From Rhodospirillaceae bacterium MC! (GTDB lineage Bacteria; Pseudomonadota; Alphaproteobacteria; MC1): a stretch of DNA of 64,000 nucleotides. Below are positions 1 through 64,000 of this stretch, one piece after another; position 1 is the stretch's first letter, and the number at the start of each line of letters is the position of its first letter. The notes beneath the pieces are model-generated. The model searched no databases, had not been told where the DNA came from, and saw only the letters and a list, made by a program, of their open reading frames with translations. The DNA lies in the NCBI GenBank assembly GCA_002632265.1, contig NQOV01000007.1:243583-307582 (forward strand), written 5' to 3'. A program made the translations under genes and the position numbers.

Positions 1-2
1 CA

Positions 3-98
3 GCTCAATTCGAACACACATTAGCAGTTACTCAAGACGGCTTTGAGATTTTCACAAAATCATTAGCTGGATTAGATCGCCCTATCTGGAATAAATAA
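3..98 (+). CDS. map: Methionine aminopeptidase, C-terminal end (partial)
   Basis: The window opens inside a gene whose last 31 codons read AQFEHTLAVTQDG and end LAGLDRPIWNK before TAA. The Gln-Phe-Glu-His-Thr segment is the conserved C-terminal strand of type I methionine aminopeptidases; its Glu is one of the metal ligands. The enzyme removes the initiator Met from nascent proteins in the cytoplasm. Only 5 nt separate its stop from the radC ATG, and map followed by radC is a familiar alphaproteobacterial order. The 5' part lies outside the window. Confidence 0.85.
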   Translation, partial: AQFEHTLAVTQDGFEIFTKSLAGLDRPIWNK

Positions 99-103
99 CC
101 ACC

Positions 104-811
104 ATGACCGAGAAGCCCATAACCAAGACTTCCCCCAACGGACAACACGCAGGACACAGACAACGTTTACGCTCTCGCTTTTTAAAAGGAGGCTTAAGTG
201 CAGTTGCCGATTATGAACTTCTCGAATTAATTCTCTTCACCGCCATTCCAAGGGGCGACGCTAAACCTCTAGCTAAGGAATTGTTAAATAAGTTTAAAAC
301 CATAAACAATGTTCTAAATGCCGATGAAACATCATTGCTAAAAATTAAAAATGTCGGTTTATCCATAGTTACCACCTTAAAGCTTTTTAAGGAAGTATCT
401 TCCTATGTCGCCTATGAAAACATCAACAAAAAGCAAACCATTTTCACCACATGGGGGCAAATCCTAGATTATGCCAAGCACACCATGGCTTACCTTTCCC
501 ACGAAGAATTCCGCATTTTATTCATTGATCCCAATAACAAACTCATAGACGAAGAAGTAATCGAAAAAGGCGATAGTTTTAGCGTTCACATTTATCCAAG
601 AAAAGTAGTCCAAAAGGCTCTAGAAAACAGTGCCACCGCCCTAATCCTCATCCACAATCACCCAGCAGGCGACACAACTCCATCTACAGAAGACATCCAA
701 CTCACCACCCACATAACCAACGCCCTAGAACCCCTAGACATAATAATCCACGACCACATAATAGTAGCCCAACAAAAACATTTCTCCTTTAAATCCGCAG
801 GATTGTTATAA
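104..811 (+). CDS. radC: RadC family JAB/MPN-domain protein
   Basis: 235 aa, normal length for RadC (UPF0758). Residues about 15-100 form the helix-hairpin-helix-like N-terminal part (motif GHRQRLRSRF, then YELLELILF). Residues 110-235 are the MPN/JAB domain with the metal signature HNHPAGDTTPSTED, in which His-x-His and the later Asp are the expected zinc ligands. Historically linked to DNA repair, but the biochemical role of the family is unsettled. It is probably co-transcribed with map, 5 nt upstream. A hairpin terminator follows before the convergent gene at 899-1612. Confidence 0.93.
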   Translation: MTEKPITKTSPNGQHAGHRQRLRSRFLKGGLSAVADYELLELILFTAIPRGDAKPLAKELLNKFKTINNVLNADETSLLKIKNVGLSIVTTLKLFKEVSSYVAYENINKKQTIFTTWGQILDYAKHTMAYLSHEEFRILFIDPNNKLIDEEVIEKGDSFSVHIYPRKVVQKALENSATALILIHNHPAGDTTPSTEDIQLTTHITNALEPLDIIIHDHIIVAQQKHFSFKSAGLL

Positions 812-826
812 TAACAAAACCCGTAT

Positions 827-869
827 AAAGTTATCCGCCTTAACCATATTGATTAAGACGGATAACTTT
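827..869. terminator. Bidirectional hairpin terminator between radC and a convergent gene
   Basis: A 17 bp inverted repeat (left arm 827-843, right arm 853-869, one mismatch) reads AAAGTTATCCG on the left and CGGATAACTTT on the right, with a 9 nt loop. It ends in TTTTAT. It sits between the convergent radC and 899-1612 genes, so it could serve both. Confidence 0.7.
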
Positions 870-898
870 TATATAATATTAGCTTGCTATCTAGAATA

Positions 899-1612
899 TT
901 AAGCTACATTTTGCATATTATCTTGGGCTGTTTTGGATTGGGGTTGGGGTTGGGGTTGAGTTTGGTGGTTTGCTGGGTGGTTGGCGAGGATTTCTTTTAT
1001 GCTTTTGGCGACGTCGTCTTCGTTGAGTTTGTCGGAGATTTCGGCGTGTTTGTTGATGATGTTGGTTATGTGGATATCTTCGCTGTTTGTCAGTTTATCG
1101 GATACGAAGCCTTGAGCATTCTTGCTTTTTTCTAGGATTTCTTCTGATTTACTAGCGTTGGCGACGATTTTATTACCGAGGATTAAAGCGTCGATATAAG
1201 ATATATAATCCCTGTTATAACTCACATCATGAATACGGTATATATTCTTGTTATTCATGAATATATTGATAGTCTGTCCACTTAATAGGCTGTTTGAGAT
1301 CGTCATTCTGGCGATTCGTGATAAATAGATGAACTTTACAGGATTAGGACTGTTACGAGAGAGTAAAATGATCTTTTTATTGGTAACTAAGCGTTTATTA
1401 TAGATTTTTATTGCCAACATCCATGAACATATGGCGATATATCCCACAGAAACCAAGGCCCTTAATATTTCTCTTTGGTTTCTCATCAGGTATAACAATA
1501 GGAAAAATAGCATGGATTGTCCTAGAATAATCATTATCCATGAGCGGAAGGTCTTATTAATTTTAAGTTGAATTTCCTCATCTTCTTGTAAGAAGGTTTT
1601 TAGCGAAACCAT
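899..1612 (-). CDS. Small membrane protein, possibly PH-domain-like (YdbS/DUF304 type)
   Basis: 237 aa. The N-terminus (LQEDEEIQLKINKTFRSW) is followed by two close hydrophobic segments at about residues 26-44 and 50-70. A beta-rich stretch of about 80-160 then begins NKRLVTNKKIILLSR. This order of short cytosolic lead, two membrane segments and a YxVTNxRI-like strand resembles bacterial PH-domain membrane proteins, but I infer this from shape rather than a firm motif. The C-terminus is a low-complexity PQPQPQPQ tail. The ATG lies 3 nt after the malQ stop, so it is probably co-transcribed with malQ. Confidence 0.6.
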   Translation of the reverse strand: MVSLKTFLQEDEEIQLKINKTFRSWIMIILGQSMLFFLLLYLMRNQREILRALVSVGYIAICSWMLAIKIYNKRLVTNKKIILLSRNSPNPVKFIYLSRIARMTISNSLLSGQTINIFMNNKNIYRIHDVSYNRDYISYIDALILGNKIVANASKSEEILEKSKNAQGFVSDKLTNSEDIHITNIINKHAEISDKLNEDDVAKSIKEILANHPANHQTQPQPQPQSKTAQDNMQNVA

Positions 1613-1615
1613 GAT

Positions 1616-3772
1616 TTAAGCAACCTTTTTAATATCAAGACTATTACGTTTTTCTTTTTTCATAATCTCTTCGATGTTAACAAGCATATCTTTGAGCTGT
1701 TTATCTTCAATATCTATTTTAATACTCCAATTCTGATATTCTGTCGTAGTTGAAGGGATATTAATGGGATCATATGTTAGCATGATATCATTGAGATTCA
1801 CCATATTTAATAGGGATGAACTTTTGGCAATAAAGCGTTGAGTTGCTAAAGTTAGATTTTCCATATTTTGGCTATGGCTTAAGGGTTTATGTTCCTTATT
1901 TTGCTCTTGATCCATGCTGATTTTAATATTCTGATCGTTAAGAGCGTCTAAAATAAGTTTTCTATCTTGATGGCGTTGTTCTTCTTTTTCCATGAGATCG
2001 CTTTCTTTACCGATACCTAAGCGACGCAAATGGGAAATATCAGACCCCATATAAAATCCTGCTACCGTTGGCAAATCGTGATTGGTGGTTGAGGCAACCG
2101 TAAGCGGAGTATAGGTTTCAGGGCGTTTAAATAGAGTGCTATTATTCCAACGTTCAAACATAAATACTTTACAGGTAAAGATATTTTTACTATTTAGATA
2201 CTCATTGAAACCCTTTTCGTTATTGCCCAAGGATTCCGCAACGATAGTACAATTATTACGGATACTTTCCAAACATAAAATACTTAAAAGATCATCTTTA
2301 GGATAGTCAACATACGCCCCATCGCTATTTTCTACTCCTTTAGGAACAATAAACATACGATTTAAGCCGATAATATGATCAATACGAAGTTGTGAAGCGT
2401 ATTGCATATTTGATTGGATAACCTTAATGAAATATTTATAGCCTGTTTGTTGTAAAATATAGGGATTAAGCGGTGCTAAATTCCAATTTTGTCCTTTAGG
2501 ATTCAGCTCGTCTGGTACTGATCCGATAGTAACATCGTGCATATTTAAATGACGATCTGCCCATGTGCAATAACTGTATTCTTGCGTCCCGATTGCTAAA
2601 TCAAGATACAGCGGATTTTTTATGCCGTTCTTTTTCAACTCTGTAGCCACTTCGCCCAATTGGGTAAATGCTTGCCATTGGATGAATTTGAATAGCTCAA
2701 TAAGTTTTTCGTTCTTATTTTTGAAATCACTAACTTTCTTCGAATTAATATCCTGATATCCTGCAGACCATTTGGACCAATCCGTATTATTTAAATGCTT
2801 GGCTAGAGCCGAATAGAGAGCGAATTTTTCTAGATCTTCGGTATTATTACAGAAATCTAAAAAGCTTTGATAAGTGTGATTTCTTTTTCCCACGTGCTTA
2901 AAGGTTGAGAATACCGCTTCAAAGATCTCAAATGTTAGCTCTTGCACTAGCTTATAATTAATAAAATTACTATTTTTTGCTATGGCTAAACGTTCCTTAA
3001 ATTTGACGCTATTGACGATAACATCAACTTTTTTTGATGTATTATAGCATGGCACTTTGGTAACATCGATGTACATAGGATTTAAAAATATACGTGATGT
3101 TGGCGAATAAGGGCTTGAATTTTGGGAGTTTAATTCGGTTAACTGTGCATGAATGGGATTCAAACCGATAGTTGTAGCTCCCACACTTCCAAGCATTTTA
3201 CTAATGTTTTGTAGATCGCTAAAATTCCCAAAACCTAGATTATTTTTAGATTTTAAACTATATAGTTGTAAGGCTACACCCCATTTTTTTTCTTTATCCT
3301 TTGCCCAATCTGTCATATATGCTTGGCTAGGACACAAAATTAAATGGGAATTTTGAGTGAAAAGATTATTTACCAAAGATATTTGATGATATCCCAAATC
3401 ATAATTCATGAGTGAGATTTCCATATGACCATCATCAATAATATCTTGGGTTATTTGTTTAGTGATCGTTTTATGTGTACCATTTTCCATGCTGATGATA
3501 ATTTCCAATTCTCCAAGAGTTAAACCTTTGGTAATTAGATCTAGAATAAAATCATTATGATCACTTTCTATCACAACCGATGTTGCTAAGGGGCGATCGT
3601 TTATGCAATCAATATCACTTATGTATCTATTGATCATAACATCATGAGTTGTGTCGAAGCCCATGGCGTCGATGATTTTTTTTAGTGCCTTTTCTGATGT
3701 TTTAACAAAAGTTCCATCTTGTAAATAATAACCTTCAGATATGCCTAATTTGTTAGCTAATTCGTATAACAT
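1616..3772 (-). CDS. malQ: 4-alpha-glucanotransferase (amylomaltase)
   Basis: 718 aa, GH77 family, in the length range of the long enterobacterial-type MalQ with an N-terminal extension (about residues 1-160). It disproportionates maltodextrins by transferring 4-alpha-glucan segments. Catalytic-domain motifs are visible in order: WGVALQLYSLKSKNNLGFGNFSDL, YLDLAIGTQEYSYCTWAD, LRIDHIIGLNRMF (Asp nucleophile region), VAESLGNNEKGF (general acid Glu) and STTNHDLPTVAGFY (third acidic residue). The start ATG has AGGAAA just upstream. No other glycogen or maltose genes are in the window. The membrane protein gene at 899-1612 follows after 3 nt. Confidence 0.93.
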   Translation of the reverse strand: MLYELANKLGISEGYYLQDGTFVKTSEKALKKIIDAMGFDTTHDVMINRYISDIDCINDRPLATSVVIESDHNDFILDLITKGLTLGELEIIISMENGTHKTITKQITQDIIDDGHMEISLMNYDLGYHQISLVNNLFTQNSHLILCPSQAYMTDWAKDKEKKWGVALQLYSLKSKNNLGFGNFSDLQNISKMLGSVGATTIGLNPIHAQLTELNSQNSSPYSPTSRIFLNPMYIDVTKVPCYNTSKKVDVIVNSVKFKERLAIAKNSNFINYKLVQELTFEIFEAVFSTFKHVGKRNHTYQSFLDFCNNTEDLEKFALYSALAKHLNNTDWSKWSAGYQDINSKKVSDFKNKNEKLIELFKFIQWQAFTQLGEVATELKKNGIKNPLYLDLAIGTQEYSYCTWADRHLNMHDVTIGSVPDELNPKGQNWNLAPLNPYILQQTGYKYFIKVIQSNMQYASQLRIDHIIGLNRMFIVPKGVENSDGAYVDYPKDDLLSILCLESIRNNCTIVAESLGNNEKGFNEYLNSKNIFTCKVFMFERWNNSTLFKRPETYTPLTVASTTNHDLPTVAGFYMGSDISHLRRLGIGKESDLMEKEEQRHQDRKLILDALNDQNIKISMDQEQNKEHKPLSHSQNMENLTLATQRFIAKSSSLLNMVNLNDIMLTYDPINIPSTTTEYQNWSIKIDIEDKQLKDMLVNIEEIMKKEKRNSLDIKKVA

Positions 3773-4090
3773 AATTAATTTCCTTTTGATGTTAAAGTGT
3801 GTACTTTAAGGTATGTATCATAATATGATGGTTTATGATCATATTTGACTTAGGGATTAAGTAAACTCTAAAAATAAAAAATCAAGATCTTTAACTCACT
3901 TTAAGAACATAAATTCCCAAACAAATATCCCTTATTAAGTAATGTAAAAGCTCGGGCTTATGAATTAGATATGAATTATATATGAATATTTATCAGCTAT
4001 TAGCAGTTATTTCTAACCATTATTTAAGCTTTGATTTATAAGAATTTTTTCTAAATTTTTTCTACTCATTTAAGTTATTAAATAAATATA

Positions 4091-4119
4091 TTGTTTTTTA
4101 GTAAGAAATATACTACAAT
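4091..4119 (+). promoter_or_regulatory. Predicted promoter of the mre operon
   Basis: TTGTTT (4091-4096), 17 nt spacer, TACAAT (4114-4119). This is the only good sigma70-like pair before mreC and leaves a leader of about 110 nt containing the 14 bp tandem repeats. Confidence 0.55.
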
Positions 4120-4138
4120 GTGAAAACGTGAAAGTGAG

Positions 4139-4194
4139 AACATGAAACTAATAACATGAAATTACAAACATGAAATTACAAACATGAAATGAAC
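4139..4194. repeat. 14 bp tandem repeat, four copies, in the mreC leader
   Basis: Four head-to-tail copies of AACATGAAATTACA (first and last imperfect) lie between the predicted mreC promoter and its start codon. Each unit contains an ATG, but no downstream reading frame of note. It looks like replication-slippage DNA. Confidence 0.8.
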
Positions 4195-4239
4195 AAAATA
4201 AGATTGCATCATTACCATATCTTGGAGATCAAGTAAACC

Positions 4240-5142
4240 ATGAGAGATAATAAAAACAATTTAGTACAAAAATTCAAGACTAAAGAGAAAATGCCTCGTA
4301 TTATAATGCTGATAGTTGTATCTTTTTTACTAATGGGCTTGGGGCAGACTAACTCTGTTCGCTATATTAAACAACTATTTTCCGACGGTACATCGGTGGT
4401 TAATTATGGTTTTACTTCGTCAGTAACTTCGGTGGGTTCGCTTTTTACTCATCTTAAGGATCTATGGAATATTCAAATTGCCTACAAACAAATCAAAGAA
4501 GAAAACTTCAAACTAAGGGGAGCACAACAGGATTTAAACAAATATGAAAAGGAAAATCAACAATTAAAGAAATTACTTAATTATGCCTCTTCTCATACGG
4601 GGAATTATCTAACTACGAAAGTTTTATCTGTGGGTAATGGAGCGTTAAGTGGTGGTTTGATCCTATTTTTAGGCTCAAGTAATGGCGTGCGTCCGGGATA
4701 TATTGTGAATACTTCTTTGGGTCTTGTGGGAATTGTTACAACTGTTGGGGTTTTCACATCGAGAGTTCGTCCGATTACCGATTGGGGTAGTAACGTTCCT
4801 GTGTTAATTGGTAAGGATGAACAACATGCCATTGTAGCAGGGCAGAATAATAATACTTTAGTTGTGTTAAATCTAAAGGCACAGGATCAAGCCGAGAATA
4901 ATATTTCCACCAAACTCAATCCTAGAATCAAAAACAAGATCCATATTAAAGTTGGAGACGGTGTGATCACTTCTGGAGTTGGTGGGGCTTATCCTGCTAA
5001 TATGAAAGTGGGTTACGTTTCTAAAATCGGCACAAATAATAAAATTACCATTACCCCTTATGCGGAAATCAAAGGGCAACGTGATGTTCTCGTTGGTAGT
5101 TATAATTTAAAACTAATTACCGATGATTTACTATCTAAGTAA
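4240..5142 (+). CDS. mreC: Rod shape-determining protein MreC
   Basis: 300 aa. A basic N-terminus is followed by one transmembrane helix at about residues 18-36 (IIMLIVVSFLLMGLG), a coiled coil at about 75-115 (YKQIKEENFKLRGAQQDLN), and the two beta-barrel MreC domain (about 120-290), with motifs such as GLVGIVTTVG and SGVGGAYPANMKVGYV. MreC organises the elongation machinery (PBP2, RodA, MreB) in the periplasm. First gene of mreC-mreD-mrdA-rodA. mreB is not in the 5' flank, which is occupied by malQ, so it must be elsewhere if present. Confidence 0.93.
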   Translation: MRDNKNNLVQKFKTKEKMPRIIMLIVVSFLLMGLGQTNSVRYIKQLFSDGTSVVNYGFTSSVTSVGSLFTHLKDLWNIQIAYKQIKEENFKLRGAQQDLNKYEKENQQLKKLLNYASSHTGNYLTTKVLSVGNGALSGGLILFLGSSNGVRPGYIVNTSLGLVGIVTTVGVFTSRVRPITDWGSNVPVLIGKDEQHAIVAGQNNNTLVVLNLKAQDQAENNISTKLNPRIKNKIHIKVGDGVITSGVGGAYPANMKVGYVSKIGTNNKITITPYAEIKGQRDVLVGSYNLKLITDDLLSK

Positions 5143-5151
5143 AGGCTGTAT

Positions 5152-5649
5152 ATGACTAAAAATAATTTTCTCCGCAATTATATTCCTATCATATGCGTTG
5201 TAATATCCATATTATTCTATGCTACTCCGTCGCCATGGGGGGTAATGACATTCCTATTTCCTTTGTCGAATTTATTGGCGTTATCTTGTTGGTTATGGCT
5301 TCAACCGAAATTTCTCTCGCCCTTGAGCGTTTTTATTTTGGGATTATTTGCCAATTTATATTCCCCCTATCCTGTGGGTACAGAGGCGGTCATTTGGTTA
5401 CTAACATACTTAAGCCTTGAATTGACCAAATCCATATTCCCCGAACCAAGGTTTGTAATCATGTGGTGTTGGTGGTTTTTAGTGGTAATATTTAGAACTC
5501 TCATCATGATAATGTTTGCCTATTTCCACTTCGGCGTATTCGCCTTGGATCAACGACTATTATATAATGTCATATTCGCAATTATAGATTTCCCTTTATA
5601 CTTCTTCATATTCCTATTAATAGATTACCGAATGCTAAAAGATCACTAA
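5152..5649 (+). CDS. mreD: Rod shape-determining protein MreD
   Basis: 165 aa, almost entirely hydrophobic, with about five transmembrane helices, matching the size and position of MreD. It begins 9 nt after mreC with an AAAGG Shine-Dalgarno. MreD is a poorly conserved inner-membrane partner of MreC. The identification rests on size, membrane topology and its place between mreC and mrdA. Confidence 0.85.
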   Translation: MTKNNFLRNYIPIICVVISILFYATPSPWGVMTFLFPLSNLLALSCWLWLQPKFLSPLSVFILGLFANLYSPYPVGTEAVIWLLTYLSLELTKSIFPEPRFVIMWCWWFLVVIFRTLIMIMFAYFHFGVFALDQRLLYNVIFAIIDFPLYFFIFLLIDYRMLKDH

Positions 5650-5810
5650 CTAACAACAAGAAAAGAAACAAAACAATATGAGATGAGATAATCTAAGACA
5701 AGACAAGATAAGACAAAACAAAACAAGATCAAGCGAAATTAAGTTAGCTCCAATCATAAAAGGATTGCATAAGCATAAATCTAAAATATAAGGTGTAAGG
5801 TGTAAATATC

Positions 5811-7760
5811 ATGAAAAATTCCATAAAAGATAAACAGAATCTACAAAGTTTATTTACTCGTAGAGCATTGTTATTGGCGGGGGGACAACTTGCCTTAGGT
5901 GTTACTTTGGTGGGACGTGCCTTTTACTTGCAGATTACTAAATATAAATACTATCGAAAACTTAGTGAGCAAAACCGTCTGGATTCACGTTTTATTTTAC
6001 CCACACGTGGGAATATATATGACCGTAATTATAAACTACTAGCTACAAATATTCAAGATAACATCGCAGAAATCACTCGTGAAAATGCTGGGAAAAACAT
6101 TAACAAAACCATTGAGAATTTCGCCCGTATTGTGCCATTGACCAAACGCCAACGTAATGTAATCTTAAGAAAGATCCATTCGAAAAAGCCTTACATTCCC
6201 ATTACCTTAAAGACTGGCTTAAACTGGAAAGAAGTATCGCAAATATCCATAGCAAGTGATTATCTACCTGGTATCGATGTGAAAAAAAGCTACAAGCGAT
6301 ATTATCCCTATGGCGAAATCATGGCACACATTACAGGATACATTAAAGCACCGTCGGAAAAATTCGTAAAAACTCAAAATAATCCCCTATATGAAGAACC
6401 AGGATTTAAAATCGGCGTAGCGAGTATTGAGCGTAAATATGAAGAAAAATTACGTGGGAAAGCAGGATCAAAAAAGGTAGAGATCAACGCTTACGGTCAT
6501 TTAATTAAAGATGTGGAAACTCATCCAGCGGTAGACGGTAAAGATGTTGTCTTGACCATTGATGCAGATCTTCAAGAATATATTCATAAAAGAATGCAAG
6601 GTCATGTGGGTAGTGCCTGTTTGCTAGATATTAATACTGGTGGCGTGCTGGCCATGGTTTCCACTCCGTCCTATAATCCCAATGATTTTACTACTTCCTT
6701 ATCCCAACCTGAAGTTGATGAATACATTAGAAACAATTTAGCTCCCATGTTAAATTTAAGTGTTCAAGGTAAGTACGCACCTGGTTCAACATTTAAACCA
6801 GTGGTAGCTCTCGCCGCTTTAGAAGCTGGGGTTATCACTCCTCATACCATTGTTAATTGTGATGGTCATATTCATATTGGTAACAGAAATATGTATTGTT
6901 GGAAAAAAACAGGCCACGGCGATCAAGTACTATGGCAAGGTATCATGCACAGTTGCGACGTATTTTTCTATAAAATCGCCCTAATGGTGGGAGTTGATAG
7001 AATTCACGATATGGCTAAAAGAATGGGGATCGGCGTAAAAACTGGTATCGATCTTTACGATGAAAAAGCAGGGCAAGTACCAACAAAAGCATGGAAAAAA
7101 CGTGTTAAGCATAGAAGTTGGCTCAATGGTGAAACCGCTTTGGCAGGTATCGGGCAAGGATATGTGGAAGCTACTCCCATTCAACTGGCTACCATGGTAG
7201 CACGCTTGGCAAACTGGGGCAAAAACATCAAACCACATCTTGTGAAAGGATACGTAAACGCCCAAGGAGATTTGGAAGAGATCCAACGTCCAGAACCTGA
7301 ATCCTTAGGTTTAGATCATAACTTTTTACATATCGTACGTTATGGTATGTATAAGGTGGTAAATAGTGATTACGGAACTGCTCATAGATATGCCATTCAT
7401 CAAGCAGATATGGAAATGGCAGGTAAAACAGGAACTTCTCAAGTGCGTCATATTAGTGAGGCAGAACGCAAAAAGGGGATCATCAGAAATAGCGATCTCC
7501 CATGGATACGCCGAGATCATGGCTTATTCATTGGCTTTGCTCCCTTTGATAATCCTAAATATGCCTTATCTGTAGTATTAGCCCATGGATCAGGTGGTAG
7601 CCGAGCAGCGGCCGTCGGTCATGATATCATGTTGCATGTACAACGAGCTGGGAAAAAACGAGAGCAAGAAATCGAACAAAAGAAATTCCGTGCCAACACT
7701 AAAGCTCACAAACAAAATAACAACTCCCATACTAACGGCAATAACACCAACAACGCATAA
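5811..7760 (+). CDS. mrdA: Penicillin-binding protein 2, elongasome transpeptidase
   Basis: 649 aa class B PBP. There is a single N-terminal membrane anchor (about residues 19-40), then the pedestal domain with LPTRGNIYDRN. The transpeptidase domain carries the active-site tetrad STFK (Ser at about 326, in YAPGSTFKP), the SxD-type second motif HSCDVFF, and KTGTSQV near residue 540. It cross-links peptidoglycan during lateral wall growth with RodA. The tail of about 30 residues is Asn/Lys/Thr-rich low complexity. A 160 nt gap containing AC(A)AAG-type short repeats separates it from mreD; rodA follows after 49 nt. Confidence 0.95.
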   Translation: MKNSIKDKQNLQSLFTRRALLLAGGQLALGVTLVGRAFYLQITKYKYYRKLSEQNRLDSRFILPTRGNIYDRNYKLLATNIQDNIAEITRENAGKNINKTIENFARIVPLTKRQRNVILRKIHSKKPYIPITLKTGLNWKEVSQISIASDYLPGIDVKKSYKRYYPYGEIMAHITGYIKAPSEKFVKTQNNPLYEEPGFKIGVASIERKYEEKLRGKAGSKKVEINAYGHLIKDVETHPAVDGKDVVLTIDADLQEYIHKRMQGHVGSACLLDINTGGVLAMVSTPSYNPNDFTTSLSQPEVDEYIRNNLAPMLNLSVQGKYAPGSTFKPVVALAALEAGVITPHTIVNCDGHIHIGNRNMYCWKKTGHGDQVLWQGIMHSCDVFFYKIALMVGVDRIHDMAKRMGIGVKTGIDLYDEKAGQVPTKAWKKRVKHRSWLNGETALAGIGQGYVEATPIQLATMVARLANWGKNIKPHLVKGYVNAQGDLEEIQRPEPESLGLDHNFLHIVRYGMYKVVNSDYGTAHRYAIHQADMEMAGKTGTSQVRHISEAERKKGIIRNSDLPWIRRDHGLFIGFAPFDNPKYALSVVLAHGSGGSRAAAVGHDIMLHVQRAGKKREQEIEQKKFRANTKAHKQNNNSHTNGNNTNNA

Positions 7761-7809
7761 TCATAACTAAACCCTAGAGAAAAAACACAAAAGATCACAG
7801 GATAACAAC

Positions 7810-8958
7810 ATGGCAGATATCAAAAGCAGAACATCAATTCCAAGCATAAGAGAACGTTTTAACAATATTAATTGGGCGTTACTTATCATCGTAACTATTT
7901 TGAGTTGTGTCGGCTTTACCGTATTATATTCCGCAGCGAGTGGACATTTTAAGCCATGGGCATATGCACAAATCATACGTTTTATCATTGGCTTTTTCAT
8001 CATGATTCTTGTGGCGATTTCTGACATGCGTTTATGGTATAAATATTCATATTTCTTATATGGAATTAGCTTGATACTTCTAATCGCCGTTGCTCTCATG
8101 GGTCATGTGGGCATGGGGGCCAGACGTTGGCTATATATTGGCTCGTTTAGACTTCAACCATCGGAAATCATGAAAATAGCGATTATTTTGATCTTAGCTC
8201 GTGTTTATGCAAAAACGAAAATAGAACAAACTCGTAAATTCTATCATCAATTATTGGTTATTGTCTATATTACCCTACCTACCATATTGGTGGCGACCCA
8301 ACCTGATCTTGGTACAGGCACATTCATATTTGGAGTGGGATTTTTCATGCTATGGTTGGCAGGGGTTCAAGTATGGCGTTTTATCTTGGCAGGAGTCATT
8401 GGTATAACATCCATGCCGATCATGTGGATGTTTATTTTAAAAGGATATCAAAAGAATCGTATTTTAAACTTCTTGAATCCTGAACGAGATCCGCAGAATA
8501 CAGGTTATCACATTACCCAATCGAAAATCGCCTTGGGTTCTGGTGGTTTAAGCGGTAAAGGATTCATGCACGGTACGCAAGCTCAATTGAATTTCTTACC
8601 TGAAAAGCATACGGATTTCATTTTTACATTACTTGGCGAAGAGTTTGGATTCATCGGCTGTTTAGCGATTATTTCCTTATACTTTATCATTATTTTATTT
8701 GCCCTATTCATCGCTATCAGATCGCAAAATAAATTCGGTAGATTATTAGGTGGCGGAATCGCTTGCTCGATTTTCCTCTATGTCTTCATTAACACAGGTA
8801 TGGTTATGGGAGTGATTCCTGTTGTGGGAATTCCTTTGCCTTTGGTTTCATACGGTGGTACGGCGATGTTTACAACTCTTATATGTATTGGCTTATTACT
8901 CAATGTATACAACTTCCGCCATGTTGACGACGTAAAAATCAACAACACCTCTAACTAA
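7810..8958 (+). CDS. rodA: SEDS peptidoglycan glycosyltransferase RodA
   Basis: 382 aa polytopic protein, about ten membrane helices. SEDS-family signatures are present: GARRWLYIGSFRLQPSE, ATQPDLGTGTF (catalytic Asp), FLPEKHTDFIFTLLGEEFG and PLVSYGGTAM. It polymerises lipid II for the elongasome and pairs with the adjacent PBP2. A Shine-Dalgarno AGGA lies 8 nt before the ATG. A copy of the dispersed palindromic-element arm begins immediately after the TAA stop. Confidence 0.95.
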   Translation: MADIKSRTSIPSIRERFNNINWALLIIVTILSCVGFTVLYSAASGHFKPWAYAQIIRFIIGFFIMILVAISDMRLWYKYSYFLYGISLILLIAVALMGHVGMGARRWLYIGSFRLQPSEIMKIAIILILARVYAKTKIEQTRKFYHQLLVIVYITLPTILVATQPDLGTGTFIFGVGFFMLWLAGVQVWRFILAGVIGITSMPIMWMFILKGYQKNRILNFLNPERDPQNTGYHITQSKIALGSGGLSGKGFMHGTQAQLNFLPEKHTDFIFTLLGEEFGFIGCLAIISLYFIIILFALFIAIRSQNKFGRLLGGGIACSIFLYVFINTGMVMGVIPVVGIPLPLVSYGGTAMFTTLICIGLLLNVYNFRHVDDVKINNTSN

Positions 8959-9000
8959 AAGGGTGGGAAAAAGCACTCATTCAGTGTCCTTAAGTCATGC
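8959..9000. repeat. Dispersed palindromic element, single-arm copy (rodA 3' end)
   Basis: Starting at the base after the rodA stop, the sequence AAGGGTGGGAAAAAGCACTC continues into a TCATTCAGTGTCCTTAAG block. This is the outer arm of the palindromic family found also at 15241, 16627, 31221, 32850, 34978 and 53122. The opposite arm is absent here, so this is a half element. Confidence 0.75.
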
Positions 9001-9035
9001 TAAGATAAACAATAGTTTAGGTATTGATTCTATTC

Positions 9036-9064
9036 TTGACAATTCTTATATATAATACTAAGAT
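9036..9064 (+). promoter_or_regulatory. Predicted promoter of the DUF502 gene
   Basis: Perfect TTGACA (9036-9041), 17 nt spacer, TAAGAT (9059-9064). It indicates that the DUF502 gene is transcribed separately from the rod-shape operon. Confidence 0.55.
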
Positions 9065-9092
9065 TTACAAATTTTAGGGCAGGTTATATATT

Positions 9093-9761
9093 ATGAAAAA
9101 GTATCATAAATCCATATTAGGAAGATTTTTCAAACTCTTACTTACAGGAATCGCAACTTTTATGCCCATTGGCATAACCATATGGTTCGGTTGGTGGGCC
9201 ATAAAAACAAGTGATATTATTTTTAATAATCTAGTTCCCACACGTCTAAATCCCAACAATTATCTAGATATATACATCCCAGGGGCAGGTATTGTCTTCA
9301 CTTTAATATTTTTTATTATCTTAGGGATAATCTCTCGTATATTTATTGGGCGTTGGGTTTTTGCTATTATGGATAACATCATGATACGCTTACCCATAAT
9401 CAAAACCATCTACAATTCCATAAAAACCTTAACAAATACGTTCATTGGCGATGACAATAAAGCATTCGGCGAGCCTTGTTTGATTCAATTTCCTTGTGAA
9501 AATGAATGGTCGGTGGGATTTTTAACAGGATCATCCATAAAGCAAATACAATCAGTAATCAATAACAAAAATCTAACAAAAAACAATGATGATTATGATT
9601 ATAAAAATAAAGAATTCGTCAACGTCTATGTGCCAACAACACCGAATCCCACATCAGGATATTTATTATTTGTTCCTAAAAAAGATATTATCCTCCTAGA
9701 AATGACCTCTGATGAAGCCTTAAAGCTGATAATTTCTGGCGGAATCGTAACTCCTGAATAG
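9093..9761 (+). CDS. DUF502 family membrane protein
   Basis: 222 aa. The N-terminal motif FKLLLTGIATFMPIGITIW opens the first transmembrane helix. A second helix follows at about residues 67-90, then IMIRLPIIKTIYNSIKTL, the signature of DUF502 proteins, with a cytosolic C-terminal domain. Function is not established for the family. It has its own strong promoter. The middle of the C-terminal domain has an Asn/Asp/Tyr-rich stretch (about residues 155-180) typical of low-complexity insertions in this genome. Confidence 0.88.
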   Translation: MKKYHKSILGRFFKLLLTGIATFMPIGITIWFGWWAIKTSDIIFNNLVPTRLNPNNYLDIYIPGAGIVFTLIFFIILGIISRIFIGRWVFAIMDNIMIRLPIIKTIYNSIKTLTNTFIGDDNKAFGEPCLIQFPCENEWSVGFLTGSSIKQIQSVINNKNLTKNNDDYDYKNKEFVNVYVPTTPNPTSGYLLFVPKKDIILLEMTSDEALKLIISGGIVTPE

Positions 9762-9906
9762 AGTCTCTTCCTGTAAGAATCAAAATAAAACAAAGAATAA
9801 TTATATTTATTTGCTTAACATATTATAAAACATCTTAAAAAACTTAATTTTTTTCATGATCTTAGAAAATAAAATCATATAATGCGAATATTTTATAAAA
9901 AAAGTA

Positions 9907-9935
9907 TTGACAAGCCATAAAAAAAGATATAGAAT
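9907..9935 (+). promoter_or_regulatory. Predicted promoter of metY
   Basis: TTGACA (9907-9912), 17 nt spacer, TAGAAT (9930-9935). Transcription would begin near 9942, about 35 nt before the riboswitch-like hairpin. A 64-codon reading frame that starts with the TTG of the -35 box is therefore rejected as a gene. Confidence 0.65.
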
Positions 9936-9969
9936 GGGATTATTAGAAATAAAGATAAGATTTTACTTT

Positions 9970-10026
9970 CTAATACGTGCCTTTTGTCTTCGGCTTGCGG
10001 CACGAAAAATATATGCTAAAGAGATA
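9970..10026 (+). ncRNA. Probable SAM-II riboswitch upstream of metY
   Basis: A 6 bp stem CGTGCC (9976-9981) / GGCACG (9999-10004) encloses a 17 nt loop that ends CTTCGGCTTGC. It is followed by an A-rich stretch and GCTAAA (10015-10020). The order P1 stem, U-rich then CGGCUUGC loop, A-rich linker and GCUAAA is the layout I remember for the SAM-II (metA) motif, an H-type pseudoknot controlling methionine genes in alphaproteobacteria. The GCUAAAG segment can pair with loop CUUCGGC except at one position. Unusually, the start codon is about 130 nt further on. A 9 bp hairpin (10028-10036 / 10054-10062) lies between and may be part of the expression platform. No covariance search was run. Confidence 0.7.
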
Positions 10027-10157
10027 GATTTTCATGTGTATAAAAAAGATTATCATGAAAATAACTTACAAATATCCCATGGCATATATATATTCTACTA
10101 ATTGATTTAACATAAGAATTAATTTAAATTCATCTAATTTGATAAGGAACATATATT

Positions 10158-11441
10158 ATGACAACTCAAAACTTCCAACAAGAAACTTTAGCTTTACACG
10201 GTACGATCCCACGTCCTGCAGGACCAATTCAAACGCCGATTGTAGCAAGTACAGCCTTTAAATTCACCAGTGCAAAACAAGCCAGCGATTTATTTGCTCT
10301 AAGAGAATTGGGAGATATATATTCAAGATTAACCAATCCAACCGTAAGCGAACTTGCATCACGTTTGGCTCAAATCCATGGGGCAGTTGGTGCTTTTTGT
10401 ACGTCTTCGGGGCATTCTGCACAATTGTTAGCATTTTTCAATATACTTCAACCAGGCGATCATATTGTGGCCTCTAGTTATTTATATGGTGGCTCGATTA
10501 CCCAATTAACTCACACATTTCCGAAACAGTTCGGCTGGCAAGCTACACTTGTAGATATCAATAATCTTGAGAACATCAAAAACGCTATTACAGATAAAAC
10601 AAAAGCGGTTTACATTGAAACTCAATCTAATCCCAACGGCGTAATTGCTGACATCCAAGGAATCGCCGAAGTGGCTCATGCTCATGGTATTCCCCTAATT
10701 GTTGATAATACTGTGCCTACTCCGTTCTTGCTTAATCCTATAGAATTCGGAGCGGATATCGTAACATATTCACTAAGTAAATACATTTCAGGTAATAACT
10801 CGGTAATAGGCGGAGCGGTTGTTGATTCTGGGAATTTCGATTGGACAAAACAAGCCGATAAATTCCCCTTATTAAATGAACCAGATGACGCTTATAACGG
10901 TATTAGTTTTGCTCGTGATACTGGTAATCTTGCTTTCACATTTAGAGGTATTGCTGTGGGTTTACGTGATCTAGGGACAACATTATCGCCATATGCGGCA
11001 GCGGATATATTAAAAGGATTAGAAACCTTACATATTCGCATGGAAAGACACGCACAAAACGCTCAAAAAGTAGCGGAATTCTTAGAAGGTCATGCTAAAG
11101 TATCGAAAGTACACTTCCCTAATCTTAAAAGCTCGCCATATCATGCTCTTACACAAAAGTATTTACCTAAGGGAGCTAGCTCATTATTTGGTATCGAAAT
11201 CAATGGCGATATCGACCAAGCGTCAAAAGTAGTAGATAGCTTTAAATTATTTATCCATTGTGCACAAATTGGGGATTCTCGCTCGCTTGCCATTCATCCA
11301 GCAACCACAACTCATTCACAATTGGATAAGGAAAAACGTGAAAAATCAGGAGCTAAAGATAATTACATCCGTCTTTCTATCGGTATTGAAAACGTAGATG
11401 ACATCATCGCCGATCTAGAGCAGGCTTTATCTGTACTTTAA
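10158..11441 (+). CDS. metY: O-acetylhomoserine aminocarboxypropyltransferase (sulfhydrylase)
   Basis: 427 aa Cys/Met-metabolism PLP enzyme, MetY subgroup. The PLP lysine is Lys208 in TYSLSKYISGN. Phosphate and substrate motifs YSRLTNPT (about 56) and CTSSGHSAQ (about 81), and the cofactor Asp in VDNTVPTPFLLNP (about 183), are intact. It makes homocysteine from O-acetylhomoserine and sulfide. The Shine-Dalgarno is AAGGAA. A SAM-II-like riboswitch and strong promoter precede it; a perfect terminator follows before metA, so the two genes are separate units in one pathway. Confidence 0.93.
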   Translation: MTTQNFQQETLALHGTIPRPAGPIQTPIVASTAFKFTSAKQASDLFALRELGDIYSRLTNPTVSELASRLAQIHGAVGAFCTSSGHSAQLLAFFNILQPGDHIVASSYLYGGSITQLTHTFPKQFGWQATLVDINNLENIKNAITDKTKAVYIETQSNPNGVIADIQGIAEVAHAHGIPLIVDNTVPTPFLLNPIEFGADIVTYSLSKYISGNNSVIGGAVVDSGNFDWTKQADKFPLLNEPDDAYNGISFARDTGNLAFTFRGIAVGLRDLGTTLSPYAAADILKGLETLHIRMERHAQNAQKVAEFLEGHAKVSKVHFPNLKSSPYHALTQKYLPKGASSLFGIEINGDIDQASKVVDSFKLFIHCAQIGDSRSLAIHPATTTHSQLDKEKREKSGAKDNYIRLSIGIENVDDIIADLEQALSVL

Positions 11442-11462
11442 GATTTTTTAACTATACGCACC

Positions 11463-11508
11463 TTATTAAATTACGCACCTTAAAAAATTACGCACCTTAA
11501 AAATTACC
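11463..11508. repeat. Tandem TACGCACCTTA repeats after metY
   Basis: Three close copies of ACGCACCTTA with AT-rich spacers (unit about 16-18 bp) run from just after the metY stop into the left arm of the terminator. No gene is evident. Confidence 0.7.
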
Positions 11509-11537
11509 CATGAACAAAAACATTCATGGGTAATTTT
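11500..11537 (+). terminator. metY terminator
   Basis: Perfect 15 bp inverted repeat: AAAATTACCCATGAA (11500-11514) and TTCATGGGTAATTTT (11523-11537) around an 8 nt loop. The right arm ends in T4. It separates metY from metA. Confidence 0.8.
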
Positions 11538-11616
11538 ACTAAAATATAACACATATATGCTAAAATATTTTCATATCTATTATAATTAACATTAAAAAAG
11601 GGGGAGAATTAACATT

Positions 11617-12516
11617 ATGCCAATTATTTTACCACGAAATCTTCCTGTCATTCAATCCTTACAAGATCATAATATTGATATTTTATATGAAAAAGATCCC
11701 CATAAGATGTCATATAAAATTGCAATAATGAATCTCATGCCTACAGTCCAAACGACAGAACGTCTATGGGCCTCGGCTTTTTCTCGTCATCCGCATATAA
11801 ATGTTGAGCTGGTGTTTTTTCACTCTACTACAAGAGAATCCAGTCATGAAGATCCGCAACATTTTAAAGAATTCTATCAGAATTGGAAGTTGTTTGACTT
11901 TAACGAGCTTGACGCCATTGTCATCACTGGTGCTCCTTTGGAACATCTTGAATTCAAGGATGTTAGCTATTGGGATGAAATTCAAGATCTCTTAAAAAAA
12001 ATCGAAAAATACAAATTAAAATCCCTACTGGTTTGTTGGGGGGCCCAAGCGGGATTATATTACTTTAATAATATCGATAAGCAAGAAAAAATGCCTAAAC
12101 TTTTCGGCGTATATGCACATGATATACAAACTAAAGATCATATATTAACAAGAAATATCAGCCAAAATAGTAAAATATGTATATCTCGCCATACGGAATC
12201 CCAAATAAATAGCGAAAATAATAGGGATGATAAAGCTCTCCATATTCTAATCTCATCGCCAGAATGTGGTATGGCTCTCTCACAAGATAAAAACCGACCG
12301 TATATTATTTATGCTCAAAACCATTTCGAATATTCAAAGCACACTCTAGAAATCGAGTATAAACGTGATATGAATAAGAATTTATCCAACGTTAACATTC
12401 CCATAAACTATTATGAAAATAACGATCCACAAAAAAACATACTCCATTCTTGGCAACAAACATCAACAATATTTTTCAATAATTTCCTAGATTTCATTTC
12501 TGATACAGTCTGTTAG
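11617..12516 (+). CDS. metA: Homoserine O-acetyltransferase, MetA family
   Basis: 299 aa, usual MetA length. The start MPIILPRNLP has a strong GGGGGAG Shine-Dalgarno. Family motifs: IAIMNLMPTVQTTE, FFHSTTRESSHED, ITGAPLEHLEF, VCWGAQAGLYY (nucleophile Cys140) and a NHFEY segment replacing the usual GHPEY, which keeps the catalytic His and Glu. Residue 109 is Glu where succinyl-specific E. coli MetA has Gly; published work on this family links that Glu to acetyl-CoA use, matching the neighbouring MetY. The stop TAG overlaps the stop of the convergent permease gene (TTAG). Confidence 0.9.
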   Translation: MPIILPRNLPVIQSLQDHNIDILYEKDPHKMSYKIAIMNLMPTVQTTERLWASAFSRHPHINVELVFFHSTTRESSHEDPQHFKEFYQNWKLFDFNELDAIVITGAPLEHLEFKDVSYWDEIQDLLKKIEKYKLKSLLVCWGAQAGLYYFNNIDKQEKMPKLFGVYAHDIQTKDHILTRNISQNSKICISRHTESQINSENNRDDKALHILISSPECGMALSQDKNRPYIIYAQNHFEYSKHTLEIEYKRDMNKNLSNVNIPINYYENNDPQKNILHSWQQTSTIFFNNFLDFISDTVC

Positions 12517-14222
12517 AATATTACGAAATTTAGTAGAATGGAAAATATTACTACTACAATTAGCGGAACAATTACCAAAATTGCAGTGGCTTTTTTGGAT
12601 TTTGTTAGATCGTTTAATACTAGAATTTGGGTTATATTTGTAATAGCTCCCACATTTAAAAATAGGAATGAATTCCCTAAGGCATGGGCTTTTTTGAAGA
12701 TATTACCTGCAATTGGTACAGTACCTTGTGAGCAAACTTCCAACAATATGGAAACGATAAAGACTAATATAAAGCCTTTTACACTTCTCCCAAAATATTC
12801 ATGAAAGATATCAGTTGGAATTATCGTGCTGACAATTGCCGAGAATATCAAACCAAATACCGTCCATTTTACAACGCTTGTTGATCCTGCTATCCCAAGA
12901 CGTAGGGCTTTTTTAAGGAGTTTTCTATCGTAGTTAAGAGCTTTTAAGCCTACTTTTGCCTCTTTAATGAAGTCAAAATCCTTATTTACATGTGATGATA
13001 CTGGATTGGACGGAATAGCTCCATGATTTTCCAAGATATCAACAATAAATCCGATGATAAATGACGCTATAAGCGAAACTATCAAAAATAAAACTGTAGC
13101 TTTCCAACCTAAAAAGATGAACATCATAATGGTAACGCTAAAACTATTCCAAGGGCTAGAAATCAAAAAGGCCATAACATGACTCATCTTCGCTCCCTTG
13201 CGATATAAGGTAACGGCAACCATCATTAAGCCATGATTACAGAGATCAAATAACAACCCTGCTATCATGGCACGGCATAGGGCTTGAGTTCGGCCTTTGT
13301 TTGTCCCCATTATGCTTAAAATAAATTCTCTCGGAATCATTCCTAAGAATCCAACGGCGATAATCCCAACGATTAACCCTGGTAAGGCCGTTAAAAATAC
13401 TTCCGCCATATGATTACTTAAATTGGAAAAGTTTAAATTGATACTTAAAGAATGATTGGCAAAGGTCGAAATGGTAAAATTAACATCCAACGGAGTTTTA
13501 AAAGCGTAGATGTTTTCTAGCTCATGCAAAATCGTAAATAAAATTAGGATCATAGTTCCATAGAAAGTAAACTTATTCCTATTTATCCATAGTTTTTTCT
13601 TCTTATTCTTACCACTATTAGCCTGACCACCACCGCAACAACTGGACTGTAATTCCTGCTCATCGCCACCGCAACAACTGGACTGTATTTCCTGCTCGTC
13701 GCCACCGCAACAACTGGACTGTGTTTCCTGCTCATCGCCACCGCAACAACTGGACTGTGTTTCCTGCTCGTCGCCACCGCAACAACTGGACTGTGTTTCC
13801 TGCTCATCGCCACCGCAACAACTGGACTGTGTTTCCTGCTCGTCGCCACCGCAACAACTGGACTGTGTTTCCTGCTCGTCGCCACCGCAACAACTGGAGG
13901 TTTTTTCTTTGGGTTTTATATTTTCTTGATCTTGATTATTGCCACTGCAACAAGTACTTTTTTCTTGTGAGAGTATGGAGGCAGGTTCTTCTTCTGTAGA
14001 TGAAATAGTATCATCTTGGGTATGGGTATCTTTTGCTACGGTTGTATTATTATTTGATGAATCCGTATCTGTGCCAGTGCTTGAATTTGTGCTAGCTGTG
14101 TTATTATTCTTATTCTTATTCTTATTTTTATGATCATGATGATCGCCACAAGCACAATCTTGCCCGCAACCGCAAGAACATTCTTGCTCACGGCTTTTTT
14201 GTGATATGTTATTGTTACTCAT
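12513..14222 (-). CDS. UPF0718/ArsP-type permease with Cys-rich tandem-repeat N-terminal domain
   Basis: 569 aa. Residues about 200-569 form an eight-or-so helix permease of the DUF318/ArsP-like family (SO_0444-type metal efflux permeases are the nearest group I recognise), with EVFLTALPGLIVGI, LISSPWNSFSVT and LEVCSQGTVPIAG. Both halves contain the GLxx.D/LEVCS-type helix typical of the family. The N-terminus is unusual: CSCGCGQDCACGDHHDH (residues 15-31), a Ser/Thr/Asn linker, STCCSG, then eight near-identical 12-residue units SSCCGGDEQETQ. About 23 cysteines lie before the membrane part. Metal binding or delivery (Cu, Zn, Cd or As) is inferred, not shown. Its stop overlaps that of convergent metA. 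Confidence 0.82.
   Translation of the reverse strand: MSNNNISQKSREQECSCGCGQDCACGDHHDHKNKNKNKNNNTASTNSSTGTDTDSSNNNTTVAKDTHTQDDTISSTEEEPASILSQEKSTCCSGNNQDQENIKPKEKTSSCCGGDEQETQSSCCGGDEQETQSSCCGGDEQETQSSCCGGDEQETQSSCCGGDEQETQSSCCGGDEQEIQSSCCGGDEQELQSSCCGGGQANSGKNKKKKLWINRNKFTFYGTMILILFTILHELENIYAFKTPLDVNFTISTFANHSLSINLNFSNLSNHMAEVFLTALPGLIVGIIAVGFLGMIPREFILSIMGTNKGRTQALCRAMIAGLLFDLCNHGLMMVAVTLYRKGAKMSHVMAFLISSPWNSFSVTIMMFIFLGWKATVLFLIVSLIASFIIGFIVDILENHGAIPSNPVSSHVNKDFDFIKEAKVGLKALNYDRKLLKKALRLGIAGSTSVVKWTVFGLIFSAIVSTIIPTDIFHEYFGRSVKGFILVFIVSILLEVCSQGTVPIAGNIFKKAHALGNSFLFLNVGAITNITQILVLNDLTKSKKATAILVIVPLIVVVIFSILLNFVIF
13629..13900. repeat. 36 bp coding tandem repeat (eight SSCCGG units)
   Basis: Eight direct copies of a 36 bp unit encode SSCCGGDEQE(T/I/L)Q on the minus strand. 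Units alternate between CTCATC and CTCGTC at a synonymous Asp codon, so a 72 bp higher-order unit appears to have duplicated. The near-identity at DNA level indicates recent expansion; copy number may vary between strains. Confidence 0.93.
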
Positions 14223-14285
14223 ATTGTGTACCTCGTATTTTTCATATTATGAGTGTAGGATTCCCCTAAGAAAAAAGGAGATTAT

Positions 14286-14732
14286 TTAATCGGGTATGGT
14301 AGCGATAAATTTATCATAATCATCGACTTCTTTAAAACTTCTATACACCGATGCGAATCTTACATATGCTATTTTATTCAGATCCTTTAAAATATCCATA
14401 ACCATTTCGCCAATAACATTACTTTTAATATACTGCTCTCCTTGTTCTTCAAGGCGTTTTTGTACATCTATGGCAATGGTTTCCACTCTATGATAATCTG
14501 GAGTTTTACAAAGACATGCCTCCAACGACATTTGTAATTTTTGCAATGAAAACGGCTCTTTATTATTATTTCGCTTTAAAATAACCATTTCCCTAAGTTG
14601 AACACTTTCCAAGGTATTGAAACGTTTATCACAACTTGGGCAACTTCTTCTTCTACGAATACCATTTCCATTTTCAATTGGTCTAGTATCTTTTACCTGG
14701 GTATCAGCATACCCGCAATAAGGACAACGCAT
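14286..14732 (-). CDS. nrdR: Transcriptional repressor NrdR
   Basis: 148 aa, standard length. The N-terminal zinc ribbon CPYCGY...CPSCDKRF has four cysteines and the RRRR stretch (RRRRSCPSC). The ATP-cone domain follows (VILKRNNNKEPFSLQKL to VRFASVYRSFKEVDDY). It represses ribonucleotide reductase genes through nucleotide-sensing. It stands apart from the rib genes it often accompanies in alphaproteobacteria and has its own promoter at 14788-14816. Confidence 0.95.
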   Translation of the reverse strand: MRCPYCGYADTQVKDTRPIENGNGIRRRRSCPSCDKRFNTLESVQLREMVILKRNNNKEPFSLQKLQMSLEACLCKTPDYHRVETIAIDVQKRLEEQGEQYIKSNVIGEMVMDILKDLNKIAYVRFASVYRSFKEVDDYDKFIATIPD

Positions 14733-14787
14733 AATTATATGTACCTTTCATTTAATAGTACTAAATTATTTGACTAATCTAATTCTA

Positions 14788-14816
14788 GATATAGAATAAT
14801 ATTCCATAAAAGTCAA
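14788..14816 (-). promoter_or_regulatory. Predicted promoter of nrdR
   Basis: On the minus strand: TTGACT (14816-14811), 17 nt spacer, TATATC (14793-14788). The leader to the nrdR ATG would be about 50 nt. Confidence 0.5.
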
Positions 14817-14958
14817 TATCATATTGGTAAATACATTTAAATATATTCTCCATATATTATTATTGTATCACAAATCATAGAATATTACAACATTTTATTA
14901 TACTGTACAATAATAAAATAAAAACCAAACTAAAAGAGATAGTAAAGCGAGATCACAT

Positions 14959-15222
14959 TTAGGCAAGCCAATTATTATTATCATCTTGCCATTTTTTGTG
15001 TTCTTCTGCGAGTTTTTGCTCTTCTTCTCTTCTTTTATTTATGGCCTCTTTGTATTTGGATTCTATTAATTTAGACAATTTTAATCCTGCCAATCTCATA
15101 AGCTCCTTTTGTGGCGTACCTTTTGCACCTGAAAAAGTGATCTCAAGACTAGTTATTGGATCAATGGCAACAACTCTTATATATTGACCCATTTTAAAGA
15201 ACTCATAATAGTACTCTGCCAT
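14959..15222 (-). CDS. Small conserved alphaproteobacterial protein (DUF6898-like)
   Basis: 87 aa. The core IRVVAIDPITSLEITFSGAKGTP is compact and acidic/hydrophobic, followed by a charged helix KRREEEQKLAEEHKKWQDD. It resembles the short protein encoded beside glyA in many alphaproteobacteria (recalled as DUF6898); the function is unknown. The ATG has GAGAGG 8 nt upstream. It lies downstream of glyA on the same strand, with a palindromic element in the 80 nt gap. Confidence 0.7.
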   Translation of the reverse strand: MAEYYYEFFKMGQYIRVVAIDPITSLEITFSGAKGTPQKELMRLAGLKLSKLIESKYKEAINKRREEEQKLAEEHKKWQDDNNNWLA

Positions 15223-15240
15223 ATATAAAACCTCTCATTC

Positions 15241-15302
15241 AAGGGGTGGGATAAAATGCTATGGAGATAGATAGATGTGAATGAGTGCGTTTTCACGCCC
15301 CT
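15241..15302. repeat. Dispersed palindromic element, short copy (glyA 3' end)
   Basis: Read on the minus strand it begins one base after the glyA TAA as AGGGGCGTGAAAACGCACTC, then ATTCA. The other end, read on plus, is AAGGGGTGGGATAAAATGC. The outer arms thus match the family, while the inner part is deleted or degenerate. Confidence 0.7.
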
Positions 15303-16580
15303 TTATTCATACATAGGATATTTAGCAAGTAAATCTTGAACCTTAGCATAAGCTTCTTTTTCCACTTGTTGATTGTTTTCCAAGCCGTTTTTACATAAAC
15401 CATCTAAGATATCAGCAATTAAATTACCTGTAGTAATGAAATCTGCATTCTTTAATCCTCGAGATGTACCGTAAGCACTACCAATACGAATTCCTGATGT
15501 GATTGTAGGCGGATTTGGATCTTTCGGCACGCCGTTTTTATTGGTGGTGATACCTGCATTAATTAAAGCTTTTTCTGCGTCCTTACCTGTGAGATTCTGA
15601 TTTCTTAGATCTATAACCAACAAGTGGGAATCCGTACCGCCTGTTAAAACGTTATATCCACGCTTGATGATAGTATCTGCCAGCGTGCTAGCGTTGGCGA
15701 TAACATCTTTGGCATATTGTTTAAAATCGTCCTTTAAGGCCTCTTTAAAACATACGGCTTTACCTGCGATAACGTGCATTAACGGTCCACCTTGAATACC
15801 CGGGAAAGTAGCCGAATTGATCTTTTTAGCGATTGTTTCATCATTAGTTAAAATCAAACCACCACGAGGGCCTCGTAAGGTTTTATGGGTAGTAGTAGTT
15901 ACCACATGAGCATGCTCCATGGGGCTAGGATATTCGCCACCTGCGACTAATCCTGCAATGTGTGCCATATCCACTAATAAATACGCTCCGATACTATCGG
16001 CGATAGCACGGAATCTTTTCCAATCTACCACACGAGAATAAGAAGAAATACCAGCTACTATCATTTTAGGTTGATGTTCTTTAGCTAGTTTTTCCACTTG
16101 ATCATAATCTATTAAAGCGGTTTCATCATCCAAGCCATAATGAAAGGCATTAAGCCATTTGCCTGAAATTGAAGGCTTAGCTCCGTGTGTTAAATGTCCA
16201 CCAGCGTCGAGCGACATACCTAAAATGGTATCATTGGCTTTTAGCAGAGCCACATATACCGCCAAGTTAGCTTGAGATCCCGAATGAGGTTGCACGTTGG
16301 CAAAATTAGCATTAAATAATTTCTTTGCTCGCTCGATAGCCAATTCTTCTATGCCGTCCACTTCTTCGCAACCGCCGTAATATCTACGCCCTGGATATCC
16401 TTCGGCATATTTATTTGTAAGAATACTTCCTTGAGCTTCCATAACCGCAGGCGAGACGATATTTTCCGACGCAATTAATCCCAATTCTTTTTGTTGGCGA
16501 ACTAATTCTTTTTGAATTATATTTTTAATATCATTATCAACTACTGATAAATCATTCTTTAAAGATGTAAAATTACTCAT
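15303..16580 (-). CDS. glyA: Serine hydroxymethyltransferase
   Basis: 425 aa from the ATG at 16580 ([10 protein letters not shown]), which has GAGG 6 nt upstream; an in-frame TTG four codons earlier is less likely. PLP enzyme interconverting serine and glycine with tetrahydrofolate. Motifs: [48 protein letters not shown] and the PLP lysine in [14 protein letters not shown] (about residue 230). Divergent from hemB, with a full palindromic element between. Followed by the small DUF6898-like gene. Confidence 0.96.
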
Positions 16581-16626
16581 AATAAACCTCAAATTGTAAA
16601 CCTAAATATATACAAAACATAAACCA

Positions 16627-16746
16627 AAGGACGAGAAAAATGAACTGTAATGTGCTAAAATGTGCCTTAAAGCATGGCGACATGTACTCATGCTTATCTT
16701 AGCCATACTTTAAGGTTGTATATTAGCCCATTTTTCACGACCCTTA
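16627..16746. repeat. Dispersed palindromic element, full copy between divergent glyA and hemB
   Basis: Left arm AAGGACGAGAAAAATGAACTG... and right arm ...CCCATTTTTCACGACCCTT are imperfect inverted repeats of about 50 nt each. Inner blocks are CCTTAAAGCATGGC and GCCATACTTTAAGG, around an apex GACATGTACTCATG. Because the flanking genes are divergent, this copy cannot be a simple terminator for either. Confidence 0.8.
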
Positions 16747-16751
16747 AATTA

Positions 16752-16779
16752 TTGTTTGCTTAAAAACTTGTTATATTAT
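16752..16779 (+). promoter_or_regulatory. Predicted promoter of hemB
   Basis: TTGTTT (16752-16757), 16 nt spacer, TATTAT (16774-16779). It starts just beyond the palindromic element. It also shows that the upstream-most possible hemB start codon lies inside the promoter. Confidence 0.55.
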
Positions 16780-16833
16780 ACAATAAAAATAGACACATGT
16801 CAAATTAATTTTTATGCAAAGGACTTCCATAAG

Positions 16834-17832
16834 ATGATAACATCAATTTTTCCATTCACAAGACCAAGACGCTTACGACAAAATCATCAAATTAGATCTC
16901 TAGTACGAGAGAATACTTTAAGCGTTGATGATCTGATTTTGCCGATGTTTGTTATTGAAGGCGAAAACATCAGCGAAGATATTACAACAATGCCGAATGT
17001 CAAACGTTATTCTGTGGATCTCTTAGTTGCTAAGGCCATGGAATTATATGAGCTTGGCATAAAGGCAATTGCCTTATTTCCTATCGTTAGTGATGAGCTG
17101 AAAAGCGAATTGTGTGAAGAATCTTATAATGAGCAGAATCTTATTTGTAGAACAATTAGAGCCTTAAAAGAGAAAATACCCCACATGTTAGTTATCGCCG
17201 ATGTGGCTCTTGATCCTTATAATATCAATGGTCATGACGGTCTTACAGTTAATGGCGAAATTCTCAACGATGAAACCATAGATATACTGTGCAAGCAAGC
17301 CCTATCTTGTGCCAAAGCAGGAGCTGACATTCTCGCTCCATCTGATATGATGGACGGACGAATTATCGCCATTCGTGAAATACTAGAAGGCAACGATTTT
17401 TCCCATGTGGCAATTGTTTCTTATAGTGCGAAATATTGTAGCTCATTTTATGGCCCTTTCCGTGATGCGGTCGGGTCAGGCTCTGCTCTTAAGGGCGATA
17501 AAAAAACCTATCAAATGGATCCCGCCAATGCAAAAGAGGCCTTACGAGAAATTGCTCTCGATATCGAAGAAAGTGCCGACGCTATCATCATTAAACCAGG
17601 CATAGCCTATTTAGATATCGTCTCACAAGCCAAAGAAAACTTTAATGTGCCGATTTTTTCCTATCAAGTAAGTGGCGAATACGCCATGATAAAATTTGCC
17701 TCCCAACACAAAGCCATAGACCACGATCAAGCCATGCTAGAAAGCCTACTCGCTTTCAAACGTGCTGGAGCAGATTGCATACTAACATACTTCGCCGAAG
17801 ACGTAGCCAAGATCCTTAAAGAACAGAAGTAA
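16834..17832 (+). CDS. hemB: Delta-aminolevulinic acid dehydratase (porphobilinogen synthase)
   Basis: 332 aa from the ATG at 16834 (MITSIFPFTRPRRLR), with AAAGGA upstream; a longer frame back to 16756 overlaps the promoter. It condenses two aminolevulinate molecules to porphobilinogen in heme synthesis. Active-site lysines lie in YSAKYCSSFYGPFRDA and IIIKPGIAYLD. The metal-binding loop reads DVALDPYNINGHDG, the Asp-type (magnesium-dependent) version rather than the Cys-rich zinc type. A 14 bp hairpin follows the stop. Confidence 0.95.
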   Translation: MITSIFPFTRPRRLRQNHQIRSLVRENTLSVDDLILPMFVIEGENISEDITTMPNVKRYSVDLLVAKAMELYELGIKAIALFPIVSDELKSELCEESYNEQNLICRTIRALKEKIPHMLVIADVALDPYNINGHDGLTVNGEILNDETIDILCKQALSCAKAGADILAPSDMMDGRIIAIREILEGNDFSHVAIVSYSAKYCSSFYGPFRDAVGSGSALKGDKKTYQMDPANAKEALREIALDIEESADAIIIKPGIAYLDIVSQAKENFNVPIFSYQVSGEYAMIKFASQHKAIDHDQAMLESLLAFKRAGADCILTYFAEDVAKILKEQK

Positions 17833-17845
17833 GACCAAATTATAT

Positions 17846-17879
17846 AAGCATGATGACATATACTCATGTCATCATGCTT
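17846..17879. terminator. hemB 3' hairpin, related to the palindromic family apex
   Basis: Perfect 14 bp stem: AAGCATGATGACAT (17846-17859) / ATGTCATCATGCTT (17866-17879) with loop ATACTC. It lies between convergent hemB and the XRE gene and may act as a terminator, though no T run follows. The continuation TTTAAGGTACATATTA matches the inner arm of the palindromic elements, so it is probably a truncated member. Confidence 0.65.
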
Positions 17880-17991
17880 TAAGGTACATATTATATTCCT
17901 GCCTATTATATTTCTTCCTATTACATTCCTGTCTATTTACTCTAAATTAAGTATAGGCAGATTTTTTGGTTTTACGGATGAATGGCTATAT

Positions 17992-18435
17992 TTATTTTGC
18001 TTTTGCTGGTGATTCGGCAATGGTGGTTACCATTGAGATTATACTCATTTTAACATCATAACTTTCTATGTTTCTGATAGCGTCAATTAAAGTGTTTTCC
18101 ATATCAATATCGGAAATTCTTGGGACATTTTTGATGTTCTGACGACTTTCTAAGGTTTTCTTAGTTCTAGCGGGTCTTCTGCTCACTAGTGTTTGTTCTG
18201 TTTTTTCAATCGGTTGTAGGAAATTTTCTAAGGACGTATCTAAAATAATTGCTAATCTTTTTAAAAGACTTACAGTGATTTTACTAAGACCTTGTTCATA
18301 TTTCTGGATCTGTTGGGCAGAAAGCTCTAATTGATCTGCTAAACCCTTTTGAGTGTAGTTCTGTTGCACTCTGTGAATTTTAATCCATATACCGATACTT
18401 TTATCTATATTGTCATTCTCATCTATATTATTCAT
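17992..18435 (-). CDS. XRE-family helix-turn-helix regulator
   Basis: 147 aa. Residues about 13-70 form a Cro/CI-type HTH: WIKIHRVQQNYTQKGLADQL is followed by LSAQQIQKYEQGLSKI as the recognition region, then LLKRLAIILDTSLENFL. The C-terminal half is charged, with no recognisable ligand domain; this architecture is common in alphaproteobacterial single-domain regulators. Targets unknown. Divergent from nusB across a 434 bp AT-rich gap that could hold its operator. Confidence 0.85.
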   Translation of the reverse strand: MNNIDENDNIDKSIGIWIKIHRVQQNYTQKGLADQLELSAQQIQKYEQGLSKITVSLLKRLAIILDTSLENFLQPIEKTEQTLVSRRPARTKKTLESRQNIKNVPRISDIDMENTLIDAIRNIESYDVKMSIISMVTTIAESPAKAK

Positions 18436-18869
18436 AATATACCTCGCTTTATAAATTTTAAATGCACGTCTAATAGTAGCTAAAGAATGCTTACTTTACA
18501 ACCCTAATATTCATACGAATCCATAATGGTTTAATAACATATATTATCATAGTTACTAGAATTATTAAGACTGTATATTATATGTAAATATAAAATAAAA
18601 AAAATCAACTAAATAATGAATTAAAATCTTGATTCGTTAAAAATTACAAGAAATAGTTAGTTTTTTCAAAAAATAATTCTTATTTCATGATTTTTTTGAA
18701 AAAAATTATACAGACATTAGAAAAAAAACATTGTAATACTTTCTAAAATAATGTATTATGAATAAATGTATAAATTAGAGTTGTGAATACTATCTAACAT
18801 GATATATTCTTAGTGTATGACTCAAAACTAATTTAGACAACGTATAAAGTGTAAAACAGAGAAACTTTT
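18436..18869. other. Intergenic region between the XRE regulator and nusB
   Basis: Very AT-rich, with no gene seen. It contains a perfect-looking 14 bp inverted repeat of T6C A6 type (about 18661-18674 and 18688-18703) and a promoter candidate TTGTAA (18731-18736), 17 nt spacer, TATTAT (18754-18759) directed toward nusB. The inverted repeat could be an operator for the adjacent regulator, but nothing tests this. Confidence 0.5.
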
Positions 18870-19349
18870 ATGAACGCAGATCTTTCACCGCTATTACCTA
18901 GAACCTTATCTAGAATATTAGCGACTCAAGCATTATATATAATAGAGACACAAAACAGTATACCTGATATTATAATCAATGATTTTCTCGATGATCGTTG
19001 GAAGATTAATGAAAAATCTTTCACTGCTCAAGATAGATTTGATAACATCTCAATAACAGAAGCCAACAAAGAATTCTTTGTGGAACTGGTTGAAGGCGTT
19101 ATGGAAAATAAAGAAATGATTGATCAAATAATTGGCGGTCAACTTTTAAAGGGTCGAACTATTGATAAATTAGATAATATAGTTAAATATATTCTAGAAA
19201 TAGGTATATTTGAAATAGTATTCAAGCAAGAAAATAAAAACAACATAGTTATTAATGAATGTATTAATGTTTGTCATTGTTTTTTCTCTCCCACTAGTAA
19301 ATCTAAATTTGTTAATGGTGTCCTTGATAAAGTAGCAAAAAATATATAA
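18870..19349 (+). CDS. nusB: Transcription antitermination factor NusB
   Basis: 159 aa all-helical protein, usual length. Motifs: LSRILATQALYIIE at the N-terminus, FVELVEGVMENKEMIDQIIGGQL, and the conserved C-terminal block VVINECINVCHCFFSPTSKSKFVNGVLDKVAK (typically INEAVELAKxF...KFVNGVLD). It acts with NusE in rRNA antitermination. The rib genes that usually precede nusB in alphaproteobacteria are not here. The FliL-like gene follows after 24 nt. Confidence 0.93.
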   Translation: MNADLSPLLPRTLSRILATQALYIIETQNSIPDIIINDFLDDRWKINEKSFTAQDRFDNISITEANKEFFVELVEGVMENKEMIDQIIGGQLLKGRTIDKLDNIVKYILEIGIFEIVFKQENKNNIVINECINVCHCFFSPTSKSKFVNGVLDKVAKNI

Positions 19350-19373
19350 TATCACATTTGGAGTTTAATTGTA

Positions 19374-19832
19374 ATGGGGAAAATAATAGCAATAGCAATT
19401 GCCATACTAGTCATACTTGGTAGCGGTGTCGGTGTCATGAAATTCATGCACTTAGGACCGTTTAAAGAAAAGGTTGTAACCAAAGCTAAAATACAACAAA
19501 AAAAATTAGAAGAACATAAAATCTATTTGGACGTACCTGTAATTAAAGTCCCTGTAATTATCGACGGTAAATCAACCCACGTACTACAATTTATTTTCGC
19601 CATTAATGTTAAAAACCTTAACGATCAAGCCTTGGTAATGCCATTTATGCCACGTATTCAAGATCTATTTTTCTCTGAATTATATACCTATTTGCCCTAT
19701 TACTTCACACGTAAAAAAGTACTCGATCTACGAATCATTAAAGGACGCCTACAACGAGTTGTCAACAAACTCGGTCTCGGCGATATCATCCAAGAAATCC
19801 TAGTAACCACCGTTGTCGACAACCCCGGATAA
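19374..19832 (+). CDS. Membrane-anchored FliL-like protein
   Basis: 152 aa: one N-terminal signal-anchor helix (residues about 3-22, IIAIAIAILVILGSGVGVM) and a periplasmic domain with YLDVPVIKVPVII...HVLQFIFAINVKN and a C-terminal VVNKLGLGDIIQEILVTTVVDNPG. This resembles FliL-like basal-body-associated proteins, which share the short anchor and the LRV.L.../I..IL.T..V pattern. There are no flagellar genes nearby, so a flagellar role is not claimed. Likely co-transcribed with nusB. Confidence 0.6.
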   Translation: MGKIIAIAIAILVILGSGVGVMKFMHLGPFKEKVVTKAKIQQKKLEEHKIYLDVPVIKVPVIIDGKSTHVLQFIFAINVKNLNDQALVMPFMPRIQDLFFSELYTYLPYYFTRKKVLDLRIIKGRLQRVVNKLGLGDIIQEILVTTVVDNPG

Positions 19833-19850
19833 CCCCTAGGAAACTAAGAT

Positions 19851-19910
19851 AAAAGATAAAAAGGTAAAGCTAAAGTATGGATTAGCTTTATCTTTCTCTT
19901 TCTCTTTTCT
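19851..19910 (+). terminator. Terminator after the nusB operon
   Basis: Stem TAAAGCTAA (19865-19873) / TTAGCTTTA (19882-19890), extended by AAAGATAAA against TCTTT, followed by a pyrimidine-rich T tract. Confidence 0.6.
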
Positions 19911-19948
19911 GCTAACAACTCCTAAATATTGTTATTCCATATTATAAA

Positions 19949-20208
19949 AGAACATCACAAATAAAAAGGACTGTTTTATATTGTATTTGTTATTATTATT
20001 GCTGGCCTAAAGTTAGATATGATATAAAGATATCTATTACTACTTTAAGTATTATTTAATAAAATGGCTGTTTTTAGATATATGACTAATTTATTATAAT
20101 ACATTTAAAATAGTAGTATATATACTTACATTAGATTTAGTTTAGGCCAGCAACAACAATAACAAACAGAGTATAAAAAAACATCAGTATTAAACATAGG
20201 GATGTTAT
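19949..20208. repeat. GGCC inverted-repeat element, copy A
   Basis: Core arms of 30 nt (19982-20011 and 20141-20170) are inverted repeats matching at 26 of 30 positions, each containing GCTGGCCTAAA / TTTAGGCCAGC. Homology to copy B (43900-44150, opposite orientation) extends outward to AGAACATCAC (19949) on the left and, at the right, to AAAAAACATCA and then GATGTT. The interior of about 130 bp is AT-rich and non-coding but alignable with copy B, for example TATTTAATAAAAT against CTTTAATAAAAT. This looks like a miniature transposable or structured-RNA element. Confidence 0.75.
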
Positions 20209-20306
20209 ACACATCAATGTTAAACATATAAATATTACGCATAGCGATATTATACAAGATCACTTTCATCACACTCCAGTACATGCGATCAAACATGCTA
20301 TGTTTA

Positions 20307-20650
20307 GACCGCCTGTCAAGACCTCCGCCTAAAGAGTGCGACCGTCTGTCAAGACATCTATCCAAAGAGTGCGACCGTCTGTCAAGACATCCACCTAAAG
20401 AGTGCAACCGTCTGTCAAGACATCTATCCAAAGAGTGCGACTGTCTGTCAAGACATCTATCCAAAGAGTGCGACCGTCTGTCAAGACATCCACCTAAAGA
20501 GTGCGACTGTCTGTCAAGACATCCACCTAAAGAGTGCGACTGTCTGTCAAGACATCTATCCAAAGAGTGCGACTGTCTGTTAAGACATCCACCTAAAGAG
20601 TGCGACTGTCTGTTAAGACATCCACCTAAAGAGTGCGACTGTCTGTCAAG
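20307..20650. repeat. 33 bp minisatellite, ten copies
   Basis: Ten full head-to-tail copies of a 33 bp unit plus a partial one; the unit includes CTGTCAAGACATC and AAAGAGTGCGAC. Two unit types alternate irregularly (ATCCACCT or ATCTATCC before AAAGAGTGC). Each unit contains the small palindrome GTCTGTCAAGAC. Reading frames stay open on both strands because 33 is divisible by three, but differences between copies change amino acids in the frames checked, so I do not call a gene. It lies between copy A of the GGCC element and the polA 3' end. Confidence 0.9.
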
Positions 20651-20703
20651 GGATATGCTCGAATGGGATATAATAAGGTCATATTTATATCGAAAAGTGT
20701 GGA

Positions 20704-23700
20704 TTAGTGGGCGTCGTACCAGTTATCAGCGATACCGATGTCGGCGATTAGGGGGATGGATACATTTAACTCTTGAGTGATTTTTTCCATTTCTACTTTT
20801 ACTATTTGGGATACTTCTTCGGCTTTATCTTTTGGGGATTCAATGATGAGTTCGTCATGGACTTGTAAGAGTAGTTCTGCTCCAAGTGTTGCGTATTTTT
20901 CGCTTAGGGTTTTTTCTACGTTGATCATGGCACGTTTGATGATGTCGGCTGCTCCGCCTTGGATTGGGGAGTTAATGGCCACACGTTCCACATTTGTTAC
21001 AAATCTTGGTTTAAGTTCTGGCAATGCACATTTTCGCCCTTGGAATGTGGTAACAAAAGGATATTTATGGGCAAGATCCTTTTGTTTTGCCATGTAGGAT
21101 TGAATGCCTGGATATTGCTTAAAATAAGCGTCTATATAGCTTTTCGCTTCGCCATTACTAATTCCCAATTGACCAGCTAAACCGAAAGCACCCATGCCGT
21201 ATACGATACCGAAATTAATGGATTTCGCCTTTCTGCGATCATCAGGAGACACATCTTCCAAAGGCATACCGAAAGCTTGCGAGGCGGTTAATGAGTGGAC
21301 GTCGATTCCATTATGAAAAGCATATTTTAAGCTTTCCACATCGGCAACATGAGCCAAGAGACGTAATTCCACTTGGGAATAATCTACCGATATCAACATA
21401 TGATCTTTCTTGGCAATGAACACTTTACGGATCTTTTGCCCTGCTTCTGTGCGAATGGGGATATTTTGCAAGTTGGGGTTGGATGAAGATAATCTCCCTG
21501 TGGATGTGCCTGTCATAAGATAGGATGTATGAACTCTATTTGTATTTTCATTAATGGCAGAAAGCAAGCCTAATACGTAGGTATTCTTTAGCTTTTCCAC
21601 TTCTCGCCATGCGATAATTTTATTGGGGAAATTTATTTGATCCTCATCATTTAGGCTTTCGCATGTGCCTTCCTTTGCCAGTTTGTGCAGGATTTTTTCA
21701 TCGGTTTTCCAAGCTCCTGCCTTGGTTTTTGCTCCGCCTTTGTATCCCATATGCTCAAATAGGATTTCGCCCAATTGTTTCGGCGAGCCGATATTAAATT
21801 CAGTGCCTGCGATTTCGTATATTTCGCTCTGTAACTCGTTGGATTTTAAGGTGAATTCCTTTTCTAATTCTAAAAGTTGATTCTTATCCACATGAATGCC
21901 ACGGCTTTCCATTTTGTTTAAGACATCAATTAACGGACGCTCAAAGAATTCATACATACGAGCCATTTTTTCATTGTTCATACGATGTTTTAAGACTGCA
22001 TATAAACGGAAAGCATAATCGGAATCTTCTGCTCCATATTCTATGGCATCTTGCTTATTAACATAGCTAAAATTTGCGAGTTTATTCTTGCCTTTACCCA
22101 TAAGATCGCTAAATTTTATCATATCATGATTAAAATACAACTTAGCAAGCTCATCTAAGCTATGTTTATGGCTTGTGCTATCTAAAACATAGGACATTAC
22201 TAAAGTATCATCCATAGGATAGACATTAATATCCCCATTTTTTGGATTGCTTAATATTTTAGTATCATATTTAGTATTATGGGCGATCTTTAGGATTGTT
22301 TTATCTTCTAAAACATCTCTTAATATTTCATAAGCTTGGGATATGTTGTTAATGATTAGATCTTTGCTATCTATTTCATTTTTATGAGTATTTTCCTTAA
22401 TGATAGGTTCATCGCTCTCCATCAGGAAAAGATCTCCGCTTTTTTCCTTTTCGTTCTCATTCTCGTTGGCATTTTCCTTTTGCCACACATGAGCAAAGGG
22501 AATATATACCGCCTCGCCCATACTATGCGAAAGGGATATCCCCACAAGATCAGCTTGTAAAGCGTCAAGGCTTGTTGTTTCCGTATCAAAGGCAAGAATG
22601 GGCTTGTTTTTTGCCACATTCATAAAGGCTTTTAGCTCGCTAATTGTCTCGATAGCCCTATAGTTTTTCTCTATATTACTAAATTGCTTGGCAAAAGATA
22701 CATAATCATATGACGAACTTAAAGCCTGCGAATTATTATCATTATTATTATCATTATTGTCATTGGTATTTGCATGGGCATTTTTTTCGCTTTCTATGAT
22801 TTTATTTTTGCTAACTTTTAGCTTGTTGATCAAAGACTTAAAGCCATGTTTAAAATAGAAATCATATAGATTATCGTCAGATATTTCCGTGCTGTAATAA
22901 CTATATTCATGATCTAAGGGAACATCGGTAACTAGGGTTACTAATTTTTTAGATAAATGGGCGTCATCGGTAAACTCTTGGAGATTCTCACGGCGTTTTT
23001 TTGTGAATAATTTATGAGTGAAAGAACTATCATGAGCTTTTTCCATTAGGGTTTCAATGTCGCCAAATTCGTTAATGAGTTGAGCAGATATCTTCGGGCC
23101 GATCCCTGGAATACCTGGGATATTATCGGCACTATCGCCTGATAATGCTTGAACTTCGATGACCTTTTCTGGAGAAACGCCGAATTTTTCCAATACTTCG
23201 TTTATAGTTATCTTCTTGTGTTTCATGGTATCTAGCATGGATACTTTATCATTAACCAACTGCATGAGATCCTTATCAGAAGAAACAATAATCACTTGAA
23301 CATCGTCCTTTTTTGCTTGAGTGGCAAGGGTGGCGATAACGTCATCGGCCTCATACCCGATCTTTTCCACCACAGGCAAGCCGAAAGCGTTTATGGCATC
23401 ACGAATTAAGGGAAATTGCGGAATTAACTCTTCAGGCAAGGGCGGACGATGGGCCTTATACTCTCCATAGATATCATTACGGAATGTTCTCTTCCCTGCG
23501 TCAAAGACTGCTACCACATAATCATTTTTGAAGGTATTTCTTAAGCCTGTTAACATACTACAAACGCCAAAAACCGAATTAATTGGCACATTTTCAGGAT
23601 TCGTCATGGTTGGAGGAATGGAATGGAATGCTCGAAATATCAAGCCTGATACGTCGATTAAATATAATTTTTTACTGCTATCTTTTTCATTCATGATCTT

Positions 23701-23751
23701 GGGTACTTTCTTTGGCGTGCTTTGGCGTGTTTTGTTTGCTAATATATTCAT
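20704..23751 (-). CDS. polA: DNA polymerase I
   Basis: About 1015 aa from the ATG at 23751. A GTG further up lies in the likely -10 region, and the ATG at 23694 (MNEKDSSKKLYLIDVSG) is an equally good start by homology. The 5'-nuclease domain occupies the first third. The 3'-5' exonuclease is intact: FDTETTSL (DxE), AHNTKYD and YGAEDSDYAF. Polymerase motifs follow: A in SVDYSQVELRLLAHV, B in RRKAKSINFGIVYG, C in QVHDELIIE. Two low-complexity insertions stand out: an Asn/Asp run in the linker before the exonuclease, and a KENANENENEKEK insertion inside the exonuclease domain. Longer than usual for that reason. Confidence 0.95.
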   Translation of the reverse strand: MNILANKTRQSTPKKVPKIMNEKDSSKKLYLIDVSGLIFRAFHSIPPTMTNPENVPINSVFGVCSMLTGLRNTFKNDYVVAVFDAGKRTFRNDIYGEYKAHRPPLPEELIPQFPLIRDAINAFGLPVVEKIGYEADDVIATLATQAKKDDVQVIIVSSDKDLMQLVNDKVSMLDTMKHKKITINEVLEKFGVSPEKVIEVQALSGDSADNIPGIPGIGPKISAQLINEFGDIETLMEKAHDSSFTHKLFTKKRRENLQEFTDDAHLSKKLVTLVTDVPLDHEYSYYSTEISDDNLYDFYFKHGFKSLINKLKVSKNKIIESEKNAHANTNDNNDNNNDNNSQALSSSYDYVSFAKQFSNIEKNYRAIETISELKAFMNVAKNKPILAFDTETTSLDALQADLVGISLSHSMGEAVYIPFAHVWQKENANENENEKEKSGDLFLMESDEPIIKENTHKNEIDSKDLIINNISQAYEILRDVLEDKTILKIAHNTKYDTKILSNPKNGDINVYPMDDTLVMSYVLDSTSHKHSLDELAKLYFNHDMIKFSDLMGKGKNKLANFSYVNKQDAIEYGAEDSDYAFRLYAVLKHRMNNEKMARMYEFFERPLIDVLNKMESRGIHVDKNQLLELEKEFTLKSNELQSEIYEIAGTEFNIGSPKQLGEILFEHMGYKGGAKTKAGAWKTDEKILHKLAKEGTCESLNDEDQINFPNKIIAWREVEKLKNTYVLGLLSAINENTNRVHTSYLMTGTSTGRLSSSNPNLQNIPIRTEAGQKIRKVFIAKKDHMLISVDYSQVELRLLAHVADVESLKYAFHNGIDVHSLTASQAFGMPLEDVSPDDRRKAKSINFGIVYGMGAFGLAGQLGISNGEAKSYIDAYFKQYPGIQSYMAKQKDLAHKYPFVTTFQGRKCALPELKPRFVTNVERVAINSPIQGGAADIIKRAMINVEKTLSEKYATLGAELLLQVHDELIIESPKDKAEEVSQIVKVEMEKITQELNVSIPLIADIGIADNWYDAH

Positions 23752-23896
23752 ATTGACTTTAGCTCTTACATACACTATAATAGTATCATAATAATATCAT
23801 TATATAAAATATTAATTTATAGCTTAATTTATCACTTAATATAAGTCAAGATAATTCTTAGCATAAGAATCAAGAAACAGAATAAAGGCTCAATCA

Positions 23897-24814
23897 ATGT
23901 CAGATCTAGCAATCGAGATAAAGAACTTAAATAAAACATATCAAAATGGTAAGGTTGCAGTTAAAGATTTAAATTTAAGCATTCCTAAGGGGAGCTTTAT
24001 GGCTCTATTAGGACCCAATGGAGCAGGTAAATCGACGACTATTAATATTATTGCAAGCTTGGTAAATAAAACAAGTGGCACAGTTAAAATCAACGGCTAC
24101 GATATCGATACTGATACTAAAAAAGCCAAGATGTCCATTGGGATTGTAACTCAAGAGATATATTTTGATCCGTTTTTTACCCTAAGAGAAGTTTTAGAGA
24201 TCCAAGCTGGATTGTACGATATCCCCAAAAGCCAACGCAAAACCGACGAACTTCTAGAGGCCATGGATCTCACAGAAAAAGCCAATGTTTCCACAAGAGC
24301 CTTATCTGGTGGGATGAAACGCCGTCTCTTGGTGGCTAAAGCCATGGTCCACAATCCTAAGATCCTAATTCTAGATGAACCCACCGCAGGAGTGGACATC
24401 CAATTACGTCATAATCTATGGGTATATGTGAAAAAACTCAACGCCCAAGGGGTTACCGTGATTCTAACCACTCATTATCTAGAAGAAGCCGAAGATCTGT
24501 GCGAAACAACCGCAATTATCAACAACGGAGCTATGATAACAGTGGATAGCACTAAAAACCTAGTCAATAAGATCGATAAAAAGATCCTATCTGTTACCAC
24601 CGAGCAAAATTTCCCAGATATTAAGGATCAATTCCCTAACTGCATAGTAACAATCAAAGATAATATCGCCGAATTTACCTATAGTTCTACCAAAGTTAAA
24701 ATCCGTGATATTCTCTCAATCATCGCCAGCAACAAGCTTGATATCCAAGATCTATCCACTCAAGAGGGAGATTTAGAAGATATTTTCCTAGAGTTAACCA
24801 ATACATCTTTATAA
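23897..24814 (+). CDS. ABC transporter ATP-binding protein (ABC-2/YadG type)
   Basis: 305 aa. Walker A LGPNGAGKSTT (about residue 38), Q-loop VTQEIYF, signature LSGGMKRRLL, Walker B ILILDEPTAG, H-loop TTHYLEEAEDLCE. Sequence order and the C-terminal extension resemble YadG/DrrA-like ATPases that pair with an ABC-2 permease. No permease gene is adjacent: the next gene runs toward it and abuts it directly. Substrate unknown. Confidence 0.9.
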   Translation: MSDLAIEIKNLNKTYQNGKVAVKDLNLSIPKGSFMALLGPNGAGKSTTINIIASLVNKTSGTVKINGYDIDTDTKKAKMSIGIVTQEIYFDPFFTLREVLEIQAGLYDIPKSQRKTDELLEAMDLTEKANVSTRALSGGMKRRLLVAKAMVHNPKILILDEPTAGVDIQLRHNLWVYVKKLNAQGVTVILTTHYLEEAEDLCETTAIINNGAMITVDSTKNLVNKIDKKILSVTTEQNFPDIKDQFPNCIVTIKDNIAEFTYSSTKVKIRDILSIIASNKLDIQDLSTQEGDLEDIFLELTNTSL

Positions 24815-26203
24815 TTATTTAAATCTAACATTTTTAAGTTGTTGAACTTTAAAAATATTTCTGCGAGTGGTTTTTGCTGTTTGGCGTCTACCAAGACCGT
24901 CGAGAATTGTTAGGGCTAATTTGAAATATTTTTCTGCTTCTAAAAGTTCGGTGGATTCACTTTCGTAGCGTTTAGCTATGGTAAAATATACACTTCCGAT
25001 GTTATTATAGGTTTGGGCGATAAGTTCGTCCTTGCCTCTTGTATCAAGCTTAATGAAATCTAGAACCTTAAAGAATGTATTAAGTGCCGAATCAAAGTTC
25101 TTTCGCTTAATTGCCAGATTGGAAATATCAAGCAAAATCAAGCCCTGTTGCAAGGTAGATTCTATCCACATATTAGGATACTCATCTTGAGTAAAAACAT
25201 TCAGAGCGAAATTTATGGCGTTAAATCCAGAACGTAAAATATCAATATGCCCATTTAATCGCCCAAGACGTTGCATGGCCGTACCTGCTTTCATCCACGC
25301 CATGGCATAATCTAGCGGATACACATATTGATCCAAAGATGTACCAATATCTTGCCATGCGTCGGCAGCCTTTTCTAAAAATGACGGATCTTTCTCATCT
25401 TCGCCGATGATCATATGAAGACTTGCAAGGCGATTCTTATGAATTAACCACATGGCAGGAGAAGTCTCTTTGTTGGCGATGATGTCAGCTCTCTCGATGA
25501 TTTCGCAGGCGATGAAATACCATGTTGCGTCCCCTGATTTTCCCAAGCTAGCGTAGGCGGTACTCAAGAGCGAGAATACCGCAAATTGTTGTTCTCTTGT
25601 GTAATGGCTTGGCATGGAATTTTGTAAGAGATCTTCAACGGTTTCCGCTTGTTGTGCGAGAATAGATCTTAAATATACCTGCTGTGATGAATAATAGGAT
25701 CTTACACCCACAAGCAAGGCAAGATGTATCATCTCCACATCAAAATCACTAAGGGGCAAATAAAACTCCAAAGCGTCCTCAATGGATAAATCGCCAATGG
25801 TGTTTGATGTTTGCTCAAATGGGGTAAAATTTAAGATGACTTTGTTATCTGCCTTATAATATTCGCCCCATATGGTGATATCAGCGTCAAGCTTTGCCAT
25901 CCAATTCCTTGAGCGTGCTATGGCTTCATCTCTGTGATTATGCCAATCTTCATGGCTTTGGGTTACAAGTTTCCCTAGGGATTTTTGTGAGTTGATCCCT
26001 TCTAGATTTTTAATTTTATTGTGAATTATTTTTGTTAAGCCCTCGGCCCCTGCTCCTGTAAACTGTCCTACAATCACATGAGCTCCAGCGTACATATTTA
26101 AGGGGTAATGACTTTCCACCGCTGGAGCAGATAGTAAATTATTACTATTCTTAGGTGGGGTAAATAGCTTTTTAACTAATTCAGAGACTGCCAATTCACT
26201 CAT
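24815..26203 (-). CDS. Tetratricopeptide-like helical repeat protein
   Basis: 462 aa. The N-terminal part (about 40-150) contains MYAGAHVIVGQFTGAGAEG and an alpha/beta segment DADITIWGEYYKADNKVILNF. The C-terminal 300 residues are helical, with TPR-like pairs such as ELIAQTYNNIGSVYFTIAKRY...EAEKYFKLALTIL. The first part recalls the nucleotide/sugar-sensing domain found with TPRs in alphaproteobacteria, but I cannot name it. Its stop directly abuts the stop of the convergent ABC gene, leaving no room for a terminator. Confidence 0.65.
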   Translation of the reverse strand: MSELAVSELVKKLFTPPKNSNNLLSAPAVESHYPLNMYAGAHVIVGQFTGAGAEGLTKIIHNKIKNLEGINSQKSLGKLVTQSHEDWHNHRDEAIARSRNWMAKLDADITIWGEYYKADNKVILNFTPFEQTSNTIGDLSIEDALEFYLPLSDFDVEMIHLALLVGVRSYYSSQQVYLRSILAQQAETVEDLLQNSMPSHYTREQQFAVFSLLSTAYASLGKSGDATWYFIACEIIERADIIANKETSPAMWLIHKNRLASLHMIIGEDEKDPSFLEKAADAWQDIGTSLDQYVYPLDYAMAWMKAGTAMQRLGRLNGHIDILRSGFNAINFALNVFTQDEYPNMWIESTLQQGLILLDISNLAIKRKNFDSALNTFFKVLDFIKLDTRGKDELIAQTYNNIGSVYFTIAKRYESESTELLEAEKYFKLALTILDGLGRRQTAKTTRRNIFKVQQLKNVRFK

Positions 26204-26402
26204 AAGTTCTTCCTTGTTTTCGCACTTGTTTTCGTACTTGTTTTAGCACTTGTTTCGCAATAAGTTGTATAAATATTGTGTTATGATAAAAAAATGGTTG
26301 ACTATATTTCTATTTAAGATAGTATATAGAGTATAGAATTATATATTTAGTTATCCCTAAATTTAATATAACATTTTATTTAACAAATAACAAGAGAAAG
26401 CT

Positions 26403-27725
26403 ATGCCACGTGAAACTGCTGTGAAAGCATTACAACATATTTATAATTGTTTGAGTCAAGATGAACCATTTTCCATTGAGTATCAAGTACGTAATATTGA
26501 AAATCTAAGCGATAAAGCTCTAGCAAGAAATATTATTGCTACAACTCTTCGTCATAATGGAGAGATTAATGCGATCATTAAAATCCTATGCAAACAAGGA
26601 AAACAACAAGGGATAGTATTAGCTTTATTGCGAGCAGGAATTGCTCAACTACTCTTTACAGATATCGCCGAATATGCGGTGATTAACGAAAGCGTAAAAC
26701 TTGCAAAGAAAATTAATCCACGTCTTGGGGGATTTGTCAACGGTGTTTTAAGAAATAGCCAACGTAAAAAGGTTGAGCTTTTAGCGGAAATTGATAGAGT
26801 TAAAGTTTCAATTCCCAAATGGATATATAATGCCTGCGTTAATAAATACGGTAAAGAAACCACCTACAAGGCTCTTGAAGCCAGCTTACAACCTGCGTCA
26901 ATTGATGTTACCTTAAAAAATCCGCAAGATATGGAAAAATACGTGGATCTTTTAGAGGGCGTAGCTTTACCTAGTAATAGAAGTGTCCGTGTGAAATCGA
27001 CAAACGTCTACAATATGCCAGAATATGAAGACGGTACTTGGTGGATTCAAGATTTTTCCGCAACTCTGCCAGTGAACATCATGGAAAAGGTCATTAAGGA
27101 ATATTATCCGAATATACAAAATAAGGATATATCTGTAGCCGATATCTGTTGTGCTCCTGGGGGTAAGACTATGCAGTTAGCATCTTTAGGCTTTGATGTG
27201 GTCGGTTTTGATAATAGTGAGTACCGTCTTGATATCATGAACGAAAATCTACAACGCACTAAAACCGAAGCGAAAACCGTATGTTGTGATGTTTTCATTC
27301 ATCAACCCAAAGAAAAATTCGATGTGGTCTTGCTCGACGCTCCCTGCTCTGCCACAGGAACAATCCGCCGACATCCCGAAAGCCTGCTAACCAAAAAGAA
27401 TCTCGATATGGAAATCATGGTAGCACGTCAATACAAACTCTTAAAGTATGCCCTAAAGCATTATCTTAAACCTGGGGGAATATTGCTATTTTGTACTTGC
27501 TCGATCTTGCCTGAAGAAGCCGAATACATTCAAAAACGCTTTACTGGTAGTATGCTAGGCAAGATCATCAATTTGAACCAGCCTGCTTATTGTGATGAAG
27601 AATATCTAACTAAATATTACACTCCCGAAGGCGGATTTAGAACCCTGCCCCACATGATAGATGGCGGTATGGACGCTTTCGGCGGTTTCATAGTCCAAAA
27701 ACACGGCAACCTACAGAAAAAATAA
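26403..27725 (+). CDS. rsmB: 16S rRNA m5C967-type methyltransferase
   Basis: 440 aa. An N-terminal NusB-like RNA-binding domain (about 1-140; AVKALQHIYNCL, YAVINESVKLAKK, GFVNGVLRN) is fused to a Rossmann methyltransferase. SAM motif VADICCAPGGKTMQLA, active cysteines in DAPCSATGTIRRHPE and CTCSILPEEAE. It methylates C967 of 16S rRNA. The stop is followed by AAGGGCGTGAA, which resembles the first bases of a palindromic element arm. Confidence 0.93.
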   Translation: MPRETAVKALQHIYNCLSQDEPFSIEYQVRNIENLSDKALARNIIATTLRHNGEINAIIKILCKQGKQQGIVLALLRAGIAQLLFTDIAEYAVINESVKLAKKINPRLGGFVNGVLRNSQRKKVELLAEIDRVKVSIPKWIYNACVNKYGKETTYKALEASLQPASIDVTLKNPQDMEKYVDLLEGVALPSNRSVRVKSTNVYNMPEYEDGTWWIQDFSATLPVNIMEKVIKEYYPNIQNKDISVADICCAPGGKTMQLASLGFDVVGFDNSEYRLDIMNENLQRTKTEAKTVCCDVFIHQPKEKFDVVLLDAPCSATGTIRRHPESLLTKKNLDMEIMVARQYKLLKYALKHYLKPGGILLFCTCSILPEEAEYIQKRFTGSMLGKIINLNQPAYCDEEYLTKYYTPEGGFRTLPHMIDGGMDAFGGFIVQKHGNLQKK

Positions 27726-27787
27726 AAGGGCGTGAACTATCTTTCTTACTACTTGAAAAATAAATCCTAAAAAAGTTAATTTTGTAC

Positions 27788-27816
27788 TTGACTATGGGGT
27801 TAACATTTAGTAATAT
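27788..27816 (+). promoter_or_regulatory. Predicted promoter of the response regulator
   Basis: TTGACT (27788-27793), 17 nt spacer, TAATAT (27811-27816), 60 nt before the ATG. Confidence 0.5.
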
Positions 27817-27879
27817 ATTTATATATGATTTTAAATATACTCTAAAGTAGAGTACAAAAAAAAAGAATGGGATTAAATT

Positions 27880-28944
27880 ATGAATGCACTATCACAGTTT
27901 GAACGTTTAAGAGTTTTCGTTGTTGAGGATAACCCTTTTATCCGTGAAACAATGACAGGCTTATTAAGACACTTATCAATCAGAACAATCGTAACAGCAG
28001 AAAGCGGAACGGACGCCATTGCCGAATTAAAGCAAATGAAACTTACTAATATGTCGCCTGATTTTGTTATTTCCGATCTTGTTATGTCGCCTATTAACGG
28101 TTTATTATTACTACGTTGGGTTAGAATGTCGCCAGAATCTCCGAACAGATTCATGCCATTTATGATGGTTTCTGGTGCTGCCGATAGTGGATATGTTAAC
28201 GCATCCAGAGATATGGGTGTATCGGAATTCCTAGCGAAACCGTTCTCTTCTGCCTCTATGCTTGAAAAAATTGTGGCGTTGATCAACTATCCACGTCCGT
28301 TTATTATGAGTTTGGAATATTTCGGCCCTGATAGAAGACGCAGAAAACTTCCTGCCCCTAACGAAACAGAACGCCGTAAAACAAGTAAAGAAGATATGAC
28401 AGTGGTATACTCTCCTGATCAGATCTCTAAAGCTACAGATAAAGCCGCTTTATACGTGTTTAGATTCCCTAATAAGCTAAAAGAAAAAGTTGCGGGAAGT
28501 TTCCGTGGTCCAATTACAGTCCCTACCGAAGTATTGGAAAAAGCCGAGGAAGAAATGGAAAGAAAGTCTTTAAACTTCAAAGATTGGGCCTTAAACTATT
28601 TGGCACAATTAACAACTATTACAACCGATGCTCTAATGGATACTACAGGACGTGCCGAACACTTCGAAAAAATCAACCTGATCGCCCTAGAGTTGCGTGG
28701 TCAAGGTGGTGTATTCGGTTATCCTATTATTTCCATTGCTGGGAAAATGTTATATGATGTAACACATGACGGTTGTGCAGTTGATGATACCGCTTTAGAG
28801 ATCGCCAAAGCCCATACTGATACCATGAAAGCCGTGTTACGTGAAGATATTCGTGGTGATGGTGGTCAAATCGGTCGCCAACTTATCGAAGGTTTACGCC
28901 AAGCCGTACTTAAGAAACAGAAATCCCGCCCTAAAACAATCTAA
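27880..28944 (+). CDS. Response regulator with alphaproteobacterial C-terminal domain
   Basis: 354 aa. Receiver domain at residues about 8-135: VFVVEDNPF (acidic pocket), phospho-acceptor Asp in FVISDLVMSP, Lys in FLAKPFSS. The linker contains YFGPDRRRRK. The C-terminal half (about 210-350) is helical, with LELRGQGGVFGYPIISIAGKML. That pattern is reminiscent of an Hpt-like bundle lacking the phospho-His, but this is inference. No DNA-binding domain or enzymatic output is seen and no kinase gene is adjacent. Response regulators of this architecture are widespread in alphaproteobacteria. Confidence 0.82.
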   Translation: MNALSQFERLRVFVVEDNPFIRETMTGLLRHLSIRTIVTAESGTDAIAELKQMKLTNMSPDFVISDLVMSPINGLLLLRWVRMSPESPNRFMPFMMVSGAADSGYVNASRDMGVSEFLAKPFSSASMLEKIVALINYPRPFIMSLEYFGPDRRRRKLPAPNETERRKTSKEDMTVVYSPDQISKATDKAALYVFRFPNKLKEKVAGSFRGPITVPTEVLEKAEEEMERKSLNFKDWALNYLAQLTTITTDALMDTTGRAEHFEKINLIALELRGQGGVFGYPIISIAGKMLYDVTHDGCAVDDTALEIAKAHTDTMKAVLREDIRGDGGQIGRQLIEGLRQAVLKKQKSRPKTI

Positions 28945-29007
28945 TTGAATGATTATATGAATATTAGATGTTTTTAGATTATCTATCTCTAATAAGTACA
29001 ATATCCT

Positions 29008-29037
29008 AATGCCATTCTTAAGACTAAGAATGGCATT
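29008..29037 (+). terminator. Terminator after the response regulator
   Basis: Perfect 12 bp stem AATGCCATTCTT (29008-29019) / AAGAATGGCATT (29026-29037) with a 6 nt loop, then TATATT. Confidence 0.75.
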
Positions 29038-29076
29038 TATATTATATAAACAAATATAAATGAAAGTTCTCATCAC

Positions 29077-30120
29077 ATGAAAAAATATATTTTAGAAACT
29101 TTAGAAAATATCATAAATATCCCCAGCCCTAGCCCAATGACCATTGACGCTATCAACCACATCAAGGCAGAGTTTGACAAGTTGGGATTGGAAACAGAAA
29201 TTACACGCCGTGGAGCTTTAAGAGCTACTTTAAAGGGGAAAAATAGCGATCTGCCTGCCCTTGCCTTTGCTTCCCATGTGGATACTTTAGGGGCGTTAGT
29301 TACAGGATTTCATAGTAATGGCCATCCGCAACTTTTAAACATTGGCGGTTTATATTCACGTGTGGCCGAGGGGGCGAGAGCTACCATTCATTGCGAATCA
29401 GGAAAAAATATCCGTGGAACAATTCTCCCGCTTAAGACATCTGGTCATAGATATTCCAGTGAAATCAGCACCCAAGATACAAACTGGGATAATATCTATT
29501 TCCGCATAGATGAAGATGTGGAAAATATGGAAGATAGTAAAAAATTAGGTATCGATGTGGGCGACATTGTCTCTCTAGATCCTAACTACGAAGTATCAGA
29601 AAGTGGCTACATTAATTCAAGATTCCTAGATGATAAAGCAGGCGTAAGCGTACTACTAGCCTATGCAAAACACATGAAAGATAACAAACTAATTCCATAT
29701 AGGGACATCAAACTATACGTATCAGTAACCGAAGAAACAGGGACAGGGGCCTCTCATTTAATCGGTAACGATAATGTAAGTGATTTCATCGCTGTCGATA
29801 TGGCCGTGAATGCCAAAGGGCAGAATGCCAGTAACAAAGGGGTAACCATTACCATAAAAGATAGCGGTAGCCCTTATGATCCTATCTTAAATAAATCCTT
29901 AATCGAAACTTGTAAAACAAATAATATACCATATACTAAAGATGTATTTAAGTTTTATGGCTCTGATACCAAAACCGTAATCCTAGCCGGCCACGATTGT
30001 CGAACTGCCTTAGTGTGCTTTGCTTGTGAAAGCTCTCACAGTTGGGAGAGAACACATATTGATTCTCTAATGGCTCTAACTAATATGCTAATTGCTTTTA
30101 CTCAAAAGGACTATATTTAA
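29077..30120 (+). CDS. M42-family metallopeptidase (NAGGN-system-like)
   Basis: 347 aa. Metal-ligand motifs of the M42/M20-like fold are present in order: FASHVDTLG, RFLDDKAGVSVL, VTEETGTGAS and the C-terminal SSHSWERTH. The overall layout and the S-S-H-x-x-E-R-T-H ending are what I recall for the peptidase linked to the osmoprotectant N-acetylglutaminylglutamine amide system. The amidotransferase and ligase partners of that system are not in this window, so this may be an aminopeptidase with another role. Its leader contains the preceding terminator, and the gene seems monocistronic. Confidence 0.8.
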   Translation: MKKYILETLENIINIPSPSPMTIDAINHIKAEFDKLGLETEITRRGALRATLKGKNSDLPALAFASHVDTLGALVTGFHSNGHPQLLNIGGLYSRVAEGARATIHCESGKNIRGTILPLKTSGHRYSSEISTQDTNWDNIYFRIDEDVENMEDSKKLGIDVGDIVSLDPNYEVSESGYINSRFLDDKAGVSVLLAYAKHMKDNKLIPYRDIKLYVSVTEETGTGASHLIGNDNVSDFIAVDMAVNAKGQNASNKGVTITIKDSGSPYDPILNKSLIETCKTNNIPYTKDVFKFYGSDTKTVILAGHDCRTALVCFACESSHSWERTHIDSLMALTNMLIAFTQKDYI

Positions 30121-30273
30121 TAAAATATAAAGAAAAACAACTATTATATGATTTTAAAATGTCTAATTTGGAATTTTTCATGAAGATAGTCTTACTTTTT
30201 ACGATCTATTCTTTATTTTTTATCGTTATACGAGTTATATAGAAGTATTTTTATTAATATTTTAAAAAAACTA

Positions 30274-30302
30274 TTGACAAAAGTTATTTTATATACTACA
30301 AT
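30274..30302 (+). promoter_or_regulatory. Predicted promoter of the solute-binding protein gene
   Basis: Perfect TTGACA (30274-30279), 17 nt spacer, TACAAT (30297-30302). The roughly 95 nt leader has no obvious hairpin. The rest of 30121-30404 is AT-rich with no gene seen. Confidence 0.65.
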
Positions 30303-30404
30303 TCATTTATAGTTTAAGATTACAATTAAGATTGAAACTTAATCACTTAATTTCCAATTATTAAGCTATACCAATCACAACACGAAAGTAAGGACCTTAT
30401 TAAT

Positions 30405-31220
30405 ATGAAACAACTATCTAAACACATCCTAATTACCACATTGATTATTGGTACAACATTCGGGATTTTAACCAGCACATCACAGGCGAAAAGAAATGAC
30501 ATTCTCGCTAATATCATAAAAAAACACACTCTTTTAGTGGGTACTACAGGCGATTACCCACCATTTACCATGACTAATGTTCGAGACAATACTTTTAGGG
30601 GATATTCTATCGATGTAGCTAAGGAATTGGCTAAATATCTTGGGGTAAAAGTTAAGTTTGTACCTGCAACATGGACAACTCTTTCGGCAGGCGTCCAAGC
30701 TCATAAGTATGATGTTGCCATTTCAGGCATTAGCATTACTGCCGACCGTTTGAAATCGGTAGATTTCGCCAAGCCCCATATGAATGCTGCGGGTTTAACT
30801 CCTGTTGTGGCGAAAAAGGACTTGGGAAAATACAAAACATGGCATGATCTTGACAAAAAAAATATACGCATTGCCCTACAATTGGGAACAGCTGCCGAAC
30901 AGTCTGCAAGATCACATTTTAAGCATGCGACCCTTTATTCTGTAGATAGTCCAGCCATTGACTATACCGAAATTCTCGCAGGCAGAGCCGACGCCGCTAT
31001 CGTTGACAGTTTATATTTTGGCTTAACCATTCATAAAAACTATCCTAAATTGGCTTTAGTATCATCAGATAAACCTATGCAGAGTAACCCTTTTGGGATC
31101 ATGATGTCTAAATCCGATACAAAAACCCTAAAAGCCAAAATCAATCAGTGGATCGACCTTGAAAACAAAAAAGGCTTTTTTAATAAACTAGGACACAAAT
31201 ACAAATTCCTAATCCACTAA
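30405..31220 (+). CDS. Periplasmic solute-binding protein family 3, PheC-like
   Basis: 271 aa. A signal peptide (residues about 1-28, ending TSQAKR) is followed by the SBP_bac_3 fold with LLVGTTGDYPPFTM, GYSIDVAKELAKYL, YDVAISGISITADRLKSVDFAKPH. No ABC permease or ATPase gene is nearby. The sequence strongly recalls periplasmic cyclohexadienyl dehydratase (PheC: VATTGDYKPF, MSGISI), which evolved from such binding proteins. However, the region aligned with PheC's TDAIEARL reads VDSLYFGLT here, lacking the acid residue I remember as catalytic. An orphan amino-acid-binding protein and a divergent dehydratase both remain possible. Confidence 0.8.
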   Translation: MKQLSKHILITTLIIGTTFGILTSTSQAKRNDILANIIKKHTLLVGTTGDYPPFTMTNVRDNTFRGYSIDVAKELAKYLGVKVKFVPATWTTLSAGVQAHKYDVAISGISITADRLKSVDFAKPHMNAAGLTPVVAKKDLGKYKTWHDLDKKNIRIALQLGTAAEQSARSHFKHATLYSVDSPAIDYTEILAGRADAAIVDSLYFGLTIHKNYPKLALVSSDKPMQSNPFGIMMSKSDTKTLKAKINQWIDLENKKGFFNKLGHKYKFLIH

Positions 31221-31342
31221 GATCCCATAAACTTAGCTAACCTGCACCTTAAAGCATGGCTTAGCTAATACATTCTCATTTTAGCTTTCTTAGACCACAG
31301 CTTAAGGGAACTAAAATGAGTACTTTTCCCACCCCTTAAAGG
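31221..31342. repeat. Dispersed palindromic element, full copy
   Basis: It begins at the first base after the stop of the solute-binding protein gene. Left arm: ATCCCATAAACTTAGC then ACCTTAAAGCATGG. Right arm, read on the minus strand: AAGGGGTGGGAAAAGTACTC then CCCTTAAGCTGTGG. The outer right arm is almost identical to the family arms at 8959 and 32850; the left arm is more diverged. Confidence 0.75.
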
Positions 31343-31361
31343 ATAAAATGATTGACTTATT

Positions 31362-31390
31362 CATATAAGATGTATATAATATAGGTATAT
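31362..31390 (+). promoter_or_regulatory. Predicted promoter of the metallo-beta-lactamase-fold gene
   Basis: TTGACT (31362-31367), 17 nt spacer, perfect TATAAT (31385-31390). It directly follows the palindromic element and puts the transcription start near 31397, about 27 nt before the TTG start codon. Confidence 0.65.
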
Positions 31391-31423
31391 ATAAATTTTT
31401 GTATAAACCGTTAGGATGTTATT

Positions 31424-32314
31424 TTGCCCATTAAATCGATCAAACAATTTAAAAATATGTTTCGTATGCTTACGAGGCATTTTCGAGAGAAACCTGTAGA
31501 ATGCGATAATCATATTGATTGGCATGAATGGACGGACGATAATAAAATTTATTGCGGTTGGATAGGTCATGCCACCTTGTTATTGAAAATCAACGGTCTT
31601 TTTATTATTACTGATCCAGTATTTTCAAAAAGTTTAGGCGTTCCTATAATTAAGTATATTTTTAATGTTATGCGAGATGTTAATCCAGCTATGAAAATTG
31701 TTGAACTTCCGCCTATAGATTTAGTACTTATTTCTCATGCTCATATGGATCATTTGGATCTTCCCACTTTAAAGAAAATAAAAAAGTGTGATACTCTGGT
31801 CAGTGCTAAACATTTGCATGATCTTTTACATAATTTATCGGTACGACAAGCATTTTACTTGGATCATGGCGATATCATAAATACAGAAATCAAAAAACAA
31901 CACATCCAGATTCAAGCGTTGAAACCTATTCATTGGGGAACTCGTGCCATACGAGATAAACATCGCTCATATATTTCTATCCTGTTGAAATTCAACGATA
32001 ATAAGAGCATATTCTTCGCTGGCGATACTGCTTATACTGAAGATTTTTCTGTGGATAATATGATTGCTAAACCAACTTTAGCATTACTTCCCATATCTGC
32101 CTACGATCCTTTTATTAAGGCTCATTGCACGCCTGAACAGGCTTTAGATATGGCAATTAATATGCAGGCGGAAAACGTTATTGCTTATCATCATGAAACA
32201 TTCAACCTTTCATCTGAACCCATGGACGAACCAAGAAAACGCTATGAAGCATACGAAATAGACGACAAAATCAACAGAATATCTCTGCAAATAGGCGAAA
32301 CAGTTGGCATATAA
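31424..32314 (+). CDS. Metallo-beta-lactamase-fold hydrolase (NAPE-PLD/UlaG-like)
   Basis: 296 aa from a TTG start with TTAGGA upstream; the ATG at residue 12 is the alternative. The MBL signature is VLISHAHMDHLDLPTL. Supporting motifs are YCGWIGHATLLLKINGLFIITDPVF at the start, KPIHWGTRA, SIFFAGDTAYTEDF and IAYHHETF. The WxGHAT start and HxHxDHLD signature fit the family of N-acyl-phosphatidylethanolamine phospholipase D-like hydrolases, often linked to lipids or envelope. Substrate unproven. The next gene starts 3 nt after the stop. Confidence 0.85.
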   Translation: MPIKSIKQFKNMFRMLTRHFREKPVECDNHIDWHEWTDDNKIYCGWIGHATLLLKINGLFIITDPVFSKSLGVPIIKYIFNVMRDVNPAMKIVELPPIDLVLISHAHMDHLDLPTLKKIKKCDTLVSAKHLHDLLHNLSVRQAFYLDHGDIINTEIKKQHIQIQALKPIHWGTRAIRDKHRSYISILLKFNDNKSIFFAGDTAYTEDFSVDNMIAKPTLALLPISAYDPFIKAHCTPEQALDMAINMQAENVIAYHHETFNLSSEPMDEPRKRYEAYEIDDKINRISLQIGETVGI

Positions 32315-32317
32315 ATT

Positions 32318-32782
32318 ATGGATTATAAAAATTTTATAAATTTCATCCTAAGCGAGGCCACAAACAATCTTAAGGAAAGCCTTAACTTAAATAGAGAATG
32401 CACACCGTCGATTCTCATGTCTCTTTCCATTCATGTGGGAGCAATGTTCATAGCTCAAAACTGGCGAGTTTTAAGCTCTTCCCTAATGGATAAAAATAAT
32501 GAAGACATCAGCCAACGCCTAATAATATCCCCTAAAGAAATGTTGGAAAATTACGTAGTTGTAGACATCTGCCTATTTACCCAAGCCAGCCACTGGCATA
32601 ATATCTTAGAATATAGGGAAAATACCACACTCATAAGCCAAGCCACCAACCATACAATCATCGGAATCGCCGAGGGTAACACCTTAATAGCCGAAAACCT
32701 ACCCTGTAACGACACCCAAATCCTCCCACCATCTGAACACTCTAACCGCCGAATCCTATGGCATATTGCAGATTCAAAATAA
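32318..32782 (+). CDS. Hypothetical protein in operon with the MBL-fold gene
   Basis: 154 aa, not recognised. It has an N-terminal helical part (FINFILSEATNNLKESLNL), a short hydrophobic stretch LMSLSIHVGAMFIAQNW and a beta-like C-terminus with LWHIADSK. No signal peptide or clear membrane helix. It starts 3 nt after the MBL gene, so translation is probably coupled and the roles may be linked. Confidence 0.65.
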   Translation: MDYKNFINFILSEATNNLKESLNLNRECTPSILMSLSIHVGAMFIAQNWRVLSSSLMDKNNEDISQRLIISPKEMLENYVVVDICLFTQASHWHNILEYRENTTLISQATNHTIIGIAEGNTLIAENLPCNDTQILPPSEHSNRRILWHIADSK

Positions 32783-32849
32783 AAATACTCTGTTATCTTA
32801 AACTCTTTATAATATGGATATATTTAAATAGGGTTCATGTACTAATACG

Positions 32850-32896
32850 CCTAATAAAGCTTAAGAACGCTAAAATGAGTGCTTTTTTACTCCTTT
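32850..32896. repeat. Dispersed palindromic element, half copy overlapping the GNAT stop
   Basis: Read on the minus strand from the GNAT stop: AAGGAGTAAAAAAGCACTC, then ATTTTAGCG, then TTCTTAAGC. This is the family outer arm plus the CTTAAG block. The GNAT stop codon TAA lies inside the arm-like sequence. Confidence 0.7.
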
Positions 32897-33423
32897 TTGT
32901 TATAGATAGCGTAAATATTATGTGATAAAATACGATCGCCGATTCGTTCGCAATTGGAGATTGTGCCTTCGAGTACTGCTCCAAGACGAAAGCATACGGC
33001 TTGGCTTTTAAAGTTTTCTGTTCCTACGTTGATTTGTATTTTTTCCATTTTTAGTACTTCAAAAGCGTAACTAATTAGAAATTGGGACGCTTGGGTTATG
33101 ATTCCATGGCCTTGATAATCTTCATCTAGCCAATAACCTAGCTCGACTTTTTTCAAGCTGTAATCGATACTATTAAAACCGATAGTCCCCACCAATTCGC
33201 CCTTATAGTGTAAGGCACACACTAGGGATTTACCGTCGGCATAATCGTGTAAGGATTTTTGAATGAAAGCCAGAGTATTTTCTGCACTTTCTACGATATC
33301 AACAAAGGTAACCCATTTTTCTAAATGCTTTCTATTTCTATCTATTAGATTAAAATACTTCTTTGATAATCCATGATATACAAGAACTAATTCTACATTT
33401 TTATTAACTGGTAATCTAAACAT
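32887..33423 (-). CDS. GNAT acetyltransferase, RimL/RimJ-like
   Basis: 178 aa. GNAT acetyl-CoA motif LGYWLDEDYQGHGIITQASQFL, preceded by LVCALHYKGELVGTIGFNSID and followed by KIQINVGTENFKSQAVCFRLGAVLEGT. The combination of RHLEKWV-type N-terminus (NRKHLEKWVTFVD) and this motif fits ribosomal-protein-serine acetyltransferase relatives, but such proteins often act on other amines. Ends inside a palindromic-element arm. MATE1 starts further upstream on the same strand with a 29 nt gap. Confidence 0.9.
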   Translation of the reverse strand: MFRLPVNKNVELVLVYHGLSKKYFNLIDRNRKHLEKWVTFVDIVESAENTLAFIQKSLHDYADGKSLVCALHYKGELVGTIGFNSIDYSLKKVELGYWLDEDYQGHGIITQASQFLISYAFEVLKMEKIQINVGTENFKSQAVCFRLGAVLEGTISNCERIGDRILSHNIYAIYNKKE

Positions 33424-33452
33424 GATACTTGTCCTTTTTACTCAATATTATG

Positions 33453-34805
33453 TTATACTTTTTTAGGAGAATTGAAAGATCGTATGGTTCTTCTAAGCAT
33501 AATAAAGCCTACAATTGCCAATATGGTAGAAAATATCAAGCTACATACTCCCCAACCAATGAATATTCCTCTTTCGCCAAAATATATTTGAAATAACCAT
33601 AAGAAAAATATCAGCCCTGCGGTAGCACTTATGATATTGATTACAGTAGCGTGCATGGCCTTGCGAATGTTTTGTAATACTCCTGTGAAAATATTTGAGA
33701 TAGCTACGAAAGCATAGAAATATCCAGTTATATATATGAAACAATTAAATAAAGCATAGGCTTTCGGTTCGATCCCAAAGATAATAATAAGATACTTGCG
33801 AATTATCCCTAAAACTATGGTAACAATAATAACATTTAAGATACCAAGAATCACCGCCTTTTTAATACTCTCATATAATCTAGGGACGTTTTTTGCTCCA
33901 AGATTTTGCGAGAAAACGGTCGAGAATGCTCCACCGAGAGCGAAATCGAAACAATAAGCCAAGGGAAATATTTTTGTAATGGCAATGAATCCCGCCAAAA
34001 TTGCAGGATCATATTTAATCAGAAATTTATTAGCTATGGTCATAAATAACATGTTAGATAACTGACTAAAAAAGGTAGGTATGAATAATCCTAAAGAATT
34101 CTTTACATCGTGCCATACTCTATAGAATTTCACTTTATCAAATAAGGCCTTTTTGCGTATTAACGGATACCAAACAATCAACACCAAAATCAAACGCCCC
34201 ACAATATTCGCTATCCCTAAACCCACAACGCCATAACGGAAATGGATCATTAGAATATATGTTAAGATCGCATCAACCACACTATATATAATCATCGCAA
34301 AGGTATATATGTGCGGGCGTCCAATAATCGCCAGCCCTGCATTTGCGGTCATTCCAAGAACTAAACTAGGGAATGCTGATAACATAATCCTAGTATATAA
34401 TAAAGCGTCTGGCATTACTTCAGGCGGAACACCCAAAGCTCTAAAGTAATAGGGTGCAAGCGTACAGGCTAAAATAGTTAAAGGAATCGATAACATTAAA
34501 ATGGCAAATATTAAGTTAGAAAATACGCTTTTACCGTCCTTAAACTTTCCCAAACCATATAAAAAACCCACTCGCATACCAATTGTTATACTAGCAGTAA
34601 TAGCCACCGCAAAGAATAAAAATGAATATCCTTGCGAAACCCCAATGGCGTCAATCAAGATCACTTTATTGGGCAGTAGACCAACGAAATAGATATTTAT
34701 AGCGTCAATTAGAAAACGAGAAATCAACCCCACTATCCCCAAAAACGTCAAATTAAGAAGATGTTTATAGATTGATCCTTGTACGTATATGGCTTTAGTT
34801 GACAT
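33453..34805 (-). CDS. MATE-family efflux transporter, tandem paralogue 1
   Basis: 450 aa, twelve predicted membrane helices in two homologous halves, typical of MatE/MOP exporters. The start reads MSTKAIYVQGSIYKHLLNLT and continues FLIDAINIYFVGLLPNK. The second half contains FDFALGGAFSTVFSQNLGAKN and AISNIFTGVLQNIRKAM. It is closely related to the next two genes (the first 60 residues differ at about 6 from paralogue 2). Likely cation-coupled export of drugs or metabolites; substrate unknown. Confidence 0.92.
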   Translation of the reverse strand: MSTKAIYVQGSIYKHLLNLTFLGIVGLISRFLIDAINIYFVGLLPNKVILIDAIGVSQGYSFLFFAVAITASITIGMRVGFLYGLGKFKDGKSVFSNLIFAILMLSIPLTILACTLAPYYFRALGVPPEVMPDALLYTRIMLSAFPSLVLGMTANAGLAIIGRPHIYTFAMIIYSVVDAILTYILMIHFRYGVVGLGIANIVGRLILVLIVWYPLIRKKALFDKVKFYRVWHDVKNSLGLFIPTFFSQLSNMLFMTIANKFLIKYDPAILAGFIAITKIFPLAYCFDFALGGAFSTVFSQNLGAKNVPRLYESIKKAVILGILNVIIVTIVLGIIRKYLIIIFGIEPKAYALFNCFIYITGYFYAFVAISNIFTGVLQNIRKAMHATVINIISATAGLIFFLWLFQIYFGERGIFIGWGVCSLIFSTILAIVGFIMLRRTIRSFNSPKKV

Positions 34806-34977
34806 GTATGATCCTTTAATGTCTTAATATATATTATATTATATTATTGAATTGGTTTGATAATAAATTATAGCATAAAAATTATATATTACAAGAGCTA
34901 AAAAAATTATATTTTTATATACATATATTATATCTACAGATACAAATTTACCCTCCCCCAGAAACAAGAAAAACAGC

Positions 34978-35078
34978 CTAAGAACTGGGGAAAATGAGTT
35001 AGTGCCTTAGCGACGTGTACTCACGTCTACATAAGCCCTAAACTAAGGTGCATATTAGCTCATTTTACACAGTTCTTA
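34978..35078. repeat. Dispersed palindromic element, full copy between MATE genes
   Basis: Left arm AAGAACTGGGGAAAATGAG then TGCCTTAG; apex GACGTGTACTCACGTC; right arm CTAAGGTGCATATTAGC then TCATTTTACACAGTTCTTA. On the minus strand the right arm starts directly at the paralogue 2 stop region (CGC TAA TAAGAACTG). This copy has the best-preserved small apical hairpin. Confidence 0.82.
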
Positions 35079-36440
35079 TTAGCGAACTCGTACTTTATCC
35101 ATATAATTTGGGTTTCGTACTGCTTTTCTAAGCATTATCAGGCCTGTAATGGTTAAAATGGTAGAAAATACTAGAGTATTGGCACATCCGCCCAATATTA
35201 TACCCTTTGCACCGAAATATATTTGAGCTATCCAGAGAAAAAATATAGATCCTACGGTTGTACTTATGATGTTGATGACTGTGGCATACATGGCTTTGCG
35301 AATATTTTGTAATACTCCTGTGAAAATGTTCGATATGGCTATGAAAGCGTAAAAGTATCCGTTAATATAGATAAAAGCGTCGAAGAAATCAAAGGCTTTT
35401 GCTTGAATATGGAAGATATCAATAAGATTTTGTTTGAAAATTCCTAACAAAACAGTAACAATTAAGACATTTACCACACCAAGAGTTACGGCCTTTCTAA
35501 TGGTTTCATATAATCTAGGGATATTTTTTGCTCCGAAATTTTGCGAAAATACATTGGAAAATGATCCACCTAGGGCGAAATCGAAACAATATGCCAAGGG
35601 GAATATTTTCACAATAGCAATGAAACACGCTAAAATACTCGGATCATATTTCATCAAGAATTTATTCGCTATGGTAAAAAAAGCCACATTCGCCAACTGA
35701 CTAAATAAGGTGGGTAAAAATAGATTTAAGGATCTTTTTAAATCATACCAGACTCGATAATATTTAACCCTATCAAACAAGGTCTTTTTATGAATTAACG
35801 GATACCACACAATAAAGATCAAAATCACACGCCCCACAATATTCGCAATGGCCATCCCGACGATTCCGTAATCAAAATGAATCATTAGGATGTAAGTAAG
35901 AACGGCGTCAACCACGCTATAAACCACCATACCGAATGAGTTCACATGGGGGCGACCGATAATCGCCAGCCCTGAATTCGCCATCATCCCTAAAATCAAG
36001 GTAGGATAAGCCGTTAACATAATTCTAGTATATAATAAAGCATAGGGCATTACATCGCCCCCAAGCCCCAATGCTCGAAAGTAATAAGGAGCTAGCAGAT
36101 CCGCCAAAATCGTTAGGGGAATCGAAAGCAACATAAAAGCAAATATCAAGTTTGAATAGACGGTTTTACCTTCCTTAAATTTTCCAGATCCGTATAAGAA
36201 TCCCACTCTCATACCAATGGTTATGGTGGCGGTAATGGAAAAAGCAAAGAAGAAAAATGTGTATCCTTGCGAAACCCCTATGGCGTTAATCAATATTATT
36301 TTATTGGGTAGTAAACCAACAAAATATATATTTATCGCATCAATTAAAAAGCGAGAAAGCAAGCCAACGATTCCCAAAAATGTAAGAGTTAGCAGATGTT
36401 TATAAATTGACCCTTGTATATATATGGCTTTTTGCGACAT
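35079..36440 (-). CDS. MATE-family efflux transporter, tandem paralogue 2
   Basis: 453 aa. Same architecture and near-identical blocks as its neighbours: SQKAIYIQGSIYKHLLTLT, YYFRALGLGG, FDFALGGSFSNVFSQNFGAKN, AISNIFTGVLQNIRKAMYATVINI. Middle member of three tandem copies on the minus strand. A palindromic element is at its 3' end and separates it from paralogue 1. Confidence 0.92.
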   Translation of the reverse strand: MSQKAIYIQGSIYKHLLTLTFLGIVGLLSRFLIDAINIYFVGLLPNKIILINAIGVSQGYTFFFFAFSITATITIGMRVGFLYGSGKFKEGKTVYSNLIFAFMLLSIPLTILADLLAPYYFRALGLGGDVMPYALLYTRIMLTAYPTLILGMMANSGLAIIGRPHVNSFGMVVYSVVDAVLTYILMIHFDYGIVGMAIANIVGRVILIFIVWYPLIHKKTLFDRVKYYRVWYDLKRSLNLFLPTLFSQLANVAFFTIANKFLMKYDPSILACFIAIVKIFPLAYCFDFALGGSFSNVFSQNFGAKNIPRLYETIRKAVTLGVVNVLIVTVLLGIFKQNLIDIFHIQAKAFDFFDAFIYINGYFYAFIAISNIFTGVLQNIRKAMYATVINIISTTVGSIFFLWIAQIYFGAKGIILGGCANTLVFSTILTITGLIMLRKAVRNPNYMDKVRVR

Positions 36441-36570
36441 ATTATTTTTTCTCCGTATATTTTGTAAAGCATTTAATTTTTTATTTATCTAATGATTTAT
36501 TATAGCAAATATATTTTATTTTGCAATATGTTTTTACAAAAATCTTTTACAAAAATATTTTAAAATGATC

Positions 36571-37932
36571 CTAACTTTTAGAATGATTAACAGACTCAGC
36601 TGAATTATTTAGTGCTTTTTTAAGCATGATCAGACCTGTAATGGCTAATATAATAGCAAAAACGGCACTACTGGCACATCCACCTAATAGGATTCCTTTT
36701 GCACCGAAGTATATTTGTGCAAGCCAAAGAAAAAATACAGATCCTACGGTTGCACGCAAAAGATTAATGATAGTAGCGTATATGGCCTTTCTGATATTCT
36801 GCAATACTCCTGTGAAAACATTTGATATAGTTAAGAAAATATAAAAATATCCGTTAATATAAATAAAAGTATCAAAGAAATCATAAGCTTTCGGCTGAAC
36901 TTTGAAGATACTTATTAAATTATGTTTAAAGATCCCCAACACAATAGTAACGCAAATCACATTTATCGAGCCAAGAATAATAGTTTTACGAATGCTTTCA
37001 TATAATCTTGGGATGTTTTTTGCTCCGAGATTTTGAGAAAAAACCGTTGAAAACGCTCCACCTAAAACAAATACAAAACAATAGGATAAGGGGGCAATTT
37101 TTGATATGGCAATGTATCCTGCTAAAATTGCAGGATCATATTTCATCAAAAATGTATTGGCGATAGTTACGAATAACAAAGTGGCGAATTGACTAACAAA
37201 AGTAGGTAAAAATAGATTTAAGGATTTTTTTAAATCATACCATAAGCGATAGAATTTAACCTTATCAAATAACGCCCTATTGTGAATTAACGGATACCAT
37301 ACTATTAACACCAAAACCGAACGCCCTATCACATTGGCAATCGCCAAGCCCACAAGACCGTAATTAAAGTGAAGCATTAAAGTATAAGTAATCATCGCAT
37401 CTAGTAAGCTATAGACAACCATACCAAGCGTACCCACATGGGGCCTACCGATAATTGCAAGACCTGGATTGGATGTTACCGCTAACATCAATACAGGGCA
37501 AGCCGATAACATGATCCGAGTATACACCACCGCATGAGCCATAATTTCAGGCGGAACTCCCAAGGCTTTAAAGTAGTAAGGGGCCAAAAGATTCGCCATA
37601 ATAGCTAAGGGAAAAGAGAAGACAAAAAAGGTAAATATCAGATTAGTAAATACGATTTTACCCTCTTTAAATTTTCCTAAACCGTATAAATATCCCACTC
37701 TCATCCCAATTGTTATGCTTGCAGAAACACAAAAGGCGAAATATAATAGAGTATAACCTTGAGAAACCCCAATGGCACTTATTAAGATAACCTTATGGGG
37801 TAATAAGCCAACAAAGTATACGTTTAAAGCGTCAATAAAAAAGCGAGAAGTTAAGCTTACGACTCCCAAGAATGCAAGAGTTAGCAAATGTTTGTAGATT
37901 GATCCCTCTACGTATATGGCCTTAGCTTGCAT
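36571..37932 (-). CDS. MATE-family efflux transporter, tandem paralogue 3
   Basis: 453 aa, the most diverged of the three: QAKAIYVEGSIYKHLLTLAFLGVVSL, FVFVLGGAFSTVFSQNLGAKN, TISNVFTGVLQNIRKAIYATIINLL. First of the cluster in transcription order, with its own promoter. Separated from paralogue 2 by 130 nt of AT-rich DNA without a clear terminator, so co-transcription is possible. Confidence 0.92.
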   Translation of the reverse strand: MQAKAIYVEGSIYKHLLTLAFLGVVSLTSRFFIDALNVYFVGLLPHKVILISAIGVSQGYTLLYFAFCVSASITIGMRVGYLYGLGKFKEGKIVFTNLIFTFFVFSFPLAIMANLLAPYYFKALGVPPEIMAHAVVYTRIMLSACPVLMLAVTSNPGLAIIGRPHVGTLGMVVYSLLDAMITYTLMLHFNYGLVGLAIANVIGRSVLVLIVWYPLIHNRALFDKVKFYRLWYDLKKSLNLFLPTFVSQFATLLFVTIANTFLMKYDPAILAGYIAISKIAPLSYCFVFVLGGAFSTVFSQNLGAKNIPRLYESIRKTIILGSINVICVTIVLGIFKHNLISIFKVQPKAYDFFDTFIYINGYFYIFLTISNVFTGVLQNIRKAIYATIINLLRATVGSVFFLWLAQIYFGAKGILLGGCASSAVFAIILAITGLIMLKKALNNSAESVNHSKS

Positions 37933-38337
37933 GTTATATCCTCACTTTTTAAAAATACATAATACTATTTATTTAATCTTTTATGATATCATAAAGTATT
38001 TTATTTTACAAGAGAAAAATATTTTCATGCAAGATAATGTACAATCCATACATTCATATCTATTCATAGCAATCCAGACAAATACCACAATATAATATGA
38101 AATTTTAGCTATTGGACCATTAGCAGATATTTTATATTATAAATTAGAGTATAAATTCAAAGACCAAGCGAAAAAAACTTTATATTTGTAAAAAATGAAT
38201 TGTAAAAGTAGATCTTTTATGTTAAGGTAATAGATGAAATCATTTTCATTTCCTATCTTTTACACTGCTTTTCATTTCCGTAAAGAATAGAAATCCAGCT
38301 AACAAGAACAAGCAATAACTAAGAAAGAGTAGTACAT
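37933..38337. other. Intergenic region between MATE3 and cysK with divergent promoters
   Basis: 405 bp without a gene. Minus-strand promoter for MATE3: TTGTAA (38011-38006), 17 nt spacer, TATCAT (37988-37983). Plus-strand promoter for cysK: TTGGAC (38112-38117), 17 nt spacer, TATTAT (38135-38140), giving a long leader of about 190 nt. The leader contains the small inverted repeat ATGAAATCATTTTCAT near 38233. Confidence 0.55.
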
Positions 38338-39363
38338 ATGCAAGATCAAAAGCAAGCACAATTACAAAAGCTAGAAAACATCAAAGGTTTAATTTTTGAT
38401 ACTCCCCTACTTGAATTAGCAATAAAGGATCTAGATAATAAAATTTACACCATATACGCCAAATACGAAGCGAAAAACCTATCAGGATCAATTAAAGATC
38501 GCATGGCTTTTTATATGTTAAGGGAAGCTTATAAAAATGGCAAGCTGGCAATTGGTCAAGAAATTGTTGAGATGACAAGCGGAAATGCAGGAATTGCCCT
38601 AACTGCTCTTTCATCTCTATTGGGTCATAAAATAACCATAGTTATGCCCGATTGGTTATCGCAAGAGCGTTATAATTCAATCGCTTTATATGGTGCTAAT
38701 CTCATTAAGATCTCAAAAGAAGACGGCGGATTTTTACGCTCGCTTGAAGTGGCCAGAGAGATAGAAGAAAAAAATAATGCTTACTATCCTGATCAATTTT
38801 CCAATCCATGCAACACCCTTGCCCACAAGGAAACCACTGCTCCAGAAATCCTAAAGCAATTAAAAGCACTCCATAAAATCCCCCAACATTTCATCGCTGG
38901 TATGGGAACAGGTGGGACGATTATGGGATGTAACGAATATTTCCAAAGTATCAGCGAAAATCATACAATATGCTACGCCTTAGAGCCTGCCAACTCGCCG
39001 ATTCTAACCAATAAAGGCAAGAAAGCAGGTAGCCACAGAATTCAAGGAATTGTTGATGATTTCATCCCTGCATTAATGGATCTTGAGAAGATTAAAAATA
39101 TCATTTCTGTAGATGATGAAGAAGCTATCGCAATGGCGAAAAAGCTTTCAAGCCATGGGGTTGGCGTTGGTATTTCATCAGGAGCAAATCTCATGGGAGC
39201 TTTAGAGATCGCCAAGCAACATCCCAATGATACCGTAGTAACCGTTTTTGCCGATAATTTTTTCCGCTACTTCTCAACCGACATGGTAAAGCCTGCAAAA
39301 AAGGATAAATTAAAATCAGATAAATACACAATAGAATCAATTAAGGTACACAAAATAAAATAA
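38338..39363 (+). CDS. cysK: Cysteine synthase-family PLP enzyme
   Basis: 341 aa, fold type II PLP enzyme. PLP lysine in LSGSIKDRMAFYML; substrate loop EMTSGNAGIALTAL (usually TSGNTG); phosphate loop GMGTGGTIMG; C-terminal GISSGANLMGAL. Context with metY/metA makes O-acetylserine sulfhydrylase (cysteine synthase) the most likely activity. CysM-type or beta-synthase activity cannot be excluded, since the asparagine-loop variant and a Lys-rich tail are unusual. Confidence 0.85.
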   Translation: MQDQKQAQLQKLENIKGLIFDTPLLELAIKDLDNKIYTIYAKYEAKNLSGSIKDRMAFYMLREAYKNGKLAIGQEIVEMTSGNAGIALTALSSLLGHKITIVMPDWLSQERYNSIALYGANLIKISKEDGGFLRSLEVAREIEEKNNAYYPDQFSNPCNTLAHKETTAPEILKQLKALHKIPQHFIAGMGTGGTIMGCNEYFQSISENHTICYALEPANSPILTNKGKKAGSHRIQGIVDDFIPALMDLEKIKNIISVDDEEAIAMAKKLSSHGVGVGISSGANLMGALEIAKQHPNDTVVTVFADNFFRYFSTDMVKPAKKDKLKSDKYTIESIKVHKIK

Positions 39364-39481
39364 CATAACAAAACAATTGTATTATATTATGTTTTTTACT
39401 TGCATTATTCTTCATATGCGTATACTATTATGAATTAACAAAGCGTACATAATGAAAAAATAAAAGGGAATAGAAAACATC

Positions 39482-40354
39482 ATGTTAAAACAACAAGATT
39501 TTTACAAAACCAATGATAAGTTTAAACTTACTGTATTATTGGTAGTATATAACATGCAAGAATTTCTCAAGGAGTCTTTGGATTCCATAATCATGCAAAA
39601 AGTAAATTTTCCCTATCAATTACTGATTGCCGATGATCATAGTACGGACGGTAGTTTCGAAATTATTCAAGAATACGCTAAAAAGTATCCATTCATTAAA
39701 GTCCAACGTCCTAATAAAAATCTAGGGATTGATGAAAACGGTACAGTGATAAATTACGATATTGCCTTAAAAAATATAGATACTCAATACATCGCCTTAC
39801 TTGAGGGCGATGATTATTGGGTCGACGAAAACAAACTACAAGAACAATATGACTTCTTAGAAAAAAATCAAGACTGCATAGCAGTATATGATTCCCATTA
39901 TTGGCACACTAAAGACAAAGTACGCCAACACGAAAATATAATTACAGACAATTCCCATTGGTCTCAAACAGGTAGCACACTTTATAGAAATGTCATAAAT
40001 TTCGATCAATATCCCGTATTCTTACGAGATGACGGCGGTATATATTTCATATTTTTAGTATATGGCAAGGTTGGATACAGAGATAAAATCACACATTTCT
40101 ATAGGGAACATGCCACAGGAGCTTGGTCATCATTATCCAAAGAACAACAAGCCTTACTCAATGCCGATGGTGCTACTTTAGCATTTGGTTTTTGCCTTGC
40201 TCATAATATCAACCCCAAATTCCTAGACGGTCGTAAAGAAAAAATCATCCGAGACATGAAAAAACCAGACAGAATACAACGCCTTACAAAAGACAAAGAC
40301 AACATACCATATATCAACATTGTAAAAGAATATATCGCTAAATTAGATAAATAA
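39482..40354 (+). CDS. Glycosyltransferase family 2
   Basis: 290 aa. GT-A domain: LTVLLVVYNMQEFLKESLDSII, LIADDHSTDGSFEIIQEY, and the DxD-type ALLEGDDYWVDENKLQEQYDFL. This layout fits inverting GT2 enzymes that decorate envelope polysaccharides. No polysaccharide cluster surrounds it, so acceptor and sugar are unknown. Followed by a strong bidirectional terminator. Confidence 0.88.
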   Translation: MLKQQDFYKTNDKFKLTVLLVVYNMQEFLKESLDSIIMQKVNFPYQLLIADDHSTDGSFEIIQEYAKKYPFIKVQRPNKNLGIDENGTVINYDIALKNIDTQYIALLEGDDYWVDENKLQEQYDFLEKNQDCIAVYDSHYWHTKDKVRQHENIITDNSHWSQTGSTLYRNVINFDQYPVFLRDDGGIYFIFLVYGKVGYRDKITHFYREHATGAWSSLSKEQQALLNADGATLAFGFCLAHNINPKFLDGRKEKIIRDMKKPDRIQRLTKDKDNIPYINIVKEYIAKLDK

Positions 40355-40411
40355 CTAAAAGAAGAAACTAAAAAGAGTATAAGAAAAGATAGAAGAAAAA
40401 AGATAGAAAAA

Positions 40412-40449
40412 AGAGAGTAACTAAAATTTTAGTTGCTCTCTTTTTTTTA
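40412..40449. terminator. Bidirectional terminator between GT2 and dctP
   Basis: A 15 bp near-perfect palindrome: AGAGAGTAACTAAAA (40412-40426) / TTTTAGTTGCTCTCT (40427-40441), with T8 after it on plus and an A-rich tract before it (T-rich on minus). It suits both convergent genes. Confidence 0.8.
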
Positions 40450-40480
40450 AGTTATAAATAAAATAAATTATGGTTATAAA

Positions 40481-41446
40481 TTATTTAGTTTTTTGAATAT
40501 CTAGAACCAGTTGTTTTAGGCTTGGATTTTCTTTGAAGAACTTAGTATATACAGGTTTAACTGCTTTTTTGAATGATGCTACGTTAGGTTTAACGAATTT
40601 AACTCCACCTTTAGCTAAACTCTTCTTAGCGGTTACAGAGTATGAAGCCCAGTTCTTGATCTGTTGTTCAGAAACGCCTTTTGCAAGTTCTCTGATGATT
40701 TTTTGTTTACTTTTAGGAAGTTTGTCCCAAATTTCTGTAGAAACAAGAAATACATAAGGTTGCATTGTGTGAGCGTTTTCAGAGAAAACTTTTTTCACTT
40801 CGTAGTGGCGAGCAGAGTAGTAACCTGGAATATTATTTTCGGCAGCATCTACAACGCCTTGTTGTAAGCCCGAATATATATCACCGTAAGGAAGTGGCAC
40901 AGGAGTAGCTCCCATTGCTTTGATCATATCAATTGTAATTGGCGAATTTTGAACTCTAACTTTTAAGCCTTTTAAATCTTTAGGTGTTCTAATTGGTTTG
41001 TCAGCATAGAAACTACGAGAACCACCGTCTAAGAATGCAAGACCGATAAAGCCATCTTTTCTTGATGACGCTAGAATTTTTTTAGCAATTGGACTATTTA
41101 AAAATCTATGATATTGATCAACATTTTTATATAAGTATGGTAAAGATAGCACTTTATATTCTTTAGAAAAAGATTCTAAAACACCAGCACTTACATTTGC
41201 AAATGTAAGAGTACCATTTTGTAGCATTTGCATAAGTTGATCATCACTACCTAATACAGAATTAGGATATACCTTAATTCTCATACGAGCTTTTGATTTT
41301 AGTTGTGTTTTCAACCAAGAAAATGACATATTCACAGGGTGAGTAGCTGGATCAGCATCAGCCAATTTATATACTTTTGCCATTGAAACTGTAGCAAAAG
41401 CCAAAGCTCCTGCTGTTACTAAAGATGTTAATAGAATTTTTTTCAT
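40481..41446 (-). CDS. dctP: TRAP transporter substrate-binding protein DctP
   Basis: 321 aa. A signal peptide (residues about 1-23, ending VSMAKVYKL) precedes the DctP fold: KARMRIKVYPNSVLGSDDQLMQMLQNGTL, GLKVRVQNSPITIDMIKAMGATPVPLPYGDIYSGLQQGVVDAAENN. The conserved Arg in KVRVQNS normally binds the substrate carboxylate. Third gene of dctQ-dctM-dctP; gap of about 100 nt from dctM. A C4-dicarboxylate or related organic acid is the expected ligand. Confidence 0.94.
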   Translation of the reverse strand: MKKILLTSLVTAGALAFATVSMAKVYKLADADPATHPVNMSFSWLKTQLKSKARMRIKVYPNSVLGSDDQLMQMLQNGTLTFANVSAGVLESFSKEYKVLSLPYLYKNVDQYHRFLNSPIAKKILASSRKDGFIGLAFLDGGSRSFYADKPIRTPKDLKGLKVRVQNSPITIDMIKAMGATPVPLPYGDIYSGLQQGVVDAAENNIPGYYSARHYEVKKVFSENAHTMQPYVFLVSTEIWDKLPKSKQKIIRELAKGVSEQQIKNWASYSVTAKKSLAKGGVKFVKPNVASFKKAVKPVYTKFFKENPSLKQLVLDIQKTK

Positions 41447-41546
41447 AATATATTCTCCGAAAAAATTGTGTTTATAAAAATGTTTAAAAAAGATAGTTAA
41501 GTTATTTTAAAATTAATTAATCAATTAATTAAATTGTGTTGAAAAG

Positions 41547-42905
41547 TTATCCAGTATAACCTGAAATTTTTGGTAACCATAAGGCAATCCCAGGAATTGC
41601 GTTAACAATGACAAGTGTTATAAGCATAATGACAAATAATGGCATAAGCTTTCTAACTACTGAACTTAATTGCACCCTAGAAATACTACAACCCACAAAT
41701 AAGGCAGTTCCCACAGGTGGGGTACAAATACCAATACACAGATTAAATACCATAATGATACCAAAGTGAAGAGGATCAACGCCTAAATGTTTTGCCATAG
41801 GTAAGAATATTGGTGTAAATATTAGTACCGCAGGGGCCATATCCATAAAAGTACCAACTATTAATAAAATAATATTTATTAATATCATGATAATAATAGG
41901 ATTTTTAGAAAAAGCAAGTATCATACTTGCAATGGCTGACGGAATATCAGCATAAGTCATGGCATAAGAAAGAATTGAAGAAGTAGCAATCATTAATAAT
42001 ACGATTGATGTTGTAACAACACTATCTATTAAAGTGGCAGGTAAATCTTTTAATTTTAGTTCTTTATAAGCAAAGCCTAAAACTAAACTATATACTACCG
42101 CAATTGCAGAGGCCTCGGTGGCAGTGAATACACCCCATACGATACCACCCATGATGATCACAACCATAAACAAGCTTGGGAAAGCTTCTATTGTGGTCTG
42201 CCATACAGATTTTTCCAACTTAATTTTCTTTTGTGGAACTTTGAACTTTTTACCAAAAATCAAAATACCGACCATAATTCCTACACCCATAAGAATACCA
42301 GGTAAATAACCTGACAAGAATAGATATTGTACCGATGTTTGACTCACAAGTGCATACAAAATCAAAATGTTAGACGGTGGTATCAATAAGCCTGATGGGC
42401 AAGAAGCCACGTTAACCGCACAAGAGAAATCCTTAGGATATTTCTGGTCATCTTGAAGAGGGCCTACGATTCCGCCGATAGCTGCCGCTGCTGCCACCGC
42501 CGAACCTGAAAGAGATCCAAACATCATATTAGCGATAACGTTAACGTGTGCTAGAGATCCAGGAAGTTTTCCCCCTAAAATCATGGCGAAATTAATTAAT
42601 CTTTTAGCTAATCCGCCCCGATTCATGAGGTTTCCTGCAAATATGAAGAATGGCAAGGCTAACATAGCGAAGTTATTCAAACCACTAGCTAAATGTTGAG
42701 ATACTAAAGCCGATACTTTATCTAAAGGAAAATCTAAAAATATTGTAAAAAAGGCAGAAATACCGATAGCAAAGGCAATTGGCACGCCCATTAATAGGAA
42801 TATTGCAAGGGTTACAAATAATACAATAGCTGGCATTGCATCCGCTAAGCCATCGGGCATGTTATCAATAAATGATTGAGTAAACATAATGTCCATTAAA
42901 GTCAT
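41547..42905 (-). CDS. dctM: TRAP transporter large permease DctM
   Basis: 452 aa, about 12-13 membrane helices. DctM motifs: GVPIAFAIGISAF, FFIFAGNLMNRGGLAKRLINFA, MFGSLSGSAVAAAAAIGG and CIGICTPPVGTALFVGCSISR. It moves the substrate with sodium ions. The start codon overlaps the dctQ stop by 4 nt, indicating translational coupling. Confidence 0.95.
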   Translation of the reverse strand: MTLMDIMFTQSFIDNMPDGLADAMPAIVLFVTLAIFLLMGVPIAFAIGISAFFTIFLDFPLDKVSALVSQHLASGLNNFAMLALPFFIFAGNLMNRGGLAKRLINFAMILGGKLPGSLAHVNVIANMMFGSLSGSAVAAAAAIGGIVGPLQDDQKYPKDFSCAVNVASCPSGLLIPPSNILILYALVSQTSVQYLFLSGYLPGILMGVGIMVGILIFGKKFKVPQKKIKLEKSVWQTTIEAFPSLFMVVIIMGGIVWGVFTATEASAIAVVYSLVLGFAYKELKLKDLPATLIDSVVTTSIVLLMIATSSILSYAMTYADIPSAIASMILAFSKNPIIIMILINIILLIVGTFMDMAPAVLIFTPIFLPMAKHLGVDPLHFGIIMVFNLCIGICTPPVGTALFVGCSISRVQLSSVVRKLMPLFVIMLITLVIVNAIPGIALWLPKISGYTG

Positions 42906-43438
42906 TTTAACACCCCGTCTTCTTTTAGTGGTTTACCTATCTCAAAAAAACTTTCAAGTATATCATAAAGAGCATACATGATGATAAGAACTCCAGAAAT
43001 CGGAATGATTACGTAAATATAGCCCATTAATAAATGATGTGTACCAATCGCCAACCCTGGAGAGGTTTGATGATGTAATAAGGTAGCTTTTGTTAAAGTG
43101 TAACCGCCATATATAAAAGAAATAGCTGTAAATAAAACTACTACTAAATTAATAAGTGTAGTTAAAGCAAATCTTTTTGCAGTGCGTTCTGGTAATTTCA
43201 TTAAAAATATTTCTAATGCTAAATGACGTTTAATTATAAATGTATAAGCACCACCTAAAATCCCAATCCAGATAAGTAAATATCTCGACAGTTCGTCTGT
43301 AAAGGTTGAAGGATCGTGTATAACAAATCTTGTAAAAACTTGCCATACAACAGTTAATACCATAAAACCCATAAAGCACATTAGAAATTTTTCTAATATA
43401 AACCTTATGAGATTCATGAATTGATCTAATTGTTTCAT
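42902..43438 (-). CDS. dctQ: TRAP transporter small permease DctQ
   Basis: 178 aa with four membrane helices. Signature VLTVVWQVFTRFVIHDPSTFTDELSRYLLIWIGILGGAYTF, which includes the conserved WxxELxR-type block. It scaffolds the DctM permease. First gene of the TRAP operon, with a strong promoter at 43559-43587. Confidence 0.93.
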   Translation of the reverse strand: MKQLDQFMNLIRFILEKFLMCFMGFMVLTVVWQVFTRFVIHDPSTFTDELSRYLLIWIGILGGAYTFIIKRHLALEIFLMKLPERTAKRFALTTLINLVVVLFTAISFIYGGYTLTKATLLHHQTSPGLAIGTHHLLMGYIYVIIPISGVLIIMYALYDILESFFEIGKPLKEDGVLK

Positions 43439-43558
43439 GATAAACTCTTTCTATTTGGTTTATTTTTTTATATTAAGCATAAAGTAGATAAAATTATTGA
43501 GCTATTCTCGATAACTTTAATTTGTTTTATTAATGCAAAATAACTTACTACCTTGTAA

Positions 43559-43587
43559 ATCATATAATAAATAGGCCATGCTGTCAA
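43559..43587 (-). promoter_or_regulatory. Predicted promoter of dctQMP
   Basis: Minus strand: perfect TTGACA (43587-43582), 17 nt spacer, TATGAT (43564-43559). The leader is about 110 nt, T-rich, with no clear hairpin; no regulator gene is adjacent. Confidence 0.65.
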
Positions 43588-43899
43588 TAGTTTTAATTCT
43601 TTGACTTTATGAGTTTTTTTAAGTATTTAATTTACTGCTTTAAAACTGGTCTTATAAATAGTTGTTTTCAATAATATTTTTATTTCTTTACTTTATAATA
43701 TACTTTTATTTTTTTTACTAACTTTTTTTTACCATATAGTATTTTTTCTCTTATTTCATCATATTTATTGAGAAGATAAAATTAAAACGATCCCCAATTT
43801 ATAGATCCTTTTAACAGTATATTAGCCTATTCTCACAACTATCTAAATACAATTACATGAATATTACCATCTCACAAGTGATTCGCTTAACTCTCTAAC

Positions 43900-44150
43900 A
43901 TTAAAAATATGAATGTTTTTTGATTCCAGTTATTATTATTTTTGCTGGCCTAACATGAACCATAATATAAACATATATATCACTAATTTAAATATACTTT
44001 AATAAAATACAATGAATATCAAAACAATTGTTTTACTAATACATACTTAAAGTAGGTTTACACATATCCATTATATACCTACTTTCGGCCAGCAAAAATA
44101 AAACCCAGACAATCTAAAGCAACCATTTCTATTTGTGGTGTGATGTTCTA
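43900..44150. repeat. GGCC inverted-repeat element, copy B
   Basis: Arms TTATTTTTGCTGGCCTAA (left, around 43936-43953) and TTCGGCCAGCAAAAATAAA (right, 44084-44102). It is the reverse orientation of copy A at 19949-20208. Both flanks align with copy A out to AGAACATCAC (here on the minus strand near 44149) and to AAAAAACATTCA (minus strand, near 43920). In copy A the base beyond GGCCAGC is AACAACAATAA; here it is AAAAATAAA, and the opposite arm has changed to match, so pairing is conserved. Confidence 0.75.
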
Positions 44151-44214
44151 TCATATCATATCATATCATATCCTATCCTATTATAATATAGTAAGAACAT
44201 CACAATGCAAATAG
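44129..44214. repeat. 21 bp inverted repeat with ATCAT micro-repeats
   Basis: CTATTTGTGGTGTGATGTTCT (44129-44149) pairs with AGAACATCACAATGCAAATAG (44194-44214; three mismatches). The loop is built of 5 bp ATCAT/ATCCT repeats. The arm shares AGAACATCAC with the outer end of the GGCC element, so it may be a product of that element. It lies just downstream of the CobK-like gene and could also end its transcript. Confidence 0.65.
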
Positions 44215-44237
44215 ATCAAACAAGCCGAATAGTTTTT

Positions 44238-45095
44238 TTACTCACGATCATTTAAATAATTAATTAAAGAGATGATATCAAAAAATGTCTTGATTGGTTC
44301 GTCGTTTTCTTTGTATATGCACATGGTTTGAATTTTGTTTCTAATGGCCCAGTCGGCGACGATTGTTTCATTAGGTGAGTCGATGTCGTTCACTACTAGG
44401 CCGTTGAAGTTATATGTTTTGTAGAGTTCGTCCATATTTTCCAAGCTATTGGGTAAAAAATCTTGGACTTGTTTAACAATGGCGAATTTGGAAAGAGTGT
44501 GATCATTTGGGGCGGTTGGTTCTTGTTCTTGCTTGTTTGCTGATTCGGTTGATTCGGTTGGTTCGGTTAATTTTGCCACGTTGGTTATATCGTCGTTAAT
44601 GTGTCCCATACCGTCCTTACATGCTAGGAGGATTGTGGGTTTGATGTTCTCATTGGGAGCGAGATCGTAATTGAAATTCTCATCGAAATATATGGATAAA
44701 TCTTGAATATCTTGAGCTTTAAGGGCTAACATGGTTGTGCCGAGTTCGGATAGAGTATTTAAGGCCTCGCCCACCGCCTGCACATGGGGAAAGGCGGTCA
44801 TATACGGATTATGCCAAAATTTCGGCGATTCTAAACGTGCAGATTTTATCCCTAAAGTATGGGAGATACTAAAGAAGTTTTTTGCTACGGTTGGGTTATC
44901 GTCGTTGGTTGCGTCGATGAGATAATTAATGCAGTTATCTTTTACGAATGTTTCCAATCTAAGGAAATCATAACAGATTTCCGTTTGAAAGAAATCGCCA
45001 TCGTAGATAATAGCCTCATGGGGTATGGTTTTTAATTTTTCAATCGCTTGAATTAAAAATTCTTTATTTGGGTCGCCAGCAAGTAAAAATTTCAT
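44238..45095 (-). CDS. CobK/CbiJ-like protein (precorrin-6x reductase family), orphan
   Basis: 285 aa. The block YLIDATNDDNPTVAKNFF...GIKSARLESPKFWHNP matches the CobK pattern IDATHPFA...A...R.ERP.W, and the C-terminal GLVVNDIDSPNETIVADWAIRNKIQTMCIYK matches VTKxSG..T..K..AA...I.V..I.R. The usual ATHPF is changed to ATNDDN and the start lacks the GGT nucleotide loop (it reads LLAGDPNKEF), so activity is doubtful. A 45-residue low-complexity insertion (TEPTESTESANKQEQEP) lies in the middle. No cobalamin genes are nearby. Confidence 0.6.
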   Translation of the reverse strand: MKFLLAGDPNKEFLIQAIEKLKTIPHEAIIYDGDFFQTEICYDFLRLETFVKDNCINYLIDATNDDNPTVAKNFFSISHTLGIKSARLESPKFWHNPYMTAFPHVQAVGEALNTLSELGTTMLALKAQDIQDLSIYFDENFNYDLAPNENIKPTILLACKDGMGHINDDITNVAKLTEPTESTESANKQEQEPTAPNDHTLSKFAIVKQVQDFLPNSLENMDELYKTYNFNGLVVNDIDSPNETIVADWAIRNKIQTMCIYKENDEPIKTFFDIISLINYLNDRE

Positions 45096-45225
45096 GGTTT
45101 AAGATCCTATATGTAAAGTGTAAGTTGTAAGTTTTTTTAATAGCACTTGACTTGATTTCACAGCTTTAAGATTCTATGATTCTATTATCTTATTTTGCCA
45201 CATTTAGAGAAAATTTACAAACAAA

Positions 45226-45233
45226 ATGTTATA
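45226..45233 (+). promoter_or_regulatory. Extended -10 promoter of the TrmH-family gene
   Basis: TGTTATAAT: an extended -10 box with no convincing -35. It places the start near 45240 and therefore favours the ATG at 45275 as start codon. Confidence 0.45.
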
Positions 45234-45274
45234 ATTTTTCTATAGATCATAAAAATTACGGAGATTCATATATA

Positions 45275-45874
45275 ATGCGAGGATTTTTTGGCGTTGGAGT
45301 CGAGGGTATAACCAAGCCCTATAATGCAGGAGCAATATTTAGAACAGCCAACGCTTTCGGAGCAAGTTTTGTCTTTACTGTTGGGGCTGATTATCGTGGT
45401 AAAAAGGGCAAAAGAGTTGATACTTCGGCAACTCATAAAAGTATACCTTTTTATGAATTCGCAGATTGGCAACAAGTGATTTTACCAAAAAATACCAAAA
45501 TAGTCGGCGTTGAACTCACAGATGACGCCATAGAATTACCGTCCTTTAAGCACCCCAACAATGCCGTATATATCCTAGGGCCAGAACGTGGCAATCTCTC
45601 GCAAGAGACTATAGAAATGTGTGATCACATTGTGAAGATTCCCACTAAATTTTGCTTAAATGTTAGCTTAGCAGGGGGGATCATCCTATATGATAGAGCC
45701 ATATCTCAAACTCGCTTTCCTGCTCGTCCTGTATCCGAAGAGGGAAAAATCGAAGATCTTCCACCCCATGTCCAAGGCGGAGCAGTGATTCGCTCAAATC
45801 TCCAATCAGCAACAGAATTCCAACAACTTCCATTCGATCACAATATAAATAATCACAATAAAGATAACAAATAA
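45275..45874 (+). CDS. TrmH/SpoU-family RNA 2'-O-methyltransferase
   Basis: 199 aa from the ATG at 45275 (MRGFFGVGVEGITKPYN), with GGAG upstream; the longer frame from 45176 covers the promoter. SPOUT motifs: KPYNAGAIFRTANAFGASFVFTVG (motif 1), AVYILGPERGNLSQETIEMCDHIVKIPT (motif 2) and FCLNVSLAGGIILYDR (motif 3, usually SLNVSVA). Likely methylates a tRNA ribose. The ybgC-like gene follows after 27 nt, so they may be co-transcribed. Confidence 0.88.
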   Translation: MRGFFGVGVEGITKPYNAGAIFRTANAFGASFVFTVGADYRGKKGKRVDTSATHKSIPFYEFADWQQVILPKNTKIVGVELTDDAIELPSFKHPNNAVYILGPERGNLSQETIEMCDHIVKIPTKFCLNVSLAGGIILYDRAISQTRFPARPVSEEGKIEDLPPHVQGGAVIRSNLQSATEFQQLPFDHNINNHNKDNK

Positions 45875-45901
45875 CAGATAACAGATAAAGGATAACAGAC
45901 A

Positions 45902-46369
45902 ATGACACAATCTCACGAAATTCTCATAGACGGCAGAATAAACAATCACGAACATAGCATGTTATATAAAGTATATTTTGATGATACCGATAGCGGTGGC
46001 ATTATGTATCACACAAATTACATAAAAATATGCGAACGTGCAAGAACTGATTGCTTACACATCGCTCAAATAACCTATGCTGATCTTAAGCAATCTCCAG
46101 ATCAACCCTTATTTGTGGTGGCAGGTCTTGAAGCGAAATATAAAAGCCCTGCCATTTTAGAAGATACTTTACTTATTAAAACTAAAATCAAGCACATGAG
46201 AAAATCCTATATTCTTTTCGAGCAGTTAATCTACAAATTAAACGCTAAAATAGACGATCATGAAAATAACACTCTCTTATTTTCCATGGATGTGAAAATA
46301 GCCTATATTAACAAAAACAACAAACCAACCATGATCCCCCAAACTCTCCGAGATAAATTAATTTTCTAA
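45902..46369 (+). CDS. ybgC: YbgC-like acyl-CoA thioesterase
   Basis: 155 aa hot-dog fold. Catalytic motif VYFDDTDSGGIMYHTNYIKICERAR (Asp in DDTDSGG, Tyr-His) is the 4HBT/YbgC signature, usually VYxEDTDxGGxVYHxxYLxFxERAR. YbgC is normally linked to the tol-pal cluster, not found in this window. Eighteen extra N-terminal residues precede the domain. Confidence 0.9.
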   Translation: MTQSHEILIDGRINNHEHSMLYKVYFDDTDSGGIMYHTNYIKICERARTDCLHIAQITYADLKQSPDQPLFVVAGLEAKYKSPAILEDTLLIKTKIKHMRKSYILFEQLIYKLNAKIDDHENNTLLFSMDVKIAYINKNNKPTMIPQTLRDKLIF

Positions 46370-46392
46370 AATCAAATGCCATGAAAAACTAT

Positions 46393-46421
46393 TTGACAAA
46401 AAATGATTTAAATGATACCAT
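46393..46421 (+). promoter_or_regulatory. Predicted promoter of thrS
   Basis: Perfect TTGACA (46393-46398), 17 nt spacer, TACCAT (46416-46421). Leader about 110 nt. Confidence 0.6.
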
Positions 46422-46442
46422 TACATAAGTTACTAAGCTTTT

Positions 46443-46487
46443 ATTTACCACAAACCCCAAGGGGTTGGAATGATATTTGCAGTAAAT
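46443..46487 (+). promoter_or_regulatory. Nested hairpin in the thrS leader
   Basis: An inner stem AACCCC/GGGGTT (46453-46458 / 46461-46466) with a 2 nt loop is flanked by ATTTAC (46443-46448) and GTAAAT (46482-46487). It sits midway in the predicted leader, 50 nt before the start codon. In E. coli ThrRS represses its own mRNA through leader stem-loops; a similar role here is only a suggestion. Confidence 0.4.
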
Positions 46488-46536
46488 ATAATATAATATT
46501 ATAATAATTTTTCTATTAATGGAGATAATATAGTCC

Positions 46537-48510
46537 ATGGTATCTATAACATTACCAGATGGCAGTAGCCGTGAGTTTGAGAATCCTATATCGGGATACG
46601 ATTTAGCATTAAGTATATCAAAAAGTTTATCTAAGCAAGCAATCGCAATAAAAGTAGATAATCAATTAAAAGATTTACACACGAACATCAAAACGGATTC
46701 AACGGTACAAATTATCACATTAAAAGATAAAGAGGGTTTGGAAATAATACGCCATTCCACTGCCCATTTACTAGCCCAATCGGCTAAGGCACTCTTTAAG
46801 GATAAGATCCAAGTTACCATAGGTCCAATTATTGATGACGGTTTCTATTACGATTTCGCCTTTGATCGCTCTTTCACTCCTGAAGATTTGGAAAAGCTGG
46901 AAGCGAAAATGACCGAACTTGTTCATGCTGATCTTAAAATCGAGCGTGAAGAAATTTCTCGAGAAAAGGCCATTGAATTCTTCAAAGCCCAAGGCGAAGA
47001 ATATAAAGTAGAACTTATTTCTGCAATAGAAGAAGGTACAACCATAAGCCTATACAAGCAAGGCGATTTCGCTGATCTTTGCCGAGGTCCTCATCTACCA
47101 TCCACTAAATTCATTGGCGACGGCTTTAAACTAACCAAGTTAGCAGGTGCTTACTGGCGTGGAGATTCTAACAATCCCATGTTACAACGTATTTATGGTA
47201 CATCTTGGGGCAACAAAAAAGATCTTAAGAAGTATCTTACCATGTTGGAAGAAGCTGAAAAACGAGATCACCGTAAACTAGGGCGTGAAATGGATCTCTT
47301 TAGTGTTCACGAAGAATCTCCTGGTGCAGTATTCTGGCATCCACGTGGACACATTCTTTACCGCAAGATCCAAAACTACATGCGTAAACGTCTGGATTCT
47401 AACGGATACTTTGAAGTTAACACTCCCCAAATCGCCGATCGTGCATTATGGGAAAAATCAGGCCATTGGGAAAAGTTCCAAGATAACATGTTCCTAACAG
47501 GCGATGATCATAAGGTTCTAGCCATTAAGCCCATGAGTTGTCCGGGAAGTATGATTGTTTATAATAATGGTTTAAAATCTTACAGAGATTTACCATTTAA
47601 ATTAAGTGAGTTCGGTTCTGTTTTTAGAAAAGAGTCATCAGGATCATTACATGGTATTATGCGTGTGCGTGCTTTCACTCAAGATGACGCTCATATCTAT
47701 TGCACAACCGAACAGGTGGACTCTGCCATTAAAGAATCCATTGATATGATTTTCACAGTCTATAAGGATATGGGCTTTGAAAATATCCGTGTGAAGTTTT
47801 CCGATCGTCCTGAAACACGTATCGGTACGGATGATGTATGGACAGAAGCCGAAAACGCTCTCCGTTCTGCTACAGAAAGCTACGGCATTAAGTTGGAATA
47901 TAACCAAGGGGAAGGAGCTTTCTACGGACCGAAACTGGAATTCGTTCTAACCGACGCTATCGGACGTGATTGGCAATGTGGAACAATTCAACTTGATTTC
48001 ATGTTACCAGAACGCTTTAACGCCACATACATCGATGAACAAGGAGAAAAGAAACATCCTGTAATGATTCATAGAGCCATTTTAGGATCTATGGAACGCT
48101 TTGTTGGGATCTTGATCGAAAACTATGCAGGAAATCTCCCATTGTGGTTAGCTCCTTTACAAGCTACGGTTTGCACTATTACCAATTCAACGGATTCTTA
48201 TGGGCAAGAAGTGGCTAAGAAGTTAGCAAAAGCGGGCTTGGTAGTGGAAACAGATTTCCGCAATGAGAAAATCGGCTATAAGATCCGTGAAAATAGTAGA
48301 CGTAAAATCCCAGTGATTATAACAGTGGGAGAAAAAGAGCAAGAATCCAATCAAGTATCCATTCGCCGTCTTGGTTCTAAGGATCAAACGCTAATGAGTC
48401 TTGATGATGCAATTCAAACTTTAGTAAAAGAGGCAAGTGGGCCATTTAATATCGGCTTGAATATGCGTGAAGATATCATGCCGACATATTTCACTAACTC
48501 ATTGTCTTAA
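46537..48510 (+). CDS. thrS: Threonyl-tRNA synthetase
   Basis: 657 aa, standard class II ThrRS. TGS domain (residues 1-62), the second editing/SAD domain with HSTAHLLAQ and FADLCRGPHLPST (zinc-type HxxxH and C-x-G-P-H), catalytic core motifs RIYGTSWG, FRKESSGSLHGIMRVRAFTQDDAHIYC, ATYIDEQGEKKHPVMIHRAILGSMERFVGIL, and an anticodon-binding C-terminus. Preceded by a promoter and leader hairpin, followed by a good terminator before infC. Confidence 0.97.
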   Translation: MVSITLPDGSSREFENPISGYDLALSISKSLSKQAIAIKVDNQLKDLHTNIKTDSTVQIITLKDKEGLEIIRHSTAHLLAQSAKALFKDKIQVTIGPIIDDGFYYDFAFDRSFTPEDLEKLEAKMTELVHADLKIEREEISREKAIEFFKAQGEEYKVELISAIEEGTTISLYKQGDFADLCRGPHLPSTKFIGDGFKLTKLAGAYWRGDSNNPMLQRIYGTSWGNKKDLKKYLTMLEEAEKRDHRKLGREMDLFSVHEESPGAVFWHPRGHILYRKIQNYMRKRLDSNGYFEVNTPQIADRALWEKSGHWEKFQDNMFLTGDDHKVLAIKPMSCPGSMIVYNNGLKSYRDLPFKLSEFGSVFRKESSGSLHGIMRVRAFTQDDAHIYCTTEQVDSAIKESIDMIFTVYKDMGFENIRVKFSDRPETRIGTDDVWTEAENALRSATESYGIKLEYNQGEGAFYGPKLEFVLTDAIGRDWQCGTIQLDFMLPERFNATYIDEQGEKKHPVMIHRAILGSMERFVGILIENYAGNLPLWLAPLQATVCTITNSTDSYGQEVAKKLAKAGLVVETDFRNEKIGYKIRENSRRKIPVIITVGEKEQESNQVSIRRLGSKDQTLMSLDDAIQTLVKEASGPFNIGLNMREDIMPTYFTNSLS

Positions 48511-48524
48511 ATAGTAAAATCTAG

Positions 48525-48577
48525 ATATTTAAATCTTTTATTCACACGTAAAAGATTTGAATATTGAAATTTTTTTA
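48525..48577 (+). terminator. thrS terminator
   Basis: Stem ATATTTAAATCTTTTA (48525-48540) / TAAAAGATTTGAATAT (48549-48564), one G-T pair, then TGAAATTTTTTT. Confidence 0.75.
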
Positions 48578-48666
48578 ATTAAATAAATTTTAATGTTTGA
48601 TTTTTCTTTAAATATATTATATCATATGACTATATCAAACAATATTATAAAATTAGGGAGGGTGTT

Positions 48667-49215
48667 ATAGCTCGTAGTCCGCAATCTCAAAAAAAACCAA
48701 ATGATGGTCCTAGAATTAACAGAGATATTAATGAAACAGAAATCCGCTTGATTGACGAAAATGGCGAAATGATTGGTGTAGTTCCTACTAAGGATGCCCT
48801 TTTACGTGCCGAAGGCGTTGGCTTGGATCTCATCGAAGTTTCACCAAATGCCGAACCACCTCTGTGTAAGATTATCGACTATGGTAAATATAAATATTCC
48901 TTACAAAAAAGGAAGTCAGAAGCTAAGAAAAACCAAAAAGTTGTTAGCGTTAAAGAAGTAAAACTAAGCTTACGTATTGAAGAAAACGATTATATTGTAA
49001 AATACAAAAGAGTAGTAAAATTCTTAAACGAAGGCAATAAAGTAAAAGTTTCTTTACGTTTCCGTGGGCGTGAAGCCGAACATCCCGAGTTAGGCTTAAA
49101 TACTCTAAAGCGTATTACAGATGATCTAACCACTGCCGAAGTGGAATATAAAGTGGATCAAAAAGCAAAACGTGAAGGCCGTCAAATGATGATGGTATTA
49201 TCCGCCAATACTTAA
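48667..49215 (+). CDS. infC: Translation initiation factor IF-3 (AUA start)
   Basis: 182 aa from an ATA codon at 48667, preceded by GGGAGG 5 nt upstream. From there the frame reads ARSPQSQKKPNDGPRINRDI then NETEIRLIDENGEMIGVV, the complete IF-3 N-terminal domain. The first ATG (48774) and the TTG at 48748 lie well inside that domain and would truncate it. No conventional start is in frame upstream. The C-terminal domain (KVVSVKEVKLSLRIEENDY to KREGRQMMMVLSANT) is typical. A rare start codon is the known basis of IF-3 autoregulation in E. coli (AUU). rpmI-rplT do not follow here. Confidence 0.93.
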   Translation: MARSPQSQKKPNDGPRINRDINETEIRLIDENGEMIGVVPTKDALLRAEGVGLDLIEVSPNAEPPLCKIIDYGKYKYSLQKRKSEAKKNQKVVSVKEVKLSLRIEENDYIVKYKRVVKFLNEGNKVKVSLRFRGREAEHPELGLNTLKRITDDLTTAEVEYKVDQKAKREGRQMMMVLSANT

Positions 49216-49224
49216 AGCTTACTG

Positions 49225-49258
49225 CCCCTAATTGTTCCTTAAAAGAAATAGTTAGGGG
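49225..49258 (+). terminator. infC terminator candidate
   Basis: CCCCTAATTGTTCCTT (49225-49240) / AAGAAATAGTTAGGGG (49243-49258) with a few mismatches and no strong T run. It ends where a 13 bp tandem repeat begins. Confidence 0.5.
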
Positions 49259-49338
49259 TAATTATCAAGCGTAATTATCAAGTGTAATTATTGAGTATAA
49301 TAATCGAGCGTAATTATTAAGTATAATAAATATTAAGT
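49258..49338. repeat. 13 bp tandem repeat after infC
   Basis: Six successive imperfect copies of GTAATTATCAAGC fill the gap to the next gene, starting inside the right arm of the infC hairpin. No reading frame. Confidence 0.8.
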
Positions 49339-49382
49339 AGAATTCTTAAATGTGATAGTCGCATAAAAAAGGTACTGTGATA

Positions 49383-49817
49383 ATGAATGAACAACTTCCA
49401 AAAAATTTAGGTGCTAAAATTCTTTCCATAGCCATTAAATCATATATTGATGATATAATGAAAAATCATCTAAATGATGTTACTCCAAAAATGCGAAAGG
49501 CCTTAGATTTCTATAATCGAATCGCCAACCAGTTGCGAGAAACTGGAAACATCGATTATAATACCACAAATGGCGGACACATTAGCGGTATCTTAGAAGT
49601 TCTTGCCGATGGGATCTTTCAATATTCCAACAAAGCAAAACAAACCTCCACTCCGTCCTTTGTGGTTGTCATGCTCGATTGGGCAGGCGATACGATCAGG
49701 GGAATCGGTTTACAGATCAAAACTAACACCGCAAGAAACAATGCCAATCCTATTAGTATAGATCTACCAGAAGAAATCGCCTTTCTTTTTGATACAATGC
49801 AACCAGGTTCATTTTAA
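49383..49817 (+). CDS. Hypothetical protein
   Basis: 144 aa from the ATG at 49383; an in-frame GTG two codons earlier is closer to the AAAAAAGG Shine-Dalgarno and is also possible. Helical N-terminal half with PKMRKALDFYNRIANQLR, then a beta-rich half with FVVVMLDWAGDTIRGIGLQIK. No signal peptide or family recognised. Sits between infC and the heparinase-like gene, 51 nt from the latter, so it may share its transcript. Confidence 0.6.
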   Translation: MNEQLPKNLGAKILSIAIKSYIDDIMKNHLNDVTPKMRKALDFYNRIANQLRETGNIDYNTTNGGHISGILEVLADGIFQYSNKAKQTSTPSFVVVMLDWAGDTIRGIGLQIKTNTARNNANPISIDLPEEIAFLFDTMQPGSF

Positions 49818-49868
49818 ATCCACTTTGTTATTCACACTAATACACAATATTAAAACAGATATCACACA

Positions 49869-51632
49869 ATGTCATCAAACTTAAGTTATGAAACACACAC
49901 AAAAGAAAAGGGTTCATGGTTCTTACATAAAGAAACCATACCTTTTTTTGCTTTCATAAGAAGAAGTATCCACAAACTCCCCCTATATAAAAGATTCATA
50001 CTTACAGGTAAGATATACAAATTTAAATACTCATTTAGCAAGCTAGATTTCATTGGCGATCTAGAACGTGGCTTAGAGTTGACAAATACTGGACGTTTGC
50101 CAGTTACCGAAGAATATATCACTCTAACAAATGGCATATTAGCTCCAAGACAAGGCAATAAAACCGCACAAAATTATTATCATACATTCGAATGGTTAAA
50201 CGATCTTGCTCAAGCAGGAACAAAAGAATCCGCAGCCACTGCTAAATATATGCTTAGAGCATGGTCGCAAAAATGGAACAAATATGTTTATAGCTGGAGT
50301 GCCGATCGTGCAGTAAAACGTGGGATAGCCGTGTTAAATGCTTGGTATATGCTAAGCGAAAACAACACAAGCCCCACAGATCCAGTTCTATATTCCATAG
50401 TTTTCAGCCATAAAAGACACATCAAATTCATACTCCCAACTCTAACAGGCGTAACCGAATTACTGGCAGTACAATTTCTTTTAGGATTTTATTTACATGC
50501 AAAAGGCGAGTATCCGAACTATTTACGCACTAAACTTTTAACCATTTTACAAGAGCAATTCTATCCAGATGGCGGATACTGTTTACGAAATCCACGAATC
50601 CAAGTCATCGTATTTAAAGCCTTACTTTCCATAAAAACCTACATCGATCAAAGCAACTTCGATTCGGAAATCGCCCTAAATACCATTCTCACAAGAGTAA
50701 AACAAGTGGCCCACCTAATGATCCATAAAAATGGCGAATTAGTATGCTTTAATGGGAGCGATAAGGGGCAAGATATCATAAATGACGCCTTAAAAACTCT
50801 CATAATCGGCGAAGAAAACCAAGAAAAAGCACAGGATAAATCACAAGATAAACCGCAGGAGAAAGCTCCGTACATTGCTCCTTATACTGGATTCATGTGC
50901 TTAGAAAATCAACACATGAAAATCATCGCCGATGTGGGCTACCCCCAAGCCCCCCATAGGGTTGATAAATACATCCCATTCAATGGAACAGGTGGGATCG
51001 AATTATCTTATGAAAATCACGTAGTATTCCAAAACTGCGGATATCAAGAATGGCTACCCCAAGGGTGGCAAGACGGCTTAAGACAATCGGTCGCTCACAA
51101 CACATTATCAATTGACGATTTCGAACATACGGACATCAACAAAAAAGGTATCATAATCAGATCCCCACGCAACATCCAAGGATCGCAACTGGCACACAAT
51201 AATAATCTATGGTTAGAATACGCCCACGATGGTTTCATGAATGAATACGGTCTCATGTATCAACGCCGACTATTCATGGATACCACCAAAACATCCCTAA
51301 CAGGCGAAGAACTCCTAACCACCCCGACCCAACTCCTAGCAAAACCCAAACCCCACAACGCAATTCTTAACTTTCACATCCACCCAGATATAGCTGTCCT
51401 TTTCGAAAAAGGCGATAATATTGTGATCTTCATCCTGCCAAACGGTAGCCAAATGAAATTCATCTGCAACTTCCACGATATCAACATCCTAGAAGGCGTA
51501 AATGCCTGCGAAAAATGGCGACTAAAACGCAACCTCCGAATGGAAATCACAATCCCCATAACCTCCAAAACCACCCAAATCAAATGGGCCATCCAACCCC
51601 TATCCAATCACGAAAAATACCAAATTAAGTAA
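49869..51632 (+). CDS. Heparinase II/III-family protein
   Basis: 587 aa. The N-terminal helical part (about 60-270) contains YYHTFEWLNDLA and WSQKWNKYVYSWSADRAVKRGIAVLNAW. The C-terminal half has GGIELSYENHVVFQNCGY, DGLRQSVAHNTLSIDD (the conserved AHNTL/SHNTV catalytic-type motif) and LEYAHDGFMNEYGLMYQRRLFMD, as in the alphaproteobacterial heparinase II/III proteins. True polysaccharide lyase activity is unproven. Contains a low-complexity EENQEKAQDKSQDKPQEK insertion around residue 320, another slippage-type expansion. Confidence 0.85.
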   Translation: MSSNLSYETHTKEKGSWFLHKETIPFFAFIRRSIHKLPLYKRFILTGKIYKFKYSFSKLDFIGDLERGLELTNTGRLPVTEEYITLTNGILAPRQGNKTAQNYYHTFEWLNDLAQAGTKESAATAKYMLRAWSQKWNKYVYSWSADRAVKRGIAVLNAWYMLSENNTSPTDPVLYSIVFSHKRHIKFILPTLTGVTELLAVQFLLGFYLHAKGEYPNYLRTKLLTILQEQFYPDGGYCLRNPRIQVIVFKALLSIKTYIDQSNFDSEIALNTILTRVKQVAHLMIHKNGELVCFNGSDKGQDIINDALKTLIIGEENQEKAQDKSQDKPQEKAPYIAPYTGFMCLENQHMKIIADVGYPQAPHRVDKYIPFNGTGGIELSYENHVVFQNCGYQEWLPQGWQDGLRQSVAHNTLSIDDFEHTDINKKGIIIRSPRNIQGSQLAHNNNLWLEYAHDGFMNEYGLMYQRRLFMDTTKTSLTGEELLTTPTQLLAKPKPHNAILNFHIHPDIAVLFEKGDNIVIFILPNGSQMKFICNFHDINILEGVNACEKWRLKRNLRMEITIPITSKTTQIKWAIQPLSNHEKYQIK

Positions 51633-51705
51633 ATTTATATCAGAGTAAAAAGGGGATTGTAAATATTTTTATCTTATTGTCGCATAACATACAATATGGA
51701 ATAAT

Positions 51706-53085
51706 TTAGAGTATAATCTTGCCATAGAGTTTATTTTCAATTAGCTTAGTTATTAGCACATCATATATCAGGCCTTTTTCTAAGGGATCAGATTGGCTGA
51801 TATTTTCTAAATGGATAAGGCAGTTGTTTTCGCTGTGGCCTTTGTTGTTATCTTCTAGGACGATTTGGGTTGTGGTATTGAGTTGTTTTTTTAGGAATCT
51901 AAGTTGGGATTCTGCCATGATATCACGGAGAATTTTTGCTCGAGATTTTTTTGTTGTGCCGTCTACTTGGGGCATTTTGCTGGCTGGTGTACCGTGGCGA
52001 GCCGAGTAAGGAAAGACATGACCCCATTGGATATCCATAGTTTCAACGGTTTTACAAGTTTTATTGAACATCTCTTGTGTTTCTGTGGGAAAGCCTGCGA
52101 TTATATCGCAACCAATGGAAATATTCCCATTGGCTGTGCGAAGTTTTTCGACTATATTTATGAGATCTTGAGATGAATGACGTCTTTTCATACGCTTTAA
52201 TGTGAGATCTTCGCCCGCTTGCATGGAAAGATGAACAAATGGCATGAGTCTTGGTTCGGTTTTAAAAAGATCTATCAATTCATCACTTACACAAGCAGGA
52301 TCAAGCGATGATAATCTTAAACGTTTCAGTTGTGGCAGTTCTTTAAAGATCTTTTTTAGCAGTCCTACAAAAGTATTTTCTGTAAGAGTATTTTCTGTAA
52401 GAGCGTTCTCTGTAAGAGTTTTCTCTTGGTTTTCATCCGTGAAATCGATCCCCCAAGATGTGAGATCAACGCCAGTTAGAATCACTTCATTAAAGCCTTG
52501 ATTTATCACTTGAGATATTTTTTCGATAACCGTATCACTGGCTAAACTTTTAGATTTCCCACGAGCATAAGGAATAATACAAAAGGTACAAAAATAATTA
52601 CACCCCTGTTGTATTTGCACATAAGCTCTTGATTTATCTTGGAAGTTTTCAGGCGATAAAAAGTCAATATTAGTATTATCATCCAAAATATCGCTCACAT
52701 GGATTATCGGATCGTCATTATTTATGGCGTTTATGTTTTTAGCAAGATTAATAAAGCTTGCTTGGTCCATTTTTTCCTTATTTCCCCAAATGGCAGAAAC
52801 TTCGCTCATGCTTGCGTATTCATCTGGATTAACTTGTGCAGCACATCCACTTACGATAATATGGGTTTGCGGATGTTCCTTTTTATACTTGCGAATTGAC
52901 TGACGTGATTGTCTTACAGCCTCGTTGGTTACCGTGCAAGTGTTGAAAACCACAACATTATCTTTCAAACCCGCCCTTATGGCATGCTCTTTCATGATTT
53001 CCGACTCAAAGGAATTCAAACGACAACCAAAGGAAATAACTTCCGCTTGCTTAGAATTTTGATCTTTTTTACTCTGTTCTTCCAT
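51706..53085 (-). CDS. mtaB: tRNA N6-threonylcarbamoyladenosine methylthiotransferase MtaB
   Basis: 459 aa. N-terminal UPF0004 domain with three cysteines (ISFGCRLNSFES, FNTCTVTNEA, VSGCAAQV), radical-SAM cluster QQGCNYFCTFCIIPYARG, then SLDPACVSDELID and GCDIIAGFPTETQEMF. It adds methylthio to t6A37 of tRNA. The C-terminal TRAM region is present. An inserted repeat EKTLTENALTENTLTENTF (three TLTEN-type units, 15 bp each) lies in the radical-SAM domain around residue 215. The palindromic repeat array is upstream. Confidence 0.93.
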   Translation of the reverse strand: MEEQSKKDQNSKQAEVISFGCRLNSFESEIMKEHAIRAGLKDNVVVFNTCTVTNEAVRQSRQSIRKYKKEHPQTHIIVSGCAAQVNPDEYASMSEVSAIWGNKEKMDQASFINLAKNINAINNDDPIIHVSDILDDNTNIDFLSPENFQDKSRAYVQIQQGCNYFCTFCIIPYARGKSKSLASDTVIEKISQVINQGFNEVILTGVDLTSWGIDFTDENQEKTLTENALTENTLTENTFVGLLKKIFKELPQLKRLRLSSLDPACVSDELIDLFKTEPRLMPFVHLSMQAGEDLTLKRMKRRHSSQDLINIVEKLRTANGNISIGCDIIAGFPTETQEMFNKTCKTVETMDIQWGHVFPYSARHGTPASKMPQVDGTTKKSRAKILRDIMAESQLRFLKKQLNTTTQIVLEDNNKGHSENNCLIHLENISQSDPLEKGLIYDVLITKLIENKLYGKIIL

Positions 53086-53121
53086 AAAAACCCTAAATAA
53101 ATATTTATATCAGCTCTCTCA

Positions 53122-53370
53122 AATGACTACTTCCCCACAATTCCGTTAGGAATGGGGAAAAGCAGTCATTCAGCGTTCTTAAGGCATACGGGGTGTATAC
53201 CCCCATACATAAGTATGCCTTAAGAAATAGCTTGAATGACTACTTCCCCACAATTCCGTTAGGAATGGGGAAAAGCAGTTAGTCAGTGTTCTTAAGGCAT
53301 ACGGGGTGTATACCCCCATACATAAGTATGCCTTAAGGACGCTGAATGACTGCTTTTCCCCATTCCTAAG
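53122..53370. repeat. Tandem array of palindromic elements between mtaB and deoD
   Basis: Two 113 bp direct copies plus a partial end. Each has an arm GGAATGGGGAAAAGCAGT then CTTAAGGCATAC, an apex hairpin GGGGTGTATACCCC and a returning arm GTATGCCTTAAG then CTTCCCCA/CTTTTCCCCATT. The rightmost copy folds into a 42 bp arm with nearly perfect pairing. Read on the minus strand, the deoD stop codon TAG is inside the element sequence TTAGGAATGGGG, which is also present in the non-coding copies. Confidence 0.92.
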
Positions 53371-54067
53371 AGGTTTGTAGGGCGATTTTCATCATATCAG
53401 TGAATGTCTTTTCACGTTCTTCGCTTGATGTTTGTTCGCCTGTGATAATATGATCGCTGATTGTTAAAATCGCTAGGGCTTTTTTATGGCACTCGGCGGC
53501 TACACCGAACAAGCCTGCGGCCTCCATTTCTACGCATAGGATTTGCATTGACGCCATTTTATTGAAAAAATCAAAATTCGGCGTGTAAAATAAATCTGCG
53601 GAAAAGACGTTCCCTACATGGACATCTATTCCCAACTTATTAGCGTTTTCATGAGCTTTTGCAAGCAAGCCATAATCAGAAATAGCGGAAAAATCAAAAT
53701 TATTAAAACGCTGACGATTCACTAGGGAATCTGTACATGCCCCTTGAGCTAGGACTACATCTCTGATTTTAATATCCTTTGAGACCGCTCCTGCCGATCC
53801 CACACGGATAATATTTTCCACATTAAACTCCGTATATAACTCCTTGGAATAAATAGAAACCGACGGAATTCCCATACCGCTACCCATAACCGATACGTCT
53901 TTACCTTGATAGCTTCCAGTATAGCCGAACATATTGCGTACTCTGTTAACTTCTTTGACATTATCAAGAAAATTATCCGCAATAAATTTTGCACGCAAGG
54001 GATCGCCTGGCATTAAAACAGTAGGAGCAAAATCCCCTAGATTAGCGTTAATATGTGGAGTAGCCAT
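53366..54067 (-). CDS. deoD: Purine nucleoside phosphorylase, DeoD type
   Basis: 233 aa, normal length. Motifs: [18 protein letters not shown] (phosphate site), [42 protein letters not shown] and the catalytic Asp in [12 protein letters not shown]. It cleaves purine nucleosides phosphorolytically in salvage. The stop codon TAG belongs to the palindromic element that follows, so the last residues (ALQTS) may have been set by its insertion; the length is nevertheless close to family norm. Confidence 0.95.
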
Positions 54068-54170
54068 TCTAAATTTCCTTTTATTTGTAATTATATTTTA
54101 TCTATCCTATCATAATTATACAGGCATTTCAATATAAATATAATGCCTGTATTTTTACGGTGCTATCCTA

Positions 54171-55907
54171 TTAAATTTTATGAGTGAATAGGAAAAAGAT
54201 CAACATAACCAGTATCATCGCAATGGGAATCACGGCGGTAATTTTAGCATTCCACACGCTACCGCTTACATGGGGTTTGGCTACATTTGTTAGGATTGTA
54301 TCTAGGATCTTATGGATGTTTTGGATAATACGACGGTTAATATAACGAGATATATTTTCATAGATTGTTATAATTAAAGCTATGATTGTCAACAATCCTT
54401 TGGCCCATATCCAATCGAAATCTAGAATTTCATGATCTTCTTTGGAGCTAAATAACTTAGTGGATTTTAGAACGAAAACAAATATAAATCCTGCAAATGC
54501 TAACAACTCTAGAATTTCTACTACGCTATGATAATTATAGGCTTTATAGTTCACATCCATATCATAGGGTAAGAAAGAGTAGAAATATTTAGGGAAGATT
54601 CCCACTACAAGAGTAACTAAGGCCATAAGTCCCATTGCTATCTTGATATTTAGTGGGGTTTTTATGGTTTTGAGATCCTTTTCTAGCGGTGCATGGATTA
54701 CGCCATAAATGAAACGCACTACCACACTAGCGAAGACGCCAGCTGTTCCTGCTAAGACTAGAATATAAACCCATTGTATTCCCAACTCATTAAGAGCCGA
54801 TAGCAATAATGCTTTAGAAATAAAGCCCGATGTTAAAGGAAACATGGAAATTCCCAAGCCACCAATTAGAGTACAAATGAATTCAAAGGGCATAAAGCGA
54901 AAGATTCCCATATTTATGGCCTGCTCGTTTTTTGAAGATCTTGCAACTAAGCCCATTCCCATATATAAAAGAGCCGAGTAGATTATATTAGCAAAGGCCA
55001 TAATACACACTGCATTCGCCGATATCTCACTCCCTAAGCCAATACATACCACCATGAATCCCGCTTGATTGACGATTAAATAAGATAAAGCCTTGCGTTG
55101 ATCGGCACATAGGAGAGAATATACCACTCCATATATGATCATTAACAATCCTAAGTATATTAAAAAGTGTAAGCCTGCAAATAAAATTAGTAGTACATAT
55201 ATGGCAGATTTAGTCATGAATCCCGATAGGAATACGCTACCGCTTGGACTAGCTACCGTATATGTTTCCGATATCCACCTAGTGAATGGCGGACATCCTG
55301 CACTTAAGAGCGTACCTATTAGTATCAAAATAGCTCCACAGTCGCCTGAATATACATACTCGGCAAGATCTGTAATTTCTATAGCGTTAGGTGCTTGGGA
55401 AAATAAGATAACGCCCATGAACATCACAAAGCCACCGCATAAATGCAGTAGTAAATATTTCTTGGCTGATTTTCTTGATTCTACTGATCTTTTACTCCAT
55501 AACAATAGGGTTGAAGATACGGCGATCAATTGCCAGTATAGGGATAAAGTAATGAGATCCCCTGAAAACACCACTCCAATCGCCGAGCCTGCCGAGAACA
55601 TTGCTGATGATACTTCCAAAGGCTTGGCGTTATCCATAGTATATATGGTTGACATAACTAACATTAAGGCGAAAGCAATGGCAAACATTTTACTAGTTTT
55701 TGTTATCTTGAATATGATTAGATCGTGATCAAGTAAGGAATATCCTTGTAAATATTCGCCATTAGGTAATAATATCACCCATATGAGCGTTAAAATAGAT
55801 ATCACAACATAAGCCAAACCCAACATAGAGCGTAAACGGAAATGTACAGGAATAAGAATCCCAGCGATCATTAGCAACCATGCGGGATTAAAGTAAGTTA
55901 ATGCCAT
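54171..55907 (-). CDS. Mrp antiporter MrpD/NuoN-like subunit, third copy
   Basis: 578 aa, about 14 or more membrane helices of the proton-pumping complex I antiporter family: AGCPPFTRWISETYTVASPSGSVFLSGFMTKSAIY (with the conserved Lys), QRKALSYLIVNQAGFMV, MFPLTSGFISKALLL. The C-terminal part (about 440-578) adds a charged loop and two helices, unlike MrpD. Last gene of the Mrp operon; its ATG overlaps the upstream stop by one base (TAATG). Confidence 0.82.
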   Translation of the reverse strand: MALTYFNPAWLLMIAGILIPVHFRLRSMLGLAYVVISILTLIWVILLPNGEYLQGYSLLDHDLIIFKITKTSKMFAIAFALMLVMSTIYTMDNAKPLEVSSAMFSAGSAIGVVFSGDLITLSLYWQLIAVSSTLLLWSKRSVESRKSAKKYLLLHLCGGFVMFMGVILFSQAPNAIEITDLAEYVYSGDCGAILILIGTLLSAGCPPFTRWISETYTVASPSGSVFLSGFMTKSAIYVLLILFAGLHFLIYLGLLMIIYGVVYSLLCADQRKALSYLIVNQAGFMVVCIGLGSEISANAVCIMAFANIIYSALLYMGMGLVARSSKNEQAINMGIFRFMPFEFICTLIGGLGISMFPLTSGFISKALLLSALNELGIQWVYILVLAGTAGVFASVVVRFIYGVIHAPLEKDLKTIKTPLNIKIAMGLMALVTLVVGIFPKYFYSFLPYDMDVNYKAYNYHSVVEILELLAFAGFIFVFVLKSTKLFSSKEDHEILDFDWIWAKGLLTIIALIITIYENISRYINRRIIQNIHKILDTILTNVAKPHVSGSVWNAKITAVIPIAMILVMLIFFLFTHKI

Positions 55908-56356
55908 TATTTTTCTCCTTTATACTGAAATAGTGTACGAACAACTTGGGTTAATAGGATAATGAAAAGAATTCCACATAAACCGATAACTGACATCATC
56001 CCCCATTGATCTTCCACATGGATATCCACTTCATGCCTTAAGGATAATTTATCTAAAATAAACAAGATAATTAATATCAAAAAGCCCGTATATTTACAAC
56101 GTAAAAATGGATGTAATAGGGATTTCATGAGCTTTGATCCGTAATATTTTGAATCTTCTTTCACATAAGTACGAGCCTCGGCAGATGTTAGATCAGGATC
56201 TTGCCACATGTTAGCTTGGAATGATTCGCCAGTCTTAAGATCATCATCTTGAGTGTTCTTTTTCGGCGATTTAAGATTGATATCCATGGCACTTTTATCA
56301 AGAAGAGTTTTATGGGGCTTTTGGGGAATGTTTAATATTTTGTTATTATCTGACAT
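55907..56356 (-). CDS. Small two-helix membrane protein in the Mrp operon
   Basis: 149 aa. A cytosolic hydrophilic N-terminus (about 1-85, including QDDDLKTGESFQANMWQDPDL) precedes two membrane helices (about 90-105 and 120-140). Not a known Mrp subunit; recalled only as a conserved hypothetical type in similar clusters. Its stop overlaps the start of the following antiporter gene, and the gap to the previous one is 3 nt, so it is an operon member. Confidence 0.7.
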   Translation of the reverse strand: MSDNNKILNIPQKPHKTLLDKSAMDINLKSPKKNTQDDDLKTGESFQANMWQDPDLTSAEARTYVKEDSKYYGSKLMKSLLHPFLRCKYTGFLILIILFILDKLSLRHEVDIHVEDQWGMMSVIGLCGILFIILLTQVVRTLFQYKGEK

Positions 56357-56359
56357 TTT

Positions 56360-57877
56360 TTATATCTCCGTTTGTAAAGCATGATTAAGTAAATCAGCTA
56401 TTTGATATTTATAGCCAAAGAATAAAACAATGGCAATAACTGCACTAATGAAAATCGGTGTTAACATTAAGATACTCGCTTCTTTTACCTTAGGCAAGCG
56501 TGCGGTAATTTTAGAATCAGCAGGTAAGAAGAATCCACGATAAATAATTGGCAATAAATATACAGCTGTTAATATGGTTGAAGCTCCAATGGCACATATT
56601 CCCACACTGCTACTAAATGTAGATGTTGACCAAGCTCCTGAAATCATATACCATTTGCCGATGATCCCAAAGGTTAAAGGTAAACCGATCATCGATAAGC
56701 TCGCAATGGTAAAGAGCGAAAATGTAAAGGGCATTTTGCGACCGATACCGTTAATTTCTGCCAAATATGAACGATCGGCGTTGGAAATAATCGAACCAAC
56801 AGTAAAAAATAGCGTGATTTTACCGAAAGCATGTCCTAGCATATGTAGTATCGCACCAAAGATCGCAATGGGCGAACCAACCACAATTCCGATAATCATA
56901 AATGATAGTTGGCTAATGGTAGAATAGGCAAGCATGCGTTTTAAATGATGTTGACGAATGGCAATAATCGAGGCAGTAACAGCGGTAATACTCGCAATTA
57001 TCACAACAATATGAGCTCCTGCAAGATCTCTTAAGATATCAAGACCAAAGATATATAAGGAAATCTTAGCTACCACTAAAATACCAGCATTAACAACGGC
57101 AATACATGCCTCGAGTACAGAAATCGGTGTAGGTGCACCCATGGCACTCGGCAACCAACGGTGCATTGGCATCAGTGCATGTTTAGCTGATCCGTATATG
57201 AACATTATGAATAGGATACTCATTAGTAGGGGCGAGCTATCTGCAGGGAAGATCCCGCCTGCTGTGAATTCGCCTGTTGATCCTGTATAGTATATGGTGA
57301 TCAGTATGGCAGGCAATAACAATCCTGCTGACGCTCCGACCAAATGAGCCACATAAGAACGCCCTGATTTATAAGCTTTCTCACTTTGACTATGCGTGGC
57401 AAGGGGGAAAGTGGAAATTGATAGGATCTCGTAAAATACAAATATGGTTAATAAGTTACCAGCAAAGGCCATGCCGATACCTGCAGAAATGGCAATGGCC
57501 ATAAAGCCAAACATCGCCGTTTGATTTTGCGAATCGTGATTTCTGAAATAGCTTGTACCAAACAAGATATTTAAGAACCACAATAGGGAGATCATACACG
57601 AGAAAATCACACCTAAAGGTTCAACAACAAAATGGAAGGGAATGCTACTGTTAAAGCTTGCGATCTCTATGGTAGGCACGGCGTCTTCTATCACGGCTAT
57701 AGCCACTAAGATATTAAAAATAAATGTTGATATCGCTCCCAAGCAACCAACGATTTCACGCAAGTTAGGGCTTTTCTTACCAATGATAAATATTAAGCAT
57801 GCAACTATGATCGGTTGACAAAATGCTAATATGGTAATGGCGTGCAAATGATTAAATATGAATTGAGTATGTGTCAT
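56360..57877 (-). CDS. Mrp antiporter MrpD-like subunit, second copy
   Basis: 505 aa, 14 helices. Antiporter-family motifs: GNLLTIFVFYEILSISTFPL (conserved Glu), SAKHALMPMHRWLPSAMGAPTPISVLEACIAVVNAGI (conserved Lys and His), HLKRMLAYSTISQLSFM, MIGLPLTFGIIGKWYM. It shares proton-channel residues with NuoL/M/N. Starts 18 nt after the first MrpD copy. Confidence 0.9.
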   Translation of the reverse strand: MTHTQFIFNHLHAITILAFCQPIIVACLIFIIGKKSPNLREIVGCLGAISTFIFNILVAIAVIEDAVPTIEIASFNSSIPFHFVVEPLGVIFSCMISLLWFLNILFGTSYFRNHDSQNQTAMFGFMAIAISAGIGMAFAGNLLTIFVFYEILSISTFPLATHSQSEKAYKSGRSYVAHLVGASAGLLLPAILITIYYTGSTGEFTAGGIFPADSSPLLMSILFIMFIYGSAKHALMPMHRWLPSAMGAPTPISVLEACIAVVNAGILVVAKISLYIFGLDILRDLAGAHIVVIIASITAVTASIIAIRQHHLKRMLAYSTISQLSFMIIGIVVGSPIAIFGAILHMLGHAFGKITLFFTVGSIISNADRSYLAEINGIGRKMPFTFSLFTIASLSMIGLPLTFGIIGKWYMISGAWSTSTFSSSVGICAIGASTILTAVYLLPIIYRGFFLPADSKITARLPKVKEASILMLTPIFISAVIAIVLFFGYKYQIADLLNHALQTEI

Positions 57878-57895
57878 GTTTTTGTATCCTATTCC

Positions 57896-59437
57896 TTAAT
57901 TGCCAAGTATCATAATAGATGCGTGCATGGCCATATCGTGCATGATGTATGAGTTAAACCCAAGAACAATCACAAGTACAGACATAACAATAATCGGTAA
58001 TTTGATCATGATTGGTAATTTACGTTTAATGGAAAAATCTTGTAAATGCCCTGTGTTTTCTTCTGGTATTTCAAAGATCAACGCTTTAGTGAAATTCCAA
58101 CTATAACCCACTGCCAACAACGAGCCTATAATAATGATCACGACAATATCCCATCTGTGAGATTCCATAGAGGCTTGAAGAAGTGTCCATTTACTGACAA
58201 ACCCTGAAGTGCCAGGCATACCGAACAATGAGATTACCGATATCAACAATCCCACCGCAGGCACAGGCGATTTCCAAGCGATACCAGCTAAAGCACGTGG
58301 TTGCAAATTAATTTTTTTGATCTGCCAACATACCGCAAGAACCGACATGAAAGCTAAGGATTTCGCCAAGCCGTGGGCAAACATGTGCATAAAGCTTGCT
58401 TGTAAACCAAGTTGGGTCGTTAGGCTGATACCTAAAGCAATGAATCCTAGCTGACTAAGAGAAGACCAAGCCAAACCCGCACGGATGTATTTAGCACGAA
58501 TGGCAACAAATCCGCCAATAATTACACTAAGAGTTCCGATAACATACATTAAGGTATTACCATGGAAATCTATGAATAATCTCACACCGAATAGGCTTAG
58601 AGTTAGGCGTAGCAAGGCATAAATGGGAACTTTACTACTAATCCCGCCTAAAAATGGCAGAGATGACGCAGGTTCGGAACTATAAACATTAATTGTACGA
58701 GAATGTAGCGGATACCATGCAACTTTCAAGACCCAACCAACAATAATAAGAGCAAAGCCCAATTCAATACCTGAATTACTGTATACATCTTGAACCTGTA
58801 GGAGTTGACGCATGTCATCCATGTTTAATGTTCCTGTTAGAGCGTAAAGATAACCCAAACCTAAAACATAACAGGTGGCCGCTATTGTTCCTAAGACTAG
58901 ATAGTTAAAGGCAGAAAGTTGGGCTTTTCTTTCGTTCGATAAGCCAACCATAATATAGGTAGCCAGAGATGAAACTTCGGTAAATACGTAAATATTAAAG
59001 AGATCGTTGGTAATTATCATCCCATTAAAGCCACCTAATACCAGCATTTGGCAGGCACTATAAAAGCGAGAGCGTTCGGGCATGATGTCGAAATGCAGAT
59101 AATCACGTGTACGGAAAATATCCACTACCGCCACTAAATTCACAAGTAAGAGAACGATACCTGTAGCGGTATCATAACCCAAGCCGATACCAATGGGAAT
59201 TTTCCATCCGCCGACATTATAGCGTATGGCGTGATCCATAGGTAATTTAATAACGATCGTTAACACAAGAGCAAAAACAAAAACAGTTATAATCGTAGAA
59301 ATAGCCCATATTACATTACGTTTAGATTGTAAAATAATCAAAAGAGCTGTTAAAATAGGTACGACAATCGGCAAAACCAATAGATCTTTAGCCGTGATCA
59401 TAGTATGAAGAGTATGAATCGAATAGAGAGAATTCAT
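57896..59437 (-). CDS. mrpD: Mrp antiporter subunit D
   Basis: 513 aa, 14 helices. GGFNGMIITNDLFNIYVFTEVSSLATYIMVGL (Glu), VGWVLKVAWYPLHSRTINVYSSEPASSLPFLGGISSKVPIYALLR, AKYIRAGLAWSSLSQLGFI, LFGMPGTSGFVSKWTL. The K-W-Y-P-L-H and S-P-S/A-S-S-L blocks place it with MrpD. A probable catalytic antiporter subunit of the cation/proton exchanger. Confidence 0.9.
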   Translation of the reverse strand: MNSLYSIHTLHTMITAKDLLVLPIVVPILTALLIILQSKRNVIWAISTIITVFVFALVLTIVIKLPMDHAIRYNVGGWKIPIGIGLGYDTATGIVLLLVNLVAVVDIFRTRDYLHFDIMPERSRFYSACQMLVLGGFNGMIITNDLFNIYVFTEVSSLATYIMVGLSNERKAQLSAFNYLVLGTIAATCYVLGLGYLYALTGTLNMDDMRQLLQVQDVYSNSGIELGFALIIVGWVLKVAWYPLHSRTINVYSSEPASSLPFLGGISSKVPIYALLRLTLSLFGVRLFIDFHGNTLMYVIGTLSVIIGGFVAIRAKYIRAGLAWSSLSQLGFIALGISLTTQLGLQASFMHMFAHGLAKSLAFMSVLAVCWQIKKINLQPRALAGIAWKSPVPAVGLLISVISLFGMPGTSGFVSKWTLLQASMESHRWDIVVIIIIGSLLAVGYSWNFTKALIFEIPEENTGHLQDFSIKRKLPIMIKLPIIVMSVLVIVLGFNSYIMHDMAMHASIMILGN

Positions 59438-60130
59438 TTATTTACCTCCTTTGTTATTTGGGGAATCAGTGGCAGAAGAAGACGTGTTATTATTTTCATT
59501 ATCTTCGCTAGAGTCTTTACTAGAGTCTTCGCTGGTAGAATCTTCGCTAGAATCTTCACTGATAGAATCTTCGCTTGGTTCGGCATGGAAACCACCGTCA
59601 AAGCCGTCATTTAGATTATCAGTGTGATGTATATCTTGCTCTTTACGAGCTTGTTCTTCTTGATATTCTTTAAATAGGCGTTCTTTAATGTCTTCCTTAG
59701 TTTCTTCCACCTCATCATAGGGAACGAAAGGTTGGAGATTATCATTGTTGACCAATTCGTCGATCTCATCGGCTTCGATTGTGCCGAAAGCTTGATAGAT
59801 ACGCAACATTAAAGCCAAACCAACCGCAGTGGTAGCCACACCAACCACAATGGCGGTAAGCATTAGCACATGGGGGATTGGGTTATCGAATTTATTTTGG
59901 AGATCTTGATTGCCCATATCTCGCAGGATTGGAGCAGTACCATGGGGGATTTTTGCCAAAGCCACATAGAATATAATTACTGCAGTTTGGAAAATACTCA
60001 AACCAATCAGCTTTTTAATCAGATTCGGCGACGCTAGAATAATATATAAACCCACAAAGAATAAAAAGGCAGTAACATAATAATTCCAACTAGACGCCCA
60101 TACGTTTACCATAGTCTCTATATTTTTCAT
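59438..60130 (-). CDS. mrpC: Mrp antiporter subunit C with acidic low-complexity tail
   Basis: 230 aa, about twice normal MrpC length. Residues 1-125 carry three helices and the NuoK-like core NPIPHVLMLTAIVVGVATTAVGLALML. The remaining hundred residues are charged, ending in SEDSISEDSSEDSTSEDSSKD and an Asn/Ser run encoded by a TCTTC-rich repeat. The tail is probably a slippage expansion. Abuts mrpD with no gap. Confidence 0.9.
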   Translation of the reverse strand: MKNIETMVNVWASSWNYYVTAFLFFVGLYIILASPNLIKKLIGLSIFQTAVIIFYVALAKIPHGTAPILRDMGNQDLQNKFDNPIPHVLMLTAIVVGVATTAVGLALMLRIYQAFGTIEADEIDELVNNDNLQPFVPYDEVEETKEDIKERLFKEYQEEQARKEQDIHHTDNLNDGFDGGFHAEPSEDSISEDSSEDSTSEDSSKDSSEDNENNNTSSSATDSPNNKGGK

Positions 60131-60131
60131 T

Positions 60132-61247
60132 TTAGTGATCCTTTTTACCGTGTTCTGTTAAGTATTCCAAGAAATCCTCTTCCATATCATTGCTAAGTAG
60201 ATCTTTTTGCACTTGTATATTATCTTTAGGCGAGATAACCCCTGCTAATGGAGCAATATAACGCACGCTAGGATCAAAGAAATAGATAAAGAAGACAGTC
60301 ATTGCCGAACAAACCGCAAAGCCTACACCCATTTCCACTAGGTTGATCCCCAATTCTTGCCCATGATGATTATGAATCAAAGAGTAATAATCTAAGAAAT
60401 TATATTGTAACAACCAAGCAAGCACACCCGTTCCCACATAAAATAAGATACCAACACTTAACATAATACGTAATATGGCAGGCTTGAAAGCTCGTTTGGA
60501 ATCCTTTGTGCCGTGAGTTAGAGCGTATGTTGTTAAAGACGCCGAGAAAATTACCCCTGCTTGGAAACCACCACCAGGACCAAAATCCCCATGGAACTGC
60601 ACATAAAAAGCATATAGCATTAATAAAGGAAGCATGATTTTACCTGCAATACGCAAGATAAGATTATTTTTATCATCTAGATAATCAACGCTTAATACTG
60701 GCTCGTTAGGATATTTATCATAAGAGTTTGTTAATAAAGACATAACTCCCATTGATGCAGTAAAGATCACCGTTGTTTCTCCCATGGTATCATAACCACG
60801 ATAGCTCGCAAGGATTGATGTTACATAGTTCGGCACGCCTGTATCTTCGCCAGAATGTGCTAAGTAAAATGGTTCAACGTGCATTTGAATTGGGTTAGTA
60901 AAGCCCCCAAATAATGGCATGTCAGATGAAAGATTAAACCATATGATGATCACAACAAAGACAATAGCCAATGGTATGGGTTTCAAGAGTTTACGCTTTT
61001 TTACCTTGTTGGTGGTTTCTTTTACCGCCAGTAAAAGCAAGATTGTACCGATACCATAACCCACGGCAATTTCCGTAATCGCCACATCAACGGCATTACT
61101 CATAGTATAGAAACCGACCATACACATGGAAAATCCACCCATTAGTAAAACCCAAGTGGTGGCACTATTGGTATAGATAACCGCCACAGTAAGCACACAT
61201 AATAAGGTTGTATATAAAAGATCCATAACTTCAGTTGTAAAAAACAT
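60132..61247 (-). CDS. mrpB: Fused Mrp subunit: DUF4040 (MrpA C-terminus/MbhD) + MbhE-like + MrpB
   Basis: 371 aa, about ten membrane helices. N-terminal part: GFSMCMVGFYTMSNAVDVAITEIAVGYG (DUF4040). Middle: YVTSILASYRGYDTMGETTVIFTASMGVMSLL (MbhE-like). C-terminal: LMLYAFYVQFHGDFGPGGGFQAGVIFSASLTTYAL, the MrpB signature. So the small C-terminal domains normally at the end of MrpA are fused to MrpB; no separate MrpA NuoL-like subunit is seen, that role perhaps being taken by the three MrpD-like proteins. Confidence 0.9.
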   Translation of the reverse strand: MFFTTEVMDLLYTTLLCVLTVAVIYTNSATTWVLLMGGFSMCMVGFYTMSNAVDVAITEIAVGYGIGTILLLLAVKETTNKVKKRKLLKPIPLAIVFVVIIIWFNLSSDMPLFGGFTNPIQMHVEPFYLAHSGEDTGVPNYVTSILASYRGYDTMGETTVIFTASMGVMSLLTNSYDKYPNEPVLSVDYLDDKNNLILRIAGKIMLPLLMLYAFYVQFHGDFGPGGGFQAGVIFSASLTTYALTHGTKDSKRAFKPAILRIMLSVGILFYVGTGVLAWLLQYNFLDYYSLIHNHHGQELGINLVEMGVGFAVCSAMTVFFIYFFDPSVRYIAPLAGVISPKDNIQVQKDLLSNDMEEDFLEYLTEHGKKDH

Positions 61248-61249
61248 TT

Positions 61250-61711
61250 TTAGATCTCCATTTCTGTTTGAATAGTTGGGGGAACGCTGTCATTGTCATT
61301 ATTATTGTCATTATCATTATTAGATTTATTAGATTTATTAGCGTTATTATCTTGATCTTTAGTGCCTGCATTCCCTTTATTAGTACCTGCGAAAAGATCA
61401 TCATCTTGTTTTTTAGGAGTGGGATTAAAACCGCCTTTTATGGCTGTTTTAATTGTCAAGTGGCCGTTAATTGCACTGGCGAACCATAACAGAGCTACAA
61501 TAAAGACGATCTTAAACAAGTTAATGTTAAAACCCGTATGACAAGCCATGGCAATGAACATAAATAATGCTCCTGCCGTATCGATCAGACTCAAAGCATG
61601 TGCCTTAGTGAAAGCGTCAGGAAAACGCCATGCCCCTACCACTGCAGTAAGTAGCAAGATCACACCTATGACCATTGATATCCACGATATTATATTTAAA
61701 ACCATATCCAT
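61250..61711 (-). CDS. mrpG: Mrp antiporter subunit G with Asn-rich tail
   Basis: 153 aa from the ATG at 61711 (MDMVLNIISW), directly behind the mrpF stop (TAATATG); a start 42 nt further upstream would overlap mrpF. Three helices, and the MrpG core VGAWRFPDAFTKAHALSLIDTAGALF. The C-terminal 40 residues (NANKSNKSNNDNDNNNDND) are low complexity. Confidence 0.9.
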   Translation of the reverse strand: MDMVLNIISWISMVIGVILLLTAVVGAWRFPDAFTKAHALSLIDTAGALFMFIAMACHTGFNINLFKIVFIVALLWFASAINGHLTIKTAIKGGFNPTPKKQDDDLFAGTNKGNAGTKDQDNNANKSNKSNNDNDNNNDNDSVPPTIQTEMEI

Positions 61712-61712
61712 A

Positions 61713-62006
61713 TTAATCTTCTTCTTTCCTATTCTGATCCTTATTAACCACAAAATGTCTGATTAATTGGTTAAAGGCAAGCATGCCAACAATCGACAAT
61801 ACACATATGGTCAAGGAATTATCCAAGAAATCAGGACGCCCAGTCCAATAACCATGAATAGCGATAAATAAAACGCTAACCGTACCCAATGTATTGACTA
61901 ATATTATACGCTCCATGATATTTTTAGCACGCAATAACATTATCACAAATGCTAGAAATGCTATTAATATGGCGTATAAACCAAAGGTAAAAACTGTAAA
62001 ATTCAT
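61713..62006 (-). CDS. mrpF: Mrp antiporter subunit F
   Basis: 97 aa, three helices. Core LRAKNIMERIILVNTLGTVSVLFIAIHGYWTGRPDFLDNSLTICVLSIVGMLAF has the conserved DR/NxLG and DxALVxALLxF pattern of MrpF. Starts 4 nt after mrpE. Confidence 0.9.
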   Translation of the reverse strand: MNFTVFTFGLYAILIAFLAFVIMLLRAKNIMERIILVNTLGTVSVLFIAIHGYWTGRPDFLDNSLTICVLSIVGMLAFNQLIRHFVVNKDQNRKEED

Positions 62007-62010
62007 CTCT

Positions 62011-62484
62011 TTATATATCCTTATGTATTTTGGTTACACGTGCGTCCATAGATCCATCTTCAAGATCCTTAGCTCCGTCGCTTGTGATAGCGTATATTTG
62101 AAAAGTACCCACTTGGGCATCAATGGTAGTAGTGCCTGGGGTAAAAGTAATGGAATTAGCATAGATAAAAGCTCCTGTTGTGGTCTTTTGTGTGCTTTTT
62201 ACTGTCTTTACAGTGGGCGAAAGATCTATTTTTACTTTCCATACTTCCTTAAATACGCCAAAATTAGCCAGTAACATTTCTTTTATTATGTAAGGCAAGT
62301 ATAAAATCATCCCTAAAAGGAATTTAGTTTGAACTATTTCCTTATCAAAAGCGTTGAAATAAATGGCGAAAGCTACCGTAATTGCTATGGATATCACACC
62401 TAAAATCAAGATATGAGTTTCCCAATGTCCTGAAAGCATGATCCATATTAATACAAGAATTATGACTTTCCATATGTGTTTCAT
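62011..62484 (-). CDS. mrpE: Mrp antiporter subunit E
   Basis: 157 aa, two or three N-terminal helices, then YLPYIIKEMLLANFGVFKEVWKVKIDLSPTVKTV and ANSITFTPGTTTIDA, the MrpE signature (NSITLTPGTLT). First gene of the Mrp operon; no promoter could be named with confidence in the AT-rich gap to tlyA. Confidence 0.9.
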   Translation of the reverse strand: MKHIWKVIILVLIWIMLSGHWETHILILGVISIAITVAFAIYFNAFDKEIVQTKFLLGMILYLPYIIKEMLLANFGVFKEVWKVKIDLSPTVKTVKSTQKTTTGAFIYANSITFTPGTTTIDAQVGTFQIYAITSDGAKDLEDGSMDARVTKIHKDI

Positions 62485-62625
62485 AAGGTCAACCTTTCAT
62501 GTTTTTAATCTGTATATTGTTTATGTATAAAGATTATATTATATCATATAATTTAATAAAATATAGTAACATAATTTTTAATAAAACACAATAAGAAAAA
62601 CAATATATATAAAAGATTCCGTATT

Positions 62626-63369
62626 TTAGAAATTTTTACAATGTATTAAAAACTCCATATTACCACTAGCTCCTTTTATAGGACTCTGAATTATTTGGAT
62701 AATATTCCACCCATTATCTTCGAACCATTTAATTACTTTACTTTTAGCTTTCTCATGTAAATTCGAATCTTTAACAATTCCATTCTTATTTATATCCTTT
62801 TTAGATAGCTCGAATTGTGGTTTTATCAAAGCGATAACATTACAATGTTTACTAGCAAACCTTAAAGGTTCGGCTAAAACCTTGGTAAGACTTATAAAAC
62901 TAGCGTCGCATACAATGATCTCAAGATCTTCATTAATATGTTCGGATGTTACATGGCGAGCATTTAAGCGTTCTAAATTTATTACTTTTTTGTTGGCTTT
63001 GATCTTCTCATGTAATTGATCATGACCACAATCTATGGCGAAGATTTTTTTGATGTCATTTTTCAACAAGACATGAGAAAATCCTCCTGTTGACGCTCCC
63101 ACATCACAAGCGATCTTACCCTTAACATCCACCTTAAACACTTCCAAGGCTTTTTCCAATTTAACCCCACCACGAGAAACCCAATCATGAGTTGTGCTGA
63201 TGAGTTCAACCTTATTATGACTGGAAACCTTAAAAGACGGCTTAGTTATAATCTTGCCATTTACCTTAACTAGCGATTCCTTTATGTGCGATCTCGCTCT
63301 TGTTCTACTTTCTAAGATATTAGCTTGCACAAGATAAATATCTAGCCTTATTAATAGATTATCGTTCAT
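62626..63369 (-). CDS. tlyA: TlyA-family rRNA 2'-O-methyltransferase (hemolysin A family)
   Basis: 247 aa. N-terminal S4 RNA-binding domain (RLDIYLVQANILESRTRARSHIKESLVKVNGKII), then FtsJ-like methyltransferase with ACDVGASTGGFSHVLLKNDI (SAM site), DASFISLTKVL and LIKPQFELSKKDI (catalytic Lys region). Methylates 16S/23S rRNA 2'-OH positions. Standard length. Upstream of the Mrp operon on the same strand with a 140 nt gap. Confidence 0.92.
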   Translation of the reverse strand: MNDNLLIRLDIYLVQANILESRTRARSHIKESLVKVNGKIITKPSFKVSSHNKVELISTTHDWVSRGGVKLEKALEVFKVDVKGKIACDVGASTGGFSHVLLKNDIKKIFAIDCGHDQLHEKIKANKKVINLERLNARHVTSEHINEDLEIIVCDASFISLTKVLAEPLRFASKHCNVIALIKPQFELSKKDINKNGIVKDSNLHEKAKSKVIKWFEDNGWNIIQIIQSPIKGASGNMEFLIHCKNF

Positions 63370-63551
63370 GTTATCATTCGTATTATAGTTCTTAATTATC
63401 GTTCATATTGTTATTCTAGCATATGTAAAAGTAATTAGATAGTTAATTTTTTTCTGTTGAAAATAATACATAATAGGATCATATATATAAAGTTAAGGTT
63501 GGAACAAACAGCCTAAGTTATATTATAAGAAAGCAAAAAAAGGGGTTTTAG

Positions 63552-64000
63552 ATGTTAGATCCATTAGTTAAACTTTTATCTCAATCGGGGCTTATGAATG
63601 TATCCTATAATCATATTATTATGGTTGTCATTTGTTTAGTCATTTTATATTTGGCGATTGTCAAGAAAATGGAGCCTTTATTGTTAGTTCCCATTGGCTT
63701 TGCGGGGATTTTAGTGAACATTCCCCTATCAGGCATTAACGAATTAGGGGGGATTCTTCATAGTATATATAATTTTGGTATCGGAAGTGGTCCAGATTCT
63801 GCGACAGTCTTCCCGCTCTTGATATTTATGGGCATTGGAGCAATGACAGATTTCTCGGCTTTATTATCCAATCCCAAAACCATGCTTTTAGGAGCTGCCT
63901 CACAAGTGGGGATCTTCACTACCATTTTAGGAGCGGTGGTTTTAAGCGATCTACATATTTTAGATTTTACCTTAGAACAAGCTAGCTCAATTGGGATTAT
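63552..64000 (+). CDS. oadB: Sodium ion-translocating decarboxylase subunit beta, N-terminal part
   Basis: 149 codons visible from the ATG at 63552 with AGGGG just upstream; runs off the window. Motifs: ILYLAIVKKMEPLLLVPIGFAGILVNIPL and VFPLLIFMGIGAMTDFSALLSNPKTMLLGAASQVGIF match OadB/GcdB, the membrane subunit that couples decarboxylation of oxaloacetate, glutaconyl-CoA or methylmalonyl-CoA to sodium export. Which substrate cannot be told from this fragment. OadA and OadG are not seen upstream. Confidence 0.92.
   Translation, partial: MLDPLVKLLSQSGLMNVSYNHIIMVVICLVILYLAIVKKMEPLLLVPIGFAGILVNIPLSGINELGGILHSIYNFGIGSGPDSATVFPLLIFMGIGAMTDFSALLSNPKTMLLGAASQVGIFTTILGAVVLSDLHILDFTLEQASSIGI

Follow-up and report, generated by a model that had tools for sequence, protein, structure and literature searches.

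Why should a membrane permease begin with a long series of cysteine pairs? The window, a stretch of 64,000 nucleotides from Rhodospirillaceae bacterium MC!, contains a permease gene whose product has 23 Cys in residues 1-200, in agreement with the figure of about 23 given in a first-pass annotation. That annotation described a fusion of a Cys-rich repeat to a permease. Tail and permease do lie in one ORF (Table 1), but such a tail occurs family-wide and is not specific to this gene. The sequence features described are borne out, the interpretation only in part. Three things had been missed: a tail of this kind is shared by the family, the protein falls outside ArsP in the strict sense, and its core is strongly altered. 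We assign a probability of about one half to the reading that the tail is a cytosolic collector of soft metal, probably Cu(I), on an altered efflux permease.

Table 1. The permease gene and the features of its product, with positions in the window.
Feature	Position	Strand	Evidence
Permease gene, CC-tailed ArsP_1-type, 569 aa	12513..14222	(-)	ORF, translation, Pfam ArsP_1 at residues 272-566
CxC head CSCGCGQDCACG, residues 15-26, then DHHDH	14145..14180	(-)	translation, Cys positions
Lone CC motif STCCSG, residues 89-94 (CC = 91-92)	13941..13958	(-)	Cys positions
Eight 12-residue (36-bp) SSCCGG units, residues 109-204	13611..13898	(-)	TRF, codon listing, pattern count
Basic juxtamembrane stretch KNKKKKLWINRNK, residues 205-217	13572..13610	(-)	sequence; helix H206-238 in AF2 model
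Permease core, residues 205-569	12516..13610	(-)	AF2 pLDDT 88, pTM 0.84; Pfam
First-half motif DLCNHG (D326, C328, H330), conserved	13230..13247	(-)	core alignment
SPWNS motif, residues 356-360, conserved	13143..13157	(-)	core alignment
Second-half motif EVCSQG, residues 495-500; family E499 replaced by Q	12723..12740	(-)	core alignment
N507; Asp in 71/72 and Glu in 1/72 homologues	12702..12704	(-)	core alignment
TNITQ, residues 528-532; family TDYTE (D529N, E532Q)	12627..12641	(-)	core alignment

The gene starts with ATG, and a ribosome-binding-like stretch, GAGGT, is found at 14230-14234. Upstream, across a gap of 63 bp, lies nrdR, which encodes a ribonucleotide reductase regulator with a Zn-ribbon domain. 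In the same orientation, glyA and nrdR flank a small DUF6898 gene (PF21839; 14959-15222), and glyA-DUF6898-nrdR-permease is a possible operon. Sigma-70 and terminator scans gave figures near chance level. Elsewhere in the window, the 3' end of polA carries a 33-bp tandem array (20307-20650; about 10 copies, 99-bp higher order) with an open frame on each strand (165 aa plus, 145 aa minus). This 33-bp family has 48 matches, in arrays dispersed across many host contigs. TRF also reports a 113-bp direct repeat in two copies with 97% identity at 53122-53337.

The tail holds nine CC pairs, and its 23 Cys in 208 residues give a density of 11%. Eight SSCCGG cores start at residues 109-193 with a spacing of exactly 12 residues. 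The earlier description as eight SSCCGGDEQETQ units is slightly overstated, because EIQ, ELQ and SSCCGGGQANSG variants occur: five units match SSCCGGDEQETQ without change, the sixth and seventh end in EIQ and ELQ, and unit 8, which is adjacent to the membrane, is SSCCGGGQANSG. TRF gives the array a period of 36 bp, 7.5 copies, 96% match and a score of 496. The pattern TGYTGYGGNGG is found 8 times in the window, where 0.12 occurrences are expected, a count that no shuffle reached. A higher-order unit of 72 bp, also proposed earlier, is possible but weakly supported and not established: GAC and GAT alternate at one synonymous site from unit 2 to unit 7, but units 1 and 2 do not follow this alternation, and self-comparison of the array yields 7 mismatches in 233 positions at lag 36 versus 4 in 197 at lag 72. 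Because the DNA units are nearly identical, the amplification is taken to be recent. Divergence is greatest in the units nearest the membrane, which would fit an outward growth of the array from a conserved juxtamembrane motif. The tail is disordered in the AF2 model, and the basic stretch before TM1 suggests that it is cytosolic.

A DNA pattern for two close CCGG was found in 13 of 385 alphaproteobacterial genomes, with seven matches in the host genome and one match in each of the other 12, about as rare as a reversed-pattern control. No publication on SCCGG repeats in permeases came up in literature searches. A match of the tail to Galaxin_repeat (E 9e-4) falls short of the Pfam cut-off and was discarded, since it reflects the composition of Cys-rich repeats. 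CC and CxC are present in the tail, at about half the Cys density usual for metallothioneins and with no match to a sequence family. The closest likeness is to type 2 plant metallothioneins, which have an SSCCGG/MSCCGG head and CxC motifs, and members of which bind Zn/Cd (PMC5192482). However, these are small soluble proteins of eukaryotes in which Cys makes up about 20-30%, whereas the window tail is less Cys-rich and fused to a permease, and the resemblance is most likely convergent. As an analogy, the shared M(S)SCCGG head would nevertheless be in line with a collector.

The core matches Pfam ArsP_1 (PF03773) with 84.4 bits against a cut-off of 32.3 (E 1e-23; profile positions 9-294 of 294), so that the designation ArsP/DUF318-type permease holds for the Pfam family but not for ArsP in the strict sense. 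All surveyed ArsP proteins are reported to carry the motif C(S/T)C within a transmembrane segment (PMC4435449). This motif is present in 0 of 73 aligned cores, that of the window protein included, and assignment to ArsP proper was rejected for this reason. ArsP organoarsenical permeases resemble the window protein in Pfam family and in an internally duplicated core (PMC7176098) but differ from it in the motif, in a surrounding ars operon (in the window, no ars genes adjoin the permease gene) and in the Cys-rich tail. NCBIfam NF033936 (SO_0444 family Cu/Zn efflux transporter) aligns with residues 273-568 at 92.2 bits, far below its curated cut-off of 300, and NF040736 (the efflux transporter SaoE) shows weak homology over the core at 81.8 bits, far below 325; no Sao gene neighbours were seen around the permease gene. 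The canonical CC-tailed homologues tested also score far below the SO_0444 cut-off. Since this is so, and since DLC[SN]H is present in all 73 cores, window core included, and C(S/T)C in none, these proteins form a separate subfamily, neither ArsP proper nor SO_0444. By sequence, the window protein is a divergent member of this CC-tailed DLC[SN]H/EVCSE ArsP_1 subfamily, with clear overall homology. The subfamily has no name in the libraries searched.

Within the core, the first and second halves are homologous to each other (hhalign). DLCxH aligns opposite EVCSE, and C328 and C497 are therefore symmetry-related; duplication within ArsP-type permeases is already on record (PMC7176098). A PDB sequence search returned no relative. 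With the core model, the best Foldseek matches are the IT superfamily elevators SiaQM, IseQM, ArsB and NaCT (probability 0.7-1.0, query TM 0.39-0.49, none at E<=0.001). The predicted core thus weakly resembles elevator-type ion transporters, ArsB among them, but homology is not established, and ArsP has been assigned to the TOG superfamily (PMC7176098).

How far does the tail extend beyond this organism? An alignment-based scan yielded, across named genomes, 510 stretches encoding relatives, whereas a single-sequence scan of genome contigs found none; a plasmid search returned one distant SO_0444 protein. The best 80 of the 510 were kept by similarity to the window protein, a choice that biases the sample toward many CC pairs. 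Among these best 80 are Alphaproteobacteria (roseobacters, Kordiimonas, Micavibrio), Gammaproteobacteria (including Thalassolituus, Oleiphilus, Catenovulum and Pseudoteredinibacter) and Verrucomicrobiota (Haloferula, Akkermansiaceae). One sequence labelled as an uncultured Opitutae MAG (L077) falls within the roseobacter clade, by recent transfer or a binning error.

Comparison of the N-termini, which the first-pass annotation had suggested, revealed a CC, CH or HC pair at most 25 residues before TM1 in 88 of 88 homologues (CC in 76), and unit 8 supplies a pair within about 25 residues of TM1 in the window protein as well. Tails of the 88 homologues, whose start codons were set by rule, hold 0-6 CC pairs versus nine in the window protein, a number taken from a 19-contig assembly and the highest among these. 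Most alphaproteobacterial homologues have one CC; several other lineages hold 4-6 pairs that have diverged at the DNA level with CC kept. On the core tree, at least 27 changes of copy-number class (0, 1, 2-3, 4+) are required. The only other notable DNA-level repeat over the Cys region of a homologue tail is in L063 (96 bp, 1.9 copies, 79% match). In homologue tails, 148 of 215 CC pairs have a Ser directly in front, GG is the dipeptide that most often comes next, and a spacing of 12 residues is the most frequent; what has been multiplied in the window protein is thus the modal motif of the family at the modal spacing. Read from these sequences, the array is a recent DNA-level amplification of the subfamily's own motif, with the top copy number among the homologues examined.

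The genes adjoining the homologues point to metal. In at least 16 of 70 homologue loci, a gene of the MerR family lies directly against the start of the permease gene or overlaps it; four of these neighbours were tested by Pfam and confirmed. The neighbour at locus L092 exceeds the CueR cut-off, and that at L047 nearly does. A PF02583 metal-sensitive repressor of the CsoR type lies upstream of the permease at L058, and DUF411 proteins are encoded downstream at L062 and L079. SO_0444, which shares the Pfam family, is required during stress by Zn or Cu, and a ZntR-like regulator adjoins it (PMC3219624), which the MerR-type neighbours resemble. The subfamily is thus probably one of soft-metal efflux permeases for Cu(I), possibly Zn/Cd. 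Copper is favoured because CueR neighbours occur; judged from the neighbours of homologues that are 31-42% identical to the window protein, Cu(I) is probably its metal, and zinc or cadmium is possible. The metal-collecting role suggested earlier for the tail is plausible and fits this family evidence, that is, the CC/CH/HC pair before TM1 together with MerR/CueR and CsoR-type neighbours.

The host itself gives evidence on both sides. Nothing in its genome (95.5% complete, 19 contigs) matches the heavy-metal P1B ATPase family, versus 14 of 14 control genomes positive, and this favours the collector. The genome encodes one CDF protein, one ArsP_1 protein and two MerR_1 proteins, both of which lack the metal-type Cys loop as judged by eye. 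No metal regulator was seen beside the permease gene among the ORFs of the window, and no metal-type MerR regulator was detected in the host genome, which counts against the collector.

Of the 73 cores, that of the window protein diverges most. Among 94 columns conserved at 90% or more in 72 homologues, it breaks 32, while the next worst member breaks 15 and the rest at most 8; the second half is affected in 21 of 48 columns and the first in 10 of 41. Of seven conserved acids it has lost five (D211L, E499Q, D507N, D529N and E532Q), of which D211, E499, D529 and E532 are invariant in the 72 homologues and D507 is near-invariant. Four are replaced by isosteric amides in this core alone among 73 members, which has EVCSQ and TNITQ in place of EVCSE and the TDYTE acids. 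The divergence does not appear to be genome-wide, because host GlyA is not comparably diverged: its identity to other alphaproteobacteria is 60% against 66% among these, whereas for the permease core the values are 35% and 50%. Among 20 acidic residues of GlyA that do not vary in four other sequences, the host has a single change, and it is not to N/Q. With so many columns broken and five of seven acids gone, transport may be changed or lost, which also weighs against the collector. Rather than simple decay, the core has more likely undergone a change of function, since D326, C328, H330, SPWNS, E495 and C497 are retained, the reading frame is intact and the model predicts the fold well.

In the mechanism that we infer for the window protein, which covers membrane side, metal identity, binding, hand-over and export, the disordered cytosolic tail would hold a thiophilic metal via its CC pairs at the inner face of the membrane. 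The conserved last pair before TM1 would pass the metal to an intramembrane site, which may be built around the symmetry-related C328 and C497. The 36-bp tandem amplification of SCCGG would have raised the metal-holding capacity, to nine CC pairs and a CxC head. The number of pairs differs between members, from 0-6 in homologues to nine here; it might, as proposed earlier, tune the capacity of the tail.

The main rival to the collector is that the transporter has become a sink, in which a non-exporting core anchors a metallothionein-like tail as a membrane metal buffer or sensor, selection on the core having shifted as the tail expanded. The amide replacements of four (near-)invariant acids, the broken columns far above any other member, the unremarkable GlyA and the highest tail copy number among the homologues examined are all consistent with it. 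On the other hand, the retained residues listed above and the confidently predicted fold argue against loss of export, and we know of no homologue with a proven role for the four acids. This reading is unlikely, if well short of negligible. A full conversion of an exporter into a membrane-anchored metallothionein of variable copy number, with the four acids changed to amides and the tail amplified in a genome without P1B ATPases, is more doubtful still. Next comes neutral expansion, in which slippage or unequal crossing-over enlarged the 36-bp array, the number of copies makes no difference and one juxtamembrane pair is enough. Near-identical DNA units, the single CC of most alphaproteobacterial homologues and other tandem arrays in the host genome, such as the dispersed 33-bp family, would be expected under it; yet the unit preserves the frame, both Cys, and the motif and spacing of the family, and other lineages have independently arrived at 4-6 pairs with CC kept in diverged DNA. 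We regard a purely neutral origin as rather improbable.

The exported substrate could be an organometal, an organoarsenical or another thiophilic compound rather than Cu/Zn, as ArsP_1 membership and the weak SaoE match might suggest. The lack of C(S/T)C in all 73 cores, the CueR/ZntR/MerR-like and CsoR-like neighbours of the homologues and the absence of ars genes adjacent to the window gene make this quite improbable. Alternatively, reversible disulfides of the CC pairs may gate or sense. The pairs are oxidisable and the tail is disordered, but several homologues have CH/HC or accompanying His, which would suit metal ligands and not disulfides, and the neighbours of homologues are metal regulators; such a redox device is very improbable.

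A cytosolic collector of soft metal on an altered permease thus remains our preferred reading. For the subfamily as a whole, the tail is a built-in set of Cys pairs, from 0 to 9 CC, often linked to CueR/MerR-type regulators, and it raises a question that can be tested: is the capacity or affinity of a metal exporter determined by how many thiol sites it has in the cytosol? The window protein represents the natural upper end of CC copy number, and its amide replacements single out acids that may couple transport across the whole subfamily.
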